64,000 nucleotides of DNA. Origin: Roseovarius sp. ZX-A-9. GTDB taxonomy: Bacteria > Pseudomonadota > Alphaproteobacteria > Rhodobacterales > Rhodobacteraceae. How positions within the stretch are numbered: position 1 is the stretch's first letter; each line of letters starts with the position of its first letter. Below are positions 1 through 64,000 of this stretch, piece by piece. A program made the position numbers and the translations under genes. The notes below the pieces were generated by a model. The model worked only from the letters and a program-made list of their open reading frames with translations, ran no database searches and was not told the DNA's origin. The DNA lies in NCBI RefSeq assembly GCF_028369135.1, contig NZ_JAPWHW010000004.1, positions 1-64,000 on the forward strand, read 5' to 3'.

Positions 1-552
1 GCCCGCATGGCGCTGATCAAGGAGCGCACGCGACTGCTGAACCGTTCGAAAACACAGTCCCTGGCCCTGCTCAAACGCCAGTCCAAGGCCCGACTTGAGC
101 AGATCAAGCGCCAACTCACTGAGCTGGAAGCGGCGCTGCTTGATCTTACACGCCAGTGCCCGAAACGGGCGCGTGCCTTTGACATTCTCTGCTCAATCCC
201 GGGGCTGGGCCGGGTCACTGCGGTCGCGATCCTTGTCGAGTGTCCGGAAATCGGCACCCTAACACGCAAGCAGATCGCCAGTCTCGCAGGCCTGGCACCA
301 ATGACCCGACAATCCGGCCAGTGGCGTGGCACCGCATTCATCCAGGGCGGACGTAAATTCCTGCGCGATGCGCTGTACATGCCCGCGCTCGTCGCCGCCC
401 GTTATAACCCGGATCTGCGACAGAAATACCAGACCATGATCCAAGCCGGAAAGCCTGCGAAAGTCGCCCTGACAGCGCTCATGCGAAAGATGATCGAATT
501 GGCAAACGCACTCGTCCAGCAAAACCGCAAATGGACACCGAAAACAGCTTGA
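1..552 (+). CDS. IS110-family transposase, C-terminal part (runs off the left edge)
   Basis: The reading frame is open from the first base, so the N-terminal DEDD (RuvC-like) domain lies outside the window. The visible 183 or so residues hold a charged, probably coiled segment (about residues 10-45), then the Transposase_20 region with a helix-hairpin-helix-like SIPGLGRVTA motif and the RQSGQWRG stretch, which carries the serine conserved in IS110 Tnp domains, followed by GGRKFLRDAL. This domain order identifies the IS110/IS1111 family, whose members recombine DNA without classical terminal inverted repeats. The stop codon lies only 14 bases from the 3' end of the neighbouring sulfotransferase gene. 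Whether the full element is intact cannot be seen here. Confidence 0.88.
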   Translation, partial: ARMALIKERTRLLNRSKTQSLALLKRQSKARLEQIKRQLTELEAALLDLTRQCPKRARAFDILCSIPGLGRVTAVAILVECPEIGTLTRKQIASLAGLAPMTRQSGQWRGTAFIQGGRKFLRDALYMPALVAARYNPDLRQKYQTMIQAGKPAKVALTALMRKMIELANALVQQNRKWTPKTA

Positions 553-566
553 TCAAGACGGATACT
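1..566 (+). mobile_element. Right-hand part of an IS110-family insertion sequence
   Basis: This is inferred from the transposase gene. The right boundary is not defined by any repeat that I can see and is placed between the transposase stop (552) and the sulfotransferase stop (567). With so short a downstream end, a structured bridge-RNA region would have to lie upstream of the transposase, outside the window. Confidence 0.5.
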
Positions 567-1214
567 CTAAATTGAAGGCACCGGGACCGGAGTATAGGTC
601 CCATTGGCACCGATCCCTTCCCAAAGCGCGAAGTCCGGCGCGAACTTGCGGCGCAATCGACGTTCCAACTGAGGCGAAAGCTGGGGAGGGCCTGCCACGG
701 GCGCGCCCCCGGTTGACGTGTTGCGGCGCTCCAGCGTGACCTCGCATTGCAACCGGTCCGCCAGAAAGGCGATCAGACCCGGCTGGTCTTCGTAACGGAA
801 CAGATGCGTAACGGCCGTGCCGTTGCGTGTCGGTTCCAGAAATTTAGACTGCGCGCCGACATTGGCAAAGCTGGGCGCCTTGCCTTTCATGTAGGCTGTC
901 GCGAAGTCGTCAAAGCTGAGCCCCGCCGTACTGTTGGCGTGGCCGTCAAGAAAAGGGCGCTGGCGGTAGCGGTACCAGCTTCCCAGCCAACTGATCGGTT
1001 CGCGCATGACCGCGATCACATCCAGCCCTTCACCAACGAATTTTTCAAGCATGGGACGAAAGAACCGGTTGTAGCGAAAAACCGGCGCGTGTTTCAGTTC
1101 CGGCGGATCGCTTACAACCATCGATGCCCGCGCGCCAAGAGCGGCCTGCCAAGCGGTGGTTCCGGTCTTGGGGACCGACAGAAATACCAATTTCTCTTTA
1201 GTAAACACCAACAT
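567..1214 (-). CDS. Sulfotransferase-family protein
   Basis: The 215-aa protein begins with a beta-strand and the PKTGTT loop (residues 15-20), the 5'-phosphosulfate-binding motif of PAPS-dependent sulfotransferases. A later segment VIAVMREPISWLGSWYRYR matches the 3'-phosphate-binding region (an R..P....S pattern). Such proteins move a sulfuryl group from PAPS to a sugar, lipid or peptide acceptor; the acceptor cannot be told from sequence. It is shorter than many family members but both PAPS motifs are present, so it is probably intact. Its stop codon sits next to an IS110 element, so loss of a longer original C-terminus is possible. No operon partner is visible: recA is divergent. Confidence 0.8.
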   Translation of the reverse strand: MLVFTKEKLVFLSVPKTGTTAWQAALGARASMVVSDPPELKHAPVFRYNRFFRPMLEKFVGEGLDVIAVMREPISWLGSWYRYRQRPFLDGHANSTAGLSFDDFATAYMKGKAPSFANVGAQSKFLEPTRNGTAVTHLFRYEDQPGLIAFLADRLQCEVTLERRNTSTGGAPVAGPPQLSPQLERRLRRKFAPDFALWEGIGANGTYTPVPVPSI

Positions 1215-1340
1215 ACGTGCGATAATCCTGTTTCTGCCCGTTCCTGTGATCCTCGTAAACTACTCTTTAACACAATTGGGAAAAAGTGGGGTCGTGAACA
1301 AATCACTTGAAATGTTCTTGTTTTGTCTGCATGTACTACG

Positions 1341-1355
1341 GAACAAGATGTGAAC
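1341..1355 (+). promoter_or_regulatory. LexA (SOS) box upstream of recA
   Basis: The sequence is GAAC-AAGATGT-GAAC, a perfect match to the alphaproteobacterial LexA site GAAC-N7-GAAC, 53 bases before the recA start. A weaker half-matching copy, GTTC-N7-GTCT, lies at 1314-1328. Autoregulated SOS control of recA by this site type is established in Rhodobacter and related genera. Confidence 0.88.
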
Positions 1356-1408
1356 AAACGCAGCAATTGCCGCCCGCATGCGGGTGTGGGATAAGGGCAG
1401 GAATGAAA

Positions 1409-2485
1409 ATGGCAACGGCAGATTTACTCAGCATGGACAGCAAAAAAAGCGCGGACAAGCAAAAGGCGCTCGACAGCGCGCTAGCGCAGATCGAGCGGCA
1501 GTTCGGCAAGGGTTCGATCATGAAACTGGGCGGCGAAAACGCCATTCAGGATATCGAATCGACCTCCACCGGATCACTGGGGCTGGATATCGCTCTGGGA
1601 ATCGGCGGCCTGCCAAAGGGTCGTGTTGTCGAGATTTACGGCCCCGAAAGCTCGGGTAAGACGACGCTCACCCTGCATTGCGTGGCGGAAGAGCAGAAAA
1701 AAGGCGGCGTTTGCGCCTTTGTCGATGCCGAACACGCGCTTGATCCGCAATACGCGCGCAAACTGGGGGTCGATCTGGACGAGCTGTTGATCAGCCAGCC
1801 AGATACCGGCGAACAGGCGCTGGAGATCGTCGATACGCTGGTGCGCTCGGGTGCGGTCAGCATGATCGTCGTCGATTCCGTTGCGGCCCTGACGCCCAAG
1901 TCCGAGCTGGAAGGCGACATGGGTGACAGCAGCGTCGGTGTGCATGCACGGCTGATGAGCCAGGCAATGCGCAAATTGACCGGCTCGATCAGCCGGACCA
2001 AGTGCACGGTGATCTTCATCAACCAGATCCGAATGAAGATCGGCGTCATGTTCGGCAGCCCCGAAACCACGACCGGCGGCAACGCGCTCAAGTTCTACAG
2101 CTCGGTGCGGCTGGATATCCGGCGCATCGGCGCGCTGAAGGACCGCGACGAGGTGGTCGGCAACGCCACCCGCGTCAAAGTGGTTAAGAACAAGGTCGCA
2201 CCGCCCTTCAAACAGGTGGAATTCGACATCATGTATGGTGAAGGCATCAGCAAGATGGGCGAGTTGCTCGATCTCGGGGTCAAGGCTGGCGTGGTGGAGA
2301 AATCCGGCAGCTGGTTCAGCTATGGCGACGAGCGGATCGGGCAGGGGCGCGAGAATGCCAAGACGTTCCTGAAGGAAAACAGCCGGATCGCGTTGCAGAT
2401 CGAGGACAAGATCAGGGCCGCGCACGGGCTTGAATTCGATATGCCCGAAGCAACGGATGACGGAAGCGACATCCTAGAGGCATGA
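1409..2485 (+). CDS. recA: Recombinase RecA
   Basis: RecA forms ATP-dependent filaments on single-stranded DNA, carries out strand exchange and triggers LexA self-cleavage. The product shows the Walker A motif GPESSGKTT, the [13 protein letters not shown] region and the L2-loop sequence [19 protein letters not shown]. The ATG at 1409 ([13 protein letters not shown]) gives 358 aa, the normal family length; an ATG at 1403 in the same frame is possible and lies close behind an AGGGCAGGA sequence. Longer upstream readings would run through the SOS box and are unlikely. Transcription probably starts in the 1260-1400 region under LexA control, and a strong terminator follows the stop. Confidence 0.98.
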
Positions 2486-2510
2486 CCGCCCACGACGATT
2501 GACAGATCAG

Positions 2511-2542
2511 AAACCCGGCCAGCACTTGCGGCCGGGTTTTTT
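2511..2542 (+). terminator. Rho-independent terminator after recA
   Basis: AACCCGGCC and GGCCGGGTT form a 9-bp stem around CAGCACTTGC-type loop sequence, followed by TTTTTTC. It sits 26 bases after the recA stop and separates recA from alaS. Confidence 0.88.
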
Positions 2543-2633
2543 CATGGGTTTCGGGGGGCATATTTTCTTGCGGTGGACAGGGCGGGCAGGGGCGGATAAA
2601 TCACAGGGACCCACTACCCGGAAAGAGATACCC

Positions 2634-5297
2634 ATGCCGACGTTGAATGAAATCCGCTCGACCTTTCTTAACTTTTTCGAGCGCAACGATCATACGATCG
2701 TCGACAGCTCTCCTTTGGTGCCGCGCAACGATCCGACGCTGATGTTTACCAACTCGGGCATGGTGCAGTTCAAGAACCTCTTTACCGGGGTCGAACACCG
2801 CGACTACACCCGCGCCACGACCAGCCAGAAATGTGTGCGCGCGGGCGGAAAACATAACGATCTGGATAATGTCGGCTATACCGCGCGGCATCACACCTTT
2901 TTCGAGATGCTGGGTAACTTCAGTTTTGGCGACTATTTCAAGGAACAGGCGATTCCCTACGCCTGGGACCTGCTGACCAAGGATTTCGGCCTAGATAAAT
3001 CCAAGCTTCTGGTCACGGTTTACCATACAGATGACGAAGCCGCGGACATCTGGAAGAAATACGCGGGCCTCCCGGATGACCGGATCATCCGTATCGCAAC
3101 GGACGACAATTTCTGGTCGATGGGTGCCACGGGCCCGTGCGGCCCATGCACCGAGGTCTTCTACGATCACGGGCCGGAGATCTGGGGCGGCCCGCCGGGC
3201 AGCGCCGAGGAAGATGGTGACCGGTTCATCGAGATATGGAACCTTGTTTTCATGCAGAATGAGCGGTTCGAGGATGGCTCGCAGCGCGATCTGGACATGC
3301 AGTCGATCGACACCGGCATGGGGCTGGAACGCATCGGCGCGCTGTTGCAGGGCAAACACGACAATTACGATACCGACCTGATGCGCGCGCTCATCGAGGC
3401 CAGCGCGCATGTCACCAGCCAGGATCCGGACGGGCCGGGAAATGTGCATCATCGGGTGATCGCGGATCACCTGCGCTCGACCTCGTTCCTGATGGCCGAC
3501 GGCGTGATGCCGTCGAACGAGGGGCGCGGATATGTGCTGCGCCGGATCATGCGACGTGCGATGCGGCACGCGCATCTGCTGGGGGCAAAGGATCCGGTGA
3601 TGTACCGTCTGGTGCCTGCGCTGGTGGCACAGATGGGGCAGGCTTTCCCCGAGTTGGGACATGCGCAGGCCTTGATCGAAGAAACGCTGAAACAGGAAGA
3701 AACGCGGTTCAAGCAGACGCTCGACCGGGGGTTGAGCATGCTGGACGATGCCATCGTCGACTTGCCCGAAGGCGGGGAATTGCCGGGCGAGACGGCATTC
3801 AAACTCTACGACACATACGGCTTCCCTCTGGACCTGACGCAGGATGCGCTGCGGGAAAAGGGGCTGGGGGTCGACACTGACGGCTTTGATGCGGCCATGG
3901 CCGAGCAGAAGGCCAAGGCACGCGCGGCCTGGTCGGGATCGGGCGAGGCGGCGGATGCCGACATCTGGTTCGACATCGCAGAGACCGAGGGTGTGACCGA
4001 TTTTCTGGGCTATGACACCGAAGTGGCCGAAGGCCAGATCCGCGCCTTGGTGAAAGATGGCGCGCTGATCGCCGAGGCCAAGGCCGGTGACACGGTACAG
4101 ATCGTGCTTAACCAGACCCCGTTTTATGCCGAATCCGGCGGACAGGTGGGCGATACCGGTACCATACGCACCGAAAACGCAGTGGCCGATATCACCGATT
4201 GTCGCAAAGTGGCGGGCGTGTTCATCCATTTCGGGACGGTAACAAAGGGCACGCTGGCCAAAGGCGATGCGGCACAGCTTGAGGTGGACCATGTCCGCCG
4301 CAGCCAGATCCGCGCCAATCACTCGGCCACTCACCTTCTGCACGAGGCGCTGCGCGAGGTGCTGGGCGCCCATGTCGCGCAGCGCGGCAGCCTGAATGCC
4401 GCGGACCGGCTGCGGTTCGATTTCAGCCATACCAAGGCGCTGACGCCGGAGGAACTGAAACAGGTCGAAGATGACGTGAACGCCTATATCCGGCAGAACG
4501 ACACCGTCGAGACGCGGATCATGACACCAGATGACGCGCGCGCGCTGGGGGCGCAGGCGCTCTTTGGCGAAAAATACGGCGACGAGGTGCGCGTGGTGTC
4601 GATGGGCACGCAACCCGGATCGGGCAAGGGCAGCGACGGCGCGACCTATTCGATCGAGCTGTGCGGCGGTACGCATGTCGCGCGAACCGGCGATATCGGC
4701 GTGTTTGTCACCTTGGGCGACTCAGCGTCGAGCGCTGGCGTCCGGCGAATCGAGGCCCTGACCGGCGCGGATGCGTTCCGCTATCTCAGCGAACAGGATC
4801 ACCGGGTCGCGTCTTTGGCGCAGGAGCTGCGGGCGCAACCGGATGACGTGCTTGACCGGGTTCGTGGCTTGATGGACGAGCGCAAGGCTCTGACCAACGA
4901 GGTCGCCCAGTTGCGCCGCGAACTGGCAATGGCCGGCGGGGCCGGGCAGGGCGGTGCGGCAGAAGTCGAGGATGTCGACGGCATTCCGTTTTTGGCGCAG
5001 GTGCTGAACGGTGTATCGGGCAAGGACCTGCCCGCGCTGATTGATGAGCACAAGACACGAATCGGCAGCGGCGCTGTCCTGCTGATCGCCGACACGGGCG
5101 GTAAGGCTGCCGTGGCTGCGGGCGTGACCAATGATCTGACGAACCGCGTGTCAGCGGTGGATATGGTCAAGAGCGCCGTGGTGGAATTGGGCGGCAAGGG
5201 CGGTGGTGGCCGCCCCGATATGGCCCAAGGTGGCGGGCGCGATGTGACCAATGCCGATGCCGCGATCGATGCTGTCAGGACATTGCTGAAAGGATAG
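2634..5297 (+). CDS. alaS: Alanine-tRNA ligase
   Basis: Charges tRNA-Ala with alanine and hydrolyses mischarged Ser/Gly-tRNA. The N-terminal class II catalytic domain begins [16 protein letters not shown] and includes the [16 protein letters not shown] segment. The editing domain carries the zinc-type residues HSATHLLH (near residue 563) and [10 protein letters not shown] (near 678), and the C-terminal C-Ala domain ends in a [13 protein letters not shown] motif. The length is 887 aa, as expected. The ATG at 2634 was chosen because the protein aligns with the family from there; the 45-residue upstream reading crosses the recA terminator. DUF1330 follows after 3 bases, so the two are probably cotranscribed. 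Confidence 0.98.
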
Positions 5298-5300
5298 ACC

Positions 5301-5588
5301 ATGCCTGCACTCTGGATTGCCCATGTGACCGTAACTGATGAAGATGCCTACGGCAGATACGCCGCGCTGGCCGGCCCCGCGATTGCCAAGCACGGCGGGC
5401 ATTTCATCGCTCGCGCCGGACGCTACGTGCAGCTGGAGGGCAAAGACCGCCCACGCAATGTCGTGGCGCGCTTTCCCAGTCTTGAAGCGGCCGAAGCGTG
5501 CTATCACTCGCCCGAGTATCAAGAGGCGTTAAGCCATGCCCGTGGCGCGTCTGAACGCGAGCTTCTGGTGGTCGAAACGTCTGAGTGA
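5301..5588 (+). CDS. DUF1330 domain protein
   Basis: A 95-aa protein beginning MPALWIAHVTVTDEDAYGRYA. The pattern (strand, Y..Y, then FPSLEAAEACYHSPEYQEA) is that of DUF1330 proteins, small dimeric ferredoxin-like alpha/beta-barrel folds related to antibiotic-monooxygenase and EthD domains. The biochemical role is unknown. It starts 3 bases after the alaS stop and ends before a bidirectional terminator, so it is probably the last gene of an alaS operon. There is no signal peptide, so it should be cytoplasmic. Confidence 0.85.
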   Translation: MPALWIAHVTVTDEDAYGRYAALAGPAIAKHGGHFIARAGRYVQLEGKDRPRNVVARFPSLEAAEACYHSPEYQEALSHARGASERELLVVETSE

Positions 5589-5727
5589 TCTGCGGCGTCG
5601 TGCGGTTTAGCACCAACGCGCCGCGCCGGTTGTTGTCTGACCCCGCCTTTTGGCTGGCTGAAACGATCAAATCCCGGAATTGAACGCGGCGCCTATCCGG
5701 TTTGCCAACACGAACTAGTGGAGATGA

Positions 5728-5761
5728 AAAAGCCGCCACACCTGAGTGTAGCGGCTTTTCT
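5728..5761. terminator. Bidirectional terminator between DUF1330 and typA
   Basis: AAAAGCCGC (5728-5736) pairs with GCGGCTTTT (5751-5759), with further ACAC/GTGT pairing inside. A-rich and T-rich flanks on the two sides let it serve the convergent DUF1330 and typA genes. Confidence 0.8.
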
Positions 5762-5814
5762 GTTTTCTAGAAGTCGGTTGGCCCCGCGTGATATCCGGCG
5801 CAGCCTATACCGGC

Positions 5815-7635
5815 TCAGGCAGTTTTCGACTTTCTCTTGCGCTCGTTCGGATCAAGGTAGCGCTTGCGCAGGCGGATCGCGTTCGGTGTCACTTCGACCA
5901 GTTCGTCGTCATCGATATAGGCGATGGCCTGCTCCAGGCTCATTTCGATTGGCGTGGTCAGGCGAACCGCTTCATCGGTGCCCGAGGCGCGCACGTTGGT
6001 CAGCTTCTTGCCCTTGAGTGGGTTCACTTCGAGATCGTTTTCGCGGCTATGCTCACCGATGATCATGCCGGTATAGATCTTGGCCTGCGGGCCGATGAAC
6101 ATGCGGCCGCGGTCTTCGAGGTTCCACAGGGCATAAGCCACTGATTCGCCGTTTTCCATCGAGATCAGAACACCCGCACGACGGCCCGGAATCGCGCCTT
6201 TGTACGGCGCCCAGCTGTGAAAGACGCGGTTCAGAACGCCGGTGCCGCGCGTGTCGGTCAGAAACTCGCCGTGATAGCCGATTAGGCCACGCGACGGGAT
6301 ATGCGCGATGATCCGTGTCTTGCCCGCCCCTGCCGGTTTCATCTCGGTCATCTCGCCCTTGCGCGTGCCGGTGATCTTTTCGATCACCGCGCCGGCATAC
6401 TCGTCGTCCACGTCGATGGTGACTTCTTCGATCGGCTCCAGCCGCTCGCCGTTCTCACCTTCGCGCATGACGACCTGCGGGCGGGATATGCTCAGTTCAA
6501 AGCCTTCGCGGCGCATGTTCTCGATCAGCACGCCCATCTGCAATTCGCCGCGGCCCGCGACCTCGAAAGCCTCGCCGCCGGGTGTGTCGGTAACCTTGAT
6601 GGCAACGTTCGATTCGGCCTCTTTCATCAGGCGATCGCGGATCACCCGGCTCTGCACCTTCTTACCGTCGCGGCCCGCGAGGGGGCTGTCATTGATCCCG
6701 AAAGTGACGGTGATCGTCGGCGGATCAATCGGTTGCGCGGCCAGCGGTGTATCAACGGCGAGCGCGCAGATCGTGTCGGCCACGGTGGCCTTGGACATGC
6801 CTGCCAGGCTAACGATATCGCCGGCCTGGGCTTCTTCGATGTCCTGGCTGGCAAGGCCGCGGAACGCCTGAATGCGGGTTACGCGGAACTGCTCGATTTT
6901 CTGGCCGACGCGGCTGAGCGCTTGCACGGTTGCACCCACCTTGATGTGGCCGCTCTCGACCCGGCCCGTCAGCAGGCGGCCAACAAACGGATCGGCGCCC
7001 AACGTGGTGGCCAGCATGCGGAAATCGTCGTCCTGCTGCTTGATCTGACGTGGCGCGGGGACATGGTTCACAACCAAGTCAAAGAGCGCGCTGAGATCCT
7101 TGCGCGGGCCATTCAGCTCGTGATCGGCCCAGCCGGAGCGCCCCGAGGCATACATATGCGGAAAATCGAGCTGGTCGTCATCGGCTTCCAGATTGGCAAA
7201 CAGGTCAAAACATTCGTTCAGTGCCCGGTCCGGTTCAGCGTCCGGCTTGTCCACCTTGTTGAGCACGACAATGGGCCGCAGGCCAAGCGCGAGCGCCTTG
7301 GAAGTCACGAATTTGGTCTGTGGCATCGGGCCTTCGGCCGCATCCACCAGCAACACCACGCCGTCAACCATGCTCAGGATGCGCTCCACCTCGCCGCCGA
7401 AATCGGCGTGGCCGGGGGTGTCGACGATATTGATTCGCGTGCCTTTCCAGACCACCGAAGTGGGCTTGGCAAAGATGGTGATGCCACGCTCTCGCTCAAG
7501 GTCGTTGCTGTCCATCGCGCGTTCATCCACTGCCTGATTCTGGCGGAATGCGCCGGATTGTTTCAGCAGTTCGTCCACCAGTGTTGTCTTGCCGTGGTCG
7601 ACGTGGGCAATGATCGCGATATTGCGAAGATCCAT
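5815..7635 (-). CDS. typA: Ribosome-associated GTPase TypA/BipA
   Basis: A translational GTPase of the EF-G type that acts in ribosome assembly and stress adaptation. The 606-aa product begins [24 protein letters not shown] (G1 motif in AHVDHGKTT), followed by ERGITI (G2), [14 protein letters not shown] (G3) and [11 protein letters not shown] (G4). The C-terminal domains include the [19 protein letters not shown] segment typical of TypA and absent from LepA, and the chain ends in a lysine/arginine-rich tail (ERKRKSK). It is monocistronic: convergent with DUF1330 and separated from ssb by 463 bases. Confidence 0.97.
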
Positions 7636-8098
7636 TTAGAGCGTTCCTCAGATGTTTTCTGCGCCCTATACGGGCCTCGGGAGAAAAGCCAGAGGGAAAG
7701 CGAGGAATAGGCGGGATCGCTGCGTCACGAACACAAACGGCTCAGAGCCGCGCGGCAAGCATGGTTGGCCCGGTATGACGGGCCCGAGCGCCGCAGCCCA
7801 GCTTGAATCGGTCCAGCCCCAGGGCGCACTGCGCTGTTAAAGACCGGGTCGCGCGGTAGCCACGCGATTCGGATTGGGCCAAGTCGGCGGATGACGAATT
7901 GGGCACGTCCCAAGTAACTGGCATCGCGCCGAAATTCCGCCGCTTGCACCTTCAAGCTCAGCGCCAAGAGCACCCGCATAATGCGGATGCTGCTGTATCG
8001 CGTTGCCTGGCAAGGCGGGGGATTGAGCCAGGGGCTTCAGGGCAATTTGCATCGCCCTCCAAGTGCCGGAAATTCCCTAAATAGCGGTTAAAACCCGA
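7636..8098. other. Intergenic region without a supported gene
   Basis: These 463 bases hold the typA promoter side and the ssb 3' side. Short frames exist on both strands but none shows a recognisable protein, good ribosome-binding site or family pattern. I see no tRNA-like fold. GTTC-CTCAGAT-GTTT just upstream of typA resembles an SOS box with one mismatch and was not accepted. Confidence 0.6.
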
Positions 8099-8605
8099 TC
8101 AGAATGGGATCTCATCGTCGAAATCACGTGCCGGGCCACCTTGGCTCGACGAAGGGCCGCCGCTGCTGCCGCCGCCATAGTCGCCGCCCTGGCTGCCACC
8201 TTGACCGCCGCCATAAGTGTCGGGGCTACCGCCGCCGGCGCCGCCACCTTCGCCACGGCCGTCCAGCATGGTCAGAGTGCCGTTGAAACCTTGCAGCACA
8301 ACCTCGGTGCTGTAGCGATCCGCGCCGCTCTGGTCCTGCCATTTGCGGGTCTGCAACTGGCCCTCGATATAAACCTTGGACCCTTTGCGCAGGTATTGCT
8401 CGGCGATGCGCACCAGCCCCTCGTTGAAGATGGCGACGCTGTGCCATTCTGTCCGCTCGCGCCGCTCGCCTGTGTTCTTGTCCTTCCACGTCTCGGAGGT
8501 GGCGATGCGCAGGTTGCACACCTTGCCGCCGTTCTGGAAAGTGCGCACCTCGGGGTCGCGGCCCAGATTGCCGATGAGAATTACCTTGTTTACCGAGCCC
8601 GCCAT
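8099..8605 (-). CDS. ssb: Single-stranded DNA-binding protein
   Basis: Binds and protects single-stranded DNA and recruits replication and repair proteins. The 168-aa protein begins [19 protein letters not shown], the usual OB-fold start, contains TEWHSVAIF and a glycine-rich linker (about residues 117-155), and ends in DFDDEIPF, the acidic tail that docks partner proteins. The ATG at 8605 has an AGGGAG ribosome-binding site 6 bases upstream; a longer 199-aa reading is unlikely. The upstream region shows no GTTC-N7-GTTC box, so SOS control is not indicated. Confidence 0.97.
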
Positions 8606-8799
8606 GATTGTCTCCCTGAACGTCTGCATCAGATTGGTTTGCGCGTTTACATCATCGCAGGCGCATGAAGGGAAGGTTAAAATTGGCGTAAAATGCACCG
8701 GATCGTGCGGGATGCTGCCGATTGTCGATCCTGATGCTGGAAATTGCTGTCGAAATCAGTATCATGCTCTGCAGTTTGGGGACGGGACTTTATCAAAAC

Positions 8800-9390
8800 A
8801 TGCAAAAAGTCGTTTCAGCCGCGTTGATGGTTTGCCTGTCAACTGCTTCGGCGGGCCAGGCAGATATTCTTTCGACCAAGAACCGCGTGAAGCAGTTCAA
8901 ATCGCAGACCAGCGTTTTGGACAATCGCGCGGCCAAGCAATACAAGGCGTCCGTGCGCCTGCAACCCAAGAAGATCAACACGCCGACCAAGTGGGGCAGT
9001 TCGAGCCAAGCCTATGATGGGCGCTATCGCGGTCAGTACCTGGCCTTGGCCAAGGCAGCGGCGCAGCGCCACAATGTTCCCGAAGACTTGTTTTTGCGCC
9101 TGATCCAGCAGGAGAGCAACTGGAAGCCCACGGCACGATCCCACAAGGGCGCAATCGGGCTGGCGCAACTGATGCCGGGCACCGCGGCGGTACTGCGGGT
9201 CGATCCCCACGATCCCAAGCAGAACCTCGAAGGTGGCGCGCGCTATCTGGCGCAGCAATATCGTGAATTCGGCTCATGGCGACTGGCGCTGGCGGCCTAT
9301 AATGCAGGGCCGGCGGCGGTCAAGAAATACGGTGGTGTGCCGCCCTACAGTGAGACCAAGAATTACGTAAAAGTAATTTGGGGCAGCTAG
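8800..9390 (+). CDS. Lytic transglycosylase, SLT domain
   Basis: Cleaves the MurNAc-GlcNAc bond of peptidoglycan to give 1,6-anhydro ends. From the ATG at 8800 the 196-aa product has a signal peptide ([21 protein letters not shown]), a basic linker, then an SLT/GEWL domain: catalytic Glu105 in IQQESNW, then [16 protein letters not shown] and the [10 protein letters not shown] motif. It therefore acts in the periplasm. An in-frame upstream start at 8722 would bury the signal peptide, so 8800 is preferred. It is divergent from ssb and convergent with the AraC-type regulator. Confidence 0.9.
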
Positions 9391-9446
9391 TTAACGGCTG
9401 ACGCCAAACCCAGCCATCTGCGCGCTATCATTTACCACGTAACATC

Positions 9447-10244
9447 CTACGCGGCCTTCTTGGACTTTGCTGCCTTGCGCAGCACCGAAGGCGTATGTCC
9501 TGTATGATGCAGGATGAAGCGCGAGAAATAGGCCGCGCTGCGAAATCCCAACTGCACTGCGACATGGCGAATCGAATCGTCACCGTTTTCCAGCATGACG
9601 CGCGCCGCGTGCAGGCTGCACTGGGTCAGCATTTCGGCAGCCGTCAGCCCGGAGCATTGGCGGCACGATCGCGTCAGGTGGGTCGGCGTCACCCCCAGAT
9701 CTCGGGCATAGTCGGCCATCAGCTTGGGCGTTGCATAGTCACACGCCACCATTGCCGAGTACGCCGTCACCAAGCGCTGCGCTGCATTCGGCCGGGTAGG
9801 GGATTCGTGCGCGATCATGGCGCGGCGCAGCCACACGGTCATGAGTTGCGCATGCGCCTCGAGCGCCTCATCCGAGAATTCGCGCGGCTGATTCGATTCG
9901 CGTTGCATCGAATCGAGCAGCGCGGTCAGTTCCATCTGCGCGTTGACCTCGCGAATGCGCAGATGCTGTGCCCGGTCGGGCATGAGGGTCGGGCCACCGG
10001 GAGGGATGAGGCAGACAAGGCCGAAACACTGCACACCCATCTCGAAAGAAAAAAGCGTCCGGGACGGGATGGCCAGGGCATTGTGGGCGCCCACACCCCG
10101 GCGAATGCCATCAACCGTGGCGCGTGCCTGACCACGAGTGACCCAGACCAACGCGTGATGATCCAGCGCATGCTGCAGTTGCAGCCGCCATGCGGCGCCA
10201 TGCATCCACTGTGTGAGGGTGAGGATCTGCGGTCTGTCAATCAT
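9447..10244 (-). CDS. AraC-family transcriptional regulator
   Basis: A 265-aa protein with an N-terminal cupin-like sensing half (about residues 1-140) and a C-terminal double helix-turn-helix of the AraC/XylS type (about residues 160-258). The second helix-turn-helix shows DSIRHVAVQLGFRSAAYFSRFILHHTGHTPS, the family signature. The tail is lysine/alanine-rich. The ligand and targets are not visible: its neighbours (lytic transglycosylase and miaA) are unrelated. It stands alone between two convergently or separately transcribed genes, with an AT-rich 125-base stretch upstream. Confidence 0.88.
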   Translation of the reverse strand: MIDRPQILTLTQWMHGAAWRLQLQHALDHHALVWVTRGQARATVDGIRRGVGAHNALAIPSRTLFSFEMGVQCFGLVCLIPPGGPTLMPDRAQHLRIREVNAQMELTALLDSMQRESNQPREFSDEALEAHAQLMTVWLRRAMIAHESPTRPNAAQRLVTAYSAMVACDYATPKLMADYARDLGVTPTHLTRSCRQCSGLTAAEMLTQCSLHAARVMLENGDDSIRHVAVQLGFRSAAYFSRFILHHTGHTPSVLRKAAKSKKAA

Positions 10245-10369
10245 CGCCGCTGCCGGGCCTCATGATGATTTATCGAAATTAGTCAATAAATCTCACATTT
10301 TCCGGCGCTTGTCATTCGAAATGGTTGTATTAGGGAAATCTTTTCGTTGGCTGCTGTTTTACCCACATT

Positions 10370-11245
10370 TTATCCACAGGTTGACCAATCCCAGCGTTTC
10401 ATGCGGGCCCGGAACCAGGTGCGCTGGCGTTTGGCAAATTGGCGGGTGGCGATCACGGCTGCCCGGGTGGCCTCATCCAGGGTCATCTCGCCGCGCAGAT
10501 GGGCCATCAGTTCAGCCGCGCCAATCGCCTTGGAAGAGAGATGCGCAGGATCCCACAGCGCCATGTTGGCACGCGCTTCGTCAAGCGCCCCGTTGGCGAT
10601 CATCTGGGTAAACCGGGCCTCGATGCGCGGAGTCAGCCAGTCTTTGGGTGCATCAAGCACGATCGCCCGCGCGCTGCCCAGCGGCAACAGGGGCGGCGGC
10701 GTTGCGTCCTGCCACGCGGCCAGCCCGCGCCCGGTGGCCTGCTGCACTTCCCAGGCGCGCTGCACGCGCATCGGGTTGGCAATGTCGATTCGCGCCCTTG
10801 TCGCATCATCAAGTGTGCCGATCATCCGGTCCAGATCGCCTTGCCTGCGCAGCGCGTCCGCCTCGGCGCGCAGCGGCGCAGGTGTGGGCGGGATATCTGC
10901 CAGTCCTTCGGTGAGCGCAGTAAAATAGAGCCCGGTGCCCCCCACGATGATCACACGCTCCGGCCCGCGCAGTAATGGCGCAACCTCGCGCAACCAGTGT
11001 CCGACGGAATACGCGGCGTCATGCGGGATATGACCATAGAGCTGGTGCGGCGCGCGCGCCTCTTCCGCAGGCGAGGGCCGGGCAGACAGGATGCGCCAGT
11101 TGTCAAAGACCTGCAGCGCGTCGGCATTGACGATCACGCCGCCCTGACGCTCGGCGATCTCCAGCGCCAGCGCCGATTTGCCCGAGGCGGTCGGCCCGGC
11201 GATCAGCACTGGCTGCTCGGGGGATATGTCGCGTGACCATTTCAT
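10370..11245 (-). CDS. miaA: tRNA dimethylallyltransferase
   Basis: Transfers a dimethylallyl group to A37 of tRNAs that read UNN codons, the first step of ms2i6A formation. The 291-aa protein has the P-loop GPTASGKS (residues 17-24), [13 protein letters not shown], the [19 protein letters not shown] region and the C-terminal [16 protein letters not shown] motif that contacts the tRNA. Start ATG 11245. Divergent from pyrH, with 141 bases between them that must hold both promoters. It is one of several tRNA-modification genes in the window (mnmA, trmFO, gluQ). Confidence 0.96.
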
Positions 11246-11386
11246 GGGCTTCGATTACTCCATCATGCGCGCCGATGCGAGTGGCGGCCGTGGTTTCCAC
11301 GAGAGGCGGGTTTATTGCATTGAACTTGGCCGGTGTTTGGGACATTTTGCGCGCGACGACACGGGACCCCAACTGGAGCGCGACAC

Positions 11387-12118
11387 ATGACCGATGGCGA
11401 TACCCCCAGAACCACTTTCAAACGCGTGATGCTGAAGATTTCGGGGGAGGCGCTGATGGGGGACGCGGGCTATGGCCTGCATCCACCGACGGTAGAGCGG
11501 ATCGCCCGCGAAGTGAAAAGCGTTCACGATATGGGCGTCGAGATCTGCATGGTCATCGGCGGCGGAAACATCTTTCGCGGATTGCAGGGCAGCGCGCAGG
11601 GGATGGAGCGTACAACAGCTGATTACATGGGCATGCTGGCCACCGTGATGAATGCGCTGGCAATGCAGAGTTCGCTGGAAAAGATGGGCGTCTTCTGCCG
11701 GGTCATTTCGGCAATCCGCATGGATGAGGTGGCCGAGCCCTATATCCGCCGCCGCGCGGTGCGCCACCTTGAGAAAAAACGCGTCTGCATCTTTGCCGCA
11801 GGCACTGGCAACCCGTATTTCACCACCGACACGGCCGCCACGCTGCGCGCCAATGAAATGGCCTGCCAGGCGATCCTGAAGGGCACCAAGGTTGACGGCG
11901 TCTATGACAAGGATCCGATGACCAATGACGATGCGGTACGCTTTGAGCGGATTACCTATGACGACGTGCTGGCCAAGCACTTGAAGGTGATGGATGCCAG
12001 CGCCATTGCTCTGGCGCGCGACAACAACCTGCCGATCATCGTTTTCAGCCTCGACGAGCCGGGCGGCTTCAAGGGCATTCTGGCCGGGGAAGGCACCTAT
12101 ACAACCGTGCACAGCTAA
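11387..12118 (+). CDS. pyrH: UMP kinase
   Basis: Phosphorylates UMP to UDP in pyrimidine nucleotide synthesis. The 243-aa product has the amino-acid-kinase fold with [13 protein letters not shown] near the N-terminus, [10 protein letters not shown], and the [15 protein letters not shown] substrate loop. The ATG at 11387 (MTDGDTPRT) was chosen because the extra 18 residues upstream are not family-like. It opens the long plus-strand envelope block and is followed 48 bases later by frr, the usual pyrH-frr pairing. Confidence 0.97.
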
Positions 12119-12166
12119 CGTTAAGGTCGGGCGCAGACGCGCGCGACCTCCAAGAGGAAGAATAAT

Positions 12167-12730
12167 ATGGCCGACGACTTCGAAATTGATACCGCTGATC
12201 TGGAGCGCCGGATGGAGGGCGCGATCGCATCGCTCCGGACCGAGTTTGCCTCGCTCCGCACGGGCCGGGCCTCGGCTTCGATACTGGAGCCGGTGATGGT
12301 GGACGCCTATGGCGTGAAAACTCCGATCAACCAGGTCGGCACAGTCAACGTACCCGAGCCGCGGATGGTCACGATCAATGTCTGGGACAAGGGGTTGGTG
12401 AACAAGGTCGAGAAAGCGATCCGCGAGAGCGGTCTGGGCATCAATCCGCAGATGAACGGCACGATCATCATGCTGCCCATTCCCGAGTTGAACGAGGAAC
12501 GCCGGCGTGAGCTGACCAAGGTCGCCTCGCAATATGCCGAGCATGCCCGCGTCGCGATCCGCAACATTCGCCGCGACGGGATGGACCAGATCAAGAAGGC
12601 CAAGGCCGACGGCATGTCAGAGGATGACCAGAAGTTCTGGGAGACCGAAGTGCAGGAGCTGACCGACAGGCTGATTGTTCAGGTGGACAAGCAGCTGGAG
12701 ACGAAGCAGGCGGAGATCATGCAAGTTTGA
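12167..12730 (+). CDS. frr: Ribosome recycling factor
   Basis: Splits post-termination ribosomes together with EF-G. The 187-aa protein begins [19 protein letters not shown] and carries the conserved LRTGRAS segment, [14 protein letters not shown] and the [14 protein letters not shown] helix. A GAGGAAG ribosome-binding site precedes the ATG at 12167. Its stop overlaps the uppS start (TGATG), so translation of the two is probably coupled. Confidence 0.98.
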
Positions 12731-13470
12731 TGCCCGATGGTGCCCAGGAAAAAGAGCAGACAAGGCCAAGAGGGCCGAAACATGTGGCTGTCATCATGGA
12801 TGGCAATGGTCGCTGGGCGCAATCGCGAGGTCGTCCGCGGCTGTTCGGTCACCATGCCGGGGCGAAACGCGTGCGCGAGATCGTCGAGGCGTGCCCCGAT
12901 CTGGGCGTCAAGTACCTGACAGTATTTGCTTTTTCCACGGAAAACTGGAAGCGCACCCAGACCGAAGTCGCCGGGCTGATGAGCCTCTTTCGCCGCTACA
13001 TCACCAAGGAGGCGCGCGCGCTGTGCGATGAAGGCGTGCGCGTGCGATTCATCGGTGACCGGGTGCGGTTGGATGACAAGCTGACTTCGTTGATGGACGA
13101 ACTGGAGCAGATGACCGCGCATAATGACCGGGTGCATCTGACCATCGCGATCAATTACGGCAGCCGCGACGAGGTGAGCCGCGCGATCAAGCGGCTGGCC
13201 GAGGATGTGGCCTCTGGTCAGCTGTTTCCGGAGGATGTTACCGAAACCACGCTGACGCGGTATCTCGACACCCATGTTCTGCCCGATCCCGATCTGGTGA
13301 TCCGCACCAGTGGTGAGGCCCGGATTTCGAACTTCCTGCTGTGGCAATCGGCCTATGCCGAGTATGAATTCATCGACACGCTCTGGCCCGATTTCACGCG
13401 TGACGTATTCACCGGGCTGGTCGGCAGCTATGGCAAACGCGAGCGCCGTTTCGGTGCCGTGAACCTGTGA
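12730..13470 (+). CDS. uppS: Undecaprenyl diphosphate synthase (cis-prenyltransferase)
   Basis: Makes the C55 lipid carrier used for peptidoglycan and O-antigen assembly. The 246-aa protein shows HVAVIMDGNGRWA with the catalytic Asp24, the GHHAGAKRVREIVE region, FAFSTENWKR and the C-terminal RTSGEARISNFLLWQ motif. The ATG at 12730 overlaps the frr stop; a TTG one codon upstream is also possible. cdsA follows after 10 bases. Confidence 0.96.
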   Translation: MPDGAQEKEQTRPRGPKHVAVIMDGNGRWAQSRGRPRLFGHHAGAKRVREIVEACPDLGVKYLTVFAFSTENWKRTQTEVAGLMSLFRRYITKEARALCDEGVRVRFIGDRVRLDDKLTSLMDELEQMTAHNDRVHLTIAINYGSRDEVSRAIKRLAEDVASGQLFPEDVTETTLTRYLDTHVLPDPDLVIRTSGEARISNFLLWQSAYAEYEFIDTLWPDFTRDVFTGLVGSYGKRERRFGAVNL

Positions 13471-13480
13471 GCGTGCCGGC

Positions 13481-14269
13481 ATGAGCACATCTGCGCGCTG
13501 GAGCGATCTGGGACCGCGGGTGTTCTCGGCAGTGGTGATGCTGGTTCTTGCCGCGCTGGGGCTGTGGGCGGGTGGCTATGTCTTTGCCATTGGCGTCTGG
13601 ATCACTGGCAGCCTGATGGTGTGGGAACTGGTGCGCATGTTGGCACCCGCCGCGCGCGGCCTGCCGGTGCAACTGGCGCTGTTGTCCGGTGGTGCGCTGG
13701 TGCTGGCCTGGTTGCTGCCGGGGCTGCTGGTGCTGCCGTTACTCATCGGCGCGGCCCTTGTCGGGATGGGGCAGTTGCGGCATGAGCGTTGGCGCTATGT
13801 CGGATTCACCGCCGCGATCCTGCTGGCCTGTCATGCGATGGTGATGCTGCGCGAGGTGGCCGGGTTGCCGTGGATACTTTGGGTCATCTGCGTCGTCATC
13901 GCCTCGGACGTGGCCGGGTATTTTGTTGGCAAGACATTGGGCGGGCGCAAGTTCTGGCCGCGCATCAGCCCCAAAAAGACATGGTCTGGCACGATCGGCG
14001 GTTGGGTGGCTGCAGCGGTGATCGGCGTTATTTTCGGATTCGTGACCGGGGCAGGGCCGATGCTGGCACCGATCTCGGTACTGGTCGCCTTCACCGGGCA
14101 GATGGGCGACATCGCCGAAAGCGCCATCAAGCGGCACACCGGCGTCAAGGACAGTTCGAACCTCATCCCCGGTCACGGCGGCGTTCTGGACAGGTTCGAT
14201 GCGATGCTCGGCGCGGCACTGGCGGCCAGCCTGCTGTGGGGCTTGGGCCTGATGCCGGGGCTGACATGA
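13481..14269 (+). CDS. cdsA: Phosphatidate cytidylyltransferase
   Basis: Converts phosphatidic acid and CTP into CDP-diacylglycerol for phospholipid synthesis. The 262-aa integral membrane protein has about seven hydrophobic segments and the family signature near the C-terminus: KRHTGVKDSSNLIPGHGGVLDRFDAML, with the metal-binding DR. The segment SPKKTWSGTIGGW is also typical. Its stop overlaps the dxr start (ATGA), pointing to translational coupling. Confidence 0.95.
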   Translation: MSTSARWSDLGPRVFSAVVMLVLAALGLWAGGYVFAIGVWITGSLMVWELVRMLAPAARGLPVQLALLSGGALVLAWLLPGLLVLPLLIGAALVGMGQLRHERWRYVGFTAAILLACHAMVMLREVAGLPWILWVICVVIASDVAGYFVGKTLGGRKFWPRISPKKTWSGTIGGWVAAAVIGVIFGFVTGAGPMLAPISVLVAFTGQMGDIAESAIKRHTGVKDSSNLIPGHGGVLDRFDAMLGAALAASLLWGLGLMPGLT

Positions 14270-15441
14270 GGCGCGTAACGATCCTCGGGGCGACGGGCTC
14301 CATCGGGCAGAACACGCTTGATCTGATCCGCCGGGCGCCGAAGGGCTCTTACCAGGTGGTGGCGCTTACCGGCGGGCGCAATATTGCGCAACTGGCGGCG
14401 GATGCGCGGGCGTTTGGCGCGGAACTGGCGGTGACCGCCCATGACGATCTGCTGGTTCCCCTGCGCGCGGCGCTCGCGGGCAGCGGCGTGGAGGTGGCGG
14501 CAGGGGCCGCTGCGTTGATCGAGGCGGCACAGCGCCCGGCAGACTGGACCATGTCCGCCATAGTCGGGGTGGCGGGTTTGGCACCCGGACTGGCGGCATT
14601 GGAAAACGGCGGCACGCTGGCGCTGGCAAACAAGGAATCGCTGGTCACGGCCGGCCCGTTGTTGATGGCCTGCGCGCAGGCCACGGGCGCGCGCATCCTG
14701 CCGGTAGACAGCGAACATTCGGCGATATTTCAGGCCCTGACCGGCGAAGATATCGCGACCGCGCGCCGGGTGATCATCACTGCCAGCGGCGGCGCGTTCC
14801 GCGACTGGCCGCTGAAGCGGATGCGCGCGGCGACCGTGGCGCAGGCATCGTCCCATCCCAATTGGGCGATGGGCCAGCGGATCACCATCGACAGCGCCTC
14901 CATGTTCAACAAGGCGCTGGAAGTCATCGAAGCAAAAGAGTTTTTCGGTTTTCGGCCAGAGCAGATCGAAGTGGTTATCCACCCGCAATCCATCATCCAT
15001 GCGCTGATCGGATTCTGTGACGGCGGGCTGATGGCGCATGTTGGTCCGCCCGATATGCGCCACGCGATCGGCTATGCGCTTAACTGGCCCACGCGGCGCG
15101 ACCTGCCCGTTGAGGCGCTCGATCTGGCAACAATCGGCCGGTTGGATTTTGCCGCCCCCGATCCGGCGCGCTATCCCGCGCTTGGGCTGGCGTGGCAGGT
15201 TATGGCAGTTGGCGGGTTGACCGGCGCGGTATTCAATGCCGCCAAGGAGCGCGCGCTCGACCACTTCATCGCGGGGCATATCGGTTTCATGGCGATGGCG
15301 GACCTCGTGCAATCCGCGCTGGACGGGCTGGCGGGGCATCCGGAGCTTGCCGTGTCGGAAATCACGCTTGAAAGAGTACAGTCCGTGGACCACGTTACAC
15401 GGCAACACATGGATATGCAGGTAGGCCGCAGGGCCGGTTAG
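14266..15441 (+). CDS. dxr: 1-deoxy-D-xylulose-5-phosphate reductoisomerase
   Basis: Second step of the MEP isoprenoid pathway, making 2-C-methyl-D-erythritol 4-phosphate with NADPH. The 391-aa product has the Rossmann motif GATGSIGQNTL at its start, ALANKESLV, PVDSEHSAIFQ (metal and substrate residues) and SHPNWAMGQRITIDSASMFNKALEVIEA. The start at 14266 (MRRVTILGATG) overlaps cdsA by 4 bases. rseP follows after 9 bases. It supplies precursors to uppS in the same block. Confidence 0.96.
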   Translation: MRRVTILGATGSIGQNTLDLIRRAPKGSYQVVALTGGRNIAQLAADARAFGAELAVTAHDDLLVPLRAALAGSGVEVAAGAAALIEAAQRPADWTMSAIVGVAGLAPGLAALENGGTLALANKESLVTAGPLLMACAQATGARILPVDSEHSAIFQALTGEDIATARRVIITASGGAFRDWPLKRMRAATVAQASSHPNWAMGQRITIDSASMFNKALEVIEAKEFFGFRPEQIEVVIHPQSIIHALIGFCDGGLMAHVGPPDMRHAIGYALNWPTRRDLPVEALDLATIGRLDFAAPDPARYPALGLAWQVMAVGGLTGAVFNAAKERALDHFIAGHIGFMAMADLVQSALDGLAGHPELAVSEITLERVQSVDHVTRQHMDMQVGRRAG

Positions 15442-15450
15442 GACGGGGTT

Positions 15451-16803
15451 TTGGATATTTCCACGATTTTACCGCAGTTTGGCGGTGTTTTCATGACGCT
15501 TGTGGCTTTTGTTGTCGCCCTGTCGGTGATCGTCGCGATTCATGAATACGGCCATTACATCGTAGCCCGCTGGTCGGGGATCAAGGCCGAGGTGTTCAGT
15601 CTCGGGTTTGGCCCGGTGCTGTGGTCGCGGGTGGACCGGCACGGCACGCGCTGGCAACTGGCCGCATTGCCGTTCGGCGGCTATGTCAAGTTTCTGGGCG
15701 ACGCCAATGCTGCCAGCGGCAAGGATGAAGCAGTCATGGAAATGGCCGAGGTCGATCCGGTGCGGCTGCGTCAGACGATGCACGGCGCACCGCTCTGGGC
15801 GCGCACGGCGACAGTGGCGGCCGGGCCTGTATTCAACTTCGTTCTGTCGATCCTCGTCTTTGCGGCGATCATGATGACGCAGGGCAAACCCACCGACCCG
15901 ATCAGCATCGGCGCGCTGAAACCCATGCCGGTCGAAGGCGTGACCCTGCAACCGGGTGACCAGTTGCTTGCGGCGGGCGGCGTGCCGCTGCCGACCGCCG
16001 ATGAGCCCGATAGCTACGAGGCGTTCAGCAAAAGCCTGCCGGATGCACCGCTGGTCGAATACCGCATCCTGCGCGACGGGGTCGAGCAGACAGCGATCGG
16101 CCCGCATCCGCTGCCGCCCATCGTGAGCCGCTTGGCGCCGCAATCGGCGGCCTATTCCATCGACATGAAGCCGGGCGACGTGATCACGGCCATTGACGAC
16201 CGCCCCATCGCCACCTTTGAGCAATTGAAGGAAATTGTCGAAAGCTCGAACGGACGGGTGTTGCGGCTGGATGTGTGGCGCGACGGTGAAATGCTGGAAT
16301 TCGCGCTCAAGCCGCGTGCGACCGACGAACAGCAGGATGAGGGCGGCTTCGCGACACAGTGGCGGATCGGAATCGCAGGCGGCTGGGCGTTCGAGCCGGG
16401 AACCGAGCGGCTGGGCCCGTTCGAGGCGGTCACGGGCGGTGTCGTGCAAACCGGGAGGATCATCGAAGGATCGCTGTCGGGCCTGTATCACATGATTACC
16501 GGCGCAATCAGCAGCTGTAACATGTCCGGTCCCATCGGGATCGCCCAGGTCTCGGGTGCGATGGCCAGCCAAGGGGTCGAGAGCTTCATCTGGTTCATTG
16601 CGGTTCTGTCGACTGCTGTCGGCCTGCTCAACCTTTTTCCGATCCCGGTGCTCGATGGTGGGCATCTGGTATTCTACGCCTACGAGGCGGTGACCGGCCG
16701 ACCGCCCAGCGACCGTGCGCTGCGGATCCTGATGACCGCCGGGCTGACGCTGGTTCTGGGGTTGATGTTCTTTGCTCTGACACAGGATCTGTTTTGTCCC
16801 TGA
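15451..16803 (+). CDS. rseP: RIP metalloprotease RseP
   Basis: Intramembrane site-2 zinc protease that cleaves anti-sigma factors and signal-peptide remnants in the inner membrane. The 450-aa chain shows HEYGH at residues 31-35 (zinc site) in the first membrane helix, two PDZ-like regions (about residues 130-200 and 205-290), and near the C-terminus NLFPIPVLDGGHL with the third zinc ligand. The chosen start is TTG at 15451, behind GGACGG; an ATG 14 codons later (15493) would leave little before the zinc helix. The position between dxr and bamA is the common proteobacterial arrangement. Confidence 0.93.
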   Translation: MDISTILPQFGGVFMTLVAFVVALSVIVAIHEYGHYIVARWSGIKAEVFSLGFGPVLWSRVDRHGTRWQLAALPFGGYVKFLGDANAASGKDEAVMEMAEVDPVRLRQTMHGAPLWARTATVAAGPVFNFVLSILVFAAIMMTQGKPTDPISIGALKPMPVEGVTLQPGDQLLAAGGVPLPTADEPDSYEAFSKSLPDAPLVEYRILRDGVEQTAIGPHPLPPIVSRLAPQSAAYSIDMKPGDVITAIDDRPIATFEQLKEIVESSNGRVLRLDVWRDGEMLEFALKPRATDEQQDEGGFATQWRIGIAGGWAFEPGTERLGPFEAVTGGVVQTGRIIEGSLSGLYHMITGAISSCNMSGPIGIAQVSGAMASQGVESFIWFIAVLSTAVGLLNLFPIPVLDGGHLVFYAYEAVTGRPPSDRALRILMTAGLTLVLGLMFFALTQDLFCP

Positions 16804-16824
16804 CGGGCAGTTACTGAACGGGGC

Positions 16825-16850
16825 GGGGTTGCAATGATTATTGCAGCCCC
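16825..16850 (+). terminator. Hairpin after rseP
   Basis: GGGGTTGCAAT and ATTGCAGCCCC form an 11-bp stem (one G-U pair) with a GATT loop, 21 bases after the rseP stop. No T-run follows, so it may be a processing or 3'-stabilising hairpin rather than a true terminator. Confidence 0.5.
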
Positions 16851-16948
16851 GAGAATCCGCCATATTTCGGCCACATTTATGCGCCGTTCCGCGCCATATT
16901 CGGATGCCAATATTCTCTATCAACGTTCGATTCGTGAGAGGATATCAA

Positions 16949-17074
16949 ATGCAAACGCTCATTGGCGGATACCGCGGCCTTAGCCTTCTTGTCGATCTGA
17001 ACAGGGACCGGATGCTCTATCTCGGGGCGATCGGCGTCGCGCTTTTCGGCGCGTCCTACATCGCCTCGCTCTGA
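16949..17074 (+). CDS. 41-aa single-pass membrane protein
   Basis: The ATG at 16949 follows a GAGAGGAT ribosome-binding site and encodes 41 aa beginning MQTLIGGYRGLSLLVDLNRD. The N-terminal half is polar to amphipathic. The C-terminal half (about residues 23-40) is one hydrophobic helix with the pattern YLGAIGVALFGASYIASL. I recall similar short proteins in other Rhodobacteraceae but cannot verify this here. A role in the envelope is suggested only by position, between rseP and bamA. A longer in-frame reading from 16841 is not supported. Confidence 0.65.
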   Translation: MQTLIGGYRGLSLLVDLNRDRMLYLGAIGVALFGASYIASL

Positions 17075-17198
17075 CGGGCCGGGCGTGTCACTGCGCCCTT
17101 GCGACAACAGGCGCGAACAGCGTGCCATTGGCGTTTTGACAAGGCCTGACAGACCCGTTACTGACATTTCAACTGGGATGGCAGACTGGGTTTGAGCA

Positions 17199-19526
17199 AT
17201 GAATTATAAGTGTGACCTGCGCCTTGGGCGAATGGCAATTTCGACCATGAGGCAGACACTGTCCTCCCTGGTACTTATCTCTCTATTTTCTCTTTGCTTT
17301 TCGCTTTTGCCTTCGGGTGCCAGCGCGCAAAACTATCGCTTCAGCTCGGTTGCGATCGAGGGTAATCAGCGGATCGAGGCGGGCACTATCCTGACTTATG
17401 CGGGAATCGCTCGCGGCCAGAGCATCAGCGCCGCTGAACTGAACGATGCCTATCAGCGCATTTTGGCGAGCGGCCTTTTTGAAGAGGTGGCGATCAATCC
17501 GCGCGGCAGCACGCTGGAAATCCGGGTCAAGGAATACCCGACAATTTCCAAGATCAATTTCGAGGGCAACAAGCGGATCAAGGACGAGGACCTCGTCGGA
17601 ATGGTCGAAAGCGCGCCGCGGCAGGTGTTCAACCCCGCCAAGGCCGAACGCGACGCTGCCAACATCATTGATGCCTATGCCCAGACCGGACGCAGTGCCG
17701 CCCGTGTCACCCCGCGCGTGATCCGGCGCAGCGATAACCGTGTCGATCTGGTGTTCGAGATTTTCGAGGGCCGCAAGATCGAGGTGCAGCGGATAAGCAT
17801 CGTCGGCAACCGCGCTTACTCGGACCGTCGCCTGCGTCGCGTTCTGCAATCCAAGCAGACCGGCATTTTCCGTGCGCTGGTCAACCGCGATACCTTCGTC
17901 GAGGACCGGATCGAATTCGACAAGCAGGTGCTGGCCGATTTCTACGCCGCGCGTGGTTATGTCGATTTCCGTGTGACCGGCGTGAATGCCGAACTGGCGC
18001 GCGAACGCGATACCTATTTCGTGACCTTCAATGTTCAGGAAGGGCAGCAATTCCGCTTTGGCCAGATCACCACGGTCAGCGAGATGACCGGTGTAGAAGC
18101 CGAGGATTACCAGGCCGCGCTGAAAGTGCGCCCCGGCGTCATCTATTCCCCTTCGATCGTGGAAAACTCCATCGCGCGGATGGAACGTCTGGGCATCCGG
18201 CAGGGCCATGATTTCCTGCGGGTCGAGCCGCGGATCACCCGCAACGACCGCGATCTGACACTGGATGTGGAATTCGTGATCCTGCGCGGCCCGCGCGTTT
18301 TTGTCGAACGTATCGACATCGAAGGTAACACCACCACGCTCGACCGTGTGATCCGTCGTCAGTTTGACACCGTTGAGGGTGACCCGTTCAACCCGCGCGC
18401 CATCCGCGAAGCGGCAGAGCGTATCCGTGCGTTGGACTTTTTTGCCAATGCCGAGGTGGATGCCCGCGAAGGCTCGCGCCCCGATCAGGTCGTGGTGGAT
18501 GTTGATGTCGAAGAGAAATCGACCGGTACGCTGTCGTTTGGCGCGTCCTATTCCACCAGCGGCGGTCTGGGTGTGCAGGTCGGCTTTTCCGAGCGTAACT
18601 TCCTCGGGCGTGGTCAGCGTCTGACGGCTTCGATTGCTGCGGCGGCAGACAACATCAACTACAATATCGACTTCGTCGAACCGGCATTCCTCGGGCGGGA
18701 CGTAGCCTTCGGGCTCAGCTTCAGCCTGCTGGAAACCGACGATGATTTTGCCCTCTATGACACGGTGACCGGAACATTCCGTCCCAGCCTGACCTTCCCG
18801 GTCAGTGAGAACGGGCGGCTGAGCCTCTCGTATAGCGCTGCCTACAAGGACATGGACAACTATACAGGCGCGAGCGCGATCCTTGCCGCCGAGTCAACGG
18901 TCGGCGGTCTTTATTCCAGTGGCATCGGCTATAACTACACCTACGATACGCGCCGGACCGGCCTGAACCCGAATGCCGGCGTGCTGCTGTCCTTTGGTCA
19001 GGATTTCTACGGGCTGGGCGGCGATTCCGAATATATCAAGAGTTCGGTCCGCGCCATCGCACAGACCAAGGTGCTGAACGAAGAAGTAACGTTGCGCGCA
19101 ACGCTGGAAGGTGGCGCATTGCACTTCTATGGCAGCCAGAACAGCCGCGCGGTCGATCGCTACGCGGGTCAGATCATGCGCGGTTTCGAACCCAATGGCA
19201 TCGGCCCGGTTCAGAGCGGCGAGCAATTGGGCGGCAACTTCTATGCGTCGCTGAAACTGGACGCCGAGTTCCCGCTGGGCCTGCCTGACGAATACGGCAT
19301 CTCTGCCGGTGCGTTCTACGATATGGGCGCGATCTGGGACGTGGACGCCTCTGCGGGCGGGGCTGCGGTCTCCTCGAACGGGTTCAAGCCGCGTCACGTT
19401 GTCGGGGTTGCATTGATCTGGCAATCGCCCTTCGGGCCGCTGCGGTTCAACTTCAGCCATGCGCTGCAGAAAGAAACGTTCGACAAGGAACAGCAGTTCG
19501 ATCTGACGATTCAATCGGAATTCTGA
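17199..19526 (+). CDS. bamA: Outer membrane protein assembly factor BamA
   Basis: Central subunit of the BAM machine that folds and inserts beta-barrel proteins into the outer membrane. The product has a signal peptide ending near GASAQNYRF, five POTRA-type repeats (about residues 45-440, each with an [I/V]EGN[Q/K/T]RI-like strand), and a C-terminal 16-strand barrel ending FDLTIQSEF, the aromatic C-terminal residue expected for an outer-membrane protein. Length is 775 aa from 17199; in-frame ATGs at 17232 and 17247 give a shorter signal peptide and either may be the real start. skp follows after 2 bases. Confidence 0.96.
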   Translation: MNYKCDLRLGRMAISTMRQTLSSLVLISLFSLCFSLLPSGASAQNYRFSSVAIEGNQRIEAGTILTYAGIARGQSISAAELNDAYQRILASGLFEEVAINPRGSTLEIRVKEYPTISKINFEGNKRIKDEDLVGMVESAPRQVFNPAKAERDAANIIDAYAQTGRSAARVTPRVIRRSDNRVDLVFEIFEGRKIEVQRISIVGNRAYSDRRLRRVLQSKQTGIFRALVNRDTFVEDRIEFDKQVLADFYAARGYVDFRVTGVNAELARERDTYFVTFNVQEGQQFRFGQITTVSEMTGVEAEDYQAALKVRPGVIYSPSIVENSIARMERLGIRQGHDFLRVEPRITRNDRDLTLDVEFVILRGPRVFVERIDIEGNTTTLDRVIRRQFDTVEGDPFNPRAIREAAERIRALDFFANAEVDAREGSRPDQVVVDVDVEEKSTGTLSFGASYSTSGGLGVQVGFSERNFLGRGQRLTASIAAAADNINYNIDFVEPAFLGRDVAFGLSFSLLETDDDFALYDTVTGTFRPSLTFPVSENGRLSLSYSAAYKDMDNYTGASAILAAESTVGGLYSSGIGYNYTYDTRRTGLNPNAGVLLSFGQDFYGLGGDSEYIKSSVRAIAQTKVLNEEVTLRATLEGGALHFYGSQNSRAVDRYAGQIMRGFEPNGIGPVQSGEQLGGNFYASLKLDAEFPLGLPDEYGISAGAFYDMGAIWDVDASAGGAAVSSNGFKPRHVVGVALIWQSPFGPLRFNFSHALQKETFDKEQQFDLTIQSEF

Positions 19527-19528
19527 TC

Positions 19529-20203
19529 ATGCGGGGCCGTTCGGTCTGGCATGGGCTGGTGTTGGCCGCCGCATTGATCTGCGGCGGACTGCCGACTGCG
19601 GGGCAGGCGCAGGATCTCGGCACTGTTCAAAGCCAGATTCTCGTTCTTGATATCGAGGCTCTTTTTAACGGCACGCAAGCCGGGCAGCGCATGACGCGCG
19701 ACTATCACGCAGAGCGCGAGCGTCTGATCGCCAACAACCGCCGGATCGAGGCGGAATTGCGTGCCGAAGAACTGGCCCTGACCAAGAAGCGCCCAACCGT
19801 TACCCCCGCCGAGTTTCGCGATCTGGCCGATGCGTTCGATGCCAAGGTGCGCGGCATCCGGCAGGATAACGAGCGCGAGGCGCTTGATCTGGAACGACGG
19901 CGCGAGGTTGCACCTGTGCAACTGATGCGGTTGGCCGAGCCGGTTCTGGTGCAGATCATGCGCGATGCCGGGGGCATGGTCATTCTTGACCACCGGCAGG
20001 TCCTGCTGCGCGCCGACGTGATCGACATCACAGATCTGGCGATTGCCGGCGTCGACGAGGCAATCGGTGACGGTACGGGCCTCATCGGCGAGGCCCCAAC
20101 GCCAGAACCGGATGCACCCGAAAAGGCTCCGAAGGATGCCCCGCAAGTCTCACCCGACGCAGAACAGCCTGAAACGCCAGACCCCGGTGCGGCGCAAGAC
20201 TAG
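19529..20203 (+). CDS. skp: OmpH/Skp-family periplasmic chaperone
   Basis: Holds unfolded outer-membrane proteins in the periplasm. The 224-aa protein has a signal peptide (cleavage probably after GQA), then the OmpH pattern ILVLDIEALFNGTQAGQ, a long charged helical arm (about residues 55-125) and the segment GGMVILDHRQVLLRADVIDIT. The C-terminal 35 residues are a proline/glutamate/alanine-rich, probably disordered tail not found in E. coli Skp. It directly follows bamA, the standard neighbour. Confidence 0.88.
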   Translation: MRGRSVWHGLVLAAALICGGLPTAGQAQDLGTVQSQILVLDIEALFNGTQAGQRMTRDYHAERERLIANNRRIEAELRAEELALTKKRPTVTPAEFRDLADAFDAKVRGIRQDNEREALDLERRREVAPVQLMRLAEPVLVQIMRDAGGMVILDHRQVLLRADVIDITDLAIAGVDEAIGDGTGLIGEAPTPEPDAPEKAPKDAPQVSPDAEQPETPDPGAAQD

Positions 20204-20321
20204 AGCTTTTGCATTTTCCCTGATTCTGGAAAGGTGCAAACGCCAAGGGGTTGCGCGGTAACCGGTCATCATGGCCGCCCCAGGCCGACGCTGCTTGCCC
20301 ACAGGCCGCCGAATTGCTAAA

Positions 20322-20364
20322 GCGTTTCGGGATAAACTTGAATCACGAGTTTGTCCCGAGACGC
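20322..20364 (+). repeat. Palindromic intergenic repeat, copy 1
   Basis: GCGTTTC-GGGATAAAC-TTGAATCAC-GAGTTTGTCCC-GAGACGC folds into a hairpin with a stem CGGGAtAAACT/AGTTTgTCCCG. It shares its ends and core (GCGTTTC...TAAAC.TGA..CA.G) with the second copy 22 bases downstream, in the opposite orientation. Confidence 0.7.
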
Positions 20365-20386
20365 CCACAACATTGATTTGTGCACG

Positions 20387-20427
20387 GCGTTTCCACTTAA
20401 CCCTGCCTCAGGTTTAAGTAGAAACGC
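20387..20427 (-). repeat. Palindromic intergenic repeat, copy 2 (inverted relative to copy 1)
   Basis: GCGTTTCCACTTAA ... TTAAGTAGAAACGC is a near-perfect 14-bp inverted repeat around CCCTGCCTCAGGT-type loop sequence. Read on the minus strand it lines up with copy 1. No T-run follows, so it is not a plain terminator. It lies 40 bases upstream of the fabZ start. Confidence 0.7.
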
Positions 20428-20467
20428 TTCAGGGACATAGGGCAAAAGCCCGCGCGAAAGGACCCAC

Positions 20468-20932
20468 ATGACCGAGCCGCTCAGAAGCGCCGATATTCAC
20501 CTGATCCAGCGCATCATCCCGCATCGCTATCCTTTCCTTCTGGTCGACAAGGTGCGCGATATCGACGGGTATTCATCGGCGGTGGGGATCAAGAACGTCA
20601 CGATGAACGAGCCGCATTTTCAGGGCCATTTCCCGGGCAAACCGATCATGCCGGGCGTGACCATCATCGAGGCAATGGCACAGACCGCCGCCGTCATGGT
20701 TGGCACCGCGCTCGACATGGCCGACCGCAACATGCTGGTTTATTTCATGGCCATCGAGTCGTGCAAGTTCCGGCGCATGGTGGTGCCGGGCGACATTCTG
20801 GAAATGAAACTGACCACTCTGCGTGGCAAACCCGGTGCGAAAGTCTGGAAATTCGGCGGCGTGGCCCAAGTCGAAGGAGAGCTGGCCTGCGAAGTGCAGT
20901 TCACTGCGATGATGGACCTCGCCGGAGCATGA
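20468..20932 (+). CDS. fabZ: 3-hydroxyacyl-[acyl-carrier-protein] dehydratase FabZ
   Basis: Dehydrates 3-hydroxyacyl-ACP in fatty acid elongation and draws on the same precursor pool as LpxA. The 154-aa hotdog-fold protein shows [14 protein letters not shown] near the N-terminus, [18 protein letters not shown] with the catalytic His, and [12 protein letters not shown] with the catalytic Glu. GAAAGGACCC precedes the ATG. Its stop overlaps the lpxA start (ATGA). The usual fabZ-lpxA-lpxB order is kept, with lpxI inserted. Confidence 0.97.
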
Positions 20933-21741
20933 CATCGATGCGCAGCGATGCCGAACCCCAAGTACATCCCAGCGCGGTCATCGAACCCGGTGCGCAGATT
21001 GGTGCGGGTTGTATCATTGGCCCATTCTGCCTGATCGGCCCCGAGGTGGTTCTGGGCGACAATTGCGTCGTCAAATCCCATGTCGTGATCACCGGCGATA
21101 CGACCGTCGCCAATGACTGCAGCATCTTCTCTTTCGCCTGCGTCGGAGAGATTCCGCAGGATCAGAAATTCAAGGGCGAAAAGACCCGGCTGGAAATCGG
21201 CCCGCGTACTCGTATCCGCGAGCATGTCACGATCAACACCGGCACCGCGGGCGGCGGCAGCCTGACCCGGATCGGCGCCGATTGCCTGCTGATGGCAGGG
21301 TGCCACGTGGCGCATGACGCAATCCTCGGCGACCGGGTGATCATCGTGAACAATGCCGCTATCGCCGGGCACTGCATCATCGAGGATGACGTGCTGGTGG
21401 GCGGTTTGTCGGGCGTGCACCAGTTCGTGCGTATCGGACAGGGCGCGATCATCGGCGCGGTTACGATGGTGACGAACGATGTCATCCCCTACGGTCTGGT
21501 ACAGGCCCCGCGCGGTGAACTGGACGGGCTGAACCTTGTCGGGCTCAAGCGGCGCGGTGTGGCGCGCAGCGATATCACGGCCCTCAGGGCCGCATTTCAG
21601 ATGCTCGCACAGGGCGAAGGCGCGTTTCAGGACCGCGCCCGCCGTCTGGGCGAGGAAACCGACAGCGAATATGTGCGCAACATCGTCAAATTCGTGACCG
21701 GCCATAGCGACCGGTCCTTCCTGACGCCTGGTCAGGGCTGA
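20929..21741 (+). CDS. lpxA: UDP-N-acetylglucosamine acyltransferase LpxA
   Basis: First step of lipid A synthesis, adding a 3-hydroxyacyl chain to UDP-GlcNAc. The 270-aa protein has an N-terminal left-handed beta-helix made of hexapeptide repeats (residues 10-190) including [10 protein letters not shown] with the catalytic His, and the C-terminal helical domain starting [17 protein letters not shown]. The ATG at 20929 overlaps fabZ; an in-frame ATG at 20938 is the alternative and would give 267 aa. Confidence 0.96.
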
Positions 21742-21750
21742 GGCGTGCGC

Positions 21751-22557
21751 ATGGCGGGGCGTCTGGCGATCCTGGCTTGTGGTGGCGCACTGCCGGTGCG
21801 CCTTGCCGAGGCTTTTCCGGATGCGATGCAGATCACGCTGGACGGTATTCCGAGCGAATTGAGCGGATCGTCGCAAAGCTTTCAGCTAGAGAAATTTGGC
21901 GCGATCTTCGAATCCATGCGGGATGCGGGCATCACCCGCATGGTCTTTGCAGGGGATCTGACGCGCCCGCCGCTGAATCCGGCGCAGTTTGATGCCACGA
22001 TGATGCGGCTCGCGCCGGGCCTGATGCAGGCGGTGGGCAAGGGCGACGATGCGCTCTTGCGCTTTGTCATCGGGGTCTTTGAGGCCGAAGGGTTTGAGGT
22101 CGTCGGCGCGCATGAATTGCTGCCGGACCTCACCGCGCCCGCGGGGCTGCATCTGGGGCCAGAGCCTAGCCGGGGCGACGAAGCGGATATCACTCGTGGT
22201 CTTGATATACTCGATGCCATCGCGCCGCTCGATCTGGGGCAGGGATGCGCAGTGGCAGGCGGGCTGTGCCTCGGGATCGAGACGATCCAGGGCACCGACG
22301 CCAACCTGCGCTACATTGCCACCACGCCAGAGCCGCTCAAGCGCGGTCAGCGCGGCGTCTATGTCAAGGCGCCCAAGCGTGGCCAGGATCTGCGCATAGA
22401 TATGCCCGCCATCGGCGTGCGGACCATCGAGGGCGTCGCAAATGCCGGTCTGGCGGGGCTCGTGGTCGCCCAAGGTCAGGTACTGGTGCTGGAGCCAGAG
22501 GCGGTAAAGGCGGCAGTGGAGCAAAGCGGCATCTTTCTCATTTCGCGGCCAGTCTGA
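21751..22557 (+). CDS. lpxI: UDP-2,3-diacylglucosamine pyrophosphatase LpxI
   Basis: Hydrolyses UDP-2,3-diacylglucosamine to lipid X and UMP; this family (former DUF1009) replaces LpxH in alphaproteobacteria. The 268-aa protein begins MAGRLAILACGGALP and shows the LpxI segments ITRMVFAGDLTRPP, GKGDDALLRFVIG and the C-terminal KRGQDLRIDMPAIGVRT. The start is ATG 21751; a GTG at 21745 adds two residues. It overlaps the lpxB start by one base (TGATG). No LpxH-like metallophosphatase is seen in the window. Confidence 0.94.
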   Translation: MAGRLAILACGGALPVRLAEAFPDAMQITLDGIPSELSGSSQSFQLEKFGAIFESMRDAGITRMVFAGDLTRPPLNPAQFDATMMRLAPGLMQAVGKGDDALLRFVIGVFEAEGFEVVGAHELLPDLTAPAGLHLGPEPSRGDEADITRGLDILDAIAPLDLGQGCAVAGGLCLGIETIQGTDANLRYIATTPEPLKRGQRGVYVKAPKRGQDLRIDMPAIGVRTIEGVANAGLAGLVVAQGQVLVLEPEAVKAAVEQSGIFLISRPV

Positions 22558-23705
22558 TGAAAGTGTTCCTGGTTGCGGGCGAGGCGTCGGGCGACCGGCT
22601 TGGTGCCGCTCTGATGGCCGGGTTGAAGACACTCACAGATGTGGAGTTCGCCGGCGTCGGCGGCCCGCTGATGCAGTCCGAAGGGCTGGACAGCCTCTTT
22701 CCCATGGACGAGCTGAGCGTGATGGGCCTTGTCGAGGTTTTGCCCAAGTATCGACACCTGAAGCGCCGGATCGCGCAGACGGCAGAGGCGGTGCTTCAGA
22801 CACGGCCCGATGTGCTGATCACCATCGACAGTCCGGATTTCTGCCTACGTGTTGCACGTATCGTCAAGGCCCAGAGCAATACCCGCACGGTCCATTATGT
22901 CGCCCCGTCGGTCTGGGCATGGCGCCCCAAACGCGCCGAGAAAATGGCTCGGGTGATCGACCATGTGCTGGCCCTGCTACCGTTCGAGCCGCCTTATATG
23001 CAGGCGGCGGGCATGGCCTGCGATTTTGTCGGTCATCCGGTGGTGACCGAACCTGTGGCCGACGCGCCGCAGCAGGCGGCATTTCGTGCCGCGCACGGGC
23101 TGGGTGATGCGCGACTCCTTCTGGTGCTGCCGGGTTCGCGCAGTGGAGAGGTGGCGCGGCTCGGTCCGGTCTTTGGCCGCGCATTGGGGCCGGTTCTGGC
23201 AGCACATCCCACGCTACGTCTGGTGGTGCCGACCACCGGCAACGTAACGGAACAGGTGCGCCAGATTGCTGCGGATTGGCCGCAGGCGCCGCTGATCCTC
23301 GGCCCCTCTGGGCAGAGCGCGGCAGCCTACAAGCGTGACAAGGCCGCTGCTTTCGCTGCCGCCTCCGCCGCCTTGGCGGCTTCAGGCACCGTGTCGCTGG
23401 AACTGGCCGCGACCGAGACGCCGATGGTCATGGCCTATGATGCGAACTGGCTGACGCGCAGCATTATCAAACGCATGCTACTGATCGACACCGCGACCTT
23501 GGTCAACCTGGTCAGCGACACCCGCGCCGTGCCCGAATGCAACGGTGCCGACTGCACACCCGAAAAGATCGCGGCAGCCCTGCAGAAGGTGCTGGCCGAT
23601 CCGACCGCGCAACTCGCGGCGATGCGCCTGACCATGCAACGGCTGGGGCAGGGTGGAGAGGCGCCGGGCCTGCGCGCGGCCCGCGCGGTGCTGTCCCGGC
23701 TCTAA
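22557..23705 (+). CDS. lpxB: Lipid-A-disaccharide synthase
   Basis: Condenses lipid X with UDP-2,3-diacylglucosamine to form the lipid A disaccharide. The 382-aa GT19 glycosyltransferase starts MKVFLVAGEASGDRLGA and carries the family segments GVGGPLMQSEGL, DSPDFCLRVA, YVAPSVWAWRPKRA and LLPFEPPYM, plus the GSRSGEV nucleotide-sugar loop. A degenerate alanine-rich stretch near residue 265 is unremarkable. It is the last gene of the envelope block and converges on mnmA with no obvious terminator in the 49-base gap. Confidence 0.96.
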   Translation: MKVFLVAGEASGDRLGAALMAGLKTLTDVEFAGVGGPLMQSEGLDSLFPMDELSVMGLVEVLPKYRHLKRRIAQTAEAVLQTRPDVLITIDSPDFCLRVARIVKAQSNTRTVHYVAPSVWAWRPKRAEKMARVIDHVLALLPFEPPYMQAAGMACDFVGHPVVTEPVADAPQQAAFRAAHGLGDARLLLVLPGSRSGEVARLGPVFGRALGPVLAAHPTLRLVVPTTGNVTEQVRQIAADWPQAPLILGPSGQSAAAYKRDKAAAFAAASAALAASGTVSLELAATETPMVMAYDANWLTRSIIKRMLLIDTATLVNLVSDTRAVPECNGADCTPEKIAAALQKVLADPTAQLAAMRLTMQRLGQGGEAPGLRAARAVLSRL

Positions 23706-23754
23706 AATCGGGTATCAGCGGCGGCGCTGGGGTCAGCGTGCCCGGCTCAGGGGA

Positions 23755-24900
23755 TTACGCCCCGCGCCAGATCCAGCCACCGCCCAGAATACGGGTGCTG
23801 GTGGTGTCGTAGAACACGCAGGCCTGCCCGGGCGAGACGCCTTCTTCGGCGGCCAGCAATTCCACTTCGGCTGTGCCGTCCGGCAAGGGGCGGATCACCG
23901 CCTCGCGCGGCGGCCTTGTCGAGCGGACCTTGACCGCGACATGCCACTCGGCGCGGCTGACCAGCGGCGCATCGCCCAGCCAGTTGATCTCGCGCACCGG
24001 GATGGTTCGGGTGGCCAGCATCTCCTTGGGGCCGACGATGACAACCCGCGCGTCCACGTCGAGCTTCACCACATAAAGCGGCTCTTCCAGCCCGCCGATC
24101 CCCAGCCCCCGCCGCTGCCCGACGGTGTAGTGGATGACGCCGTTGTGCTGCCCCAGAACACGCCCGTCGGCATGCCTTATTTCGCCCGGCTCCGCCGCAC
24201 CGGGGCGCAGTTTCTCGATCACGCTGGCATAGTTGCCATTGGGCACAAAGCAGATGTCCTGGCTGTCGGGCTTGTCCGCGACACGCAGTCCATATTTTGC
24301 GGCAAGCGCGCGGGTGGCATCCTTGGACGGCAGATGGCCCAGCGGAAAGCGCAGGAAATCCAGCTGCTGCGGTGTCGTGGAAAACAGGAAATAGGACTGA
24401 TCGCGCGCGGCGTCGGCGGCACTGTGCAACTCGGGGCCAGAAGGGCCCATCTTGCGCTGGATGTAGTGCCCGGTTGCCATGCAATCGGCATCGAGGTCCT
24501 TGGCCATCTCCAGCAGGTCCTTGAACTTGACACGTTCATTGCAGCGGATGCAGGGCACCGGCGTGGCGCCCGCCAGATAGCTGTCGGCAAACTCGTCGAT
24601 CACCGCGTCCTTGAAGATGTTCTCGTAGTCCAGAACATAATGCGGAAAGCCCATGTCTTCGGCCACGCGGCGCGCATCGTGGATATCGATCCCGGCGCAG
24701 CACGCGCCCTTTTTGGCCAGCGCCGCCCCGTGGTCGTATAGCTGGAGCGTCACACCAACCACGTCATAGCCTTCCTCGGCCAGTTGCGCGGCCACGACCG
24801 AACTATCGACGCCGCCGGACATGGCGACGACGACGCGGGTCTTGCTCTCGGGTTTGGCAAAACCGAGTGAATTGATCGGATGTGGGTGATCGAGGGCCAT
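23755..24900 (-). CDS. mnmA: tRNA-specific 2-thiouridylase MnmA
   Basis: Installs sulfur at C2 of U34 in tRNA Lys, Glu and Gln. From the ATG at 24900 the 381-aa protein shows the PP-loop [13 protein letters not shown], the first catalytic cysteine in [13 protein letters not shown], the second in [11 protein letters not shown], and a C-terminal beta-barrel ending [10 protein letters not shown] 12-residue longer reading lacks family similarity. Its upstream region (275 bases) also carries the start region of sciP on the other strand. Confidence 0.96.
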
Positions 24901-25175
24901 CTGCGGTCTCCAGCGTTGGGCGCTTGCACCTGCCACATAAGGGCTCGGGCATGGAAACGCAAAACCCTTTGGGGTGTTTTTGCAGATTCCCGGTCGCGAC
25001 GATTTTCACAAACGCCCATACCGCGCGCGCATTACGCGCGTTTCGGACGCACGTGGTTTCAAAAGCTGAATGCGAAATCCTTTAGAAAAATCCGCTGCAT
25101 TCTGCCCGGCGCGTTTCAGCCACTGTTAAGGCCCCAAAGGCCAGTTTGGTGACAGGTTTTACGAGGGTGAGAGTG
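24901..25175. other. Intergenic region between mnmA and sciP
   Basis: This stretch must hold two divergent promoters. It contains a hairpin-forming GCAAAACCC...GGGTGTTTTTGC at 24959-24983, close to the mnmA side, and a GC-rich GCGCGCATTACGCGCG palindrome near 25026. No second protein-coding frame is convincing. Confidence 0.5.
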
Positions 25176-25454
25176 ATGTATCTGAAAAAAGTTGATGGGC
25201 AACTCGCGGTGACACTGCCGGATGGAACGGTCCTGACACAGGGCGATTTGCCCGCGCCGGACACAACGCGTTGGGTCGCTTCGCGCAAACTGGCCGTGGT
25301 GCGTGGCGTGCTTTACGGCCTTATTTCACAAAAGGAAGCGTGTAGACGCTATGCGCTGAGCGAGGATGAATTCCGCGAATGGGTCCGCGCCGTCAGCCTT
25401 CATGGCGAGGCAGCCCTGAAAGTCACGGCGTTAAAAGAATACCGACAACCTTAG
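25176..25454 (+). CDS. sciP: DUF1153 helix-turn-helix protein SciP (CtrA inhibitor)
   Basis: In Caulobacter SciP binds CtrA and blocks its activation of target promoters. The 92-aa protein begins MYLKKVDGQLAVTLPDG, has the LPAPDTTRWVASRKLAVV core and a helix-turn-helix region with SQKEACRRYALSEDEFREW (about residues 55-75), and ends KVTALKEYRQP. The ATG at 25176 sits behind GAGGGTGAGAG; an in-frame GTG at 25146 is less likely. It lies 94 bases upstream of ctrA in the same direction, so regulator and inhibitor are linked here, although a CtrA box separates them. Confidence 0.9.
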   Translation: MYLKKVDGQLAVTLPDGTVLTQGDLPAPDTTRWVASRKLAVVRGVLYGLISQKEACRRYALSEDEFREWVRAVSLHGEAALKVTALKEYRQP

Positions 25455-25481
25455 GTGGCATTTTGAAAATGAACGATTATG

Positions 25482-25497
25482 CTAACTTGTAGTTAAC
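25482..25497 (+). promoter_or_regulatory. Putative CtrA box upstream of ctrA
   Basis: CTAA-CTTGTAG-TTAAC matches the CtrA consensus TTAA-N7-TTAAC at all but one defined base. It lies 52 bases before the ctrA start and suggests autoregulation, as known for Caulobacter ctrA. Confidence 0.7.
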
Positions 25498-25548
25498 CAA
25501 TATTCGTCAGGTTTGTTTTTGATAGGGCCATAGTTACGGAGAGAGTTC

Positions 25549-26268
25549 ATGCGTGTGCTGCTGGTGGAAGATGATCCGACGACTTCCAAGAGCATCGAAT
25601 TGATGCTGACCCATGCCAATCTGAATGTCTACACGACCGAGTTGGGCGAAGAAGGAATCGATCTGGCCAAGCTCTATGACTACGACCTGATCCTGCTCGA
25701 TCTGGGACTGCCGGACATGACGGGCCATGATGTCTTTCGTCAGTTGCGGCTGGCGCGGGTAGAGACGCCGATCCTGATCCTGTCAGGCGCGGATGACACG
25801 GAAAGCAAGATCAAGGGCTTTGGCTTTGGCGCCGACGACTACCTGACAAAGCCGTTCCACCGCGAAGAGCTGGTGGCGCGCATCCATGCGATCATTCGCC
25901 GGTCCAAGGGACACTCGCAGTCTGTCATCCGGACCGGGGTGATCAATGTCAACCTGGACGCAAAGACAGTCGATGTCGGCGGCAAGACGGTGCATCTGAC
26001 CGGCAAGGAATACCAGATGCTGGAATTGCTGAGCCTGCGCAAGGGCACGACCCTGACCAAGGAAATGTTCCTCAACCACCTATATGGCGGCATGGACGAG
26101 CCGGAGTTGAAGATTATCGATGTGTTTATTTGCAAACTGCGCAAGAAGCTGAACGAAGCCACCGGCGGCAAATGCCATATCGAGACGGTCTGGGGACGTG
26201 GCTATGTGTTGCGGGACCCGGAACCGGCCGAACTGGCCGAAGAACAGCGCCTTGCCATCGGCGCTTAA
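25549..26268 (+). CDS. ctrA: Cell cycle response regulator CtrA
   Basis: OmpR-type regulator; in Rhodobacteraceae it controls motility, gene-transfer-agent and other differentiation genes rather than being essential for the cell cycle. The 239-aa protein has a receiver domain (residues 1-120) with acidic pocket EDD (7-9), phospho-acceptor Asp51 in [10 protein letters not shown] and Lys in YLTKPFH, and a winged-helix DNA-binding domain (about 125-230) with [12 protein letters not shown] and [13 protein letters not shown]. The start follows GGAGAGAGTTC. The last ten residues ([10 protein letters not shown]) are a short alanine-ending tail. Confidence 0.96.
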
Positions 26269-26273
26269 CATTA

Positions 26274-26288
26274 GGGGGCAAAGCCCCC
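26274..26288 (+). other. Small hairpin just after ctrA
   Basis: GGGGGC-AAA-GCCCCC is a perfect 6-bp stem with an AAA loop, 5 bases after the ctrA stop. No T-run follows; it could stabilise the mRNA 3' end. Confidence 0.55.
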
Positions 26289-26321
26289 GACAGCCGTAAC
26301 TGGCAACCTCCTCCAAAGGTG

Positions 26322-26358
26322 AAAGGACCGCGGCCCAGAACGGGCGGCGGTCCTTTTT
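26322..26358 (+). terminator. Rho-independent terminator of ctrA
   Basis: AAAGGACCGC pairs with GCGGTCCTTT around a GGCCCAGAACGGGCG loop that itself can pair (GCCC/GGGC), followed by TTTTTAT. CCTCCTCC, an anti-Shine-Dalgarno-like motif, lies 8 bases before it at 26307-26314. Confidence 0.85.
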
Positions 26359-31058
<4,700 letters not shown>

Positions 31059-31120
31059 GCCGGAAATTTTAGGTGTGATTTCAATCGGTTGATTCGAAAT
31101 CGCACGGTTTGTTCACTTAT

Positions 31121-31135
31121 GTTCTCATAAAGTTC
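31121..31135 (+). promoter_or_regulatory. LexA (SOS) box upstream of a 40-aa membrane protein
   Basis: GTTC-TCATAAA-GTTC is a perfect match to the alphaproteobacterial LexA site GTTC-N7-GTTC. A third GTTC half-site lies at 31111-31114, six bases before the first. The box is 64 bases upstream of the small gene's start and downstream of the recG stop. Confidence 0.8.
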
Positions 31136-31198
31136 TTTACAGAACGTTTCAAAAATGAGAACAAAGGAGCAACACAACGGATTGGAAAGGAAAGCCCG

Positions 31199-31321
31199 AT
31201 GTTCCACCAGATCAAAGCCGCCGCCATCCGCTCCAACGACACCCTTCTGGGGGATGTGATCGGAGGGGCCGCGCTGATCGTCATGCTGGTTGTCGGTCTT
31301 TTTCTTCCCGGTCTCGTCTGA
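31199..31321 (+). CDS. 40-aa single-pass membrane protein, probably SOS-regulated
   Basis: The ATG at 31199 lies behind GGAAAGGAAAG and encodes 40 aa beginning MFHQIKAAAIRSNDTLLGDV. The N-terminus is basic and amphipathic; residues 20-39 form one hydrophobic helix (IGGAALIVMLVVGLFLPG), ending LV. The gene has its own upstream SOS box and a downstream terminator at 31496, so it is an independent unit rather than a recG tail. By analogy with Caulobacter SidA, a 29-aa SOS-induced inner-membrane division inhibitor, a role in division arrest after DNA damage is a reasonable hypothesis; there is no sequence similarity that I can show. Confidence 0.72.
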   Translation: MFHQIKAAAIRSNDTLLGDVIGGAALIVMLVVGLFLPGLV

Positions 31322-31495
31322 CGCCTTTAAGAGTTTCTGCCTGCGATCCATCACCTGTACCCTTTGCGTGCCTGCATCTCCTGTCCCCATTTCCGATGCA
31401 ACGTGACTGACACAGCCTGTTCCGACGTCCTCTCCGGGTTTGCCTCATTTCCCCGGACGGCACGACAGGGTTCCACAGGGGATCGCACCCCACTG

Positions 31496-31534
31496 ACCGC
31501 CGCCATCCATCCCCGGATGTGCGGCGGTTTTTTT
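31496..31534 (+). terminator. Rho-independent terminator
   Basis: ACCGCCGC pairs with GCGGCGGT, extended by CATCC/GGATG inside, followed by a run of seven T. It probably ends the SOS small-gene transcript, leaving about 170 bases of untranslated sequence after its stop, in which I see no gene. Confidence 0.85.
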
Positions 31535-31539
31535 GTGGA

Positions 31540-31731
31540 TCAGTCCCGGCGACCCGGGCGGAGAAGCCAGACTGGCACCAGGAAAGCCAGACAGGCGACA
31601 AGGAAAAGGAGGCTGGCAGCCAGCCCGATCATGTCCCCTGCACGCCATGTGGACCAGACAAAGCCGAGCGCCGACAGCGTGAAGAGGATCCAGCCGGCGA
31701 AATTGAACATCCAGGCGCTGCGTGGCGACAT
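31540..31731 (-). CDS. 63-aa membrane protein with two predicted helices
   Basis: Begins MSPRSAWMFNFAGWILF and has two hydrophobic segments (about residues 8-26 and 33-55) separated by a short WRAGD loop, ending with a basic LRPGRRD tail. I do not recognise a named family. It starts 17 bases after the stop of the IscU-like gene on the same strand, so the two probably form an operon. No catalytic motif is visible. Confidence 0.6.
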   Translation of the reverse strand: MSPRSAWMFNFAGWILFTLSALGFVWSTWRAGDMIGLAASLLFLVACLAFLVPVWLLRPGRRD

Positions 31732-31748
31732 CGGTGCGCGATCTCGGG

Positions 31749-32204
31749 TCAGGCGCAGGAACTGGCGGCAGAGGCCGCATCCAGCGCCTCGACTGAAGCT
31801 TCCAGCGCCAGAAGGATCGAGGCATGGCGATTCTTGTAGTCCTGCGCAGGTCTGAGCACTTCGAGCCCGTCGAAAGGGGCAGGCGGAGTCGGCCCGTCCG
31901 ACTTCAGCATCGCCTTGAGCGCGTCACGCGCCGCGACGACCTCGGCCCGGGTGCAGCCGACGATGTTGGCGCCGACCACGCTGGCAGCAGCCTGTCCCAG
32001 CGCGCAGGCTTTCACGTCCTGACCGTAATCGCTCACGCGCCCGTCCTCGACCTTGAGGTCAACGGTCACGGTAGAACCGCAAAGAGGCGCGCGGCGTTTC
32101 ACGGTTGCGTCCGGCTCTGCCAGACGGTCCAGTCGGGGAATGTCCGCAGCCAGCGCCAGAATGCGTGCCGAGTAGAGCTTGATCATGTCGCTGTTGCCGC
32201 TCAT
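31749..32204 (-). CDS. Iron-sulfur cluster scaffold-like protein (IscU/NifU N-terminal family)
   Basis: A 151-aa protein with the IscU-like fold pattern. Cys42 in RAPLCGSTVTV and Cys67 in VKACALGQAAASVV match the first two cluster ligands. The third conserved cysteine position (in IscU within an HCS motif) reads NRHASIL here and has no cysteine; other cysteines are Cys84 and one in the SSCA tail. It may be a divergent cluster carrier or assembly factor. The start is ATG 32204; hisI is divergent. A 63-aa membrane protein gene follows. Confidence 0.82.
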   Translation of the reverse strand: MSGNSDMIKLYSARILALAADIPRLDRLAEPDATVKRRAPLCGSTVTVDLKVEDGRVSDYGQDVKACALGQAAASVVGANIVGCTRAEVVAARDALKAMLKSDGPTPPAPFDGLEVLRPAQDYKNRHASILLALEASVEALDAASAASSCA

Positions 32205-32270
32205 CGCTTTTCCTTTGTCTCAATGTCCCATAGATAATCCGCAAGCCCCCTGTTGCCAAGGATATGTCCA

Positions 32271-32633
32271 ATGTCATTCGATCCCGCCAGCCTGACCTAT
32301 AACGACGCGGGCCTGATCCCCGCCATCGCGCAGGACGCCGCAAGCGGTGAGGTGCTGATGCTGGCCTGGATGAATGCCGACGCCGTTGCGCGCACGCTGG
32401 ACACCGGGCGCGTCACCTATTGGTCGCGCTCGCGCAGCGCGTTCTGGGTCAAGGGCGAGACGAGCGGCCATGTCCAGCGCCTGATCGAGATGCGCGTGGA
32501 TTGCGACCGCGATTGCCTGCTGATCCAGGTCGAGCAGGTCGGACCGGCCTGTCACACCAACCGGCGCAGTTGTTTTTACACCGCTTTGCGCGACGGTGTG
32601 GAAACCGAGATCATGGCGCCTATGGCAGACTGA
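32271..32633 (+). CDS. hisI: Phosphoribosyl-AMP cyclohydrolase
   Basis: Third step of histidine synthesis, opening the purine ring of PR-AMP. The 120-aa protein carries [31 protein letters not shown], and the zinc residues in [21 protein letters not shown]. It is the stand-alone HisI form, without the HisE domain fused in enterobacteria. ATG 32271 follows CAAGGAT; a TTG at 32253 is also in frame. It converges on gluQ with only 6 bases between. Confidence 0.95.
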
Positions 32634-32639
32634 TACGCC

Positions 32640-33545
32640 TTAAGCCAATCCGACCATGCGCCGGATGTCGGCAGGGCTTGCACCGTCCTTGCGGTATTTC
32701 GCGATCGCCCGGGCATCGTCGCGTTTGGCCAGACGCTTGCCCGCCGGGTCACGGATCAGGCGGTGGTGATGATAGACGGGTGTCGGCAGACCCAGTAGAA
32801 GTTGCAGAACGACATGGATGCGGGTGGCATCGAACAGGTCCTGTCCACGGATCACATGGGTGATCGCCTGAGCGGCATCATCGACCACCACGGCCAGGTG
32901 GTAGGCGGCACCGAAATCCTGACGCGCGACGACGACATCGCCGATCTCTGCCGTCAGGGCATCGCTCGAGAATGCGATAAGGCCGGTCGTGCCATCCGGG
33001 CCGCTACCGGTTTCGCGAAACGATATCTCGTTCTTCGGCAAATCGCTCTCCTTATCCTGCGCACGAAGCAGCTCGCAGGCGCGCGCCATGTCCAACCGCA
33101 GGGTTACGCCGCGCGGACGAACGGGGGATGCGCGTTCCGCCGCTGCGGCCTCGCGGCAGGTGCCCGAGTAGATCAGGCCGTCCGGCCCATGTGTGGGCAC
33201 GCCCTCTTGCGGCGCGTTTGCCGCTTCGCGGATATCACGCCGCGTGCAGCTACAGGGATAGAGTAGGCCCATGGACCAGAGCCGGTCGAGAGCGGCGTCA
33301 TACTCGGCTACGCAATCGGATTCTCGGCGGCACGGTTCCGGCCAGCGCAACCCGAGCCAGGCCAGATCCTCCTTGAGCTGGGCTTCCCATTCCGGTCGGG
33401 CGCGCGTCTGGTCCAGATCGTCGATCCTGAGCAGGAACTGACCGGCCTCGGCCACAGCCCTGTCATGGGCCAGCAGCGCGGAATAGGCATGACCCAAATG
33501 CAGTGGGCCGGTGGGGGACGGTGCGAACCGGGTTATGAAGGTCAC
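32640..33545 (-). CDS. gluQ: Glutamyl-Q tRNA(Asp) synthetase
   Basis: Attaches glutamate to queuosine at position 34 of tRNA-Asp. The 301-aa protein is a truncated class I glutamyl-tRNA synthetase: the HIGH-type motif in APSPTGPLHLGHAYS, a zinc-knuckle region (YPCSCTRRD ... SGTCREA) and the KMSKS-type motif GKRLAKRDD, but no anticodon-binding domain. That truncation distinguishes GluQ from GltX. It overlaps the start-proximal end of the upstream methyltransferase by 4 bases. Confidence 0.93.
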   Translation of the reverse strand: MTFITRFAPSPTGPLHLGHAYSALLAHDRAVAEAGQFLLRIDDLDQTRARPEWEAQLKEDLAWLGLRWPEPCRRESDCVAEYDAALDRLWSMGLLYPCSCTRRDIREAANAPQEGVPTHGPDGLIYSGTCREAAAAERASPVRPRGVTLRLDMARACELLRAQDKESDLPKNEISFRETGSGPDGTTGLIAFSSDALTAEIGDVVVARQDFGAAYHLAVVVDDAAQAITHVIRGQDLFDATRIHVVLQLLLGLPTPVYHHHRLIRDPAGKRLAKRDDARAIAKYRKDGASPADIRRMVGLA

Positions 33546-34156
33546 GCTTTTTCAATAACATAAACGTTAGAGTTCAAGTCTTTCCCTGGTAAGTGCGGGC
33601 CGTAACTCTGGCTCAGCAACCGCGCCGCGCCGCAATCCAGCCATTGATTGAGCCGCCCAACGTACTGCGGATCCGCAAGCGCGTGATCATTGTAGCTGAA
33701 GACCAGTATGTCACCCTGTCCCAGCGCCTTCATCAGCAGATCGAGGGTGTTGGCCGGGGCGGCACCAGTGCCGATCACCCCGATTGCGGCGATGGCGCGA
33801 TAGCTGTGCGCAGGCACCGGCGCAGGATCGTCGAGGTCGAGCAGCGAAAGCTTGCGATAGACATCCTTGCCACGCGCGCCGTCCAGCATCTCGGGGCTGG
33901 GGTCGGTGCCGTCTATCACCCGGTATCCGGCGAGCCGCAGTGCCAGACCCGACAGGCCTGTGCCGCAACCGAAATCGAGGATCGGGGCATCCGGGCTGGG
34001 AAGTTGCTCCCAGAGGGCCGCCGCGCAACGTCCGGGGGTAGCATAGCCGTTCTCGGCTATCTCGGCATCATAGGTGGCAGCCCAGGCATCGTAATGCGCC
34101 TGGGTCTTCTCGGAGCCATCGAGATCATAAGCCTTGTCGAGGAATTTCCCGCTCAT
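33542..34156 (-). CDS. Class I SAM-dependent methyltransferase
   Basis: The 204-aa protein has motif I DFGCGTGLSG (residues 61-70), motif II-like VIDGTDPSPEML and a downstream acidic strand, the Methyltransf_11/25 pattern. The substrate is unknown. An N-terminal YDAWAATYDAEI segment is typical of small-molecule or tRNA-related methyltransferases. The overlap with gluQ and closeness to trmFO (12 bases) suggest an operon trmFO-methyltransferase-gluQ and a possible tRNA-related role, which is inference only. Confidence 0.85.
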   Translation of the reverse strand: MSGKFLDKAYDLDGSEKTQAHYDAWAATYDAEIAENGYATPGRCAAALWEQLPSPDAPILDFGCGTGLSGLALRLAGYRVIDGTDPSPEMLDGARGKDVYRKLSLLDLDDPAPVPAHSYRAIAAIGVIGTGAAPANTLDLLMKALGQGDILVFSYNDHALADPQYVGRLNQWLDCGAARLLSQSYGPHLPGKDLNSNVYVIEKA

Positions 34157-34168
34157 GGCGCCAGAAAA

Positions 34169-35533
34169 TCACACAGTCTGGGCTGCGTCCAGTCTGCTGT
34201 GTTCCAGCCAATCGGTCCAGGCCGCTTTGGCCCGGTCGGTATAGGCTTTGTAACGGTCCTTGCGGCCGCGCCGCCCGCCCTTGAGCCCATCCACCGGGCG
34301 AAACAGGCCGAAATTGACGTTCATCGGCTGAAAGGTCTTGGCTTCGGCACCGCCGGTGATGTGGTGAATGAGCGCGCCCATGGCGCTGTCCTGCGGTGGC
34401 GCCGCCAGCGGAGACCCCAGGATTTCGGCGGCCGCCATCCGCCCCGAGAGCAGGCCCATCGCGGCGGATTCGACATAGCCCTCGACGCCGGTGATCTGCC
34501 CGGCAAAACGGATATTGGGGCGCGACCGCAGACGCATCTGCTCGTCCAGCAATGTCGGCGAATTGAGGAACGTGTTGCGGTGAATGCCACCCAACCGGGC
34601 AAAGCGCGCCTCTTCCAGACCGGGGATCATACGCAGCACTTCTGTCTGGGCGCCGTACTTCATTTTCGTCTGGAATCCCACAATGTTATAGAGCGTCCCT
34701 AATGCGTTATCGCGGCGTAGCTGAACCACGGCCCACGGCTTGGTATCGGGGGCATGCGGGTTGGTCAGGCCCACGGGTTTCATCGGCCCGTGGCGCAGCG
34801 ATTCACGCCCGCGTTCGGCGATCACTTCGATGGGCAGGCAGCCGTCGAAATATCCTGCGGTTTCGCCCTCATGAAACTCGGCCTTGTCGGCGGCCAGCAG
34901 CGCATCAATGAACGCCTCGTAAGTGTCACGGTCCATCGGGCAGTTCAGATAGGCGGTCCGTTCTTCTTCGGTCTCGCCCTTGTCATAGCGCGACTGCATC
35001 CACGCGCGCGACATGTCGATGCTGTCGTAATGGACAATGGGGGCAATGGCATCAAAGAAGGCCAGCGCGCCCTGTCCGGTTTCTGCCGCGATGGCCTGAC
35101 CCAGCTTTTCCGACGTCAGCGGGCCGGTGGCGATGATCCATTGGCCGCTCTCGGGCAGGCTGTCCACTTCGCCGTATTCGACCGACACGTTCGGATGCGC
35201 CTTGAGCGTTTCGGTCACGCTGCGGGCGAAGGGGTCGCGATCCACGGCCAGCGCGCCGCCCGCAGGCAGGCGGTGGCGGTCTGCGATCTGCATGATCAGG
35301 CCATTCGCCGCGCGCATTTCCCAATGCAGCAGGCCCACGGCGTTCTGTTCATCGTCGTCCGAGCGGAACGAGTTGGAACACACCATTTCGGCCAGATCGC
35401 CGGTACGATGGGCAAAGGTGCCAACGGTCGGGCGCATTTCGTGGATCACCACGCGAACGCCCATTTGGGCCGCCTGCCATGCTGCTTCTGATCCGGCCAT
35501 GCCGCCGCCGACGATATGAAGAATGTTGTCCAT
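34169..35533 (-). CDS. trmFO: Methylenetetrahydrofolate-tRNA-(uracil-5-)-methyltransferase TrmFO
   Basis: A folate- and FAD-dependent enzyme that forms m5U54 in tRNA. The 454-aa protein begins [20 protein letters not shown] with the FAD-binding GGGMAG motif, continues with [17 protein letters not shown]-type sequence (reads [11 protein letters not shown] here), and ends with the NVNFGLFRP and [13 protein letters not shown] segments. This distinguishes TrmFO from GidA/MnmG. It is the first gene of a probable three-gene operon with the methyltransferase and gluQ. Confidence 0.96.
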
Positions 35534-35572
35534 GTCCCGCGATGTAGGGCATCAGGGTGGCTTTGGAAAGGG

Positions 35573-36913
35573 TCAGGACGGGGGCAGGTCGTTCAGGTTC
35601 AGCGGATCAAGCGGCAGCCCCGAGGGCACGGCATCGGGCACGCCCAGCCGCCCGCTGCGCGCGCAGGGATCTTCGAGCGCACCGAGAAACGCGAGGATCG
35701 CCTCGACCTCGTCATCGTGCAGGGAAACAGGCTCCAGTTCGACCGCCATCCCAAGGCGCTGGACCTCGTCGAAATCCTCCAGCACTTCGGTGTCCGACAC
35801 GCTTAGCTGCATGTTCTGCAACAGCGCATAGCCCAGCGTGTATTCGGCCAGCATGGTCAACGGATCAAGATGATGGCGCAGCATGTCTTCCAAGCGCGCA
35901 TAGGCGCCGTTATGCCCGTAAGGGGCTGTCAGCGTGACATTGCGCAGCGACGGGGTGCGAAACTTGTAGGCATCGGCCGGGTCGCCGGTCACGGCAGCGC
36001 GGCCATGATCGGCATAGCCCGGCCCGTGCCCCTTGCCGGGGCCGAATTGCGGGATGCCGATGGCATGAAAATCGTGATCGGTCTGAAACAGGCCGCCGTG
36101 GCAGTCGCCGCAGCCGCCCCTGCCATAAAACAACGACATGCCTTGGATTTCGGTATTGGTCAGCGCCGTATCGTCACCGCGCAGAAAGGCGTCATATCTA
36201 CTGTCCGTCGAGCGGAAATCGAAGGTGATGTAGTCGGCGATTGCGCGGCCGATATCCGTGATATGGATTGGTTCACCCGCGCCGATGATCCAGTCGAACT
36301 GCTTGCGATATTCCGGGATCGCCTCGACCCGCGCCGCCAGCATCTGCCACGCGCCGTCCTGCCCGCGAATCCGGCCAGCGGCGACCGCATCGGCAATCGG
36401 GTTCTCGCCCGTCTGGCCGGCCATCTCCTCATGGGACGTGATCGGCAGAATGGCCTGCGCCGCGAGCGGCGAGGGCAGGGGACGCTCCAATTCGCGTCCG
36501 GGAGGCATCGCGATATTGAACCGGGCGCTGGCATCCACCTGAACCCGGCCATCATGGAACAGCGTCGTGAATTCGCGCGCACCCAGATTATAGAGCGCCG
36601 GCGCGTTACGGGGAATGCGCGCCACCGGCATGTTGGCCGCGTCGGCCTTGCGCTGGAGCCCGAGGCCGATGCCGCCTTCGCCGATCGACAGCGATACCGC
36701 ATCACTACTGCCAAGGGCAGGGTGGTGACAGGTCGCGCAAGAGATATTCTGATTGCCAGACAGGACCGGATCAAAGAACAGTTGCCGCCCCAACAGAACC
36801 GAGGTGCCCCCCGGAACCGGGAATGTGTCATGTGCTGCGGGTGCAGGAAGATCACTCGCCATGCAGATGCCAGCCTGGAGCGATAGCATTCCGGCTACAG
36901 CCCACAGTTTCAT
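35573..36913 (-). CDS. Di-heme cytochrome c peroxidase / MauG-family protein
   Basis: The 446-aa protein has a signal peptide (cleavage near ICMAS) and two CxxCH haem sites: CATCH at residues 59-63 and CGDCH at 268-272. It also has the LPITSHEEMAG segment of this family. It is periplasmic. Family members reduce hydrogen peroxide with electrons from cytochrome c, or oxidise protein or small-molecule substrates. At 446 aa it is longer than classic CcpA (about 340 aa), so its substrate is uncertain. There is no mau cluster nearby. The upstream 177 bases are AT-rich and hold its promoter. Confidence 0.88.
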   Translation of the reverse strand: MKLWAVAGMLSLQAGICMASDLPAPAAHDTFPVPGGTSVLLGRQLFFDPVLSGNQNISCATCHHPALGSSDAVSLSIGEGGIGLGLQRKADAANMPVARIPRNAPALYNLGAREFTTLFHDGRVQVDASARFNIAMPPGRELERPLPSPLAAQAILPITSHEEMAGQTGENPIADAVAAGRIRGQDGAWQMLAARVEAIPEYRKQFDWIIGAGEPIHITDIGRAIADYITFDFRSTDSRYDAFLRGDDTALTNTEIQGMSLFYGRGGCGDCHGGLFQTDHDFHAIGIPQFGPGKGHGPGYADHGRAAVTGDPADAYKFRTPSLRNVTLTAPYGHNGAYARLEDMLRHHLDPLTMLAEYTLGYALLQNMQLSVSDTEVLEDFDEVQRLGMAVELEPVSLHDDEVEAILAFLGALEDPCARSGRLGVPDAVPSGLPLDPLNLNDLPPS

Positions 36914-37090
36914 GACGTCAAACCCCTAAAAAACTTAAATTATCGGACATAGTGTTTAAAATGCGGCGGAAAAACGGCAATTCTGGAAATAGATCGGTTC
37001 GATTTTGGAAACAAACCGCAACAATCTGTCAATAAACAAGGATTCGCGTGACAATGGTCGAAGCGCTGCGCGACAGGGTCCGTAGCGGGC

Positions 37091-37876
37091 CTATTGTTGC
37101 CAATCAGGCGGGCGCTTTTCGATAAAGGCGCTGATCCCTTCCTCGGTGTCGCGCCACAGCATGTTTTCCACCATGACATCGCCGGTATAGGCATAGGCCT
37201 GCTCCAGCGGCATCTCGATCTGGTTGTAGAACGCTTGTTTGCCGATACGCACGGCAGCCCCCAGTTTTGCGGCGATGGTTTCGGCCAGCGCTTCGGCTTC
37301 GGCTTCCAGTTGCTCGGCGGGCACGGCGCGATTGATCAACCCCAGTTCCACGGCGCGGTCGGTGTCGATGAAACTGCCAGTGGTCAGCATCTCGAACGCC
37401 TGTTTGCGGGGGATGTTGCGACTGAGCGCCACCATCGGTGTCGAACAGAACAGCCCGATATTGACTCCGTTGACACCAAACCGCGTGCCCGTCGCGGCAA
37501 GCGCCAGATCGCAGGAGGCGACCAGTTGACAGCCCGCGGCGGTGGCGATGCCATGCGGCGCGGCAATCACCGGCTGGGGCAGGGCGCGGATCGCCAACAT
37601 GACCGCTGTGCAGCGCTGGAACAGGTCCTTGAAATAAGCCTTGCCGCCATCCTCGGCCTGCCGCCCTGCGGTCATCTCTTTCAGGTCGTGCCCGGCGCAA
37701 AAGGCCTTGCCCGCGCCCGACAGGATCACGGCGCGAATTTGTGGCTGGTTCGACAGTGTTTCGAGCTCGGCCCTCAAGGCCGCCAGCATCGCGTCGCTCA
37801 GCGCGTTGAGCCGCTCTGGCGCGTTCATCCGCAGATGCGCCACGCCATCTTTGTCGGTCCGTTCCAGTATCGCCAT
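37091..37876 (-). CDS. Enoyl-CoA hydratase/isomerase family protein
   Basis: The 261-aa crotonase-fold protein begins MAILERTDKDGVAHLRMNAPERLNAL, with the oxyanion-hole motif SGAGKAFCAGHDLKEM and a later IATAAGCQLVASCDLALA stretch. The ATG at 37876 has an AGGGAG ribosome-binding site; the longer 334-aa reading continues into the divergent thioesterase gene and is rejected. The CAGHDL context suggests a hydratase or isomerase acting on acyl-CoA in fatty acid or amino acid breakdown; the substrate is not known. Confidence 0.93.
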   Translation of the reverse strand: MAILERTDKDGVAHLRMNAPERLNALSDAMLAALRAELETLSNQPQIRAVILSGAGKAFCAGHDLKEMTAGRQAEDGGKAYFKDLFQRCTAVMLAIRALPQPVIAAPHGIATAAGCQLVASCDLALAATGTRFGVNGVNIGLFCSTPMVALSRNIPRKQAFEMLTTGSFIDTDRAVELGLINRAVPAEQLEAEAEALAETIAAKLGAAVRIGKQAFYNQIEMPLEQAYAYTGDVMVENMLWRDTEEGISAFIEKRPPDWQQ

Positions 37877-37943
37877 CTTGCTACTCCCTCGAACATGGGC
37901 AACCTTGGGGCAATCGTAGCGGTACGCAGGCACGGAGAAAAGC

Positions 37944-38363
37944 ATGGGTTTGCAGATGAGCACCGAGGAACTGAAGGCGTTCCTCAAGGCCGAGTTTCCA
38001 CAGGTGAGCGGCGAATTTGCCATCGAAGACCTGGGCGAGATGCGAATCCGCACGCGCCTTCTGGTGGGAGAGCGGCATTTGCGGCCCGGCGGCACCGTGT
38101 CCGGCCCGTCGATCTTTGCGCTGGCGGATGTGTCGGTCTACCTGGCGGTTCTGGCGATGATCGGCCCGCAGGGCCTTGCGGTGACGACAAACTGCTCGAT
38201 CGACTTCATGCGCAAACCCGCCGCAGGTGTGGACCTGATTGCCGAATGCCGCCTGCTCAAGCTGGGTCGCGTTCTGGCGGTGGGCGAGGTGCTGATCTTT
38301 TCCGAAGGAAGCGAGGCGCCCGTGGCTCGCGCCAGCATGACCTATTCAATCCCGCCCAAGTAA
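37944..38363 (+). CDS. PaaI-family acyl-CoA thioesterase
   Basis: A 139-aa hotdog-fold protein. RPGGTVSGPSIFALADVSVYLAVL is the helix with the catalytic region of PaaI/DUF4442-type thioesterases, and VTTNCSIDFMRKP is the following conserved strand. It cleaves acyl-CoA esters. It is divergent from the enoyl-CoA hydratase with 67 bases between, so the two may be coregulated in acyl-CoA metabolism. Confidence 0.88.
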   Translation: MGLQMSTEELKAFLKAEFPQVSGEFAIEDLGEMRIRTRLLVGERHLRPGGTVSGPSIFALADVSVYLAVLAMIGPQGLAVTTNCSIDFMRKPAAGVDLIAECRLLKLGRVLAVGEVLIFSEGSEAPVARASMTYSIPPK

Positions 38364-38414
38364 CGGGCCTGCACCCGCTTTATACGGCCTCGGGCCAGCA
38401 ATGCCGACAAAAAA

Positions 38415-38435
38415 GGCCGGGCGTATTGCCCGGCC
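38415..38435 (-). terminator. Terminator of the DUF1127 gene
   Basis: GGCCGGGC and GCCCGGCC form an 8-bp stem with a GTATT loop. The six A residues before it on the plus strand give the T-run on the minus strand, 28 bases after the DUF1127 stop. Confidence 0.8.
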
Positions 38436-38463
38436 AGTGGAAGAGGTCTCGCATCAGGGACAG

Positions 38464-38688
38464 CTACGGCCTCCAGAACCATTTGCGGCTTTCCAGCGTT
38501 GCCTGGCGCGGGCTCATCCCGATATCGTCCAGCGCGTGAGCGGGCAACGTCGCCAGCGTCTTGCGCGTGCGATGGCGGAATGACCAAAGTGCGATGAGAT
38601 ACGCAAAACGAACCGCGATCACCGCCAGCACCGGAAGTGCAGGGACCTGGGTCAGGGCCATCCGATCGGTTTGGGTGAGGGTCAGCAT
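38464..38688 (-). CDS. DUF1127 domain protein
   Basis: The 74-aa protein has a hydrophobic stretch (about residues 17-36) and then the DUF1127 signature: RHRTRKTLATLPAHALDDIGMSPRQA. DUF1127 proteins are small, arginine-rich regulators; in some alphaproteobacteria they link to phosphate or RNA metabolism, but the role here is unknown. The ATG at 38688 follows AGGAGATGAG. It is divergent from the MocR gene, with a palindromic operator 16 to 31 bases upstream of its start, so the MocR protein probably controls it. Confidence 0.88.
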   Translation of the reverse strand: MLTLTQTDRMALTQVPALPVLAVIAVRFAYLIALWSFRHRTRKTLATLPAHALDDIGMSPRQATLESRKWFWRP

Positions 38689-38703
38689 CGTCTCATCTCC
38701 TGT

Positions 38704-38719
38704 ATTGTATTGGTACAAT
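38704..38719. promoter_or_regulatory. Palindromic operator, site 1 (ATTGT-N6-ACAAT)
   Basis: ATTGTATTGGTACAAT lies between the divergent DUF1127 and MocR genes. It matches site 3 (38832) at 15 of 16 positions. Confidence 0.65.
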
Positions 38720-38774
38720 TTGCGTGGTACGCAAAAATGGATTACGAAATTTTGCTGTGGCTGGCGAGGGGAAC

Positions 38775-38791
38775 ATTGTGACTGATACAAT
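38775..38791. promoter_or_regulatory. Operator-like site 2 (ATTGT-N7-ACAAT)
   Basis: ATTGTGACTGATACAAT has the same half-sites as the other two with one extra spacer base. It covers the GTG start codon of the MocR gene. Confidence 0.5.
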
Positions 38792-40172
38792 TTGGACTCC
38801 TGATTTCACCCGAAAATCTGATCCAAAGTACATTGTATTGATACAATACATCCGCGAAGCCATTAGATCTGGCCGATTGACGCCGGGGACAAGGATGCCG
38901 CCGGTCCGCGAGTTGGCCTGGAAGCTGGGCATCACGCCGGGCACCGTGGCGCGCGCCTACAAGCTGGCGACCGATGAAGGGCTGGTCGAGGCCGCCGTGG
39001 GGCGCGGCACCTTTGTCACCGGCGCGCCACAGCCCGTCGTCGCCCCACCAGAGCCACTGATCAATTTCACGCAATCCGGCCTGCTCGATTTTCGCGCCGC
39101 CCGCGTGCCCGAAGTGGGCCAGAGCCGGGCGATCCGTGCGGTGCTGCAGCAGTTGGGCCAGATGCAGGACGCGCCCTATCTCGACTACCCGACCTCCCAG
39201 ACCGACCTAGCAGCGCGCCAACAGGTGGTGGGCTGGATCGGGCAGGACCGCGCCGGGCGGCTGATCCCTGACGATATCGTTCTGGGGCTGGGTGCGCAGA
39301 ACACGGTGATGATGGTGCTGCAGGCTTGTCTGCACGGACCCAGCCCTGTGGTCCTGACCGAGAGCCTCGCCTATCCGGGTGTGCGCCATGCCGCGAGACT
39401 GCTGCGCGCCCAACTGATCGGGGTGGAGATCGACGAGGAAGGGTTGCGCCCAGACCGGCTGGAAGAGGCGCTGCGCCGTCATGGCGGTCAGGTGCTGCTG
39501 CTGTCGCCCCATGCCCACAGCCCGACCACCGCGCGCATGGGGCTGGAACGCCGCCAGCGCATCGCGGATATCGCGGAACGCTACCAGTTGCAGATCATCG
39601 AAGATGACTGCCATGTGATCAACCGCCCCGATATGCCGAGCTTTCGCGCGATCTGTCCCGAGCGCGGCTGGTTCGTCTCGTCCCTGACAAAATCCGTTTC
39701 GGCCGCCTTGCGCTTTGGTTTTGCCGCCTGCCCGGCGGATCAGGCGCCAGTTGCGCGTCAAGTGGCGCAATCGACATTCTACGGTCTGCCCCAGCCAATG
39801 CTGGACCTGTGTGCCGAATTGATCCGCTCTGGTGAGGCCGAGCGCATCCGCACGCAGGTTGAAGCTGAAATCGCCCGCCGGGTGCGCATCGCGGTCAACA
39901 TTCTGGGGCAGTGGGACATTCATTGGCGGACCGATATCCCGTTCCTCTGGCTGCGGCTGCCACAAGGCTGGCGTGGCTCGACCTTTGCCATGGCCTGCGA
40001 GGCAGAGGGGATGCGGATCAAGCCCGCGGACGAATTCGCGCCGCCAGACGGCGTCGCGCCACATGCGGTGCGCCTGACACTGAACGCGGTCGCGGACGTG
40101 GCCGCGCTGGAGGACGGTCTGCGCCGGATCGCGGCTTTGTTGGCGCGACCGCCCGTGAATGTGGATTTTTGA
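38778..40172 (+). CDS. MocR/GntR-type regulator with aminotransferase domain
   Basis: Fused regulator: an N-terminal GntR winged helix (residues about 15-75, with PPVRELAWKLGITPGTVARAYK) and a fold-type I PLP aminotransferase-like domain (about 110-460). The expected PLP lysine lies in VSSLTKSVSAALRFGF. The protein is 464 aa from GTG 38778, which follows GAGGGGAAC; a GTG at 38724 adds 18 residues. MocR proteins sense amines, amino acids or vitamin B6. Targets are inferred to be its own gene and the divergent DUF1127 gene, from repeated ATTGT/ACAAT palindromes. Confidence 0.93.
   Translation: MTDTIWTPDFTRKSDPKYIVLIQYIREAIRSGRLTPGTRMPPVRELAWKLGITPGTVARAYKLATDEGLVEAAVGRGTFVTGAPQPVVAPPEPLINFTQSGLLDFRAARVPEVGQSRAIRAVLQQLGQMQDAPYLDYPTSQTDLAARQQVVGWIGQDRAGRLIPDDIVLGLGAQNTVMMVLQACLHGPSPVVLTESLAYPGVRHAARLLRAQLIGVEIDEEGLRPDRLEEALRRHGGQVLLLSPHAHSPTTARMGLERRQRIADIAERYQLQIIEDDCHVINRPDMPSFRAICPERGWFVSSLTKSVSAALRFGFAACPADQAPVARQVAQSTFYGLPQPMLDLCAELIRSGEAERIRTQVEAEIARRVRIAVNILGQWDIHWRTDIPFLWLRLPQGWRGSTFAMACEAEGMRIKPADEFAPPDGVAPHAVRLTLNAVADVAALEDGLRRIAALLARPPVNVDF
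38832..38847. promoter_or_regulatory. Palindromic operator, site 3 (inside the MocR coding region)
   Basis: ATTGTATTGATACAAT lies within codons of the N-terminal region of the MocR gene, 54 bases after its start. The arms ATTGTAT/ATACAAT are perfect. Confidence 0.6.
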
Positions 40173-40237
40173 TGGGGTATTATAATACCTAAATCTCAAC
40201 ACATTGTTTTCGCTTAATTTATTCCAACCAACCTCCC

Positions 40238-40265
40238 TTGACGTGGCGCGCAGCCCCTTTATACA
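40238..40265 (+). promoter_or_regulatory. Putative promoter of rplM-rpsI
   Basis: TTGACG (40238-40243) and TATACA (40260-40265) are spaced by 16 bases, close to the sigma-70-type pattern. About 65 bases of leader follow before the rplM start. Confidence 0.6.
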
Positions 40266-40332
40266 CCGACCATCACATGCAGGAGCGCTCCGGTGCCTTG
40301 CCAACGAACACCACATAGGGTTTCGACGTAAA

Positions 40333-40797
40333 ATGAAGACATTCTCTGCAACTCCGGCAGATATCGACAAGAAATGGATCCTGATCGACGCTGAAGGCGT
40401 TGTTCTGGGCCGTCTCGCCTCGATCATCGCCACTCGCCTGCGCGGCAAGCACAAGGCCAGCTTTACCCCCCACATGGACATGGGCGACAACGTCATTGTC
40501 ATCAATGCGGACAAGGTCCAACTGACCGGCAAGAAGCGTGACAAGCCCAACTACTGGCACACGGGCCATCCGGGCGGCATCAAATCCCGCACCACCGGCC
40601 AAATCCTCGAGGGCAAGTACCCCGAGCGTGTCGTCATGCAGGCCGTCAAGCGCATGCTGCCCGGCAACCGCCTGAGCCGCACGATCATGACCAACCTGCG
40701 CGTCTACGCCGGCGCCGAGCATCCCCACGAGGCGCAAAGCCCCGAAGTGCTGGATGTGAAGAACATGAACTCCAAGAACACGCGGGTGGCTTACTGA
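40333..40797 (+). CDS. rplM: 50S ribosomal protein L13
   Basis: A 154-aa early-assembly protein of the large subunit. It begins [20 protein letters not shown] and carries the conserved [18 protein letters not shown] segment. The ATG at 40333 was chosen because upstream residues are not L13-like; the ribosome-binding site is weak (AGGGTTTCGACGTAAA). Its stop overlaps the rpsI start (TGATG). The 65-base leader may carry an autoregulatory structure, which I cannot define. Confidence 0.98.
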
Positions 40798-41282
40798 TGG
40801 CTGAAGAAATCAAATCCCTCGAAGGGCTCGAAGCGGTCGCCGAAGGCGTCGTTGCTACCGAAGCCGCCGTCACCCGTGAGCCGGTTCGTGACGAGCTGGG
40901 CCGGTCCTATGCCACGGGCAAGCGTAAAGACGCCGCCGCCCGCGTCTGGATCAAGCCGGGTTCCGGTAAGGTCACGGTCAATGGCAAGGACATGAACGCC
41001 TATTTCGCGCGTCCCGTTCTGCAGATGATCCTGCGTCAGCCGTTCACCGTGTCGGGCACCGAGGACCAGTTTGACGTGATGGCAACCGTCAAGGGTGGTG
41101 GCCTTTCGGGTCAGGCCGGCGCGGTCAAGCACGGCATCTCGAAAGCGCTGCAGCTTTATGATCCCAGCCTGCGCGCGGCACTCAAGGCCGCCGGCTTCCT
41201 GACCCGCGACAGCCGCGTGGTGGAACGTAAGAAATACGGCAAGGCCAAAGCGCGTAAGAGCTTCCAGTTCTCCAAGCGTTGA
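40797..41282 (+). CDS. rpsI: 30S ribosomal protein S9
   Basis: The 161-aa small-subunit protein ends with the basic [11 protein letters not shown] tail that reaches the P-site tRNA. The [16 protein letters not shown] segment is the family signature. The 30-residue acidic N-terminal extension ([14 protein letters not shown]...) is longer than in E. coli but usual in this group. A terminator follows 20 bases later. Confidence 0.98.
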
Positions 41283-41302
41283 TATCTTTGCCAAGTTTTC
41301 GG

Positions 41303-41333
41303 AAAAAGGGCTGCCTTCGGGCGGCCCTTTTTT
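41303..41333 (+). terminator. Terminator of rplM-rpsI
   Basis: AAAAAGGGC pairs with GGCCCTTTTTT around TGCCTTCGGGC-type loop sequence; the run of six T completes a strong Rho-independent terminator. Confidence 0.9.
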
Positions 41334-41416
41334 ATGCCCGTCGCTGACTGGGGCTTTGAACGCTCAATGAAAATTCAGCGCGTCCCCCAAGGTATCTTCA
41401 GCAAGCAGAAGCCGTG

Positions 41417-42034
41417 TCAGCTGTCCGGTGGCAGAAGCCCAAGGCCGCGCAGGTAGATGCCGATGCCGCTCTCCAACAGATCCTCGGGCGGGTAGGGTGA
41501 CTGTGCCCCGGGCGAGCCGCGCGCGAAAAGCTCCACCACCCCGTGGCTCAGCGCCCAGATATGGGCCGAGAACATCGCGGGTGGCGGCCGTTTTTCAGGA
41601 GGGATGTGCTGTGACAGCTCTTGCGCGGCCTTTTCCAGAACGCTGCGCGCGCGCAGTGCGGCAGCGGCCAGATCGGCGGTGCGGTTGACCGAGATGCCGC
41701 TTTCGAACATCGCGATGTAGTGGCCGGGATGCTTGCGCGCAAAGGCCAGATAGGCGCGCCCCGTGGCCTCGAACGCGGCCATGGCGGAAGGTTGACCGCC
41801 ATCATAGGCGTATTGCATCAGATCGGTGAAAATCTCGTAACCTTGGCGGGCCGCCTCGGCGATCAGATCATCGCGCCCGGCGAAATGGCGATAGACGGCA
41901 GCGGGTGTGACGCCCGCCTGCTTGGCCGCCTCCGAGAGGGTAAAGCCGGTTGGCCCCTTCGCCTCGATCAACGCCAGCGCCGCCTCGACCAGCGCTTGGC
42001 GCAGATTGCCGTGATGATAGCCGCGTTTAGACAT
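41417..42034 (-). CDS. TetR/AcrR-family regulator
   Basis: The 205-aa protein begins [20 protein letters not shown] and has the TetR helix-turn-helix (about 25-50; [21 protein letters not shown]), followed by a helical ligand-binding domain resembling the TetR_C_33/WHG type. The longer 282-aa reading overlaps ppk2 in another frame and is rejected. It overlaps ppk2 by 8 bases on the same strand, so the two are cotranscribed; whether it controls ppk2 is not known. Confidence 0.9.
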
Positions 42035-42896
42035 TCCAGATATCTGGTCCGCCGCAGATTTCGGTGTCGATCGCACCGATCGCCTGCGCGTCCTTATGGG
42101 CGTAATCGACCTGTTGCAGCACCGTACGGATCGCCGCCAGCCGGGCCCGGCGCTTGTCATCCGAACGTACGACGCACCAGGGCGCCATATCGGTGTGGCT
42201 GCGCGCCAGCGTCTCGGCGATGGCGGTGGAATATTCATCCCATTTCTGCACACCTTCGACGTCAATCCAGCTCAGCTTCCACTGCTTGAGCGGATCGCGC
42301 TCGCGGCTGAGAAAGCGGCGCAGTTGTTCGGCCCGCCCGACATTGAGCCAGAACTTGACCAAGATGATCCCGTCATCCACCAGCATCCGTTCAAAATCTG
42401 TCACTTGCGCGAAAAAATGTTCGCGTTGCGCTTCGGTACAAAAGCCAAAGACCTTTTCCACGACGCCGCGATTATACCAGCTACGATCAAAAAACACGAT
42501 TTCACCGGCGGCAGGCAGGTGGTCAGTATAGCGCTGGAAATACCATTGCGTCTGTTCGGTATCCGACGGTTTCGGCAGCGCCACAACACGCGCGCCGCGT
42601 GGATTAAGATTCTCGCGGAAGCGTTTGATCGTACCGCCTTTTCCGGCCGCGTCCCGGCCCTCGAACACCAGCGCGATGCGCGCACCGCTTTCCTTGGCCC
42701 AGGCCTGCAGCTTGACCAGTTCGATCTGGAGACCCCCTAGGTCTTTCTCATAGGCTTTGCGCGGCATCCGGTCAGAATGCGGGTAGCTGCCATCTAGGAT
42801 GTCGCCCTTTTCCGCGCGGCGGATCGCGTTGCGGACGGCGTCGGGCGCGGCTGTCTCAAAGTAGGCGCTGATCGCCCCGTCAAATGGCAGGTCCAT
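42027..42896 (-). CDS. ppk2: Polyphosphate kinase 2
   Basis: Transfers phosphate between polyphosphate and nucleotides. The 289-aa protein has the PPK2 Walker A in [16 protein letters not shown], the lid region with [16 protein letters not shown], and the [15 protein letters not shown] segment (Walker B-type region nearby). One-domain length and these motifs fit class I PPK2, which usually works in the direction of NTP or NDP formation. Its start is ATG 42896; metA lies 111 bases upstream on the same strand. Confidence 0.93.
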
Positions 42897-43007
42897 ACTA
42901 CTGCTCCTTTTTGCGGCGTACTATGGCCTGCCATCAGGGGTAGCGCAATCCGGCGCAACCGGCATCCGTCTGGCCGCCAGTGTCCGCAGTATCCTCGCAG
43001 GTGCCGC

Positions 43008-43940
43008 TCAGGTCGCGCCTGAACCGATCTGCGTGATATCGAAGGGCGTCGTCTGGTAAATCTGGTTGATCCAGTTGCCGTAGAGCAGATGTGCGTGGCT
43101 GCGCCAGCGGTTCTGCGGCGCGCGGGTCGGATCATCGTCAGGATAGTAGTTGCCCGGAACGTTCACCGGCTCGCCCTGCGCCACGTCGCGATCATATTCC
43201 TGTTTCAGCGTGTCGCTGTCATACTCCAGATGGTTGAAAATATAGAGCGCCCGGCACGCCGCATCCTCGACCAGACAGGGGCCGACCTCTTCGCTGTGCA
43301 GCAGCGTCGTCAGGCCCGGCACCGCGTCAATCTCGGCCTTGCGCATTTCGGTCCAGCGGCTGACCGGGATCACGCAATCGTCTGAAAACCCACGCAGATA
43401 GGGCGACGCGGGCTGCATGTTGCGATGCCGGAAACAGCCAAACGCCTTGGCTGGCAGCATGTGTTTGGGGACACCGTGGAAATGGTTGATCATCGCCATC
43501 CCGCCCCAGCAGACGCCCATCGTCGAATGCACATGGCTCTGGGTCCAGTCAAAGACCGTGCGCAGTTCGTCCCAATATGTGACTTCCGCGAAATCGAGAT
43601 GCTCAATCGGTGCGCCGGTGATCACCAGCCCGTCAAAATATTCGCCGCTCTCGGCCACTTCTGAAAAGGGGCGGTAAAAGCTTTCCATGTGTTCGGCGGC
43701 GGTATTCTTGGCCTGATGCTCGGACATCCGGATCAGGCTCAGCTCGATCTGCAGCGGGGTGGCGCCGATCAGCCGGGCGAACTGGGTCTCGGTCTGGATC
43801 TTCTTGGGCATCAGGTTCAGCAGGCCGATGCGCAGTGGGCGGATGTCCTGACGGCCGGCTGAATCCTCGTCCATCACCATCACGCCTTCACGCGTCAGCA
43901 CATCGAAGGCAGGCAGTGAAGCGGGGATTTTGATGGGCAT
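43008..43940 (-). CDS. metA: Homoserine O-acyltransferase MetA (probably acetyl-CoA-using)
   Basis: Acylates homoserine in methionine synthesis. The 310-aa protein has [17 protein letters not shown], the catalytic Cys144 in GVCWGG, and the His/Glu residues in HGVPKH and the C-terminal region. In GAPIEHLDF the residue aligned with position 111 of characterised MetA is Glu (residue 113 here); Glu at that position is associated with acetyl-CoA use and Gly with succinyl-CoA. The upstream 45-base gap has no SAM riboswitch that I can see. The P-loop gene lies just upstream on the same strand. Confidence 0.93.
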
Positions 43941-43985
43941 CGGTTCGGGCCTTTTACAGGTTTCGGTCAGGGTTTGGTTGATGGC

Positions 43986-44846
43986 TCAGTCGTGGTTCTC
44001 CAGCGCGCGCATGACGAGCCTGTCGAAATCGCGCGTATCGCGGATCTGGGCCACGTCGGTTGCTTCCAGCGTGATTCCCCAGGGCGCCATCGCCTCGTAG
44101 CGTGGCGCACGATGGGCCAGCGCGCGGGCATAGGTCCAGCGGATAAAGGCATTGGGATCAACATCGCCGGGCTGGGTGTTGGTCTCCTTCAGGTATTCAT
44201 CCCACGCCGCAGCCAGAAACGCGGGCTGATAGGCCATCGGCTTGGGCGCGCGGTCAAAACGGTCGATCAGTTCCTGCGTATGCGCGGCACTGCCGTTGAG
44301 CCGTATCAACAGGCATTGTTGAGACAATGTGGTCAGAAGTGGATCGTCCGGGTCGTTGCCATCGACCCATTCGCAGATCGAACCGCCGGTATCGCAGATG
44401 AAATGCGGATAACCGTACAGCGATAGTGCCCGCTCTATGAAATGGCCGGTATCGTTCAGCGCCGCAATCTCGGCGAGGCGGAACTGCTCCTGTCGCCGCT
44501 GGTATTCCTCGAAGGGCAGACCGCCGCGCGCCTCGTTTCCCGGCTTACCCAGATAGGTCGAAACCGTGGCGAGGTTGTCAAAGGTGATGTTGGAGCCGAT
44601 GTAGATCGAATCCGACAGCAGCAATTCGCGCAGGAAGGGCACCTGCAGCGCATGTGCCTTGGCATTGTCGGCGATCAACTCGCCCATGTAGCGGGTGCCG
44701 ATGCGGTAATCTATCGAGTAATGAAACCAGTCGCCGGAGCTTCTCAGCATGTTCGACAGGTATGTTTTGCCCAGACCGGACATGCCGTAGAACAGCACCC
44801 GCTTGTGCGGCGCATCACGCCAGTCTTCAGCCGATTTATAGATCAT
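43986..44846 (-). CDS. P-loop ATP/GTP-binding protein of unknown function
   Basis: The 286-aa protein begins MIYKSAEDWRDAPHKRVLFY and has a Walker A motif GMSGLGKT (residues 21-28). Later segments include GHFIERALSLYGYPHFICDTGGSICEWVDG. This matches no named enzyme family that I recognise; similar ATPases are seen in other Rhodobacteraceae. It is 45 bases upstream of metA on the same strand, so an operon is likely. No membrane segment or signal peptide is visible. Confidence 0.78.
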   Translation of the reverse strand: MIYKSAEDWRDAPHKRVLFYGMSGLGKTYLSNMLRSSGDWFHYSIDYRIGTRYMGELIADNAKAHALQVPFLRELLLSDSIYIGSNITFDNLATVSTYLGKPGNEARGGLPFEEYQRRQEQFRLAEIAALNDTGHFIERALSLYGYPHFICDTGGSICEWVDGNDPDDPLLTTLSQQCLLIRLNGSAAHTQELIDRFDRAPKPMAYQPAFLAAAWDEYLKETNTQPGDVDPNAFIRWTYARALAHRAPRYEAMAPWGITLEATDVAQIRDTRDFDRLVMRALENHD

Positions 44847-44955
44847 CTCAGCGCCCTTTTCCTAGCCCGTGTGGTAGCCAGCGGGGCGGGGCGCGTCAAA
44901 TCCATAATCGGAACGCCGCGACAGGCTGCAGCAGCGCCGGGAAAGGGCGGGCACG

Positions 44956-44985
44956 AAAAAGCCCCGCAGACCGGGTCTGCGGGGC
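44956..44985 (-). terminator. Terminator of the FadL-type porin gene
   Basis: GCCCCGCAGACC (44961-44972) and GGTCTGCGGGGC (44974-44985) form a perfect 12-bp stem. AAAAA before it on the plus strand gives the minus-strand T-run, 26 bases beyond the porin stop. Confidence 0.9.
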
Positions 44986-45010
44986 CGTTGTTCAATGCAT
45001 TGCCGTCAGA

Positions 45011-46120
45011 TCAGAAGCTGATGCCAAGCTTGATGCCGGCTGCGAGCGCGGTGTTGTTGTTGAACGTCGCGCGCGCGGTGTCGGGCGTACCGGTTTCCGG
45101 GCGGGCGTCGCCCAGCCAGATATACTTGATCCCGCCAGAGACGTTGACCATGTCATTGATCTGGTACTTGCCCGACAGCGTGACCGACTGTTCGCCATGA
45201 CGCGGGCCGAGCGGCGACACCAAGTCGTTGCCGTCGCTGTCATCGTAGGCATAGCTGATCGAGGCCGAGAACTTTTCAGTGAAGCGGCGACCAACACCGA
45301 TTTCATAGATGATGCTGTCGTCCAGCTCTGCCAGGTTCGGGGTGGCACCGTTGGGGTCAAGCTTGAACTCGCTCCAGTTGGCCCAGCGGACGCTGCCGAA
45401 GGCCAGCGTGTCCTTGGCGATACCCGATTGTACGGCCAGTTTGAGCGTCTCGGGCAGCTTGCTGCGGGTCGTGCCCACCGGGATCGCGGCGCCAGCGCCA
45501 AAGGGCGTGATGCTGGTGGGCAGGTCGAGCTTGACCGCCGAATGATAGGTCAGCGAGGCGCGGAACGCGATCTCGGGGATCTCGTAGGCGGCGCCCGCAA
45601 CATAGCCCAGCGCACGGTCCGAACTGAACTGGTAGCGGTTGCCGTTGAGCGGGCCATAGGCCAGACCCGACAGCGTGATATCGCCGTTCGCCTCGACCAG
45701 GCGCGGACCACCGTAGATCGAGATGCGCTCATCAAGGTTATACTTGAACAGGATCGTGATCGCTTCGCTCTCGGCCTCGGCCAAGGTGCCGCCCAGCATC
45801 GTCGTCAGGCGATTGCCGCCATAGGCAATGTCGGCGCTGTAGGGCTGGTCAAAGATGATGCCCATCGAGAACTTATCGCTGAACTGCAGTTTCAGAGATG
45901 CACCCACGAGTGTGAAATTATTGGCCACATTCGAAATCGGGTTGCCCAGAGCATCGACACCCGTGGCATCGGGTTCAGCATAGCCAAACGACAGTTCGGC
46001 ATAGTTGCCCTTTTCAAAAATGACATCGATCGGGGTGCCGCTGCGGTCCAGACCGCCTGCAGTTGCCGCGCCAGCGGCCAAAGCCATCGCCGAGGTGACA
46101 GACAGAACACGGGTTTTCAT
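45011..46120 (-). CDS. FadL/TodX-family outer membrane transport protein
   Basis: The 369-aa protein begins with a signal peptide (MKTRVLSVTSAMALAAGAATA, start ATG 46120). An N-terminal hatch-like part is followed by a long beta-strand-rich barrel with alternating hydrophobic strands, ending in AGIKLGISF with a C-terminal Phe as in outer-membrane barrels. Members of the family import hydrophobic compounds such as fatty acids or aromatics; the substrate here is unknown. The upstream 42-residue extension in this frame is not part of the protein. Confidence 0.88.
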   Translation of the reverse strand: MKTRVLSVTSAMALAAGAATAGGLDRSGTPIDVIFEKGNYAELSFGYAEPDATGVDALGNPISNVANNFTLVGASLKLQFSDKFSMGIIFDQPYSADIAYGGNRLTTMLGGTLAEAESEAITILFKYNLDERISIYGGPRLVEANGDITLSGLAYGPLNGNRYQFSSDRALGYVAGAAYEIPEIAFRASLTYHSAVKLDLPTSITPFGAGAAIPVGTTRSKLPETLKLAVQSGIAKDTLAFGSVRWANWSEFKLDPNGATPNLAELDDSIIYEIGVGRRFTEKFSASISYAYDDSDGNDLVSPLGPRHGEQSVTLSGKYQINDMVNVSGGIKYIWLGDARPETGTPDTARATFNNNTALAAGIKLGISF

Positions 46121-46238
46121 AGTGACGCTCCTCCAGAATACGCGGAACTTGAATACCGCGCGGCGCGTCACCGGCAAACTTTGACGCCACGTCACGATGC
46201 CTTCTAACGTCAGCAGAGCCAATGTTGACACAAAAAAG

Positions 46239-47147
46239 TCACACAACTCTGCCGTGCGGCCGCCATGATCGGGTTTCTGCGAGGATATTGATATAGTTAG
46301 CCGCGAAGATCATCGCGGCGCCGGCGATCAGATAGAGACTCACCGCTTCGTCATAAAACAATGCGCCAACCACTGCGATCAGCGGTAGGCGGGCAAAATC
46401 GAACGGCATCACCACCGTTGCCGGGGCAATCGCCAAGGCTTTGGTCAGGCACAGATGGGCAACCAGCCCGCAAAGCACGATCACGCTCAGCCAAGGGACA
46501 GAGGCCGCAGAGGGCAGGGCGATGTCGCCATCATATCCGGCAAAGATCAGGCCCAGCGCACTCTGGATCGCCGTCATGTAAACCAGGATGCAGGTCAGTG
46601 TCTCGGTTCGGGTCAACTTGCGCGTCAGAACTGCCGTCCCGGCAAAGCCGACGGCCGCAGCGATGCCGGCAAGCATACCGATGCTGATCGAGTCAGGGGT
46701 CGGGCGCGCGATGATGAGAATGCCGATGAACCCGGCCGCTGCGGCCAGCACGCGAACCCGCGTCAGTCGCTCGCCCAGAACAAAGGGCGACAGCAGTAGC
46801 GCCCAGAGTGGCGCGGTAAACTCCAGCGCAAAGACCTGTGCCAGCGGGATCAGCGTGATCGCCAGAAACCACAGGTTCTGCCCGGCGAAATGGCAGGTGT
46901 TGCGCAACAGGTGAATGCCGACATTGCGCCGCGTCACCTCGTGCAGCTTGCCTGCCACACCCGCCACCACCAGCACGGCAACCAGACCGATCGCGCTACG
47001 GTAAAACATGATCTCGAACGTATCCAGCTCGAAGCTGACCGCGCGCCCGGCAATCGCCATCAGGGAAAACGACGTGATGGCACCGGTCATCCACAGGGCG
47101 GCCCGCAGGACATTCCCTGAGTCGGCATTAGCGACAGAGGCGGTCAT
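46239..47147 (-). CDS. EamA-family (DMT superfamily) transporter
   Basis: The 302-aa inner membrane protein has about ten transmembrane segments in two EamA repeats. Conserved EamA features include FEIMFYRSAIGL in the first repeat and VVMPFDFARLPLIAVVGALFYDE in the second. The ATG at 47147 is chosen because the longer 327-aa reading would overlap the upstream gene by about 50 bases. The substrate is unknown; DMT proteins export amino acids, metabolites or drugs. The neighbouring gene on the same strand lies 25 bases upstream. Confidence 0.88.
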   Translation of the reverse strand: MTASVANADSGNVLRAALWMTGAITSFSLMAIAGRAVSFELDTFEIMFYRSAIGLVAVLVVAGVAGKLHEVTRRNVGIHLLRNTCHFAGQNLWFLAITLIPLAQVFALEFTAPLWALLLSPFVLGERLTRVRVLAAAAGFIGILIIARPTPDSISIGMLAGIAAAVGFAGTAVLTRKLTRTETLTCILVYMTAIQSALGLIFAGYDGDIALPSAASVPWLSVIVLCGLVAHLCLTKALAIAPATVVMPFDFARLPLIAVVGALFYDEAVSLYLIAGAAMIFAANYINILAETRSWRPHGRVV

Positions 47148-47172
47148 CGATGGCAGTGCACGCAGGTCATTG

Positions 47173-47769
47173 TCATGCCCAGTTGCGCAGGATGAAGATG
47201 TCCTGCTCGATCCGCCATTCAAAATCGTGCTGACGCGCCCAATCGACCAGGAAATCGACCGAAGGGTAGTCGGAATAGGTGGTCTCGCTGGGCAGGAAGA
47301 GGCGGATATCGTCGATCAGGATGCTGACGCGATCGAAATTCCCGAGATTCGCGGCGATGGCCGCGAGCTCCTGCTCGATCGGGCAGTCCGTCGGGCCCTT
47401 GTGGGTCTGTCCGGCAGAATAATGCCCGTCGAGCCAGAAACAGATATCGCCCGACAGCTTGGGCAGCAGCGTGGGAATCACATCCTCGCTGGTGCCGTTC
47501 AGAACGTGGACATGGGTGTTCTTGAAACGCCGCTTGGCGCGTTTGAACAGTTTGGGCGCAGGCTCGATCGTGTAGACCAGCGGCGCAAGCGAGGCCAGAA
47601 ACCGCGTAGTCCGGCCCATGAATGTGCCGGTCTCCACCCAGGTGGCGCCGTCTATCGAATATTTCCGGAAAATCGCCCGTTTGACGAATTGCGGTGCGTG
47701 GTCGGAATAGCCCCGTTTGGCCCAGTCCGACATGGCCTTAAGGTGTGCGAGTTCGCTGAAGACGGTCAT
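47173..47769 (-). CDS. Rossmann-fold methyltransferase-like protein
   Basis: The 198-aa protein from ATG 47769 shows WVETGTFMGRTTRFLASLAP (motif I-like), then TIEPAPKLFKRAKRRF, FWLDGHYSAGQ and SILIDDIRLF. That order resembles small class I methyltransferases of the TylF or FkbM type, but key residues are atypical, so the function is uncertain. A GTG at 47796 gives 9 more residues. It probably forms an operon with the EamA transporter downstream. Confidence 0.65.
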   Translation of the reverse strand: MTVFSELAHLKAMSDWAKRGYSDHAPQFVKRAIFRKYSIDGATWVETGTFMGRTTRFLASLAPLVYTIEPAPKLFKRAKRRFKNTHVHVLNGTSEDVIPTLLPKLSGDICFWLDGHYSAGQTHKGPTDCPIEQELAAIAANLGNFDRVSILIDDIRLFLPSETTYSDYPSVDFLVDWARQHDFEWRIEQDIFILRNWA

Positions 47770-47872
47770 TGGCGGGCCTTTGTACTGACGCTGCACTTCT
47801 TGGGCGTTGTGTGCTGCTTGTCAAGTATTCGACGCGGCGTCGGCCTGTGTCATTACCGTATGGGGGAGTGAG

Positions 47873-48883
47873 TCAGGTGCCGCGCTGCGCGCCAAAAATC
47901 GCTTTGCCCAAACGGTTCGATGGTCGCTCGATAAGAAGGTAGGTCGCTGTGGAAAGCACGATGGTCAGTGCCGTGATCAATACGAAGAACGGCGTTCCGG
48001 TAACAGCATGGGCAGGCCAGATCGCGTTCACAATGGTAATCGCCAGATAATGTATAAGGTAAAGGCTGTAACTGATCGAGCCGAGAAACAGCATTGGGCG
48101 CCATGTTAACAGCTTTGCCCGCGCAGCGTTGTGGTCGTAAAATACAATTATCCCGGCGGTCGCGAGACCCAAAAGGGCTGAATTCACCCCGATATCGGTG
48201 ATCAAAGCCAGCCCAAACACCGCGTAGCACAGCCACAATCGCTGTCGTTTCCAAGGTTTCTCACGCTCACGAAAGACGCTGCGCATCTGATCTGCGACGG
48301 CTCCAAGGTAGAAATAAGCGCCATATGTCAATGGGTTGAAGTGTGCCCCTGCGGGCGGAAGGTAAAGTTGCCCCAGCCCTCGGGTCAGCGCGGACAGCAC
48401 CAGCAGCACGCCAAAAACCTTGAACACTGCCCGGCGATCCCCGCTGACTGGCAGCAGCAGCGCCAGCGTGACATACCAGAACATCTCGATCGGGATCGTC
48501 CATTCGACCCCCAAGATAGACGGCGCAATTGTCGGGTCCCAAGCACTGAGGAACGATAGATGCATCAGCAGGTTGTAGAGGCTTGGCTCTGACCCGTAAA
48601 ATTCCATCCAGTAGGGGTGCGGCAGCGTGGCCGTGGCGATCAGCGCAAAGCCCAGCAGGATCATCGCGTAATAAAGCGGCGCGATCCGCATCACCCGACG
48701 ACCGAAATAAGGCCAGAAACCACGTGCGTTGCAAAAGGTCTGGGCAATGGTGAATCCGGAGATCACAAAGAAAATTTGAACCCCGTACTTGCCATTATCC
48801 GCGATATTGCCACCCAGCCAGCCAAGTTCGCGGAACGCGCCGGTGTGAATCGCGATTACCATAATCGCCGCAATGGCACGCAA
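47873..48883 (-). CDS. Acyltransferase 3 family membrane protein, N-terminus interrupted by an amber codon
   Basis: A multi-pass membrane protein of the OafA/YrhL type that acetylates sugars or envelope glycans. Segments include IHTGAFRELGW with the conserved His, YGVQIFFVISGFTIAQTF, FGRRVMRIAPLYY and SLYLIHYLAI. In the same frame upstream, an ATG at 48931 would give MPVLIRS, then a TAG stop (48908-48910), then GDTDFVTGLRAIAA. The last part (DFVTGLRAIAA) is the typical family start, so the original gene very likely began at 48931 and has a nonsense codon. Translation might restart at a TTG (48883), giving 336 aa, or the gene may be dead. Confidence 0.75.
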   Translation of the reverse strand: MRAIAAIMVIAIHTGAFRELGWLGGNIADNGKYGVQIFFVISGFTIAQTFCNARGFWPYFGRRVMRIAPLYYAMILLGFALIATATLPHPYWMEFYGSEPSLYNLLMHLSFLSAWDPTIAPSILGVEWTIPIEMFWYVTLALLLPVSGDRRAVFKVFGVLLVLSALTRGLGQLYLPPAGAHFNPLTYGAYFYLGAVADQMRSVFREREKPWKRQRLWLCYAVFGLALITDIGVNSALLGLATAGIIVFYDHNAARAKLLTWRPMLFLGSISYSLYLIHYLAITIVNAIWPAHAVTGTPFFVLITALTIVLSTATYLLIERPSNRLGKAIFGAQRGT

Positions 48884-48974
48884 TCCGGTGACAAAATCGG
48901 TGTCACCCTAGGAGCGGATCAATACTGGCATGTTCCGGTCCGCCTGCATTGCATCCCATCGTCAGCCAGCACCG

Positions 48975-50537
48975 TCATTCCCACTCGATCGTGCCGGGCG
49001 GTTTGCTGGTGATGTCGTATGTGACGCGATTGATCCCGCGCACCTCGTTGATGATCCGCGTCGCCGTCTCGCCCAGGAATTCGTGGCTGAAAGGGTAATA
49101 ATCAGCGGTCATTCCGTCAACGGAAGTGACGGCGCGCAGCGCGCAGGCGAAATCATAGGTCCGCCCGTCGCCCATCACGCCAACGGTGCGTACCGGCAGA
49201 ATGGCGACGAAAGCCTGCCATATCTCATCATAGAGCCCATGCTTGCGGATCTGATCGATATAGACCGCATCGGCCTTGCGCAGGATCTCCAGCTTTTCGC
49301 GGGTGATCTCGCCGGGGCAACGGATCGCGAGGCCCGGTCCGGGGAAAGGGTGACGTCCGATGAAACTGTCGGGCAGGCCAAGCTCGCGGCCAAGCGCGCG
49401 CACCTCGTCCTTGAACAGCTCGCGCAAAGGCTCAACCAGCTTCAGACCCATTTTCTCGGGCAGGCCACCAACATTGTGATGGCTCTTGATCGTGACGCTG
49501 GGACCACCCGAGAAGCTGACGCTTTCGATCACATCCGGATAGAGCGTGCCCTGCGCCAGAAATTCCGCCCCGTCGATGGCGTTGGCGTGTTTCTGGAACA
49601 CATCGATAAAGAGGCGGCCAATGATTTTCCTCTTGGTTTCCGGGTCGCTTACACCGTCAAGCTCACCAAGGAACAGGTCGGCTTCGTCGGCATGGATCAG
49701 CGGGATGTTGTAATGATCGCGGAACATCCCCACGACCTCGTCCGCCTCGCCTTGGCGCAGCAGGCCATGATCCACAAAGACGCAAGTCAACTGATCGCCG
49801 ATCGCCTCGTGGATCAGCACCGCGGCAACAGAGCTGTCGACGCCCCCCGAAAGACCGCAGATCACATGACCGTCGCCCACTTGGTCGCGGATTTTCTGCA
49901 CCGCTTCCTCGCGATAGGCGGCCATTGTCCAGTCGCCCTTGAAGCCTGCCAGCCTGACGAAATTTTCATAGAGCGTGCGGCCATTCGGTGTGTGATGCAC
50001 CTCGGGGTGAAACTGCACCGCATAGAAATTGCGTTTCAGGTCGGCGGTGATCGCAAAGGGCGCACCGGGAGACGTGGCATAAACGGCAAAGCCGGGGGCG
50101 ATCCGGCTGACATGGTCGCCGTGGCTCATCCAGACTTGCTCGCGATTCTCAAGGAACCAGCCGTTCAGCAGGTCGATGCGCTCTTTGGTGGGGGTCACAT
50201 AGGCGCGGCCAAACTCGGCGGTGGCATCGCCGCGTTCGACGTGGCCGCCCAGCATCTGCATCATCACCTGCTGGCCGTAGCAAATGCCAAGGATCGGCAC
50301 ACCAAGTTCGAAAACGCTGGCGGGCGGGCGCGGGGCTCCGGCGTCCAGCACGCTGCATGGCCCCCCCGACAAGATCACGGCGCGCGGCGCGAACCGTTCG
50401 AGAAACTCGTCAGTGACGATGTTGTAGGGGTGAATCTCGCAATAGACATTCAGCTCACGCAGGCGGCGCGCAATCAGCTGCGTTACCTGGCTGCCGAAGT
50501 CGATTATCAGAAGGCGGTCATGCGATGGATCTGTCAT
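48975..50537 (-). CDS. guaA: GMP synthase (glutamine-hydrolysing)
   Basis: Aminates XMP to GMP. The 520-aa protein has an N-terminal class I glutamine amidotransferase (residues 1-200) with [13 protein letters not shown] (catalytic Cys), a PP-loop synthetase domain with [15 protein letters not shown], and the C-terminal dimerisation domain ending [18 protein letters not shown]. Start ATG 50537. It stands alone, with an upstream region shared with the divergent MttB homologue. Confidence 0.97.
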
Positions 50538-50753
50538 GTTTGCCTAGTAGGGCGCGGCGCGGCGCAAGGCAAGAGGGCGACGCGGGGTTTTGACGCGACC
50601 GCGGCAGACCTGCCGGAACGCGGCGCAATTGCGACATGTCGCTTTCCCCCCGCAAGTGGCGGTTATCTCCCGCGGCGCAGGATTTCGGTCGGATAATGTC
50701 GTATGGTATTCACAGGGCCCATGAGGGGCCACGACTGACAAGGGAAGTCATAT

Positions 50754-52298
50754 ATGACTGAAACAGCAGCCCCCAGACGGGCACGGGGAGGCGGCGGTGC
50801 CGCGCGCAGGGCGGAACGTACCGCGGTCAGCATCGAAACCGCCAAGTATATCGAACGCAATATTCCCCTCTATGAGCCTCTGACCGAAGAGGTGCTGGAG
50901 ATCATCGAGGCGAATGCCGAAACGATTCTCGAAGAGGTCGGCGTCAATTTCGTCAACAACCCCGCTGCGCTGGAGCGTTGGCGCGAGGCCGGTGCGGATA
51001 TCACCGGCGAACGCGTGCGCATACCAAAGGGTCTGGCACGCAAGCTGTGTTCGACCGCTCCCAGCCGGATCACCCAGCACGCCCGCAACCCTGCGCGCAC
51101 CGTCGAGATCGGCGGCAACACCCTGGTCTGCGCGCCGGTCTACGGCCCCCCCTTCGTGCGCGACATGGATGGCGGCCGCCGTTACGCCACGATGGATGAT
51201 TTCCGCAAATTCGTGAAACTGGGCTACATGTCGAAATGGCTGCACCATTCCGGCGGCACGGTCTGTGAACCCACCGACGTGGCCGTGAACAAGCGTCACC
51301 TCGACATGCTGCACGCCCACATGACGCTCTCGGACAAGCCGTTCATGGGCTCGGTCACCGAACCCAGCCGCGCGCAGGACAGCGTCGAGATGTGCGAGAT
51401 CCTCTTTGGTAAGGAATTCGTTCAGGAAAACACCGTGATGACCTCGCTCATCAACGTCAACTCGCCGATGACCTTCGACGATGTGATGATGGGCGCGATG
51501 GAAGTCTACGCCAAGAACAATCAGGCCTGCATCCTGTCGCCCTTTATCGTTGGCGGTGCGATGGCACCTGTATCGGTCGTCGGCACGCTGACGCAGGTTC
51601 TGGCCGAGGTTCTGGCCGGCATCGCCTACAGCCAGTTGGTGCGCCCCGGCGCGCCGGTGATCTTCGGGGCCTTCGTCACGTCGATTGACATGAACTCCGG
51701 TGCGCCCACCTTTGGCACGCCCGAAGCCAGCCATATTCTTTATGGTGCAGGTCAGTTGGCGCGTCGCATGAATCTGCCCTACCGGTCCGGCGGCGGGTTG
51801 TGCGGGTCCAAGCTGCCCGATGCTCAGGCAGCCTATGAGAGCGCGCACACCCATAATGCGGTGCTGTTGGGCGGCGTGAACTTCATGCTGCATTCATGTG
51901 GCTGGCTCGAAGGCGGGCTGGTGTCGTCCTTCGAGAAATTCGTGATGGATGCTGACCAACTGGGCGTATTGCATCACCTTGCACGCGGCGTCGCGCATGA
52001 CGAAAACGCTCAGGCGATGGATGCCATCCGCGAGGTCGGCCCCGGCGGGCATTACCTCGGCTGCGCCCACACGCAGGCGAATTTCAAGAACGCTTTCTGG
52101 CGTACGGATTTGCTGGATTACAAGCCGTTCGAGACCTGGGAAGAGGAGGGCGGCCGCGATACCATGACGCTGGCCAACGTCCGCATGCGCCGGATGCTGG
52201 ACACCTATCAGCAACCGCCCCTCGACGAAGGAATCGCCGAAGGGCTAGCCGATTATATCGCGCGCAAGAAGGAATCGATGCCGGACTCCTTCATGTGA
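50754..52298 (+). CDS. MttB-family methyltransferase without pyrrolysine
   Basis: A 514-aa TIM-barrel protein related to trimethylamine:corrinoid methyltransferase. The methanogen enzyme needs an in-frame amber codon read as pyrrolysine; this frame has none, so it belongs to the non-Pyl group (COG5598). Members of that group use quaternary amines such as glycine betaine, carnitine or proline betaine. It begins with a basic Gly/Ala-rich tail (about 25 residues) and has the segments HHSGGTVCEPTDVAV and NSGAPTFGTPEAS. The start follows AAGGGAAGTC. The usual corrinoid protein and other partners are not adjacent, so its substrate is open. Confidence 0.85.
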   Translation: MTETAAPRRARGGGGAARRAERTAVSIETAKYIERNIPLYEPLTEEVLEIIEANAETILEEVGVNFVNNPAALERWREAGADITGERVRIPKGLARKLCSTAPSRITQHARNPARTVEIGGNTLVCAPVYGPPFVRDMDGGRRYATMDDFRKFVKLGYMSKWLHHSGGTVCEPTDVAVNKRHLDMLHAHMTLSDKPFMGSVTEPSRAQDSVEMCEILFGKEFVQENTVMTSLINVNSPMTFDDVMMGAMEVYAKNNQACILSPFIVGGAMAPVSVVGTLTQVLAEVLAGIAYSQLVRPGAPVIFGAFVTSIDMNSGAPTFGTPEASHILYGAGQLARRMNLPYRSGGGLCGSKLPDAQAAYESAHTHNAVLLGGVNFMLHSCGWLEGGLVSSFEKFVMDADQLGVLHHLARGVAHDENAQAMDAIREVGPGGHYLGCAHTQANFKNAFWRTDLLDYKPFETWEEEGGRDTMTLANVRMRRMLDTYQQPPLDEGIAEGLADYIARKKESMPDSFM

Positions 52299-52590
52299 CC
52301 GGTTGCAGGGCGGCGGCGCGCAGGATGCGCGCCTCGCCCATCATCGCGATCAGGATATCGACATGGCGCGAGGCAACATAGCCCGCGCTGTCTTGGCGGC
52401 GCTGGGTTTCCAGCGCCGCTTCCATTTTCACCAATGCGCCAAGGGCCGCCTCCGGGCGCGGCAACGGCCCATAGCCCAGATGGCGCCGCAAATGCGCATC
52501 GCGCCGATACTCCGCCGCACCGATACGTGCGGCACGGATCAGGATGCGCGGGCGGCGCAGCGTGGCGAGGGTGTTCAGGGTGTCTTTCAT
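52291..52590 (-). CDS. DUF6477 family protein
   Basis: A 99-aa protein starting MKDTLNTLATLRRPRILIRAA with the core YRRDAHLRRHLGYGPLPRP and a C-terminal HVDILIAMMGEARILRA helix. This pattern is that of a small Rhodobacteraceae family of unknown function. Its last 8 bases overlap the end of the convergent mttB-family gene. In related genomes I recall it lying next to the DUF6456 gene, as here (313 bases away, divergent). Confidence 0.75.
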   Translation of the reverse strand: MKDTLNTLATLRRPRILIRAARIGAAEYRRDAHLRRHLGYGPLPRPEAALGALVKMEAALETQRRQDSAGYVASRHVDILIAMMGEARILRAAALQPVT

Positions 52591-52903
52591 GGCGGGTCTC
52601 CGTTTTCAGGGTGGTGGCCACCATGGCGCAGCCTAAGCGGGTGTTGCGCCTCGCGCCTTTGTTGCGCACGCCCCTGTGCCTGATTGTTTACGAATTCGGA
52701 ACAAAGGTTGACGGGTTAGCAACAATTAGCGAACCGGTAATCTTTACTCGCATAGGTTGCGTTCGCCACTGTGGACAGGTCAGCGAAAATGTCGCGAACA
52801 GGCCAGTCAAACAGCCTGCGAATGCTTCGGGGCCGAAAATGTGGACAAAGATGGGGCACGCCGGTCTGGCCGGCCAAGCCCCACAAGCAATGGAGGGTAG
52901 CAG
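52591..52903. other. Intergenic region between DUF6477 and DUF6456
   Basis: Divergent promoters for the two genes must lie here. It has a GGTGGCCACC palindrome at 52613-52622. I see no protein-coding gene or small RNA that can be supported. Confidence 0.5.
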
Positions 52904-53823
52904 ATGCAAAACCGAGGCGCGTCGTTGAGGGAGGCAGGCTGTGTTCCGTCCTGGGTGCCGGACGGGGCGCTCCTGTATCTGCTGCACACCGAAAAGGGGG
53001 CGTCCATTCGTGCCCTGGCCCGCGGCACGGGCTGCCACGCTTCCACGGTTCTGCGACGGATCAGGCGTTTCGAGACCCGTCGCGACGATCACCTGGTCGA
53101 CGAAGCCTTGCGCGCGCTCGGCCAGCGGCTCGGCCCGAGCGAGAAAGCCGGTTCCTCATCCAAGGGGAAACCGATGACCAAGACTGCCATGGACCTGGGA
53201 CAAATATCCGAATCCCGGCTGAAGACCGAAAGCCAGCGCATCCTGCGGCGGCTATGCGAGGCCGGTGCTGTGCTGGCCGTCGCGCCACAGATGGAAAAGG
53301 CCGTCGTGGTCCGCGATGGCCCGGCGGGCGATGCGACCCGCACGGCCGTGGTGGACCGCGAGATCGCCGAGGCGATGGCGCTCAAGGCGTGGATCGCCTG
53401 CGATCAGTCGGGCCGGGTCGCGCGCTATCACATCACCCGCAAGGGGCGCGCTTCATCTCGGATGATCTGGTCAGGGCCGGCGAACGGCTGCGCGAGGATT
53501 TCGAGCTGTCGCAGATTGGCGCCGATGCGGGCCAGGATTGGGACCGTTTCCTGATCGGCGGCGACATCGACAGCGGTGGGGACAACGTGCCGGATCGCGG
53601 TGCCGCCGCTGCGCGCCGCAGGGTTCAGGGGGCATTGCGTGACCTCGGGCCAGGGCTGGGCGATATCGCGCTGCGCTGCTGCTGCCATCTGGAAGGGCTG
53701 GAGAGCGCGGAAAAGCGGATGGGCTGGTCGGCGCGCTCCGGCAAGATCGTGTTGCGGATCGCGCTGCAACGGCTCAAGCGGCACTATGCTTTGCTGGGCG
53801 ATGCGGGCGGGATGATCGGGTAG
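52904..53823 (+). pseudogene. DUF6456 helix-turn-helix protein gene with a frameshift
   Basis: The frame starting at 52904 (ATG after GGAGGGTAGCAG) encodes a helix-turn-helix N-terminus (HTEKGASIRALARGTGCHASTVLRRIR) and family-like sequence to about residue 182 (RYHITRKG). After about 53445 the family sequence continues in another frame: FISDDLVRAGERLREDFELS ... AARRRVQGALRDLGPGL ... SARSGKIVLRIALQRLKRHYALLG, the DUF6456 core. Joining the two needs one added base (a deletion of one base, most likely in the GGGGCGCGC run at 53443-53451). An intact protein would be about 306 aa. A real inactivating mutation and a sequencing error are both possible. Confidence 0.75.
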
Positions 53824-53850
53824 GGGGCGTCAACCCGCCTGCCACATCGC

Positions 53851-54576
53851 TCAGCCGCCGACAATTGCCCCCACCGCATAGGCCACCAGCGCACAGACGG
53901 TGCCCACCAGCACCGTCTCACCAACCGTGCGCATCAGCCGCAAGCCGGTTGCGTTCCACCGCAGCAGACCCAACGCGACCAACGCGACAAGCGTCGCCGC
54001 GATCGACAGGTAAAAGGTCTGCTGCGTCGGATGCCACAGGAAATAGGGCACCAGCGGCACCGCCCCGAAAATGATGAACGACCCAAAGGTATAAAGCCCG
54101 TTCATCACAGGGCTTTCGCCGTCGGGGTCCTGCATGCCGAATTCATAGGTCATCATCAGGTCGGCCATGATCGGCGGGTGCCGGGTAAGGATATCCGCCA
54201 GCGTATCCGCCTCGCCCGCAGGCAGGCCGCGCTGGCGCAGGATCATGAACAGTTCGACCTGTTCATGATCGGGATTCTCGGCAATCTCGCGCAACTCGCT
54301 GTTGCGGCGCGCCCGGTAAAGATCATGTTCTGATCGCAGTGACAGAAATTCGCCCAGCCCCATGCTGGTCGCGTCGGCAAAAAGGTTGGCCAGGCCAAAG
54401 ACCAGCACCGCCAGCCCGCCGATCTGCGCGACACCATCTGCCGCCGCCCCGGCAAAGCCTGCGACAATGGCAAAGGTCGTGACGATCCCGTCATTGCCGC
54501 CATAGACGATCTGCTTGAGAAACTCCTGCATGTGGCCGAGGTCATGCGCCTCTCGCCGGTGCGATTGCCAGTCCAT
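53851..54576 (-). CDS. VIT1/CCC1-family metal transporter
   Basis: A 241-aa membrane protein that in yeast and plants moves iron or manganese into vacuoles, and in bacteria is linked to metal export. The N-terminus is soluble with SHRREAHDLGHMQEFLKQIVYGGNDGIVTTF, the start of the family. About five transmembrane segments are seen, split by a cytoplasmic metal-binding loop (about residues 75-130) rich in Glu. Start ATG 54576; a GTG one codon earlier is also possible. The next gene upstream on the same strand is katG, which ends 125 bases away. Confidence 0.87.
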   Translation of the reverse strand: MDWQSHRREAHDLGHMQEFLKQIVYGGNDGIVTTFAIVAGFAGAAADGVAQIGGLAVLVFGLANLFADATSMGLGEFLSLRSEHDLYRARRNSELREIAENPDHEQVELFMILRQRGLPAGEADTLADILTRHPPIMADLMMTYEFGMQDPDGESPVMNGLYTFGSFIIFGAVPLVPYFLWHPTQQTFYLSIAATLVALVALGLLRWNATGLRLMRTVGETVLVGTVCALVAYAVGAIVGG

Positions 54577-54650
54577 CACGCACTCTCCGTTGTTGCTCCC
54601 AGCCTAAGCCGAGAGGGCTGTCATGGTCCACCGCCGCGCTCTGGTGACGC

Positions 54651-54682
54651 AAAACGCCCCGGCAATGACCGGGGCGTTTTTT
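54651..54682 (-). terminator. Terminator of katG (bidirectional form)
   Basis: AAAACGCCCCGG pairs with CCGGGGCGTTTT around CAATGA. A-rich and T-rich sides let it work on either strand; it lies 18 bases after the katG stop. Confidence 0.9.
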
Positions 54683-54700
54683 CCGGATGTTGGCAGAGTT

Positions 54701-57043
<2,343 letters not shown>

Positions 57044-57072
57044 CAATGCTGTCACAACGTTTGCGCGGATGA

Positions 57073-57621
57073 TTACGCGGCGGAGCTTTCCGCTTCGCCA
57101 CGCAGCCAGCGCAGCAGGTTCTCCGGGCTCGACTCACCGTAAGGATCGTCAGAATGGTTGTCGCAGCGACCGGGCTCTTCGAACCAGGCTTCGATCACGC
57201 CATCGTCGACGATCGCGGCGTAACGCCAGCTGCGCATGCCAAAGCCGAGATTGTCCTTGGAGACGAGCATGCCGATCTTGCGCGTGAACTGGCCAGACCC
57301 GTCGGGAATGACTTTGACATTCTTGAGGTTCTGACTTTCGGCCCACTTGTTCATCACGAAGCTATCGTTGACGGACATGCAGTAAATATCGTCGATACCC
57401 AATTCGCGGAAAGCTTCTGCATTCTTCTCGAAGCCGGGCAATTGGTAGGTGGAGCAAGTGGGCGTGAACGCGCCCGGCAGGGAAAAGAGGATGACACGCT
57501 TGCCGGCAAAATAATCGGCCGTTGTCTTGTCTTCCCAGCGGAAGGGATTGTCGCCGCCGATGCTTTCGTCGCGGACGCGCGTGCGGAACGTGATGTCGGG
57601 AAGGCGAAGGCCTTTTCTCAT
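57073..57621 (-). CDS. Peroxiredoxin (Prx5/AhpE-type)
   Basis: Reduces peroxides with a thiol. The 182-aa protein has the peroxidatic Cys56 in LPGAFTPTCSTYQLPGF, which fits the Prx5 subgroup (PGAFTPTCS). No second cysteine in the usual resolving position is obvious, though Cys81 (IYCMSVND) and a Cys in GRCDNHSD occur. The start MRKGLRLPDITF at 57621 is followed on the upstream side by an Irr-like box. It precedes katG on the same strand, but a terminator separates them. Confidence 0.93.
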   Translation of the reverse strand: MRKGLRLPDITFRTRVRDESIGGDNPFRWEDKTTADYFAGKRVILFSLPGAFTPTCSTYQLPGFEKNAEAFRELGIDDIYCMSVNDSFVMNKWAESQNLKNVKVIPDGSGQFTRKIGMLVSKDNLGFGMRSWRYAAIVDDGVIEAWFEEPGRCDNHSDDPYGESSPENLLRWLRGEAESSAA

Positions 57622-58106
57622 GGCTTTATCCTCTACTATTACAGTAATTCAGGTGGTTACGGGAACGATTTAGAATGGTTCTAGATCGTGTGCAAGCTCT
57701 GGAATGCTGCTTTTGACAAGATGCCGCATTATGTCGCGGGACGCATCATGGCCGTGATGCCCGATCAGCCTTGCCTGCAAGGCGGCGGCGCCTGACGGCG
57801 TGCTACTGGTGAATTCCAACAAAATTTGGGGGCGATAATGCCGGCGCAATAAACGCGGTTATCTGCACCGCTCAGCGCGCTCATTTTTGGGGGAGAAGAG
57901 GGGCCGACTCTTGCCTATATGGAAACCTGCCATGCTCAAAATCGGGTGGCGGGATACAGGCATCACTTTGCCCCAAAAGCGTGGGTGCGGGGGATACTCA
58001 TTACACAAATCACATCTGCCGCGATGCGGCTCTGCGTTACTGGAACTTTCCCCCGCCACCTCTTATACCTAGGGGAAGTTACCAAATCTTTCGCGGGGAA
58101 AAAAAC
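57622..58106. other. Intergenic region between peroxiredoxin and lipA
   Basis: Beyond the Irr-like box it contains no gene I can support. An open frame exists upstream of lipA (57981) but is non-conserved. Several short GC-rich palindromes are present (for example GGCGGCGGCGCC near 57781). Confidence 0.5.
57669..57685 (-). promoter_or_regulatory. Possible Irr-type iron-response box
   Basis: TTTAGAA-TGG-TTCTAGA is a 17-base inverted repeat with one mismatch to the TTTAGAA-N3-TTCTAAA pattern used by Irr in alphaproteobacteria. It lies 47 bases upstream of the peroxiredoxin start. Confidence 0.4.
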
Positions 58107-59060
58107 GTGCGTGATCTCAAAATTCCGGAACAGCGACACCCCGAAAAAGCCCGGCGCCCGGACAATCCTCAGCCCAAGAAGCCCAGCTGGATCAGGGTCA
58201 AGGCACCCTCCGGCCAGGGCTATATCGATACCCGCAACATCATGCGCGAGCACAAGCTGGTCACCGTCTGCGAAGAGGCCGGATGCCCGAATGTCGGCGA
58301 ATGCTGGAGCCAGGGCCACGCCACCATGATGATCATGGGCGAGGTCTGTACCCGCGCCTGCACCTTCTGCAACATCGCGACCGGCAAGCCGCCCAAGGAG
58401 CTTGATGAGTTCGAGCCCGGGCGCGTCGCGGACGCGGTGCAAAAGCTGGGCCTCAACCACGTTGTCGTCACCTCGGTGGACCGCGACGATATCGCCGATG
58501 GCGGGGCCGAGCATTTCGCCCAGACGATTCGCGCCATCCGGCACCGCAGCCCCGGTACGACGATCGAGATCCTGACGCCGGATTTCCTGAATTGCGCGCC
58601 CGAAGTGCTGGAAATCGTCGTGGCCGCCAAGCCGGACGTGTTCAACCACAACCTCGAAACCGTACCGGGGCTTTATCCCCAGGTTCGCCCCGGCGCGCGC
58701 TATTTCCACAGCCTGCGCCTGTTGCAACGGGTCAAGGAACTGGACCCGAGCATGTTCACCAAATCCGGCATCATGGTCGGTCTGGGCGAGGATCGTCAGG
58801 CGGTGCATCAGGTAATGGATGACATGCGCGCGGCGGATATCGATTTCCTGACAATCGGCCAATACCTGCAGCCGACGCCCAAGCACCACGCCATCGACCG
58901 ATTCGTGACCCCCGAAGAGTTCGCCGCCTACGAGAAGGCGGCATTCGGCAAAGGCTTCCTGATGGTTTCGGCGACGCCTCTGACGCGCTCCTCCTACCAT
59001 GCGGGCGACGATTTCGCGCGCCTGCGCGATGCGCGGATGGCAAAGCTGGCCAAGGGCTGA
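58107..59060 (+). CDS. lipA: Lipoyl synthase
   Basis: Radical-SAM enzyme that inserts two sulfur atoms into octanoyl groups on lipoyl domains. The 317-aa protein shows the auxiliary cluster motif [12 protein letters not shown] and the radical-SAM motif CTRACTFCN. No good ATG exists; GTG 58107 gives the family-like start [15 protein letters not shown] with GGGGA 9 bases upstream. A longer frame from 57981 is not conserved. The C-terminus ([20 protein letters not shown]) is as expected. Confidence 0.96.
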
Positions 59061-59202
59061 CAGGCAGACGCGCTGCAAGGCAGCTCGAAGCTGACGGAAT
59101 TCACGGCCGCGCGCGGTCGTGAACAGGCAATCGCACCCTTTGCCAACATCGAACCCACCAAAAGCAAAGCCGAGCCGTCGCCACCTGATCGGCAATCGGC
59201 AA

Positions 59203-59233
59203 GAAAAAACGCCGCTCCAAAGGGAACGGCGCT
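59203..59233 (-). terminator. Terminator of the DUF882 gene
   Basis: CGCCGCTCC and GGGAACGGCG form an imperfect stem around AAA, with AAAAAA before it on the plus strand. It ends the minus-strand gene about 36 bases after its stop. No similar hairpin was found for lipA. Confidence 0.6.
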
Positions 59234-59269
59234 TGATCATGAACCTGAGAGAGGCTTGGAGGGTGTGCG

Positions 59270-59839
59270 TCAGCCGCCCCAGACGCGCGTGGGGCCGCAG
59301 TCCATATGGACGAAATTTGAACGGTAATATTTACCAACGCCGCCACTGTGGCAGGCAACGGCGGCTTTGCTCAACTGGGCGACAGACCGTGACTTGAGCC
59401 GCAGATCAGCAGCCTGACCGGCGATGTGGCGGGAATTGCGCGCAACATTGCGCGACCGGCGGCGCAGCATCGCGTTGGTTTCGGGGCTGCGATAGCCCGA
59501 CAGCATTGTGAAGGGTTCCGTGGTATCGACTAGGTTATGGCTTGCCGCCATGATGTCGATGGTCCGGGTGTCGATATCCTTGATGTCGTCAACGCGCCAG
59601 TCACGCATGAAGATCGAAATCTCGCGCACGGCGTCCTTGATATACTGGCCTTCGATCCAGTAGATCGTGTCGATCTTTTCACCGGTACGCGGTGAAACCA
59701 TCCGGATCCTGCGGATATCGCCTGCACCTTTGAGAAAGCCTGCAGCGTTCGAATATGTGGGTGCCGCCACCAGCGTCGTCGCCGCAAAGGCACCCAGCAA
59801 CGCGCGACGCGTTACGTTTCCAGAAGTGTCAAAAGCCAT
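59270..59839 (-). CDS. DUF882/MepK-like murein endopeptidase
   Basis: A 189-aa protein with a Tat signal (RRALLGAFAATTLVAAP, about residues 11-27) and a C-terminal M15-type peptidase domain. Zinc residues are in SRHIAGQAADLRL and NFVHMDCG, with SGYRSPETNAML between. In E. coli MepK cuts L,D-cross-links in peptidoglycan. The divergent L,D-transpeptidase gene next door makes such links, so the pairing is functionally sensible. It acts in the periplasm. Confidence 0.87.
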   Translation of the reverse strand: MAFDTSGNVTRRALLGAFAATTLVAAPTYSNAAGFLKGAGDIRRIRMVSPRTGEKIDTIYWIEGQYIKDAVREISIFMRDWRVDDIKDIDTRTIDIMAASHNLVDTTEPFTMLSGYRSPETNAMLRRRSRNVARNSRHIAGQAADLRLKSRSVAQLSKAAVACHSGGVGKYYRSNFVHMDCGPTRVWGG

Positions 59840-60157
59840 GTATCTGCGCCTGTCCCGTTATTCATTTACCCGCGTAGCAGCGAGCGCGTTCATCTCGTCC
59901 CCAGATGCATCATATCTATGACATACAAAGAATCGTTAACTCAAGACGGGGTGGGGCGGTTTTTTGTCTGGACAAGTGATTTCGGCACAAATCCGCGCAA
60001 AACATGGGCACTGTGTCAAATTCGATGGAACCGGTGCGAATTGGCCGCAGCCCCGCAAGATACCGGCGTGATGGCATAAAATTGAATGGACAACATCGGG
60101 TGGCCCCTCAAAATGGGACGCGTCTGAAAATGTGTTTTTTGTTTCCTGGGGGAACCG
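59840..60157. other. Intergenic region between MepK-like and L,D-transpeptidase genes
   Basis: These 318 bases carry the divergent promoters. One TTAAC half-site is at 59937-59941 (AATCGTTAACTC), but no full CtrA box is found. No further gene or RNA could be identified. Confidence 0.5.
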
Positions 60158-61774
60158 ATGCTTTTAACTGCCTCGTACACCATTCATCGCTGGCTTCTGG
60201 CCGGCATCGCCACGGTCTTGATGGCCATACTTGTGCTGCCCACTCAAGTATCTGCACAGGTCACCGCCTTCAAGCAAGCGGTCGCCGAAGCAGCGGCGCG
60301 CGACGAGGCGTTGTCGGATTTCTACCGTGCCAACAACTACACCGGCATATGGACCGGCAATGACCGCAAGGATCGCCAGCGGCGTCAGGCCCTGATGCAG
60401 GCGATTGCCGAATCCGGCGTTCACGGCCTGCCAGCCGAACGCTACGACGCGGACAACCTGATGCGCCTGATGAAATCGGCACGCACGCCGCGCGATCTGG
60501 GCCGTGTCGAGGTCGAGATGAGCCGGACATTCCTGCGCCTGGCACGCGACATGCAGACCGGCATGCTGATCCCCTCCAACGTGGACAGCGGCATCGTGCG
60601 CGAGGTCCCGTACCGCGACCCCACATCCTACCTGACCAATTTCACCAAGAGCAACGCGCGCGGCTTTTTCCGCGCCTTGCCGCCAAAATCCGGTGAATAC
60701 GCCCGCCTGCTGAAGGCAAAGAACCGGCTCGAGCGCCAGATGAGCGCCGGTGGTTGGGGCGCCAAGGTGCCTGCCAATTCACTCAAGCCGGGATCGTCGG
60801 AGGCTGCAGTCGTGGCGCTGCGCAATCGCCTGACGGCGATGGGCTTTCTGGCGCGCTCGTCCTCCAGCAGCTACGACACGAAGCTGCAGCAGGCCGTGCA
60901 ACGCTTTCAGGCGGCGCACGGGCTGGAAGCCGACGGCACTGCCGGGCCCTCGACGATCCAGGAAATCAACAAACCCATTGAGGCCCGGCTGGCGTCGATC
61001 ATGGTCGCGATGGAACGCGAGCGCTGGCTGAACATGCCGCGCGGCAAGCGTCATATCCTGGTCAACCTGACTGATTTCAGCGCCCGTATCATCGACGATG
61101 ACAAGGTGACTTTTGAAACCCGCGCCGTGGTGGGGAAAAACGTCTCGGATCGCCGCTCGCCCGAATTTTCCGACGAGATGGAATATCTCGAGATCAACCC
61201 GACCTGGAACGTGCCGCGCTCGATCGCGGTCAAGGAATACCTGCCCCAGATGAAGCGCAATCCCGGGGCTGCGGGCCACCTCAAGCTCTATAATGCGTCG
61301 GGCCAACAGGTCAGCCGGGCAAACGTGAATTTCGCCGCCTATAACGCGCGGAACTTCCCCTTTGACCTGAAACAGCCGCCTTCGTCGCGTAACGCGTTGG
61401 GGTTGGTCAAGTTCATGTTCCCGAACAAGTACAACATCTACCTGCATGATACTCCGTCCAAGAGCCTCTTTCTGCGCAACAAACGCGACTTCAGCCACGG
61501 GTGCATCCGTCTGCAGCAACCGTTCGATTTCGCCTATGCGCTGCTGGCCAAGCAGGAAGCGGACCCCAAGACCTTCTTTCACAAGATTCTGGACACGCGG
61601 CGCCAGACCCAGGTGAAACTGAAGAAGAAAGTGCCGGTGCATATCATCTACCGCACCGCGTTCACCCAGGCCAAAGGTCCGATGCAGTATCGTAACGACG
61701 TTTACGGCCGCGACGCCCGTATCTGGGATGCCTTGCAAAAGGCAGGGGTTTCGCTGAGCGCGGTTCGGGGCTAG
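60158..61774 (+). CDS. L,D-transpeptidase (YcbB-like)
   Basis: Forms 3-3 cross-links in peptidoglycan or attaches proteins to it. The 538-aa protein has a signal peptide ending near VSAQ, a peptidoglycan-binding domain (about residues 200-270; LQQAVQRFQAAHGLEADGTAG), and a YkuD catalytic domain with the Cys motif SHGCIRL. The domain order (N-terminal region, binding domain, YkuD) matches YcbB/LdtD. The ATG at 60158 follows CTGGGGGAACCG. lpxD follows after 28 bases. Confidence 0.92.
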   Translation: MLLTASYTIHRWLLAGIATVLMAILVLPTQVSAQVTAFKQAVAEAAARDEALSDFYRANNYTGIWTGNDRKDRQRRQALMQAIAESGVHGLPAERYDADNLMRLMKSARTPRDLGRVEVEMSRTFLRLARDMQTGMLIPSNVDSGIVREVPYRDPTSYLTNFTKSNARGFFRALPPKSGEYARLLKAKNRLERQMSAGGWGAKVPANSLKPGSSEAAVVALRNRLTAMGFLARSSSSSYDTKLQQAVQRFQAAHGLEADGTAGPSTIQEINKPIEARLASIMVAMERERWLNMPRGKRHILVNLTDFSARIIDDDKVTFETRAVVGKNVSDRRSPEFSDEMEYLEINPTWNVPRSIAVKEYLPQMKRNPGAAGHLKLYNASGQQVSRANVNFAAYNARNFPFDLKQPPSSRNALGLVKFMFPNKYNIYLHDTPSKSLFLRNKRDFSHGCIRLQQPFDFAYALLAKQEADPKTFFHKILDTRRQTQVKLKKKVPVHIIYRTAFTQAKGPMQYRNDVYGRDARIWDALQKAGVSLSAVRG

Positions 61775-61802
61775 ATACTCCGCCGACACCAGGGGGAGCC
61801 GG

Positions 61803-62894
61803 ATGGCCTACACGATTGATCAGATTGCACAGGCGCTCGGGGCGAAAGCCGTGGGGGCCTGCGATATCGAGATAGACCGCGCTGCGGAGCCTGCCGATGC
61901 CGGGCCGCGCGATCTGGCGCTGGCCAACAAACCTGCCTATGCCGAGGACCTGCCCAAGGGCGCGGCCCGCGCAGCAATGCTGTGGGAAGGCGCCGACTGG
62001 CAGGCGTTGGGGCTGGAGGCGGCGATATTCGTGCCGCGCCCGCGCTACGCAATGGCCGCATTGACGGCGATGATGGACCCCGGCGATGGCTGGGGCGATG
62101 GCATTCACCCCTCTGCGATCATCGACCCAACGGCCGAGCTGGGCGCAGACGTTCAGATTGGCCCGCTCGCGGTCATCGGAGCGCGCGCGCGGATCGGTGC
62201 CAATTCCCGGATCGGCCCGCATGTCAGCATCGGTGCCGATGCCGTGATTGGTGCGGATTGCAAGATTCGCGAAGGCGCACGCATCACGGCGCGCGTGCAT
62301 GTTGGCGCGCGCGTGATCATCCATCCTGGCGCAGTTCTGGGCGGCGACGGGTTCAGCTTTGTCACCGCCGAACTGTCCGCCGTTGAAAAGGTGCGCGAGA
62401 CGCTGGGCGATCAGAGCGAAACCCGCGCGCAATCCTACTCGCGCATTCACAGCCTTGGCTCGGTGCGCATCGGCGATGACGTCGAGATCGGCGCGAACAC
62501 GGTGATCGACCGCGGCACGATCCGCGACACGGTGATCGGCGACCGGACCAAACTCGATGCAGTGGTGATGATCGGCCATAACTGCATCGTCGGGACCGAT
62601 ACGCTCATTTGCGGCATGGCCGGGCTGGCGGGGTCGGTGACAGTTGGCAATCACGTGGTTCTGGGCGGACGCTCGGCAGTGGCCGACAACACATTCATCG
62701 GGGATCGCGCCATCATCGGTGGCGGCTCCGGTGTGATCAGCAATGTGCCCGCCGGGCGCGCGATGATGGGCTATCCGGCGGTAAAGATGGATGTCCATGT
62801 CGAGATGTACAAACGCATGCGGCGGCTCGGGCGCCTGTTTGCCGACGTCGCGGAGATCAAGAAAGCGGTTTTCAAGCCAAAGCAGAGCGATTAA
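61803..62894 (+). CDS. lpxD: UDP-3-O-acylglucosamine N-acyltransferase LpxD
   Basis: Third step of lipid A synthesis, adding the second 3-hydroxyacyl chain. The 363-aa protein has an N-terminal uridine-binding domain (1-100), a left-handed beta-helix of hexapeptide repeats (about 105-330, including VVMIGHNCIVG with the catalytic His), and a C-terminal helix. The ATG follows GGGGGAGCCGG. It is outside the main fabZ-lpxA-lpxB block and is followed by an ACP gene 152 bases later. Confidence 0.95.
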   Translation: MAYTIDQIAQALGAKAVGACDIEIDRAAEPADAGPRDLALANKPAYAEDLPKGAARAAMLWEGADWQALGLEAAIFVPRPRYAMAALTAMMDPGDGWGDGIHPSAIIDPTAELGADVQIGPLAVIGARARIGANSRIGPHVSIGADAVIGADCKIREGARITARVHVGARVIIHPGAVLGGDGFSFVTAELSAVEKVRETLGDQSETRAQSYSRIHSLGSVRIGDDVEIGANTVIDRGTIRDTVIGDRTKLDAVVMIGHNCIVGTDTLICGMAGLAGSVTVGNHVVLGGRSAVADNTFIGDRAIIGGGSGVISNVPAGRAMMGYPAVKMDVHVEMYKRMRRLGRLFADVAEIKKAVFKPKQSD

Positions 62895-63046
62895 GCGTTC
62901 GTGAAGCCGGTCGGGCCGCCAATGTGGTCCCCCGTCATAACCGCGACACATGACCGCTGTCAGGCTGACGATGCCACATTGCGCATCAATGCGGTTTTCG
63001 AATGCCATGGAAATGCGGCGAGTTTGCCGAAAAGGAAGCAAGAAAC

Positions 63047-63307
63047 ATGAGCGACATTCAGAACAGGGTGATTGCCATAATCGCAGAGCAGGCCGTGCTC
63101 GAACCTTCCGACATCTCTCTCACCAGCACGCTGGAAGAGTTGGGGATCGACAGCCTGGGTCTCGTCGAGAGTATTTTCGCCATCGAGGAAGAGTTCGACA
63201 TCAACATACCCTTCAATGCAAATGATCCGAAAGAAAGCGATTTTGACATTTCCTCCGTTGCCAGCATCGTCGCCGGTATCGGAGCCCTGGTGAAAGAGCA
63301 GTCGTGA
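63047..63307 (+). CDS. Acyl carrier protein
   Basis: An 86-aa acidic protein starting MSDIQNRVIAIIAEQAVLEP with the phosphopantetheine Ser in LGIDSLGLVE. The sequence diverges from housekeeping AcpP (DSLDTVE) and has a longer C-terminal part, so it is a specialised ACP. AAAGGAAGC is the ribosome-binding site. Its stop overlaps the GTG start of a ketoacyl synthase, so the two genes work together. Closeness to lpxD suggests a role in lipid A acyl chains (as with AcpXL in Rhizobiales), but this is inference. Confidence 0.88.
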   Translation: MSDIQNRVIAIIAEQAVLEPSDISLTSTLEELGIDSLGLVESIFAIEEEFDINIPFNANDPKESDFDISSVASIVAGIGALVKEQS

Positions 63308-64000
63308 AGCGGGTCGTCATCACCGGCGCGGGCACCATCAATTCGCTGGGCCATGATGTCGCCACCACGTTGGAGGCGATGCGCGAAGGTCGCTGCGGAA
63401 TCGGCCCGCTGGAATGCCGCGATGTGGAACGCCTGCAGATCCGCATCGGCGGCCAGGTGCGCGGCTACGAGCCCGAAACGCGCTTCAACCGTCAGCAACT
63501 GTCGCTTTATGACAGGTTCACGCAGTTCACGCTGATCGCCGCCCGCGAGGCGATCGCGCAGTCGGGGCTGGAATTCTCGGGCGAACTGGCGGCACGCGCC
63601 GGGGTGATCCTTGGTAATTCCGGCGGCGGCATGACCACGCTCGATGACAATTACCGCGCCGTCTACGAAGAGGGCAAGAACCGGGTGCATCCCTTTGTCG
63701 TGCCCAAGCTGATGAACAACGCCGCTGCCAGCCATGTGTCGATGGAGTTCAATCTCAAGGGCCCCAGCTTTACCGTGTCGACCGCCTGCGCGTCCTCCAA
63801 TCACGCGATGGCGCAGGCCTTTCAGATGGTGCATGGCGGCGTGACACCCGCGATGGTCACCGGCGGTTCTGAATCGATGCTGTGCTTTGGCGGGGTCAAG
63901 GCATGGGAAGGGCTGCGCGTGATGTCGCGCGATGCCTGCCGCCCGTTCTCCGCCAACCGCAACGGCATGGTGCAGGGCGAAGGCGCCGGCATCTTTGTCT
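63304..64000 (+). CDS. Beta-ketoacyl-ACP synthase II-type (truncated by the window end)
   Basis: The first 232 residues are visible. GTG start at 63304 overlaps the acp stop (GTGA). It begins MKRVVITGAGTINSLGHDV and has the FabF pattern with the active-site Cys162 in VSTACASSNHAM. The catalytic His residues lie beyond the window. It elongates an acyl chain on the neighbouring ACP. Since this KS differs from a housekeeping fabF location and is next to a dedicated ACP, a specialised fatty acid is likely. Confidence 0.9.
   Translation, partial: MKRVVITGAGTINSLGHDVATTLEAMREGRCGIGPLECRDVERLQIRIGGQVRGYEPETRFNRQQLSLYDRFTQFTLIAAREAIAQSGLEFSGELAARAGVILGNSGGGMTTLDDNYRAVYEEGKNRVHPFVVPKLMNNAAASHVSMEFNLKGPSFTVSTACASSNHAMAQAFQMVHGGVTPAMVTGGSESMLCFGGVKAWEGLRVMSRDACRPFSANRNGMVQGEGAGIFV

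What the first reader, a model, noticed from the sequence alone, without database searches (positions are those of the whole stretch)
31111..31534. SOS-box-controlled 40-aa membrane protein: candidate DNA-damage division inhibitor
Seen: a perfect GTTC-TCATAAA-GTTC LexA site (plus a third GTTC half-site at 31111) 64 bases before a well-started 40-aa ORF with one transmembrane helix, and a strong terminator at 31496. Known: LexA in alphaproteobacteria binds GTTC-N7-GTTC, and in Caulobacter the 29-aa SidA is an SOS-induced inner-membrane inhibitor of division. Inferred: this is a functionally similar, unrelated-looking small protein that arrests division after damage. Its position right after recG, a repair gene, fits.
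Basis: partly seen in the sequence, partly recalled or inferred. Interest (0 to 1): 0.75.

Follow-up and report, generated by a model that had tools for sequence, protein, structure and literature searches.

The report
SOS small membrane protein plus RNA
Right after the repair gene recG, one large bacterial family keeps a tiny membrane-protein gene joined to a structured RNA, both behind DNA-damage (LexA-type) switches, which makes it a candidate damage-response brake on cell division.

Summary
The 40-aa ORF (31199-31321, +) is a real gene: a profile finds it in 343 of 394 family genomes. The GTTC-N7-GTTC box lies upstream in 58 of 58 relatives read. An operator-only DNA scan led back to the same locus: the ORF follows in 115 of 116 evaluable matches. 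In 28 other alphaproteobacteria none has box plus TM ORF after recG. New here: (1) a second LexA-type site, GAAC-N7-(G/C)AAC, in 57 of 58 loci; (2) a conserved structured RNA between stop codon and terminator (window 31337-31494), with two-sided compensatory changes in 35 of 36 pairs, no Rfam match at threshold, and directly 3' of the ORF in 101 of 101 comparable genomes. I conclude: a LexA-controlled transcript making a single-pass membrane protein and a 3' structured RNA. A SidA-like division inhibitor is the best guess for the protein, but inferred; SidA's sequence could not be compared.

The parts
28932..31058 (+). recG, upstream neighbour; not part of the SOS unit, but a standing landmark
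   Evidence: ORF; recG found upstream of the operator in 116 of 118 loci
31111..31135 (+). distal operator: GTTC at 31111, 31121 and 31132 (spacers 6 and 7); 31121-31135 is the N7 LexA-type box
   Evidence: N7 box in 58 of 58 and extra half-site (spacer 6) in 54 of 58 relatives; third half-site in 106 of 117 operator-scan loci
31136..31141 (+). TTTACA, proposed -35 element
   Evidence: offsets 15-19 after the box start (TTTAC) each kept in 55-58 of 58 loci; the sigma-70 consensus scan found no promoter in 31000-31700, so the assignment is inferred
31158..31163 (+). AGAACA, proposed -10 region, 16 nt after TTTACA; the lexA upstream region of this genome reads TTGACA ... AGAACA likewise
   Evidence: sequence; inferred
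31159..31173 (+). proximal LexA-type site GAACAAAGGAGCAAC (GAAC-N7-CAAC)
   Evidence: GAAC-N7-(G/C)AAC in 57 of 58 loci and 110 of 117 operator-scan loci; perfect GAAC-N7-GAAC in several diverged members
31199..31321 (+). 40-aa single-TM protein (called X in this report)
31337..31494 (+). conserved structured RNA (long closing helix, usually three hairpins, C-rich loops)
   Evidence: R2 hit E 6.3e-5, 32.3 bits; covariation; linkage
31495..31534 (+). intrinsic terminator
   Evidence: fold -26.2 kcal/mol, z -6.0; helix kept with compensatory changes in 6 of 12 pairs

Best explanation
The locus is a monocistronic, LexA-repressed SOS unit of the Rhodobacteraceae. In undamaged cells LexA sits on two sites: the GTTC half-sites upstream of the proposed -35, and GAAC-N7-CAAC over the proposed -10. 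After damage, RecA-stimulated LexA cleavage releases a transcript of roughly 365 nt. Its 5' part makes a 40-aa inner-membrane protein, probably with its N-terminus inside, whose helix carries a conserved face. I infer that this face docks on a membrane partner, most likely in the septal peptidoglycan-synthase complex (FtsW/FtsI/FtsN), and delays division, as SidA does. Its 3' part is a structured RNA with C-rich, mostly unpaired motifs, which I infer acts as a 3'UTR-derived regulatory RNA, as DinR does in Klebsiella. Shown by sequence comparison: the two conserved sites, the gene, the conserved helix face, the RNA structure and the fixed linkage. Inferred: LexA binding and induction, transcript ends, RNA processing, any target. 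My odds by part: SOS control about 0.9; RNA structure about 0.95; protein acts on division about 0.45. The figure given is for the whole statement including division.
For: Protein in 343 of 394 family genomes by profile, purifying selection, one constrained helix face (100-degree periodicity, shuffle p 0.00055 for residues 13-38, 0.00325 for 19-38). Box in 58 of 58, second site in 57 of 58. Operator-only scan: X follows in 115 of 116 evaluable matches. Negative control: 0 of 28 non-family alphaproteobacteria against 30 of 30 family loci. lexA and recA present with boxes of the same type. RNA: own arms pair better than swapped arms in 102 of 106; covariation score 0.447 against 0.151 shuffled; next to X in 101 of 101 comparable genomes. 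Analogy: SidA (PMC4211646, passages), YneA and others against FtsW (PMC13396833, passages), DinR (PMC10907235, passages).
Against: No expression, binding or phenotype data. No similarity to a known division inhibitor was found, and SidA was not comparable. The sigma-70 scan found no promoter. The second site is perfect (GAAC-N7-GAAC) in only 2 of 117 operator-scan loci; the window copy has CAAC. 5 of 15 readable genomes without a profile hit show no X-like ORF after recG. The RNA model finds the RNA in 123 of 394 genomes only (stricter filters) and in 1 of 15 loci of diverged or X-less members, weakly. The RNA motif complement GGGACAGGCAG is not enriched in the genome (4 hits, reversed control 5).
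Confidence: 0.45

Rival explanations
1. Type I toxin-like unit (TisB, DinQ or Hok style): SOS induces a hydrophobic peptide that perturbs the membrane and gives dormancy; the structured 3' part governs translation or stability of the mRNA.
For: SOS control, tiny single-TM peptide and an mRNA much longer than its ORF with strong structure. Two LexA-type sites suggest that leaky expression is costly (inference). DinQ is a LexA-controlled single-TM toxic peptide (PMC3567139, abstract in listing).
Against: Net charge between -2 and +2, most often 0 (29 of 58), and a conserved helix face. No Rfam antitoxin in the region on either strand. Single copy in most genomes, no plasmid match. No search for an antisense promoter was made beyond the consensus scan.
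Confidence: 0.22
2. The RNA is the main product: an SOS-induced 3'UTR regulatory RNA that represses target mRNAs, perhaps of division or motility; the small protein is an accessory.
For: Strong structure and covariation; repeated C-rich motifs, 3.61 per region against 0.25 shuffled, mostly unpaired; DinR precedent; UTR-derived sRNAs known in R. sphaeroides.
Against: The protein reaches further than the RNA: X is found by profile in 343 of 394 genomes, and in L202 and L203 a diverged X with a box is present but I saw no RNA. No target found.
Confidence: 0.18
3. The protein modulates another membrane process after damage (protease, secretion, gene-transfer-agent release, motility) and not division.
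For: A conserved helix face only says that there is a partner. In D. shibae LexA sites were predicted before flagella, pilus and GTA genes (PMC6473078, section 24).
Against: No linkage to such genes; recG is the only standing neighbour that I tested.
Confidence: 0.12
4. The sites are bound by another repressor, not LexA.
For: No binding data. The spacer-6 half-site is not the canonical box. The same operator-like string occurs once on a viral contig before an unrelated ORF.
Against: Canonical N7 spacing in both sites; the proximal site has the orientation of the boxes before lexA and recA in this genome; lexA present.
Confidence: 0.05

Closest known systems
SidA of Caulobacter crescentus (29 aa)
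   Same: tiny inner-membrane protein under SOS control in an alphaproteobacterium (PMC4211646, passages)
   Different: 40 aa here; fixed place after recG; structured RNA on the same transcript; sequence kinship not testable; no division phenotype known
YneA, SosA, ChiZ (SOS-induced membrane division inhibitors of Gram-positive and mycobacterial species)
   Same: single TM segment; the TM helix of YneA docks on FtsW (PMC13396833, passages)
   Different: YneA and ChiZ have a LysM domain (same passages); here no extracytoplasmic domain, and few residues follow the helix
DinR sRNA of Klebsiella pneumoniae
   Same: RNA from the 3' end of a short LexA-controlled mRNA coding for a small protein (PMC10907235, passages)
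   Different: DinR derives from dinI and its ftsZ-pairing stretch is specific to Klebsiella; here the RNA is conserved across a family with its own covarying structure; target unknown
TisB, DinQ (SOS-regulated membrane peptides of E. coli)
   Same: tiny single-TM peptides under SOS control (DinQ: PMC3567139, abstract in listing; TisB recalled)
   Different: antisense-controlled (DinQ: same abstract; TisB recalled); no such RNA seen here; no sequence comparison made
UdsC and CcsR RNAs of Rhodobacter sphaeroides
   Same: UdsC: RNA cut from the 3'UTR of a hypothetical-protein mRNA in the same family. CcsR: C-rich-loop sRNAs co-transcribed with a small protein gene (recalled)
   Different: UdsC is 67 nt and its promoter is RpoHII-dependent; its position relative to recG was not checked

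Membership tests
LexA (SOS) regulon of alphaproteobacteria | GTTC-N7-GTTC (or its reverse, GAAC-N7-GAAC) in the promoter, kept in relatives | tested here: met
   58 of 58 loci; operator-only scan; proximal site 57 of 58 with (G/C)AAC
LexA (SOS) regulon of alphaproteobacteria | LexA and RecA encoded in the genome | tested here: met
LexA (SOS) regulon of alphaproteobacteria | LexA binding and damage induction | not testable with these tools
   needs experiment
SidA-type division inhibitor | very short single-TM inner-membrane protein | tested here: met
   prediction only: AF2 helix 13-39, hydrophobic 19-mer
SidA-type division inhibitor | sequence homology to SidA | not tested
SidA-type division inhibitor | binds FtsW/FtsN and blocks division | not testable with these tools
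   no multimer prediction or experiment on hand
Type I toxin (TisB/DinQ/Hok) | antisense RNA antitoxin | tested here: inconclusive
   no Rfam match on either strand of 30900-31800; no expression data
Type I toxin (TisB/DinQ/Hok) | membrane-active toxicity | not testable with these tools
   needs experiment
DinR-like SOS 3'UTR sRNA | RNA at the 3' end of a LexA-controlled small-protein mRNA, ending in an intrinsic terminator | tested here: met
   position and structure only; transcription not shown
DinR-like SOS 3'UTR sRNA | stable processed fragment that pairs with ftsZ mRNA | not testable with these tools
   no RNA-seq; ftsZ of this genome not located
known Rfam RNA families (release 15) | score above the gathering threshold | tested here: not met
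   0 matches in the window region; in 8 relatives only matches far below threshold, best Ysr141 28.8 bits against 196

The most novel reading that the evidence does not exclude
A family-wide, undescribed SOS checkpoint in which one LexA-controlled transcript carries two brakes: a membrane protein that blocks septal synthesis and a conserved structured RNA that silences target mRNAs. It would be a new small-protein family and a new RNA family joined in one damage response.
Probability: 0.35. Interest if true: 0.85.

Novelty: new variant of a known kind. Interest (0 to 1): 0.72.

Why it matters
Rhodobacteraceae are abundant in the surface ocean and include genetic models (recalled). I know of no described SOS division inhibitor in them; the listings of my paper searches showed none, but that library is an open-licence subset. 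A near-universal SOS gene at a fixed place is a clean knock-out target. The RNA adds what looks like a new RNA family under LexA control; in the DinR paper dinIR was the only SOS-box gene among those enriched with Hfq that was tied to an sRNA (passages). Both parts are small enough to escape annotation.

Tried and rejected
The bare motif as evidence: genome counts match the reversed control, so only conservation was used. A longer TTG start at 31109 (70 aa) was rejected: most relatives align from the ATG (53 of 58 begin at the same alignment column) and the extension runs over the operators. A conserved TTTCAGTGGGTTA string upstream was considered as another regulator site: it is the recG 3' end, kept (3 mismatches or fewer) in 49 of 62 loci with a near recG stop and 1 of 16 with a far one. 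Complement of the RNA motif as target, GGGACAGGCAG: 4 hits, control 5. Sequence alignment plus RNAalifold on 50 RNAs recovered only the terminator; alignments of 14 sequences around 13 seeds gave 0-17 pairs. The structure came from single-sequence folds, the arm-swap test and covariance models started from one close group. UdsC as the same RNA: judged different by size and promoter, position unchecked. The single helix was not sent to fold search. Class-level profile hits outside the family (3; frames of 770 and 969 codons, or with a stop inside) and a second weak hit in the own genome were treated as chance.

Limits of the counts. The 58 loci are the best-scoring protein hits, not a random sample. 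The 28 controls are the best RecG hits outside the family (28 of the 140 non-family genomes searched), the 30 family loci the best RecG hits; there 'box' means spacing 6 or 7 (L219 has only spacing 6). In one search I required the T-run to lie at least 110 nt after the stop, so its distance is partly by construction; searches used only regions with the T-run at 150-206 or 150-215 nt. 9 of the 58 loci scored with R2 are rows of A5, from which R2 was built; of the other 49, 46 match at E<=1 and 34 at E<=0.005. A6 is fitted to the structure and holds one control hit (L256) and one misplaced L013 hit; helices 4 and 5 are the weakest (72% and 66% of cells paired). One search also gave one misplaced hit (L032:2517-2645). 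One search read minus-strand loci unturned and was replaced.

Full report
Observation. The sequence reads as reported. The ORF 31199-31321 encodes 40 aa, the box GTTCTCATAAAGTTC lies at 31121-31135, a further GTTC at 31111, recG ends at 31058. A terminator at 31495-31534 folds at -26.2 kcal/mol, z -6.0. The motif GTTC-N7-GTTC alone carries no weight in this genome: 132 matches against 125 for the reversed control. So the question was put to relatives.

Conservation of the protein. A single-sequence search found the protein in 34 of 60 genomes: the own one and 33 of 35 others of the genus, none of 24 from other families; and in 244 of 394 family genomes. With a 51-row profile (A1) the number is 343 of 394, 306 of 347 among good-quality genomes; 12 of the 343 show two matches, the rest one. 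Among 385 genomes of the class, five family members matched strongly and three others weakly, in frames of 770 or 969 codons or across a stop. Of 22 genomes without a hit, recG was found in 18: three end at a contig edge (L188, whose last bases show the box, L204, L205), ten carry a diverged short TM ORF with a LexA-type box after recG, five show none (L189, L197, L198, L200, L201). Pfam, NCBIfam, PHROGs and PDB give nothing credible.

It is a coding gene. The nine closest pairs differ at 0.06-0.28 of synonymous and 0-0.023 of non-synonymous sites; over 465 of 1275 pairs in the usable range the means are 0.52 and 0.27; codon-position entropy is 0.88, 0.58, 1.40 (51 of 58 sequences, those of exactly 40 aa). 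T15, D19, G22, L26, L34 and P37 are invariant in the 51 rows of A1. AF2 gives helices 2-11 and 13-39 (pLDDT 93.5, pTM 0.53). Conservation along residues 13-38 peaks at 100 degrees per residue (shuffle p 0.00055; 0.00325 for residues 19-38), so one helix face is constrained. That this means a protein partner is inference. A ribosome-binding-like purine core, loosely defined, precedes the start in 56 of 58.

Control region. The N7 box lies 69-106 nt before the start in 58 of 58 loci, with an additional half-site at spacer 6 in 54. Downstream TTTAC is nearly invariant, followed by GAAC-N7-(G/C)AAC in 57 of 58. That proximal site has the orientation of the boxes before lexA (GAACATGCGTAGAAC, beside TTGACA) and recA (GAACAAGATGTGAAC at 1341-1355) of this genome, and in several diverged members it is a perfect GAAC-N7-GAAC. 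I read it as a second LexA operator over the -10. The sigma-70 scan lists no promoter here, so -35 and -10 are proposals.

Operator-only test. Of 118 stretches X was found in 115 and recG upstream in 116. The three without X are a Muribaculaceae contig, which I take for chance, and two loci that end 80 and 109 nt after the pattern start, so X follows in 115 of 116 evaluable. The two without recG are the same contig and a locus with only 62 nt upstream. The third half-site is present in 106 of 117 and the proximal site in 110 of 117, perfect in 2. The same scan 3' of recG gave box plus TM ORF in 30 of 30 family loci and in 0 of 28 loci from other alphaproteobacteria.

The RNA. In 195 of 207 loci with X and enough sequence, a run of five T lies 110-330 nt after the stop (lower bound set by me), mostly near 150-206. 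The stretch between carries repeated pyrimidine motifs: CTGCCTG within 60 nt of the stop in 140 of 207, 3.61 motifs per region against 0.25 shuffled (157 regions). Single-sequence folds show a helix closing the whole region (at least 6 closing pairs in 105 of 106, median 19; chimeras of unrelated halves 192 of 300, median 8.5) and most often three hairpins (79 of 106). The motifs are more unpaired (0.70, 0.71, 0.83) than the region (0.43). In an alignment-free test each 5' arm was paired with its own or with swapped 3' arms: own arms are better in 102 of 106 non-redundant sequences (mean -25.1 against -16.5 kcal/mol); for the hairpins 83 of 98, 21 of 31 and 32 of 39; two control segment pairs gave 58 and 44 of 109.

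Models. A covariance model from 11 close sequences (R1) found the RNA in 23 of 58 family loci and 0 of 28 controls at E<=1, plus one misplaced hit. A second model (R2, 38 sequences) matched 55 of 58 family loci at E<=1 (43 at E<=0.005) and 1 of 28 controls, at E 0.83; 9 of the 58 are training rows. In the window R2 hits 31337-31494 at E 6.3e-5; the next best place scores 11.1 bits. On the fitted alignment 35 of 36 pairs have two-sided changes; the covariation score is 0.447 against 0.151 in shuffles (0 of 500 reach it) and at most 0.078 for slid structures. Genome-wide, with stricter filters, R2 matched 123 of 394 family genomes, one place each. For the 101 of these whose X place was listed, the RNA starts 6-75 nt after the matched part of X on the same strand. 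Rfam has no match at threshold in the window region. Among 15 loci of genomes without a profile hit R2 gave one weak match (L190, E 0.053); by eye the motifs show in L190 and L191.

How it most likely works. LexA on both sites would hold the promoter shut; damage releases one transcript. The protein inserts in the inner membrane and, by analogy with SidA and YneA, delays division through the septal synthase. The RNA may be cut out and act in trans, as DinR is from dinI, or may govern the mRNA itself. Two operators suggest that leaky expression is costly, which fits an inhibitor or a toxin. I put division inhibition first because of the near-neutral charge, the single constrained helix face and the mostly single-copy presence at one place.

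Literature. Ten searches of the open library listed no paper that I recognised as describing this gene or RNA; I saw listings, and passages or one section of PMC4211646, PMC13384398, PMC6473078, PMC9779115, PMC8625941, PMC10907235, PMC13396833, PMC4809877 and PMC4344238. For D. shibae section 24 names in silico LexA targets and no recG-linked gene; the supplementary tables were not open to me. UdsC is probably something else.

Verdict. The finding is real and deeper than described. LexA control and the RNA structure rest on strong comparative evidence; the division role remains a hypothesis at about 0.45.

Noticed in passing
31059-31094: After the recG stop (31058) a second copy of a typical recG 3' end (TGATTTCAATCGGTTGA) ends at 31094, 26 nt before the box, about where recG ends in many relatives; it looks like a relic of a duplicated recG end, seen in some other genus loci too.
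   Followed up: partly
1341-1355: GTTC-N7-GTTC (minus strand; GAACAAGATGTGAAC on plus) upstream of recA in the same window, as expected of an SOS gene.
   Followed up: partly
L279:6147-6169: The only viral-collection match to the operator pattern lies before a phage ORF that is not X, followed by TATAGTACAAT about 17 nt after TTTACT: an operator-like promoter on a phage.
   Followed up: partly
L045, L051, L208, L221: Some relatives carry extra tandem GTTC half-sites (spacers 6-6-7 or 7-7), so the distal operator varies in length.
   Followed up: no
L202, L203: In two diverged, AT-rich family members a short TM ORF after recG keeps only a GAAC-N7-GAAC box (L203 beside TTGACT), without the GTTC repeats or a recognisable RNA.
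   Followed up: no
31195-31241: Two terminator-like hairpins on the minus strand fall around the start of the ORF; not compared with relatives.
   Followed up: no
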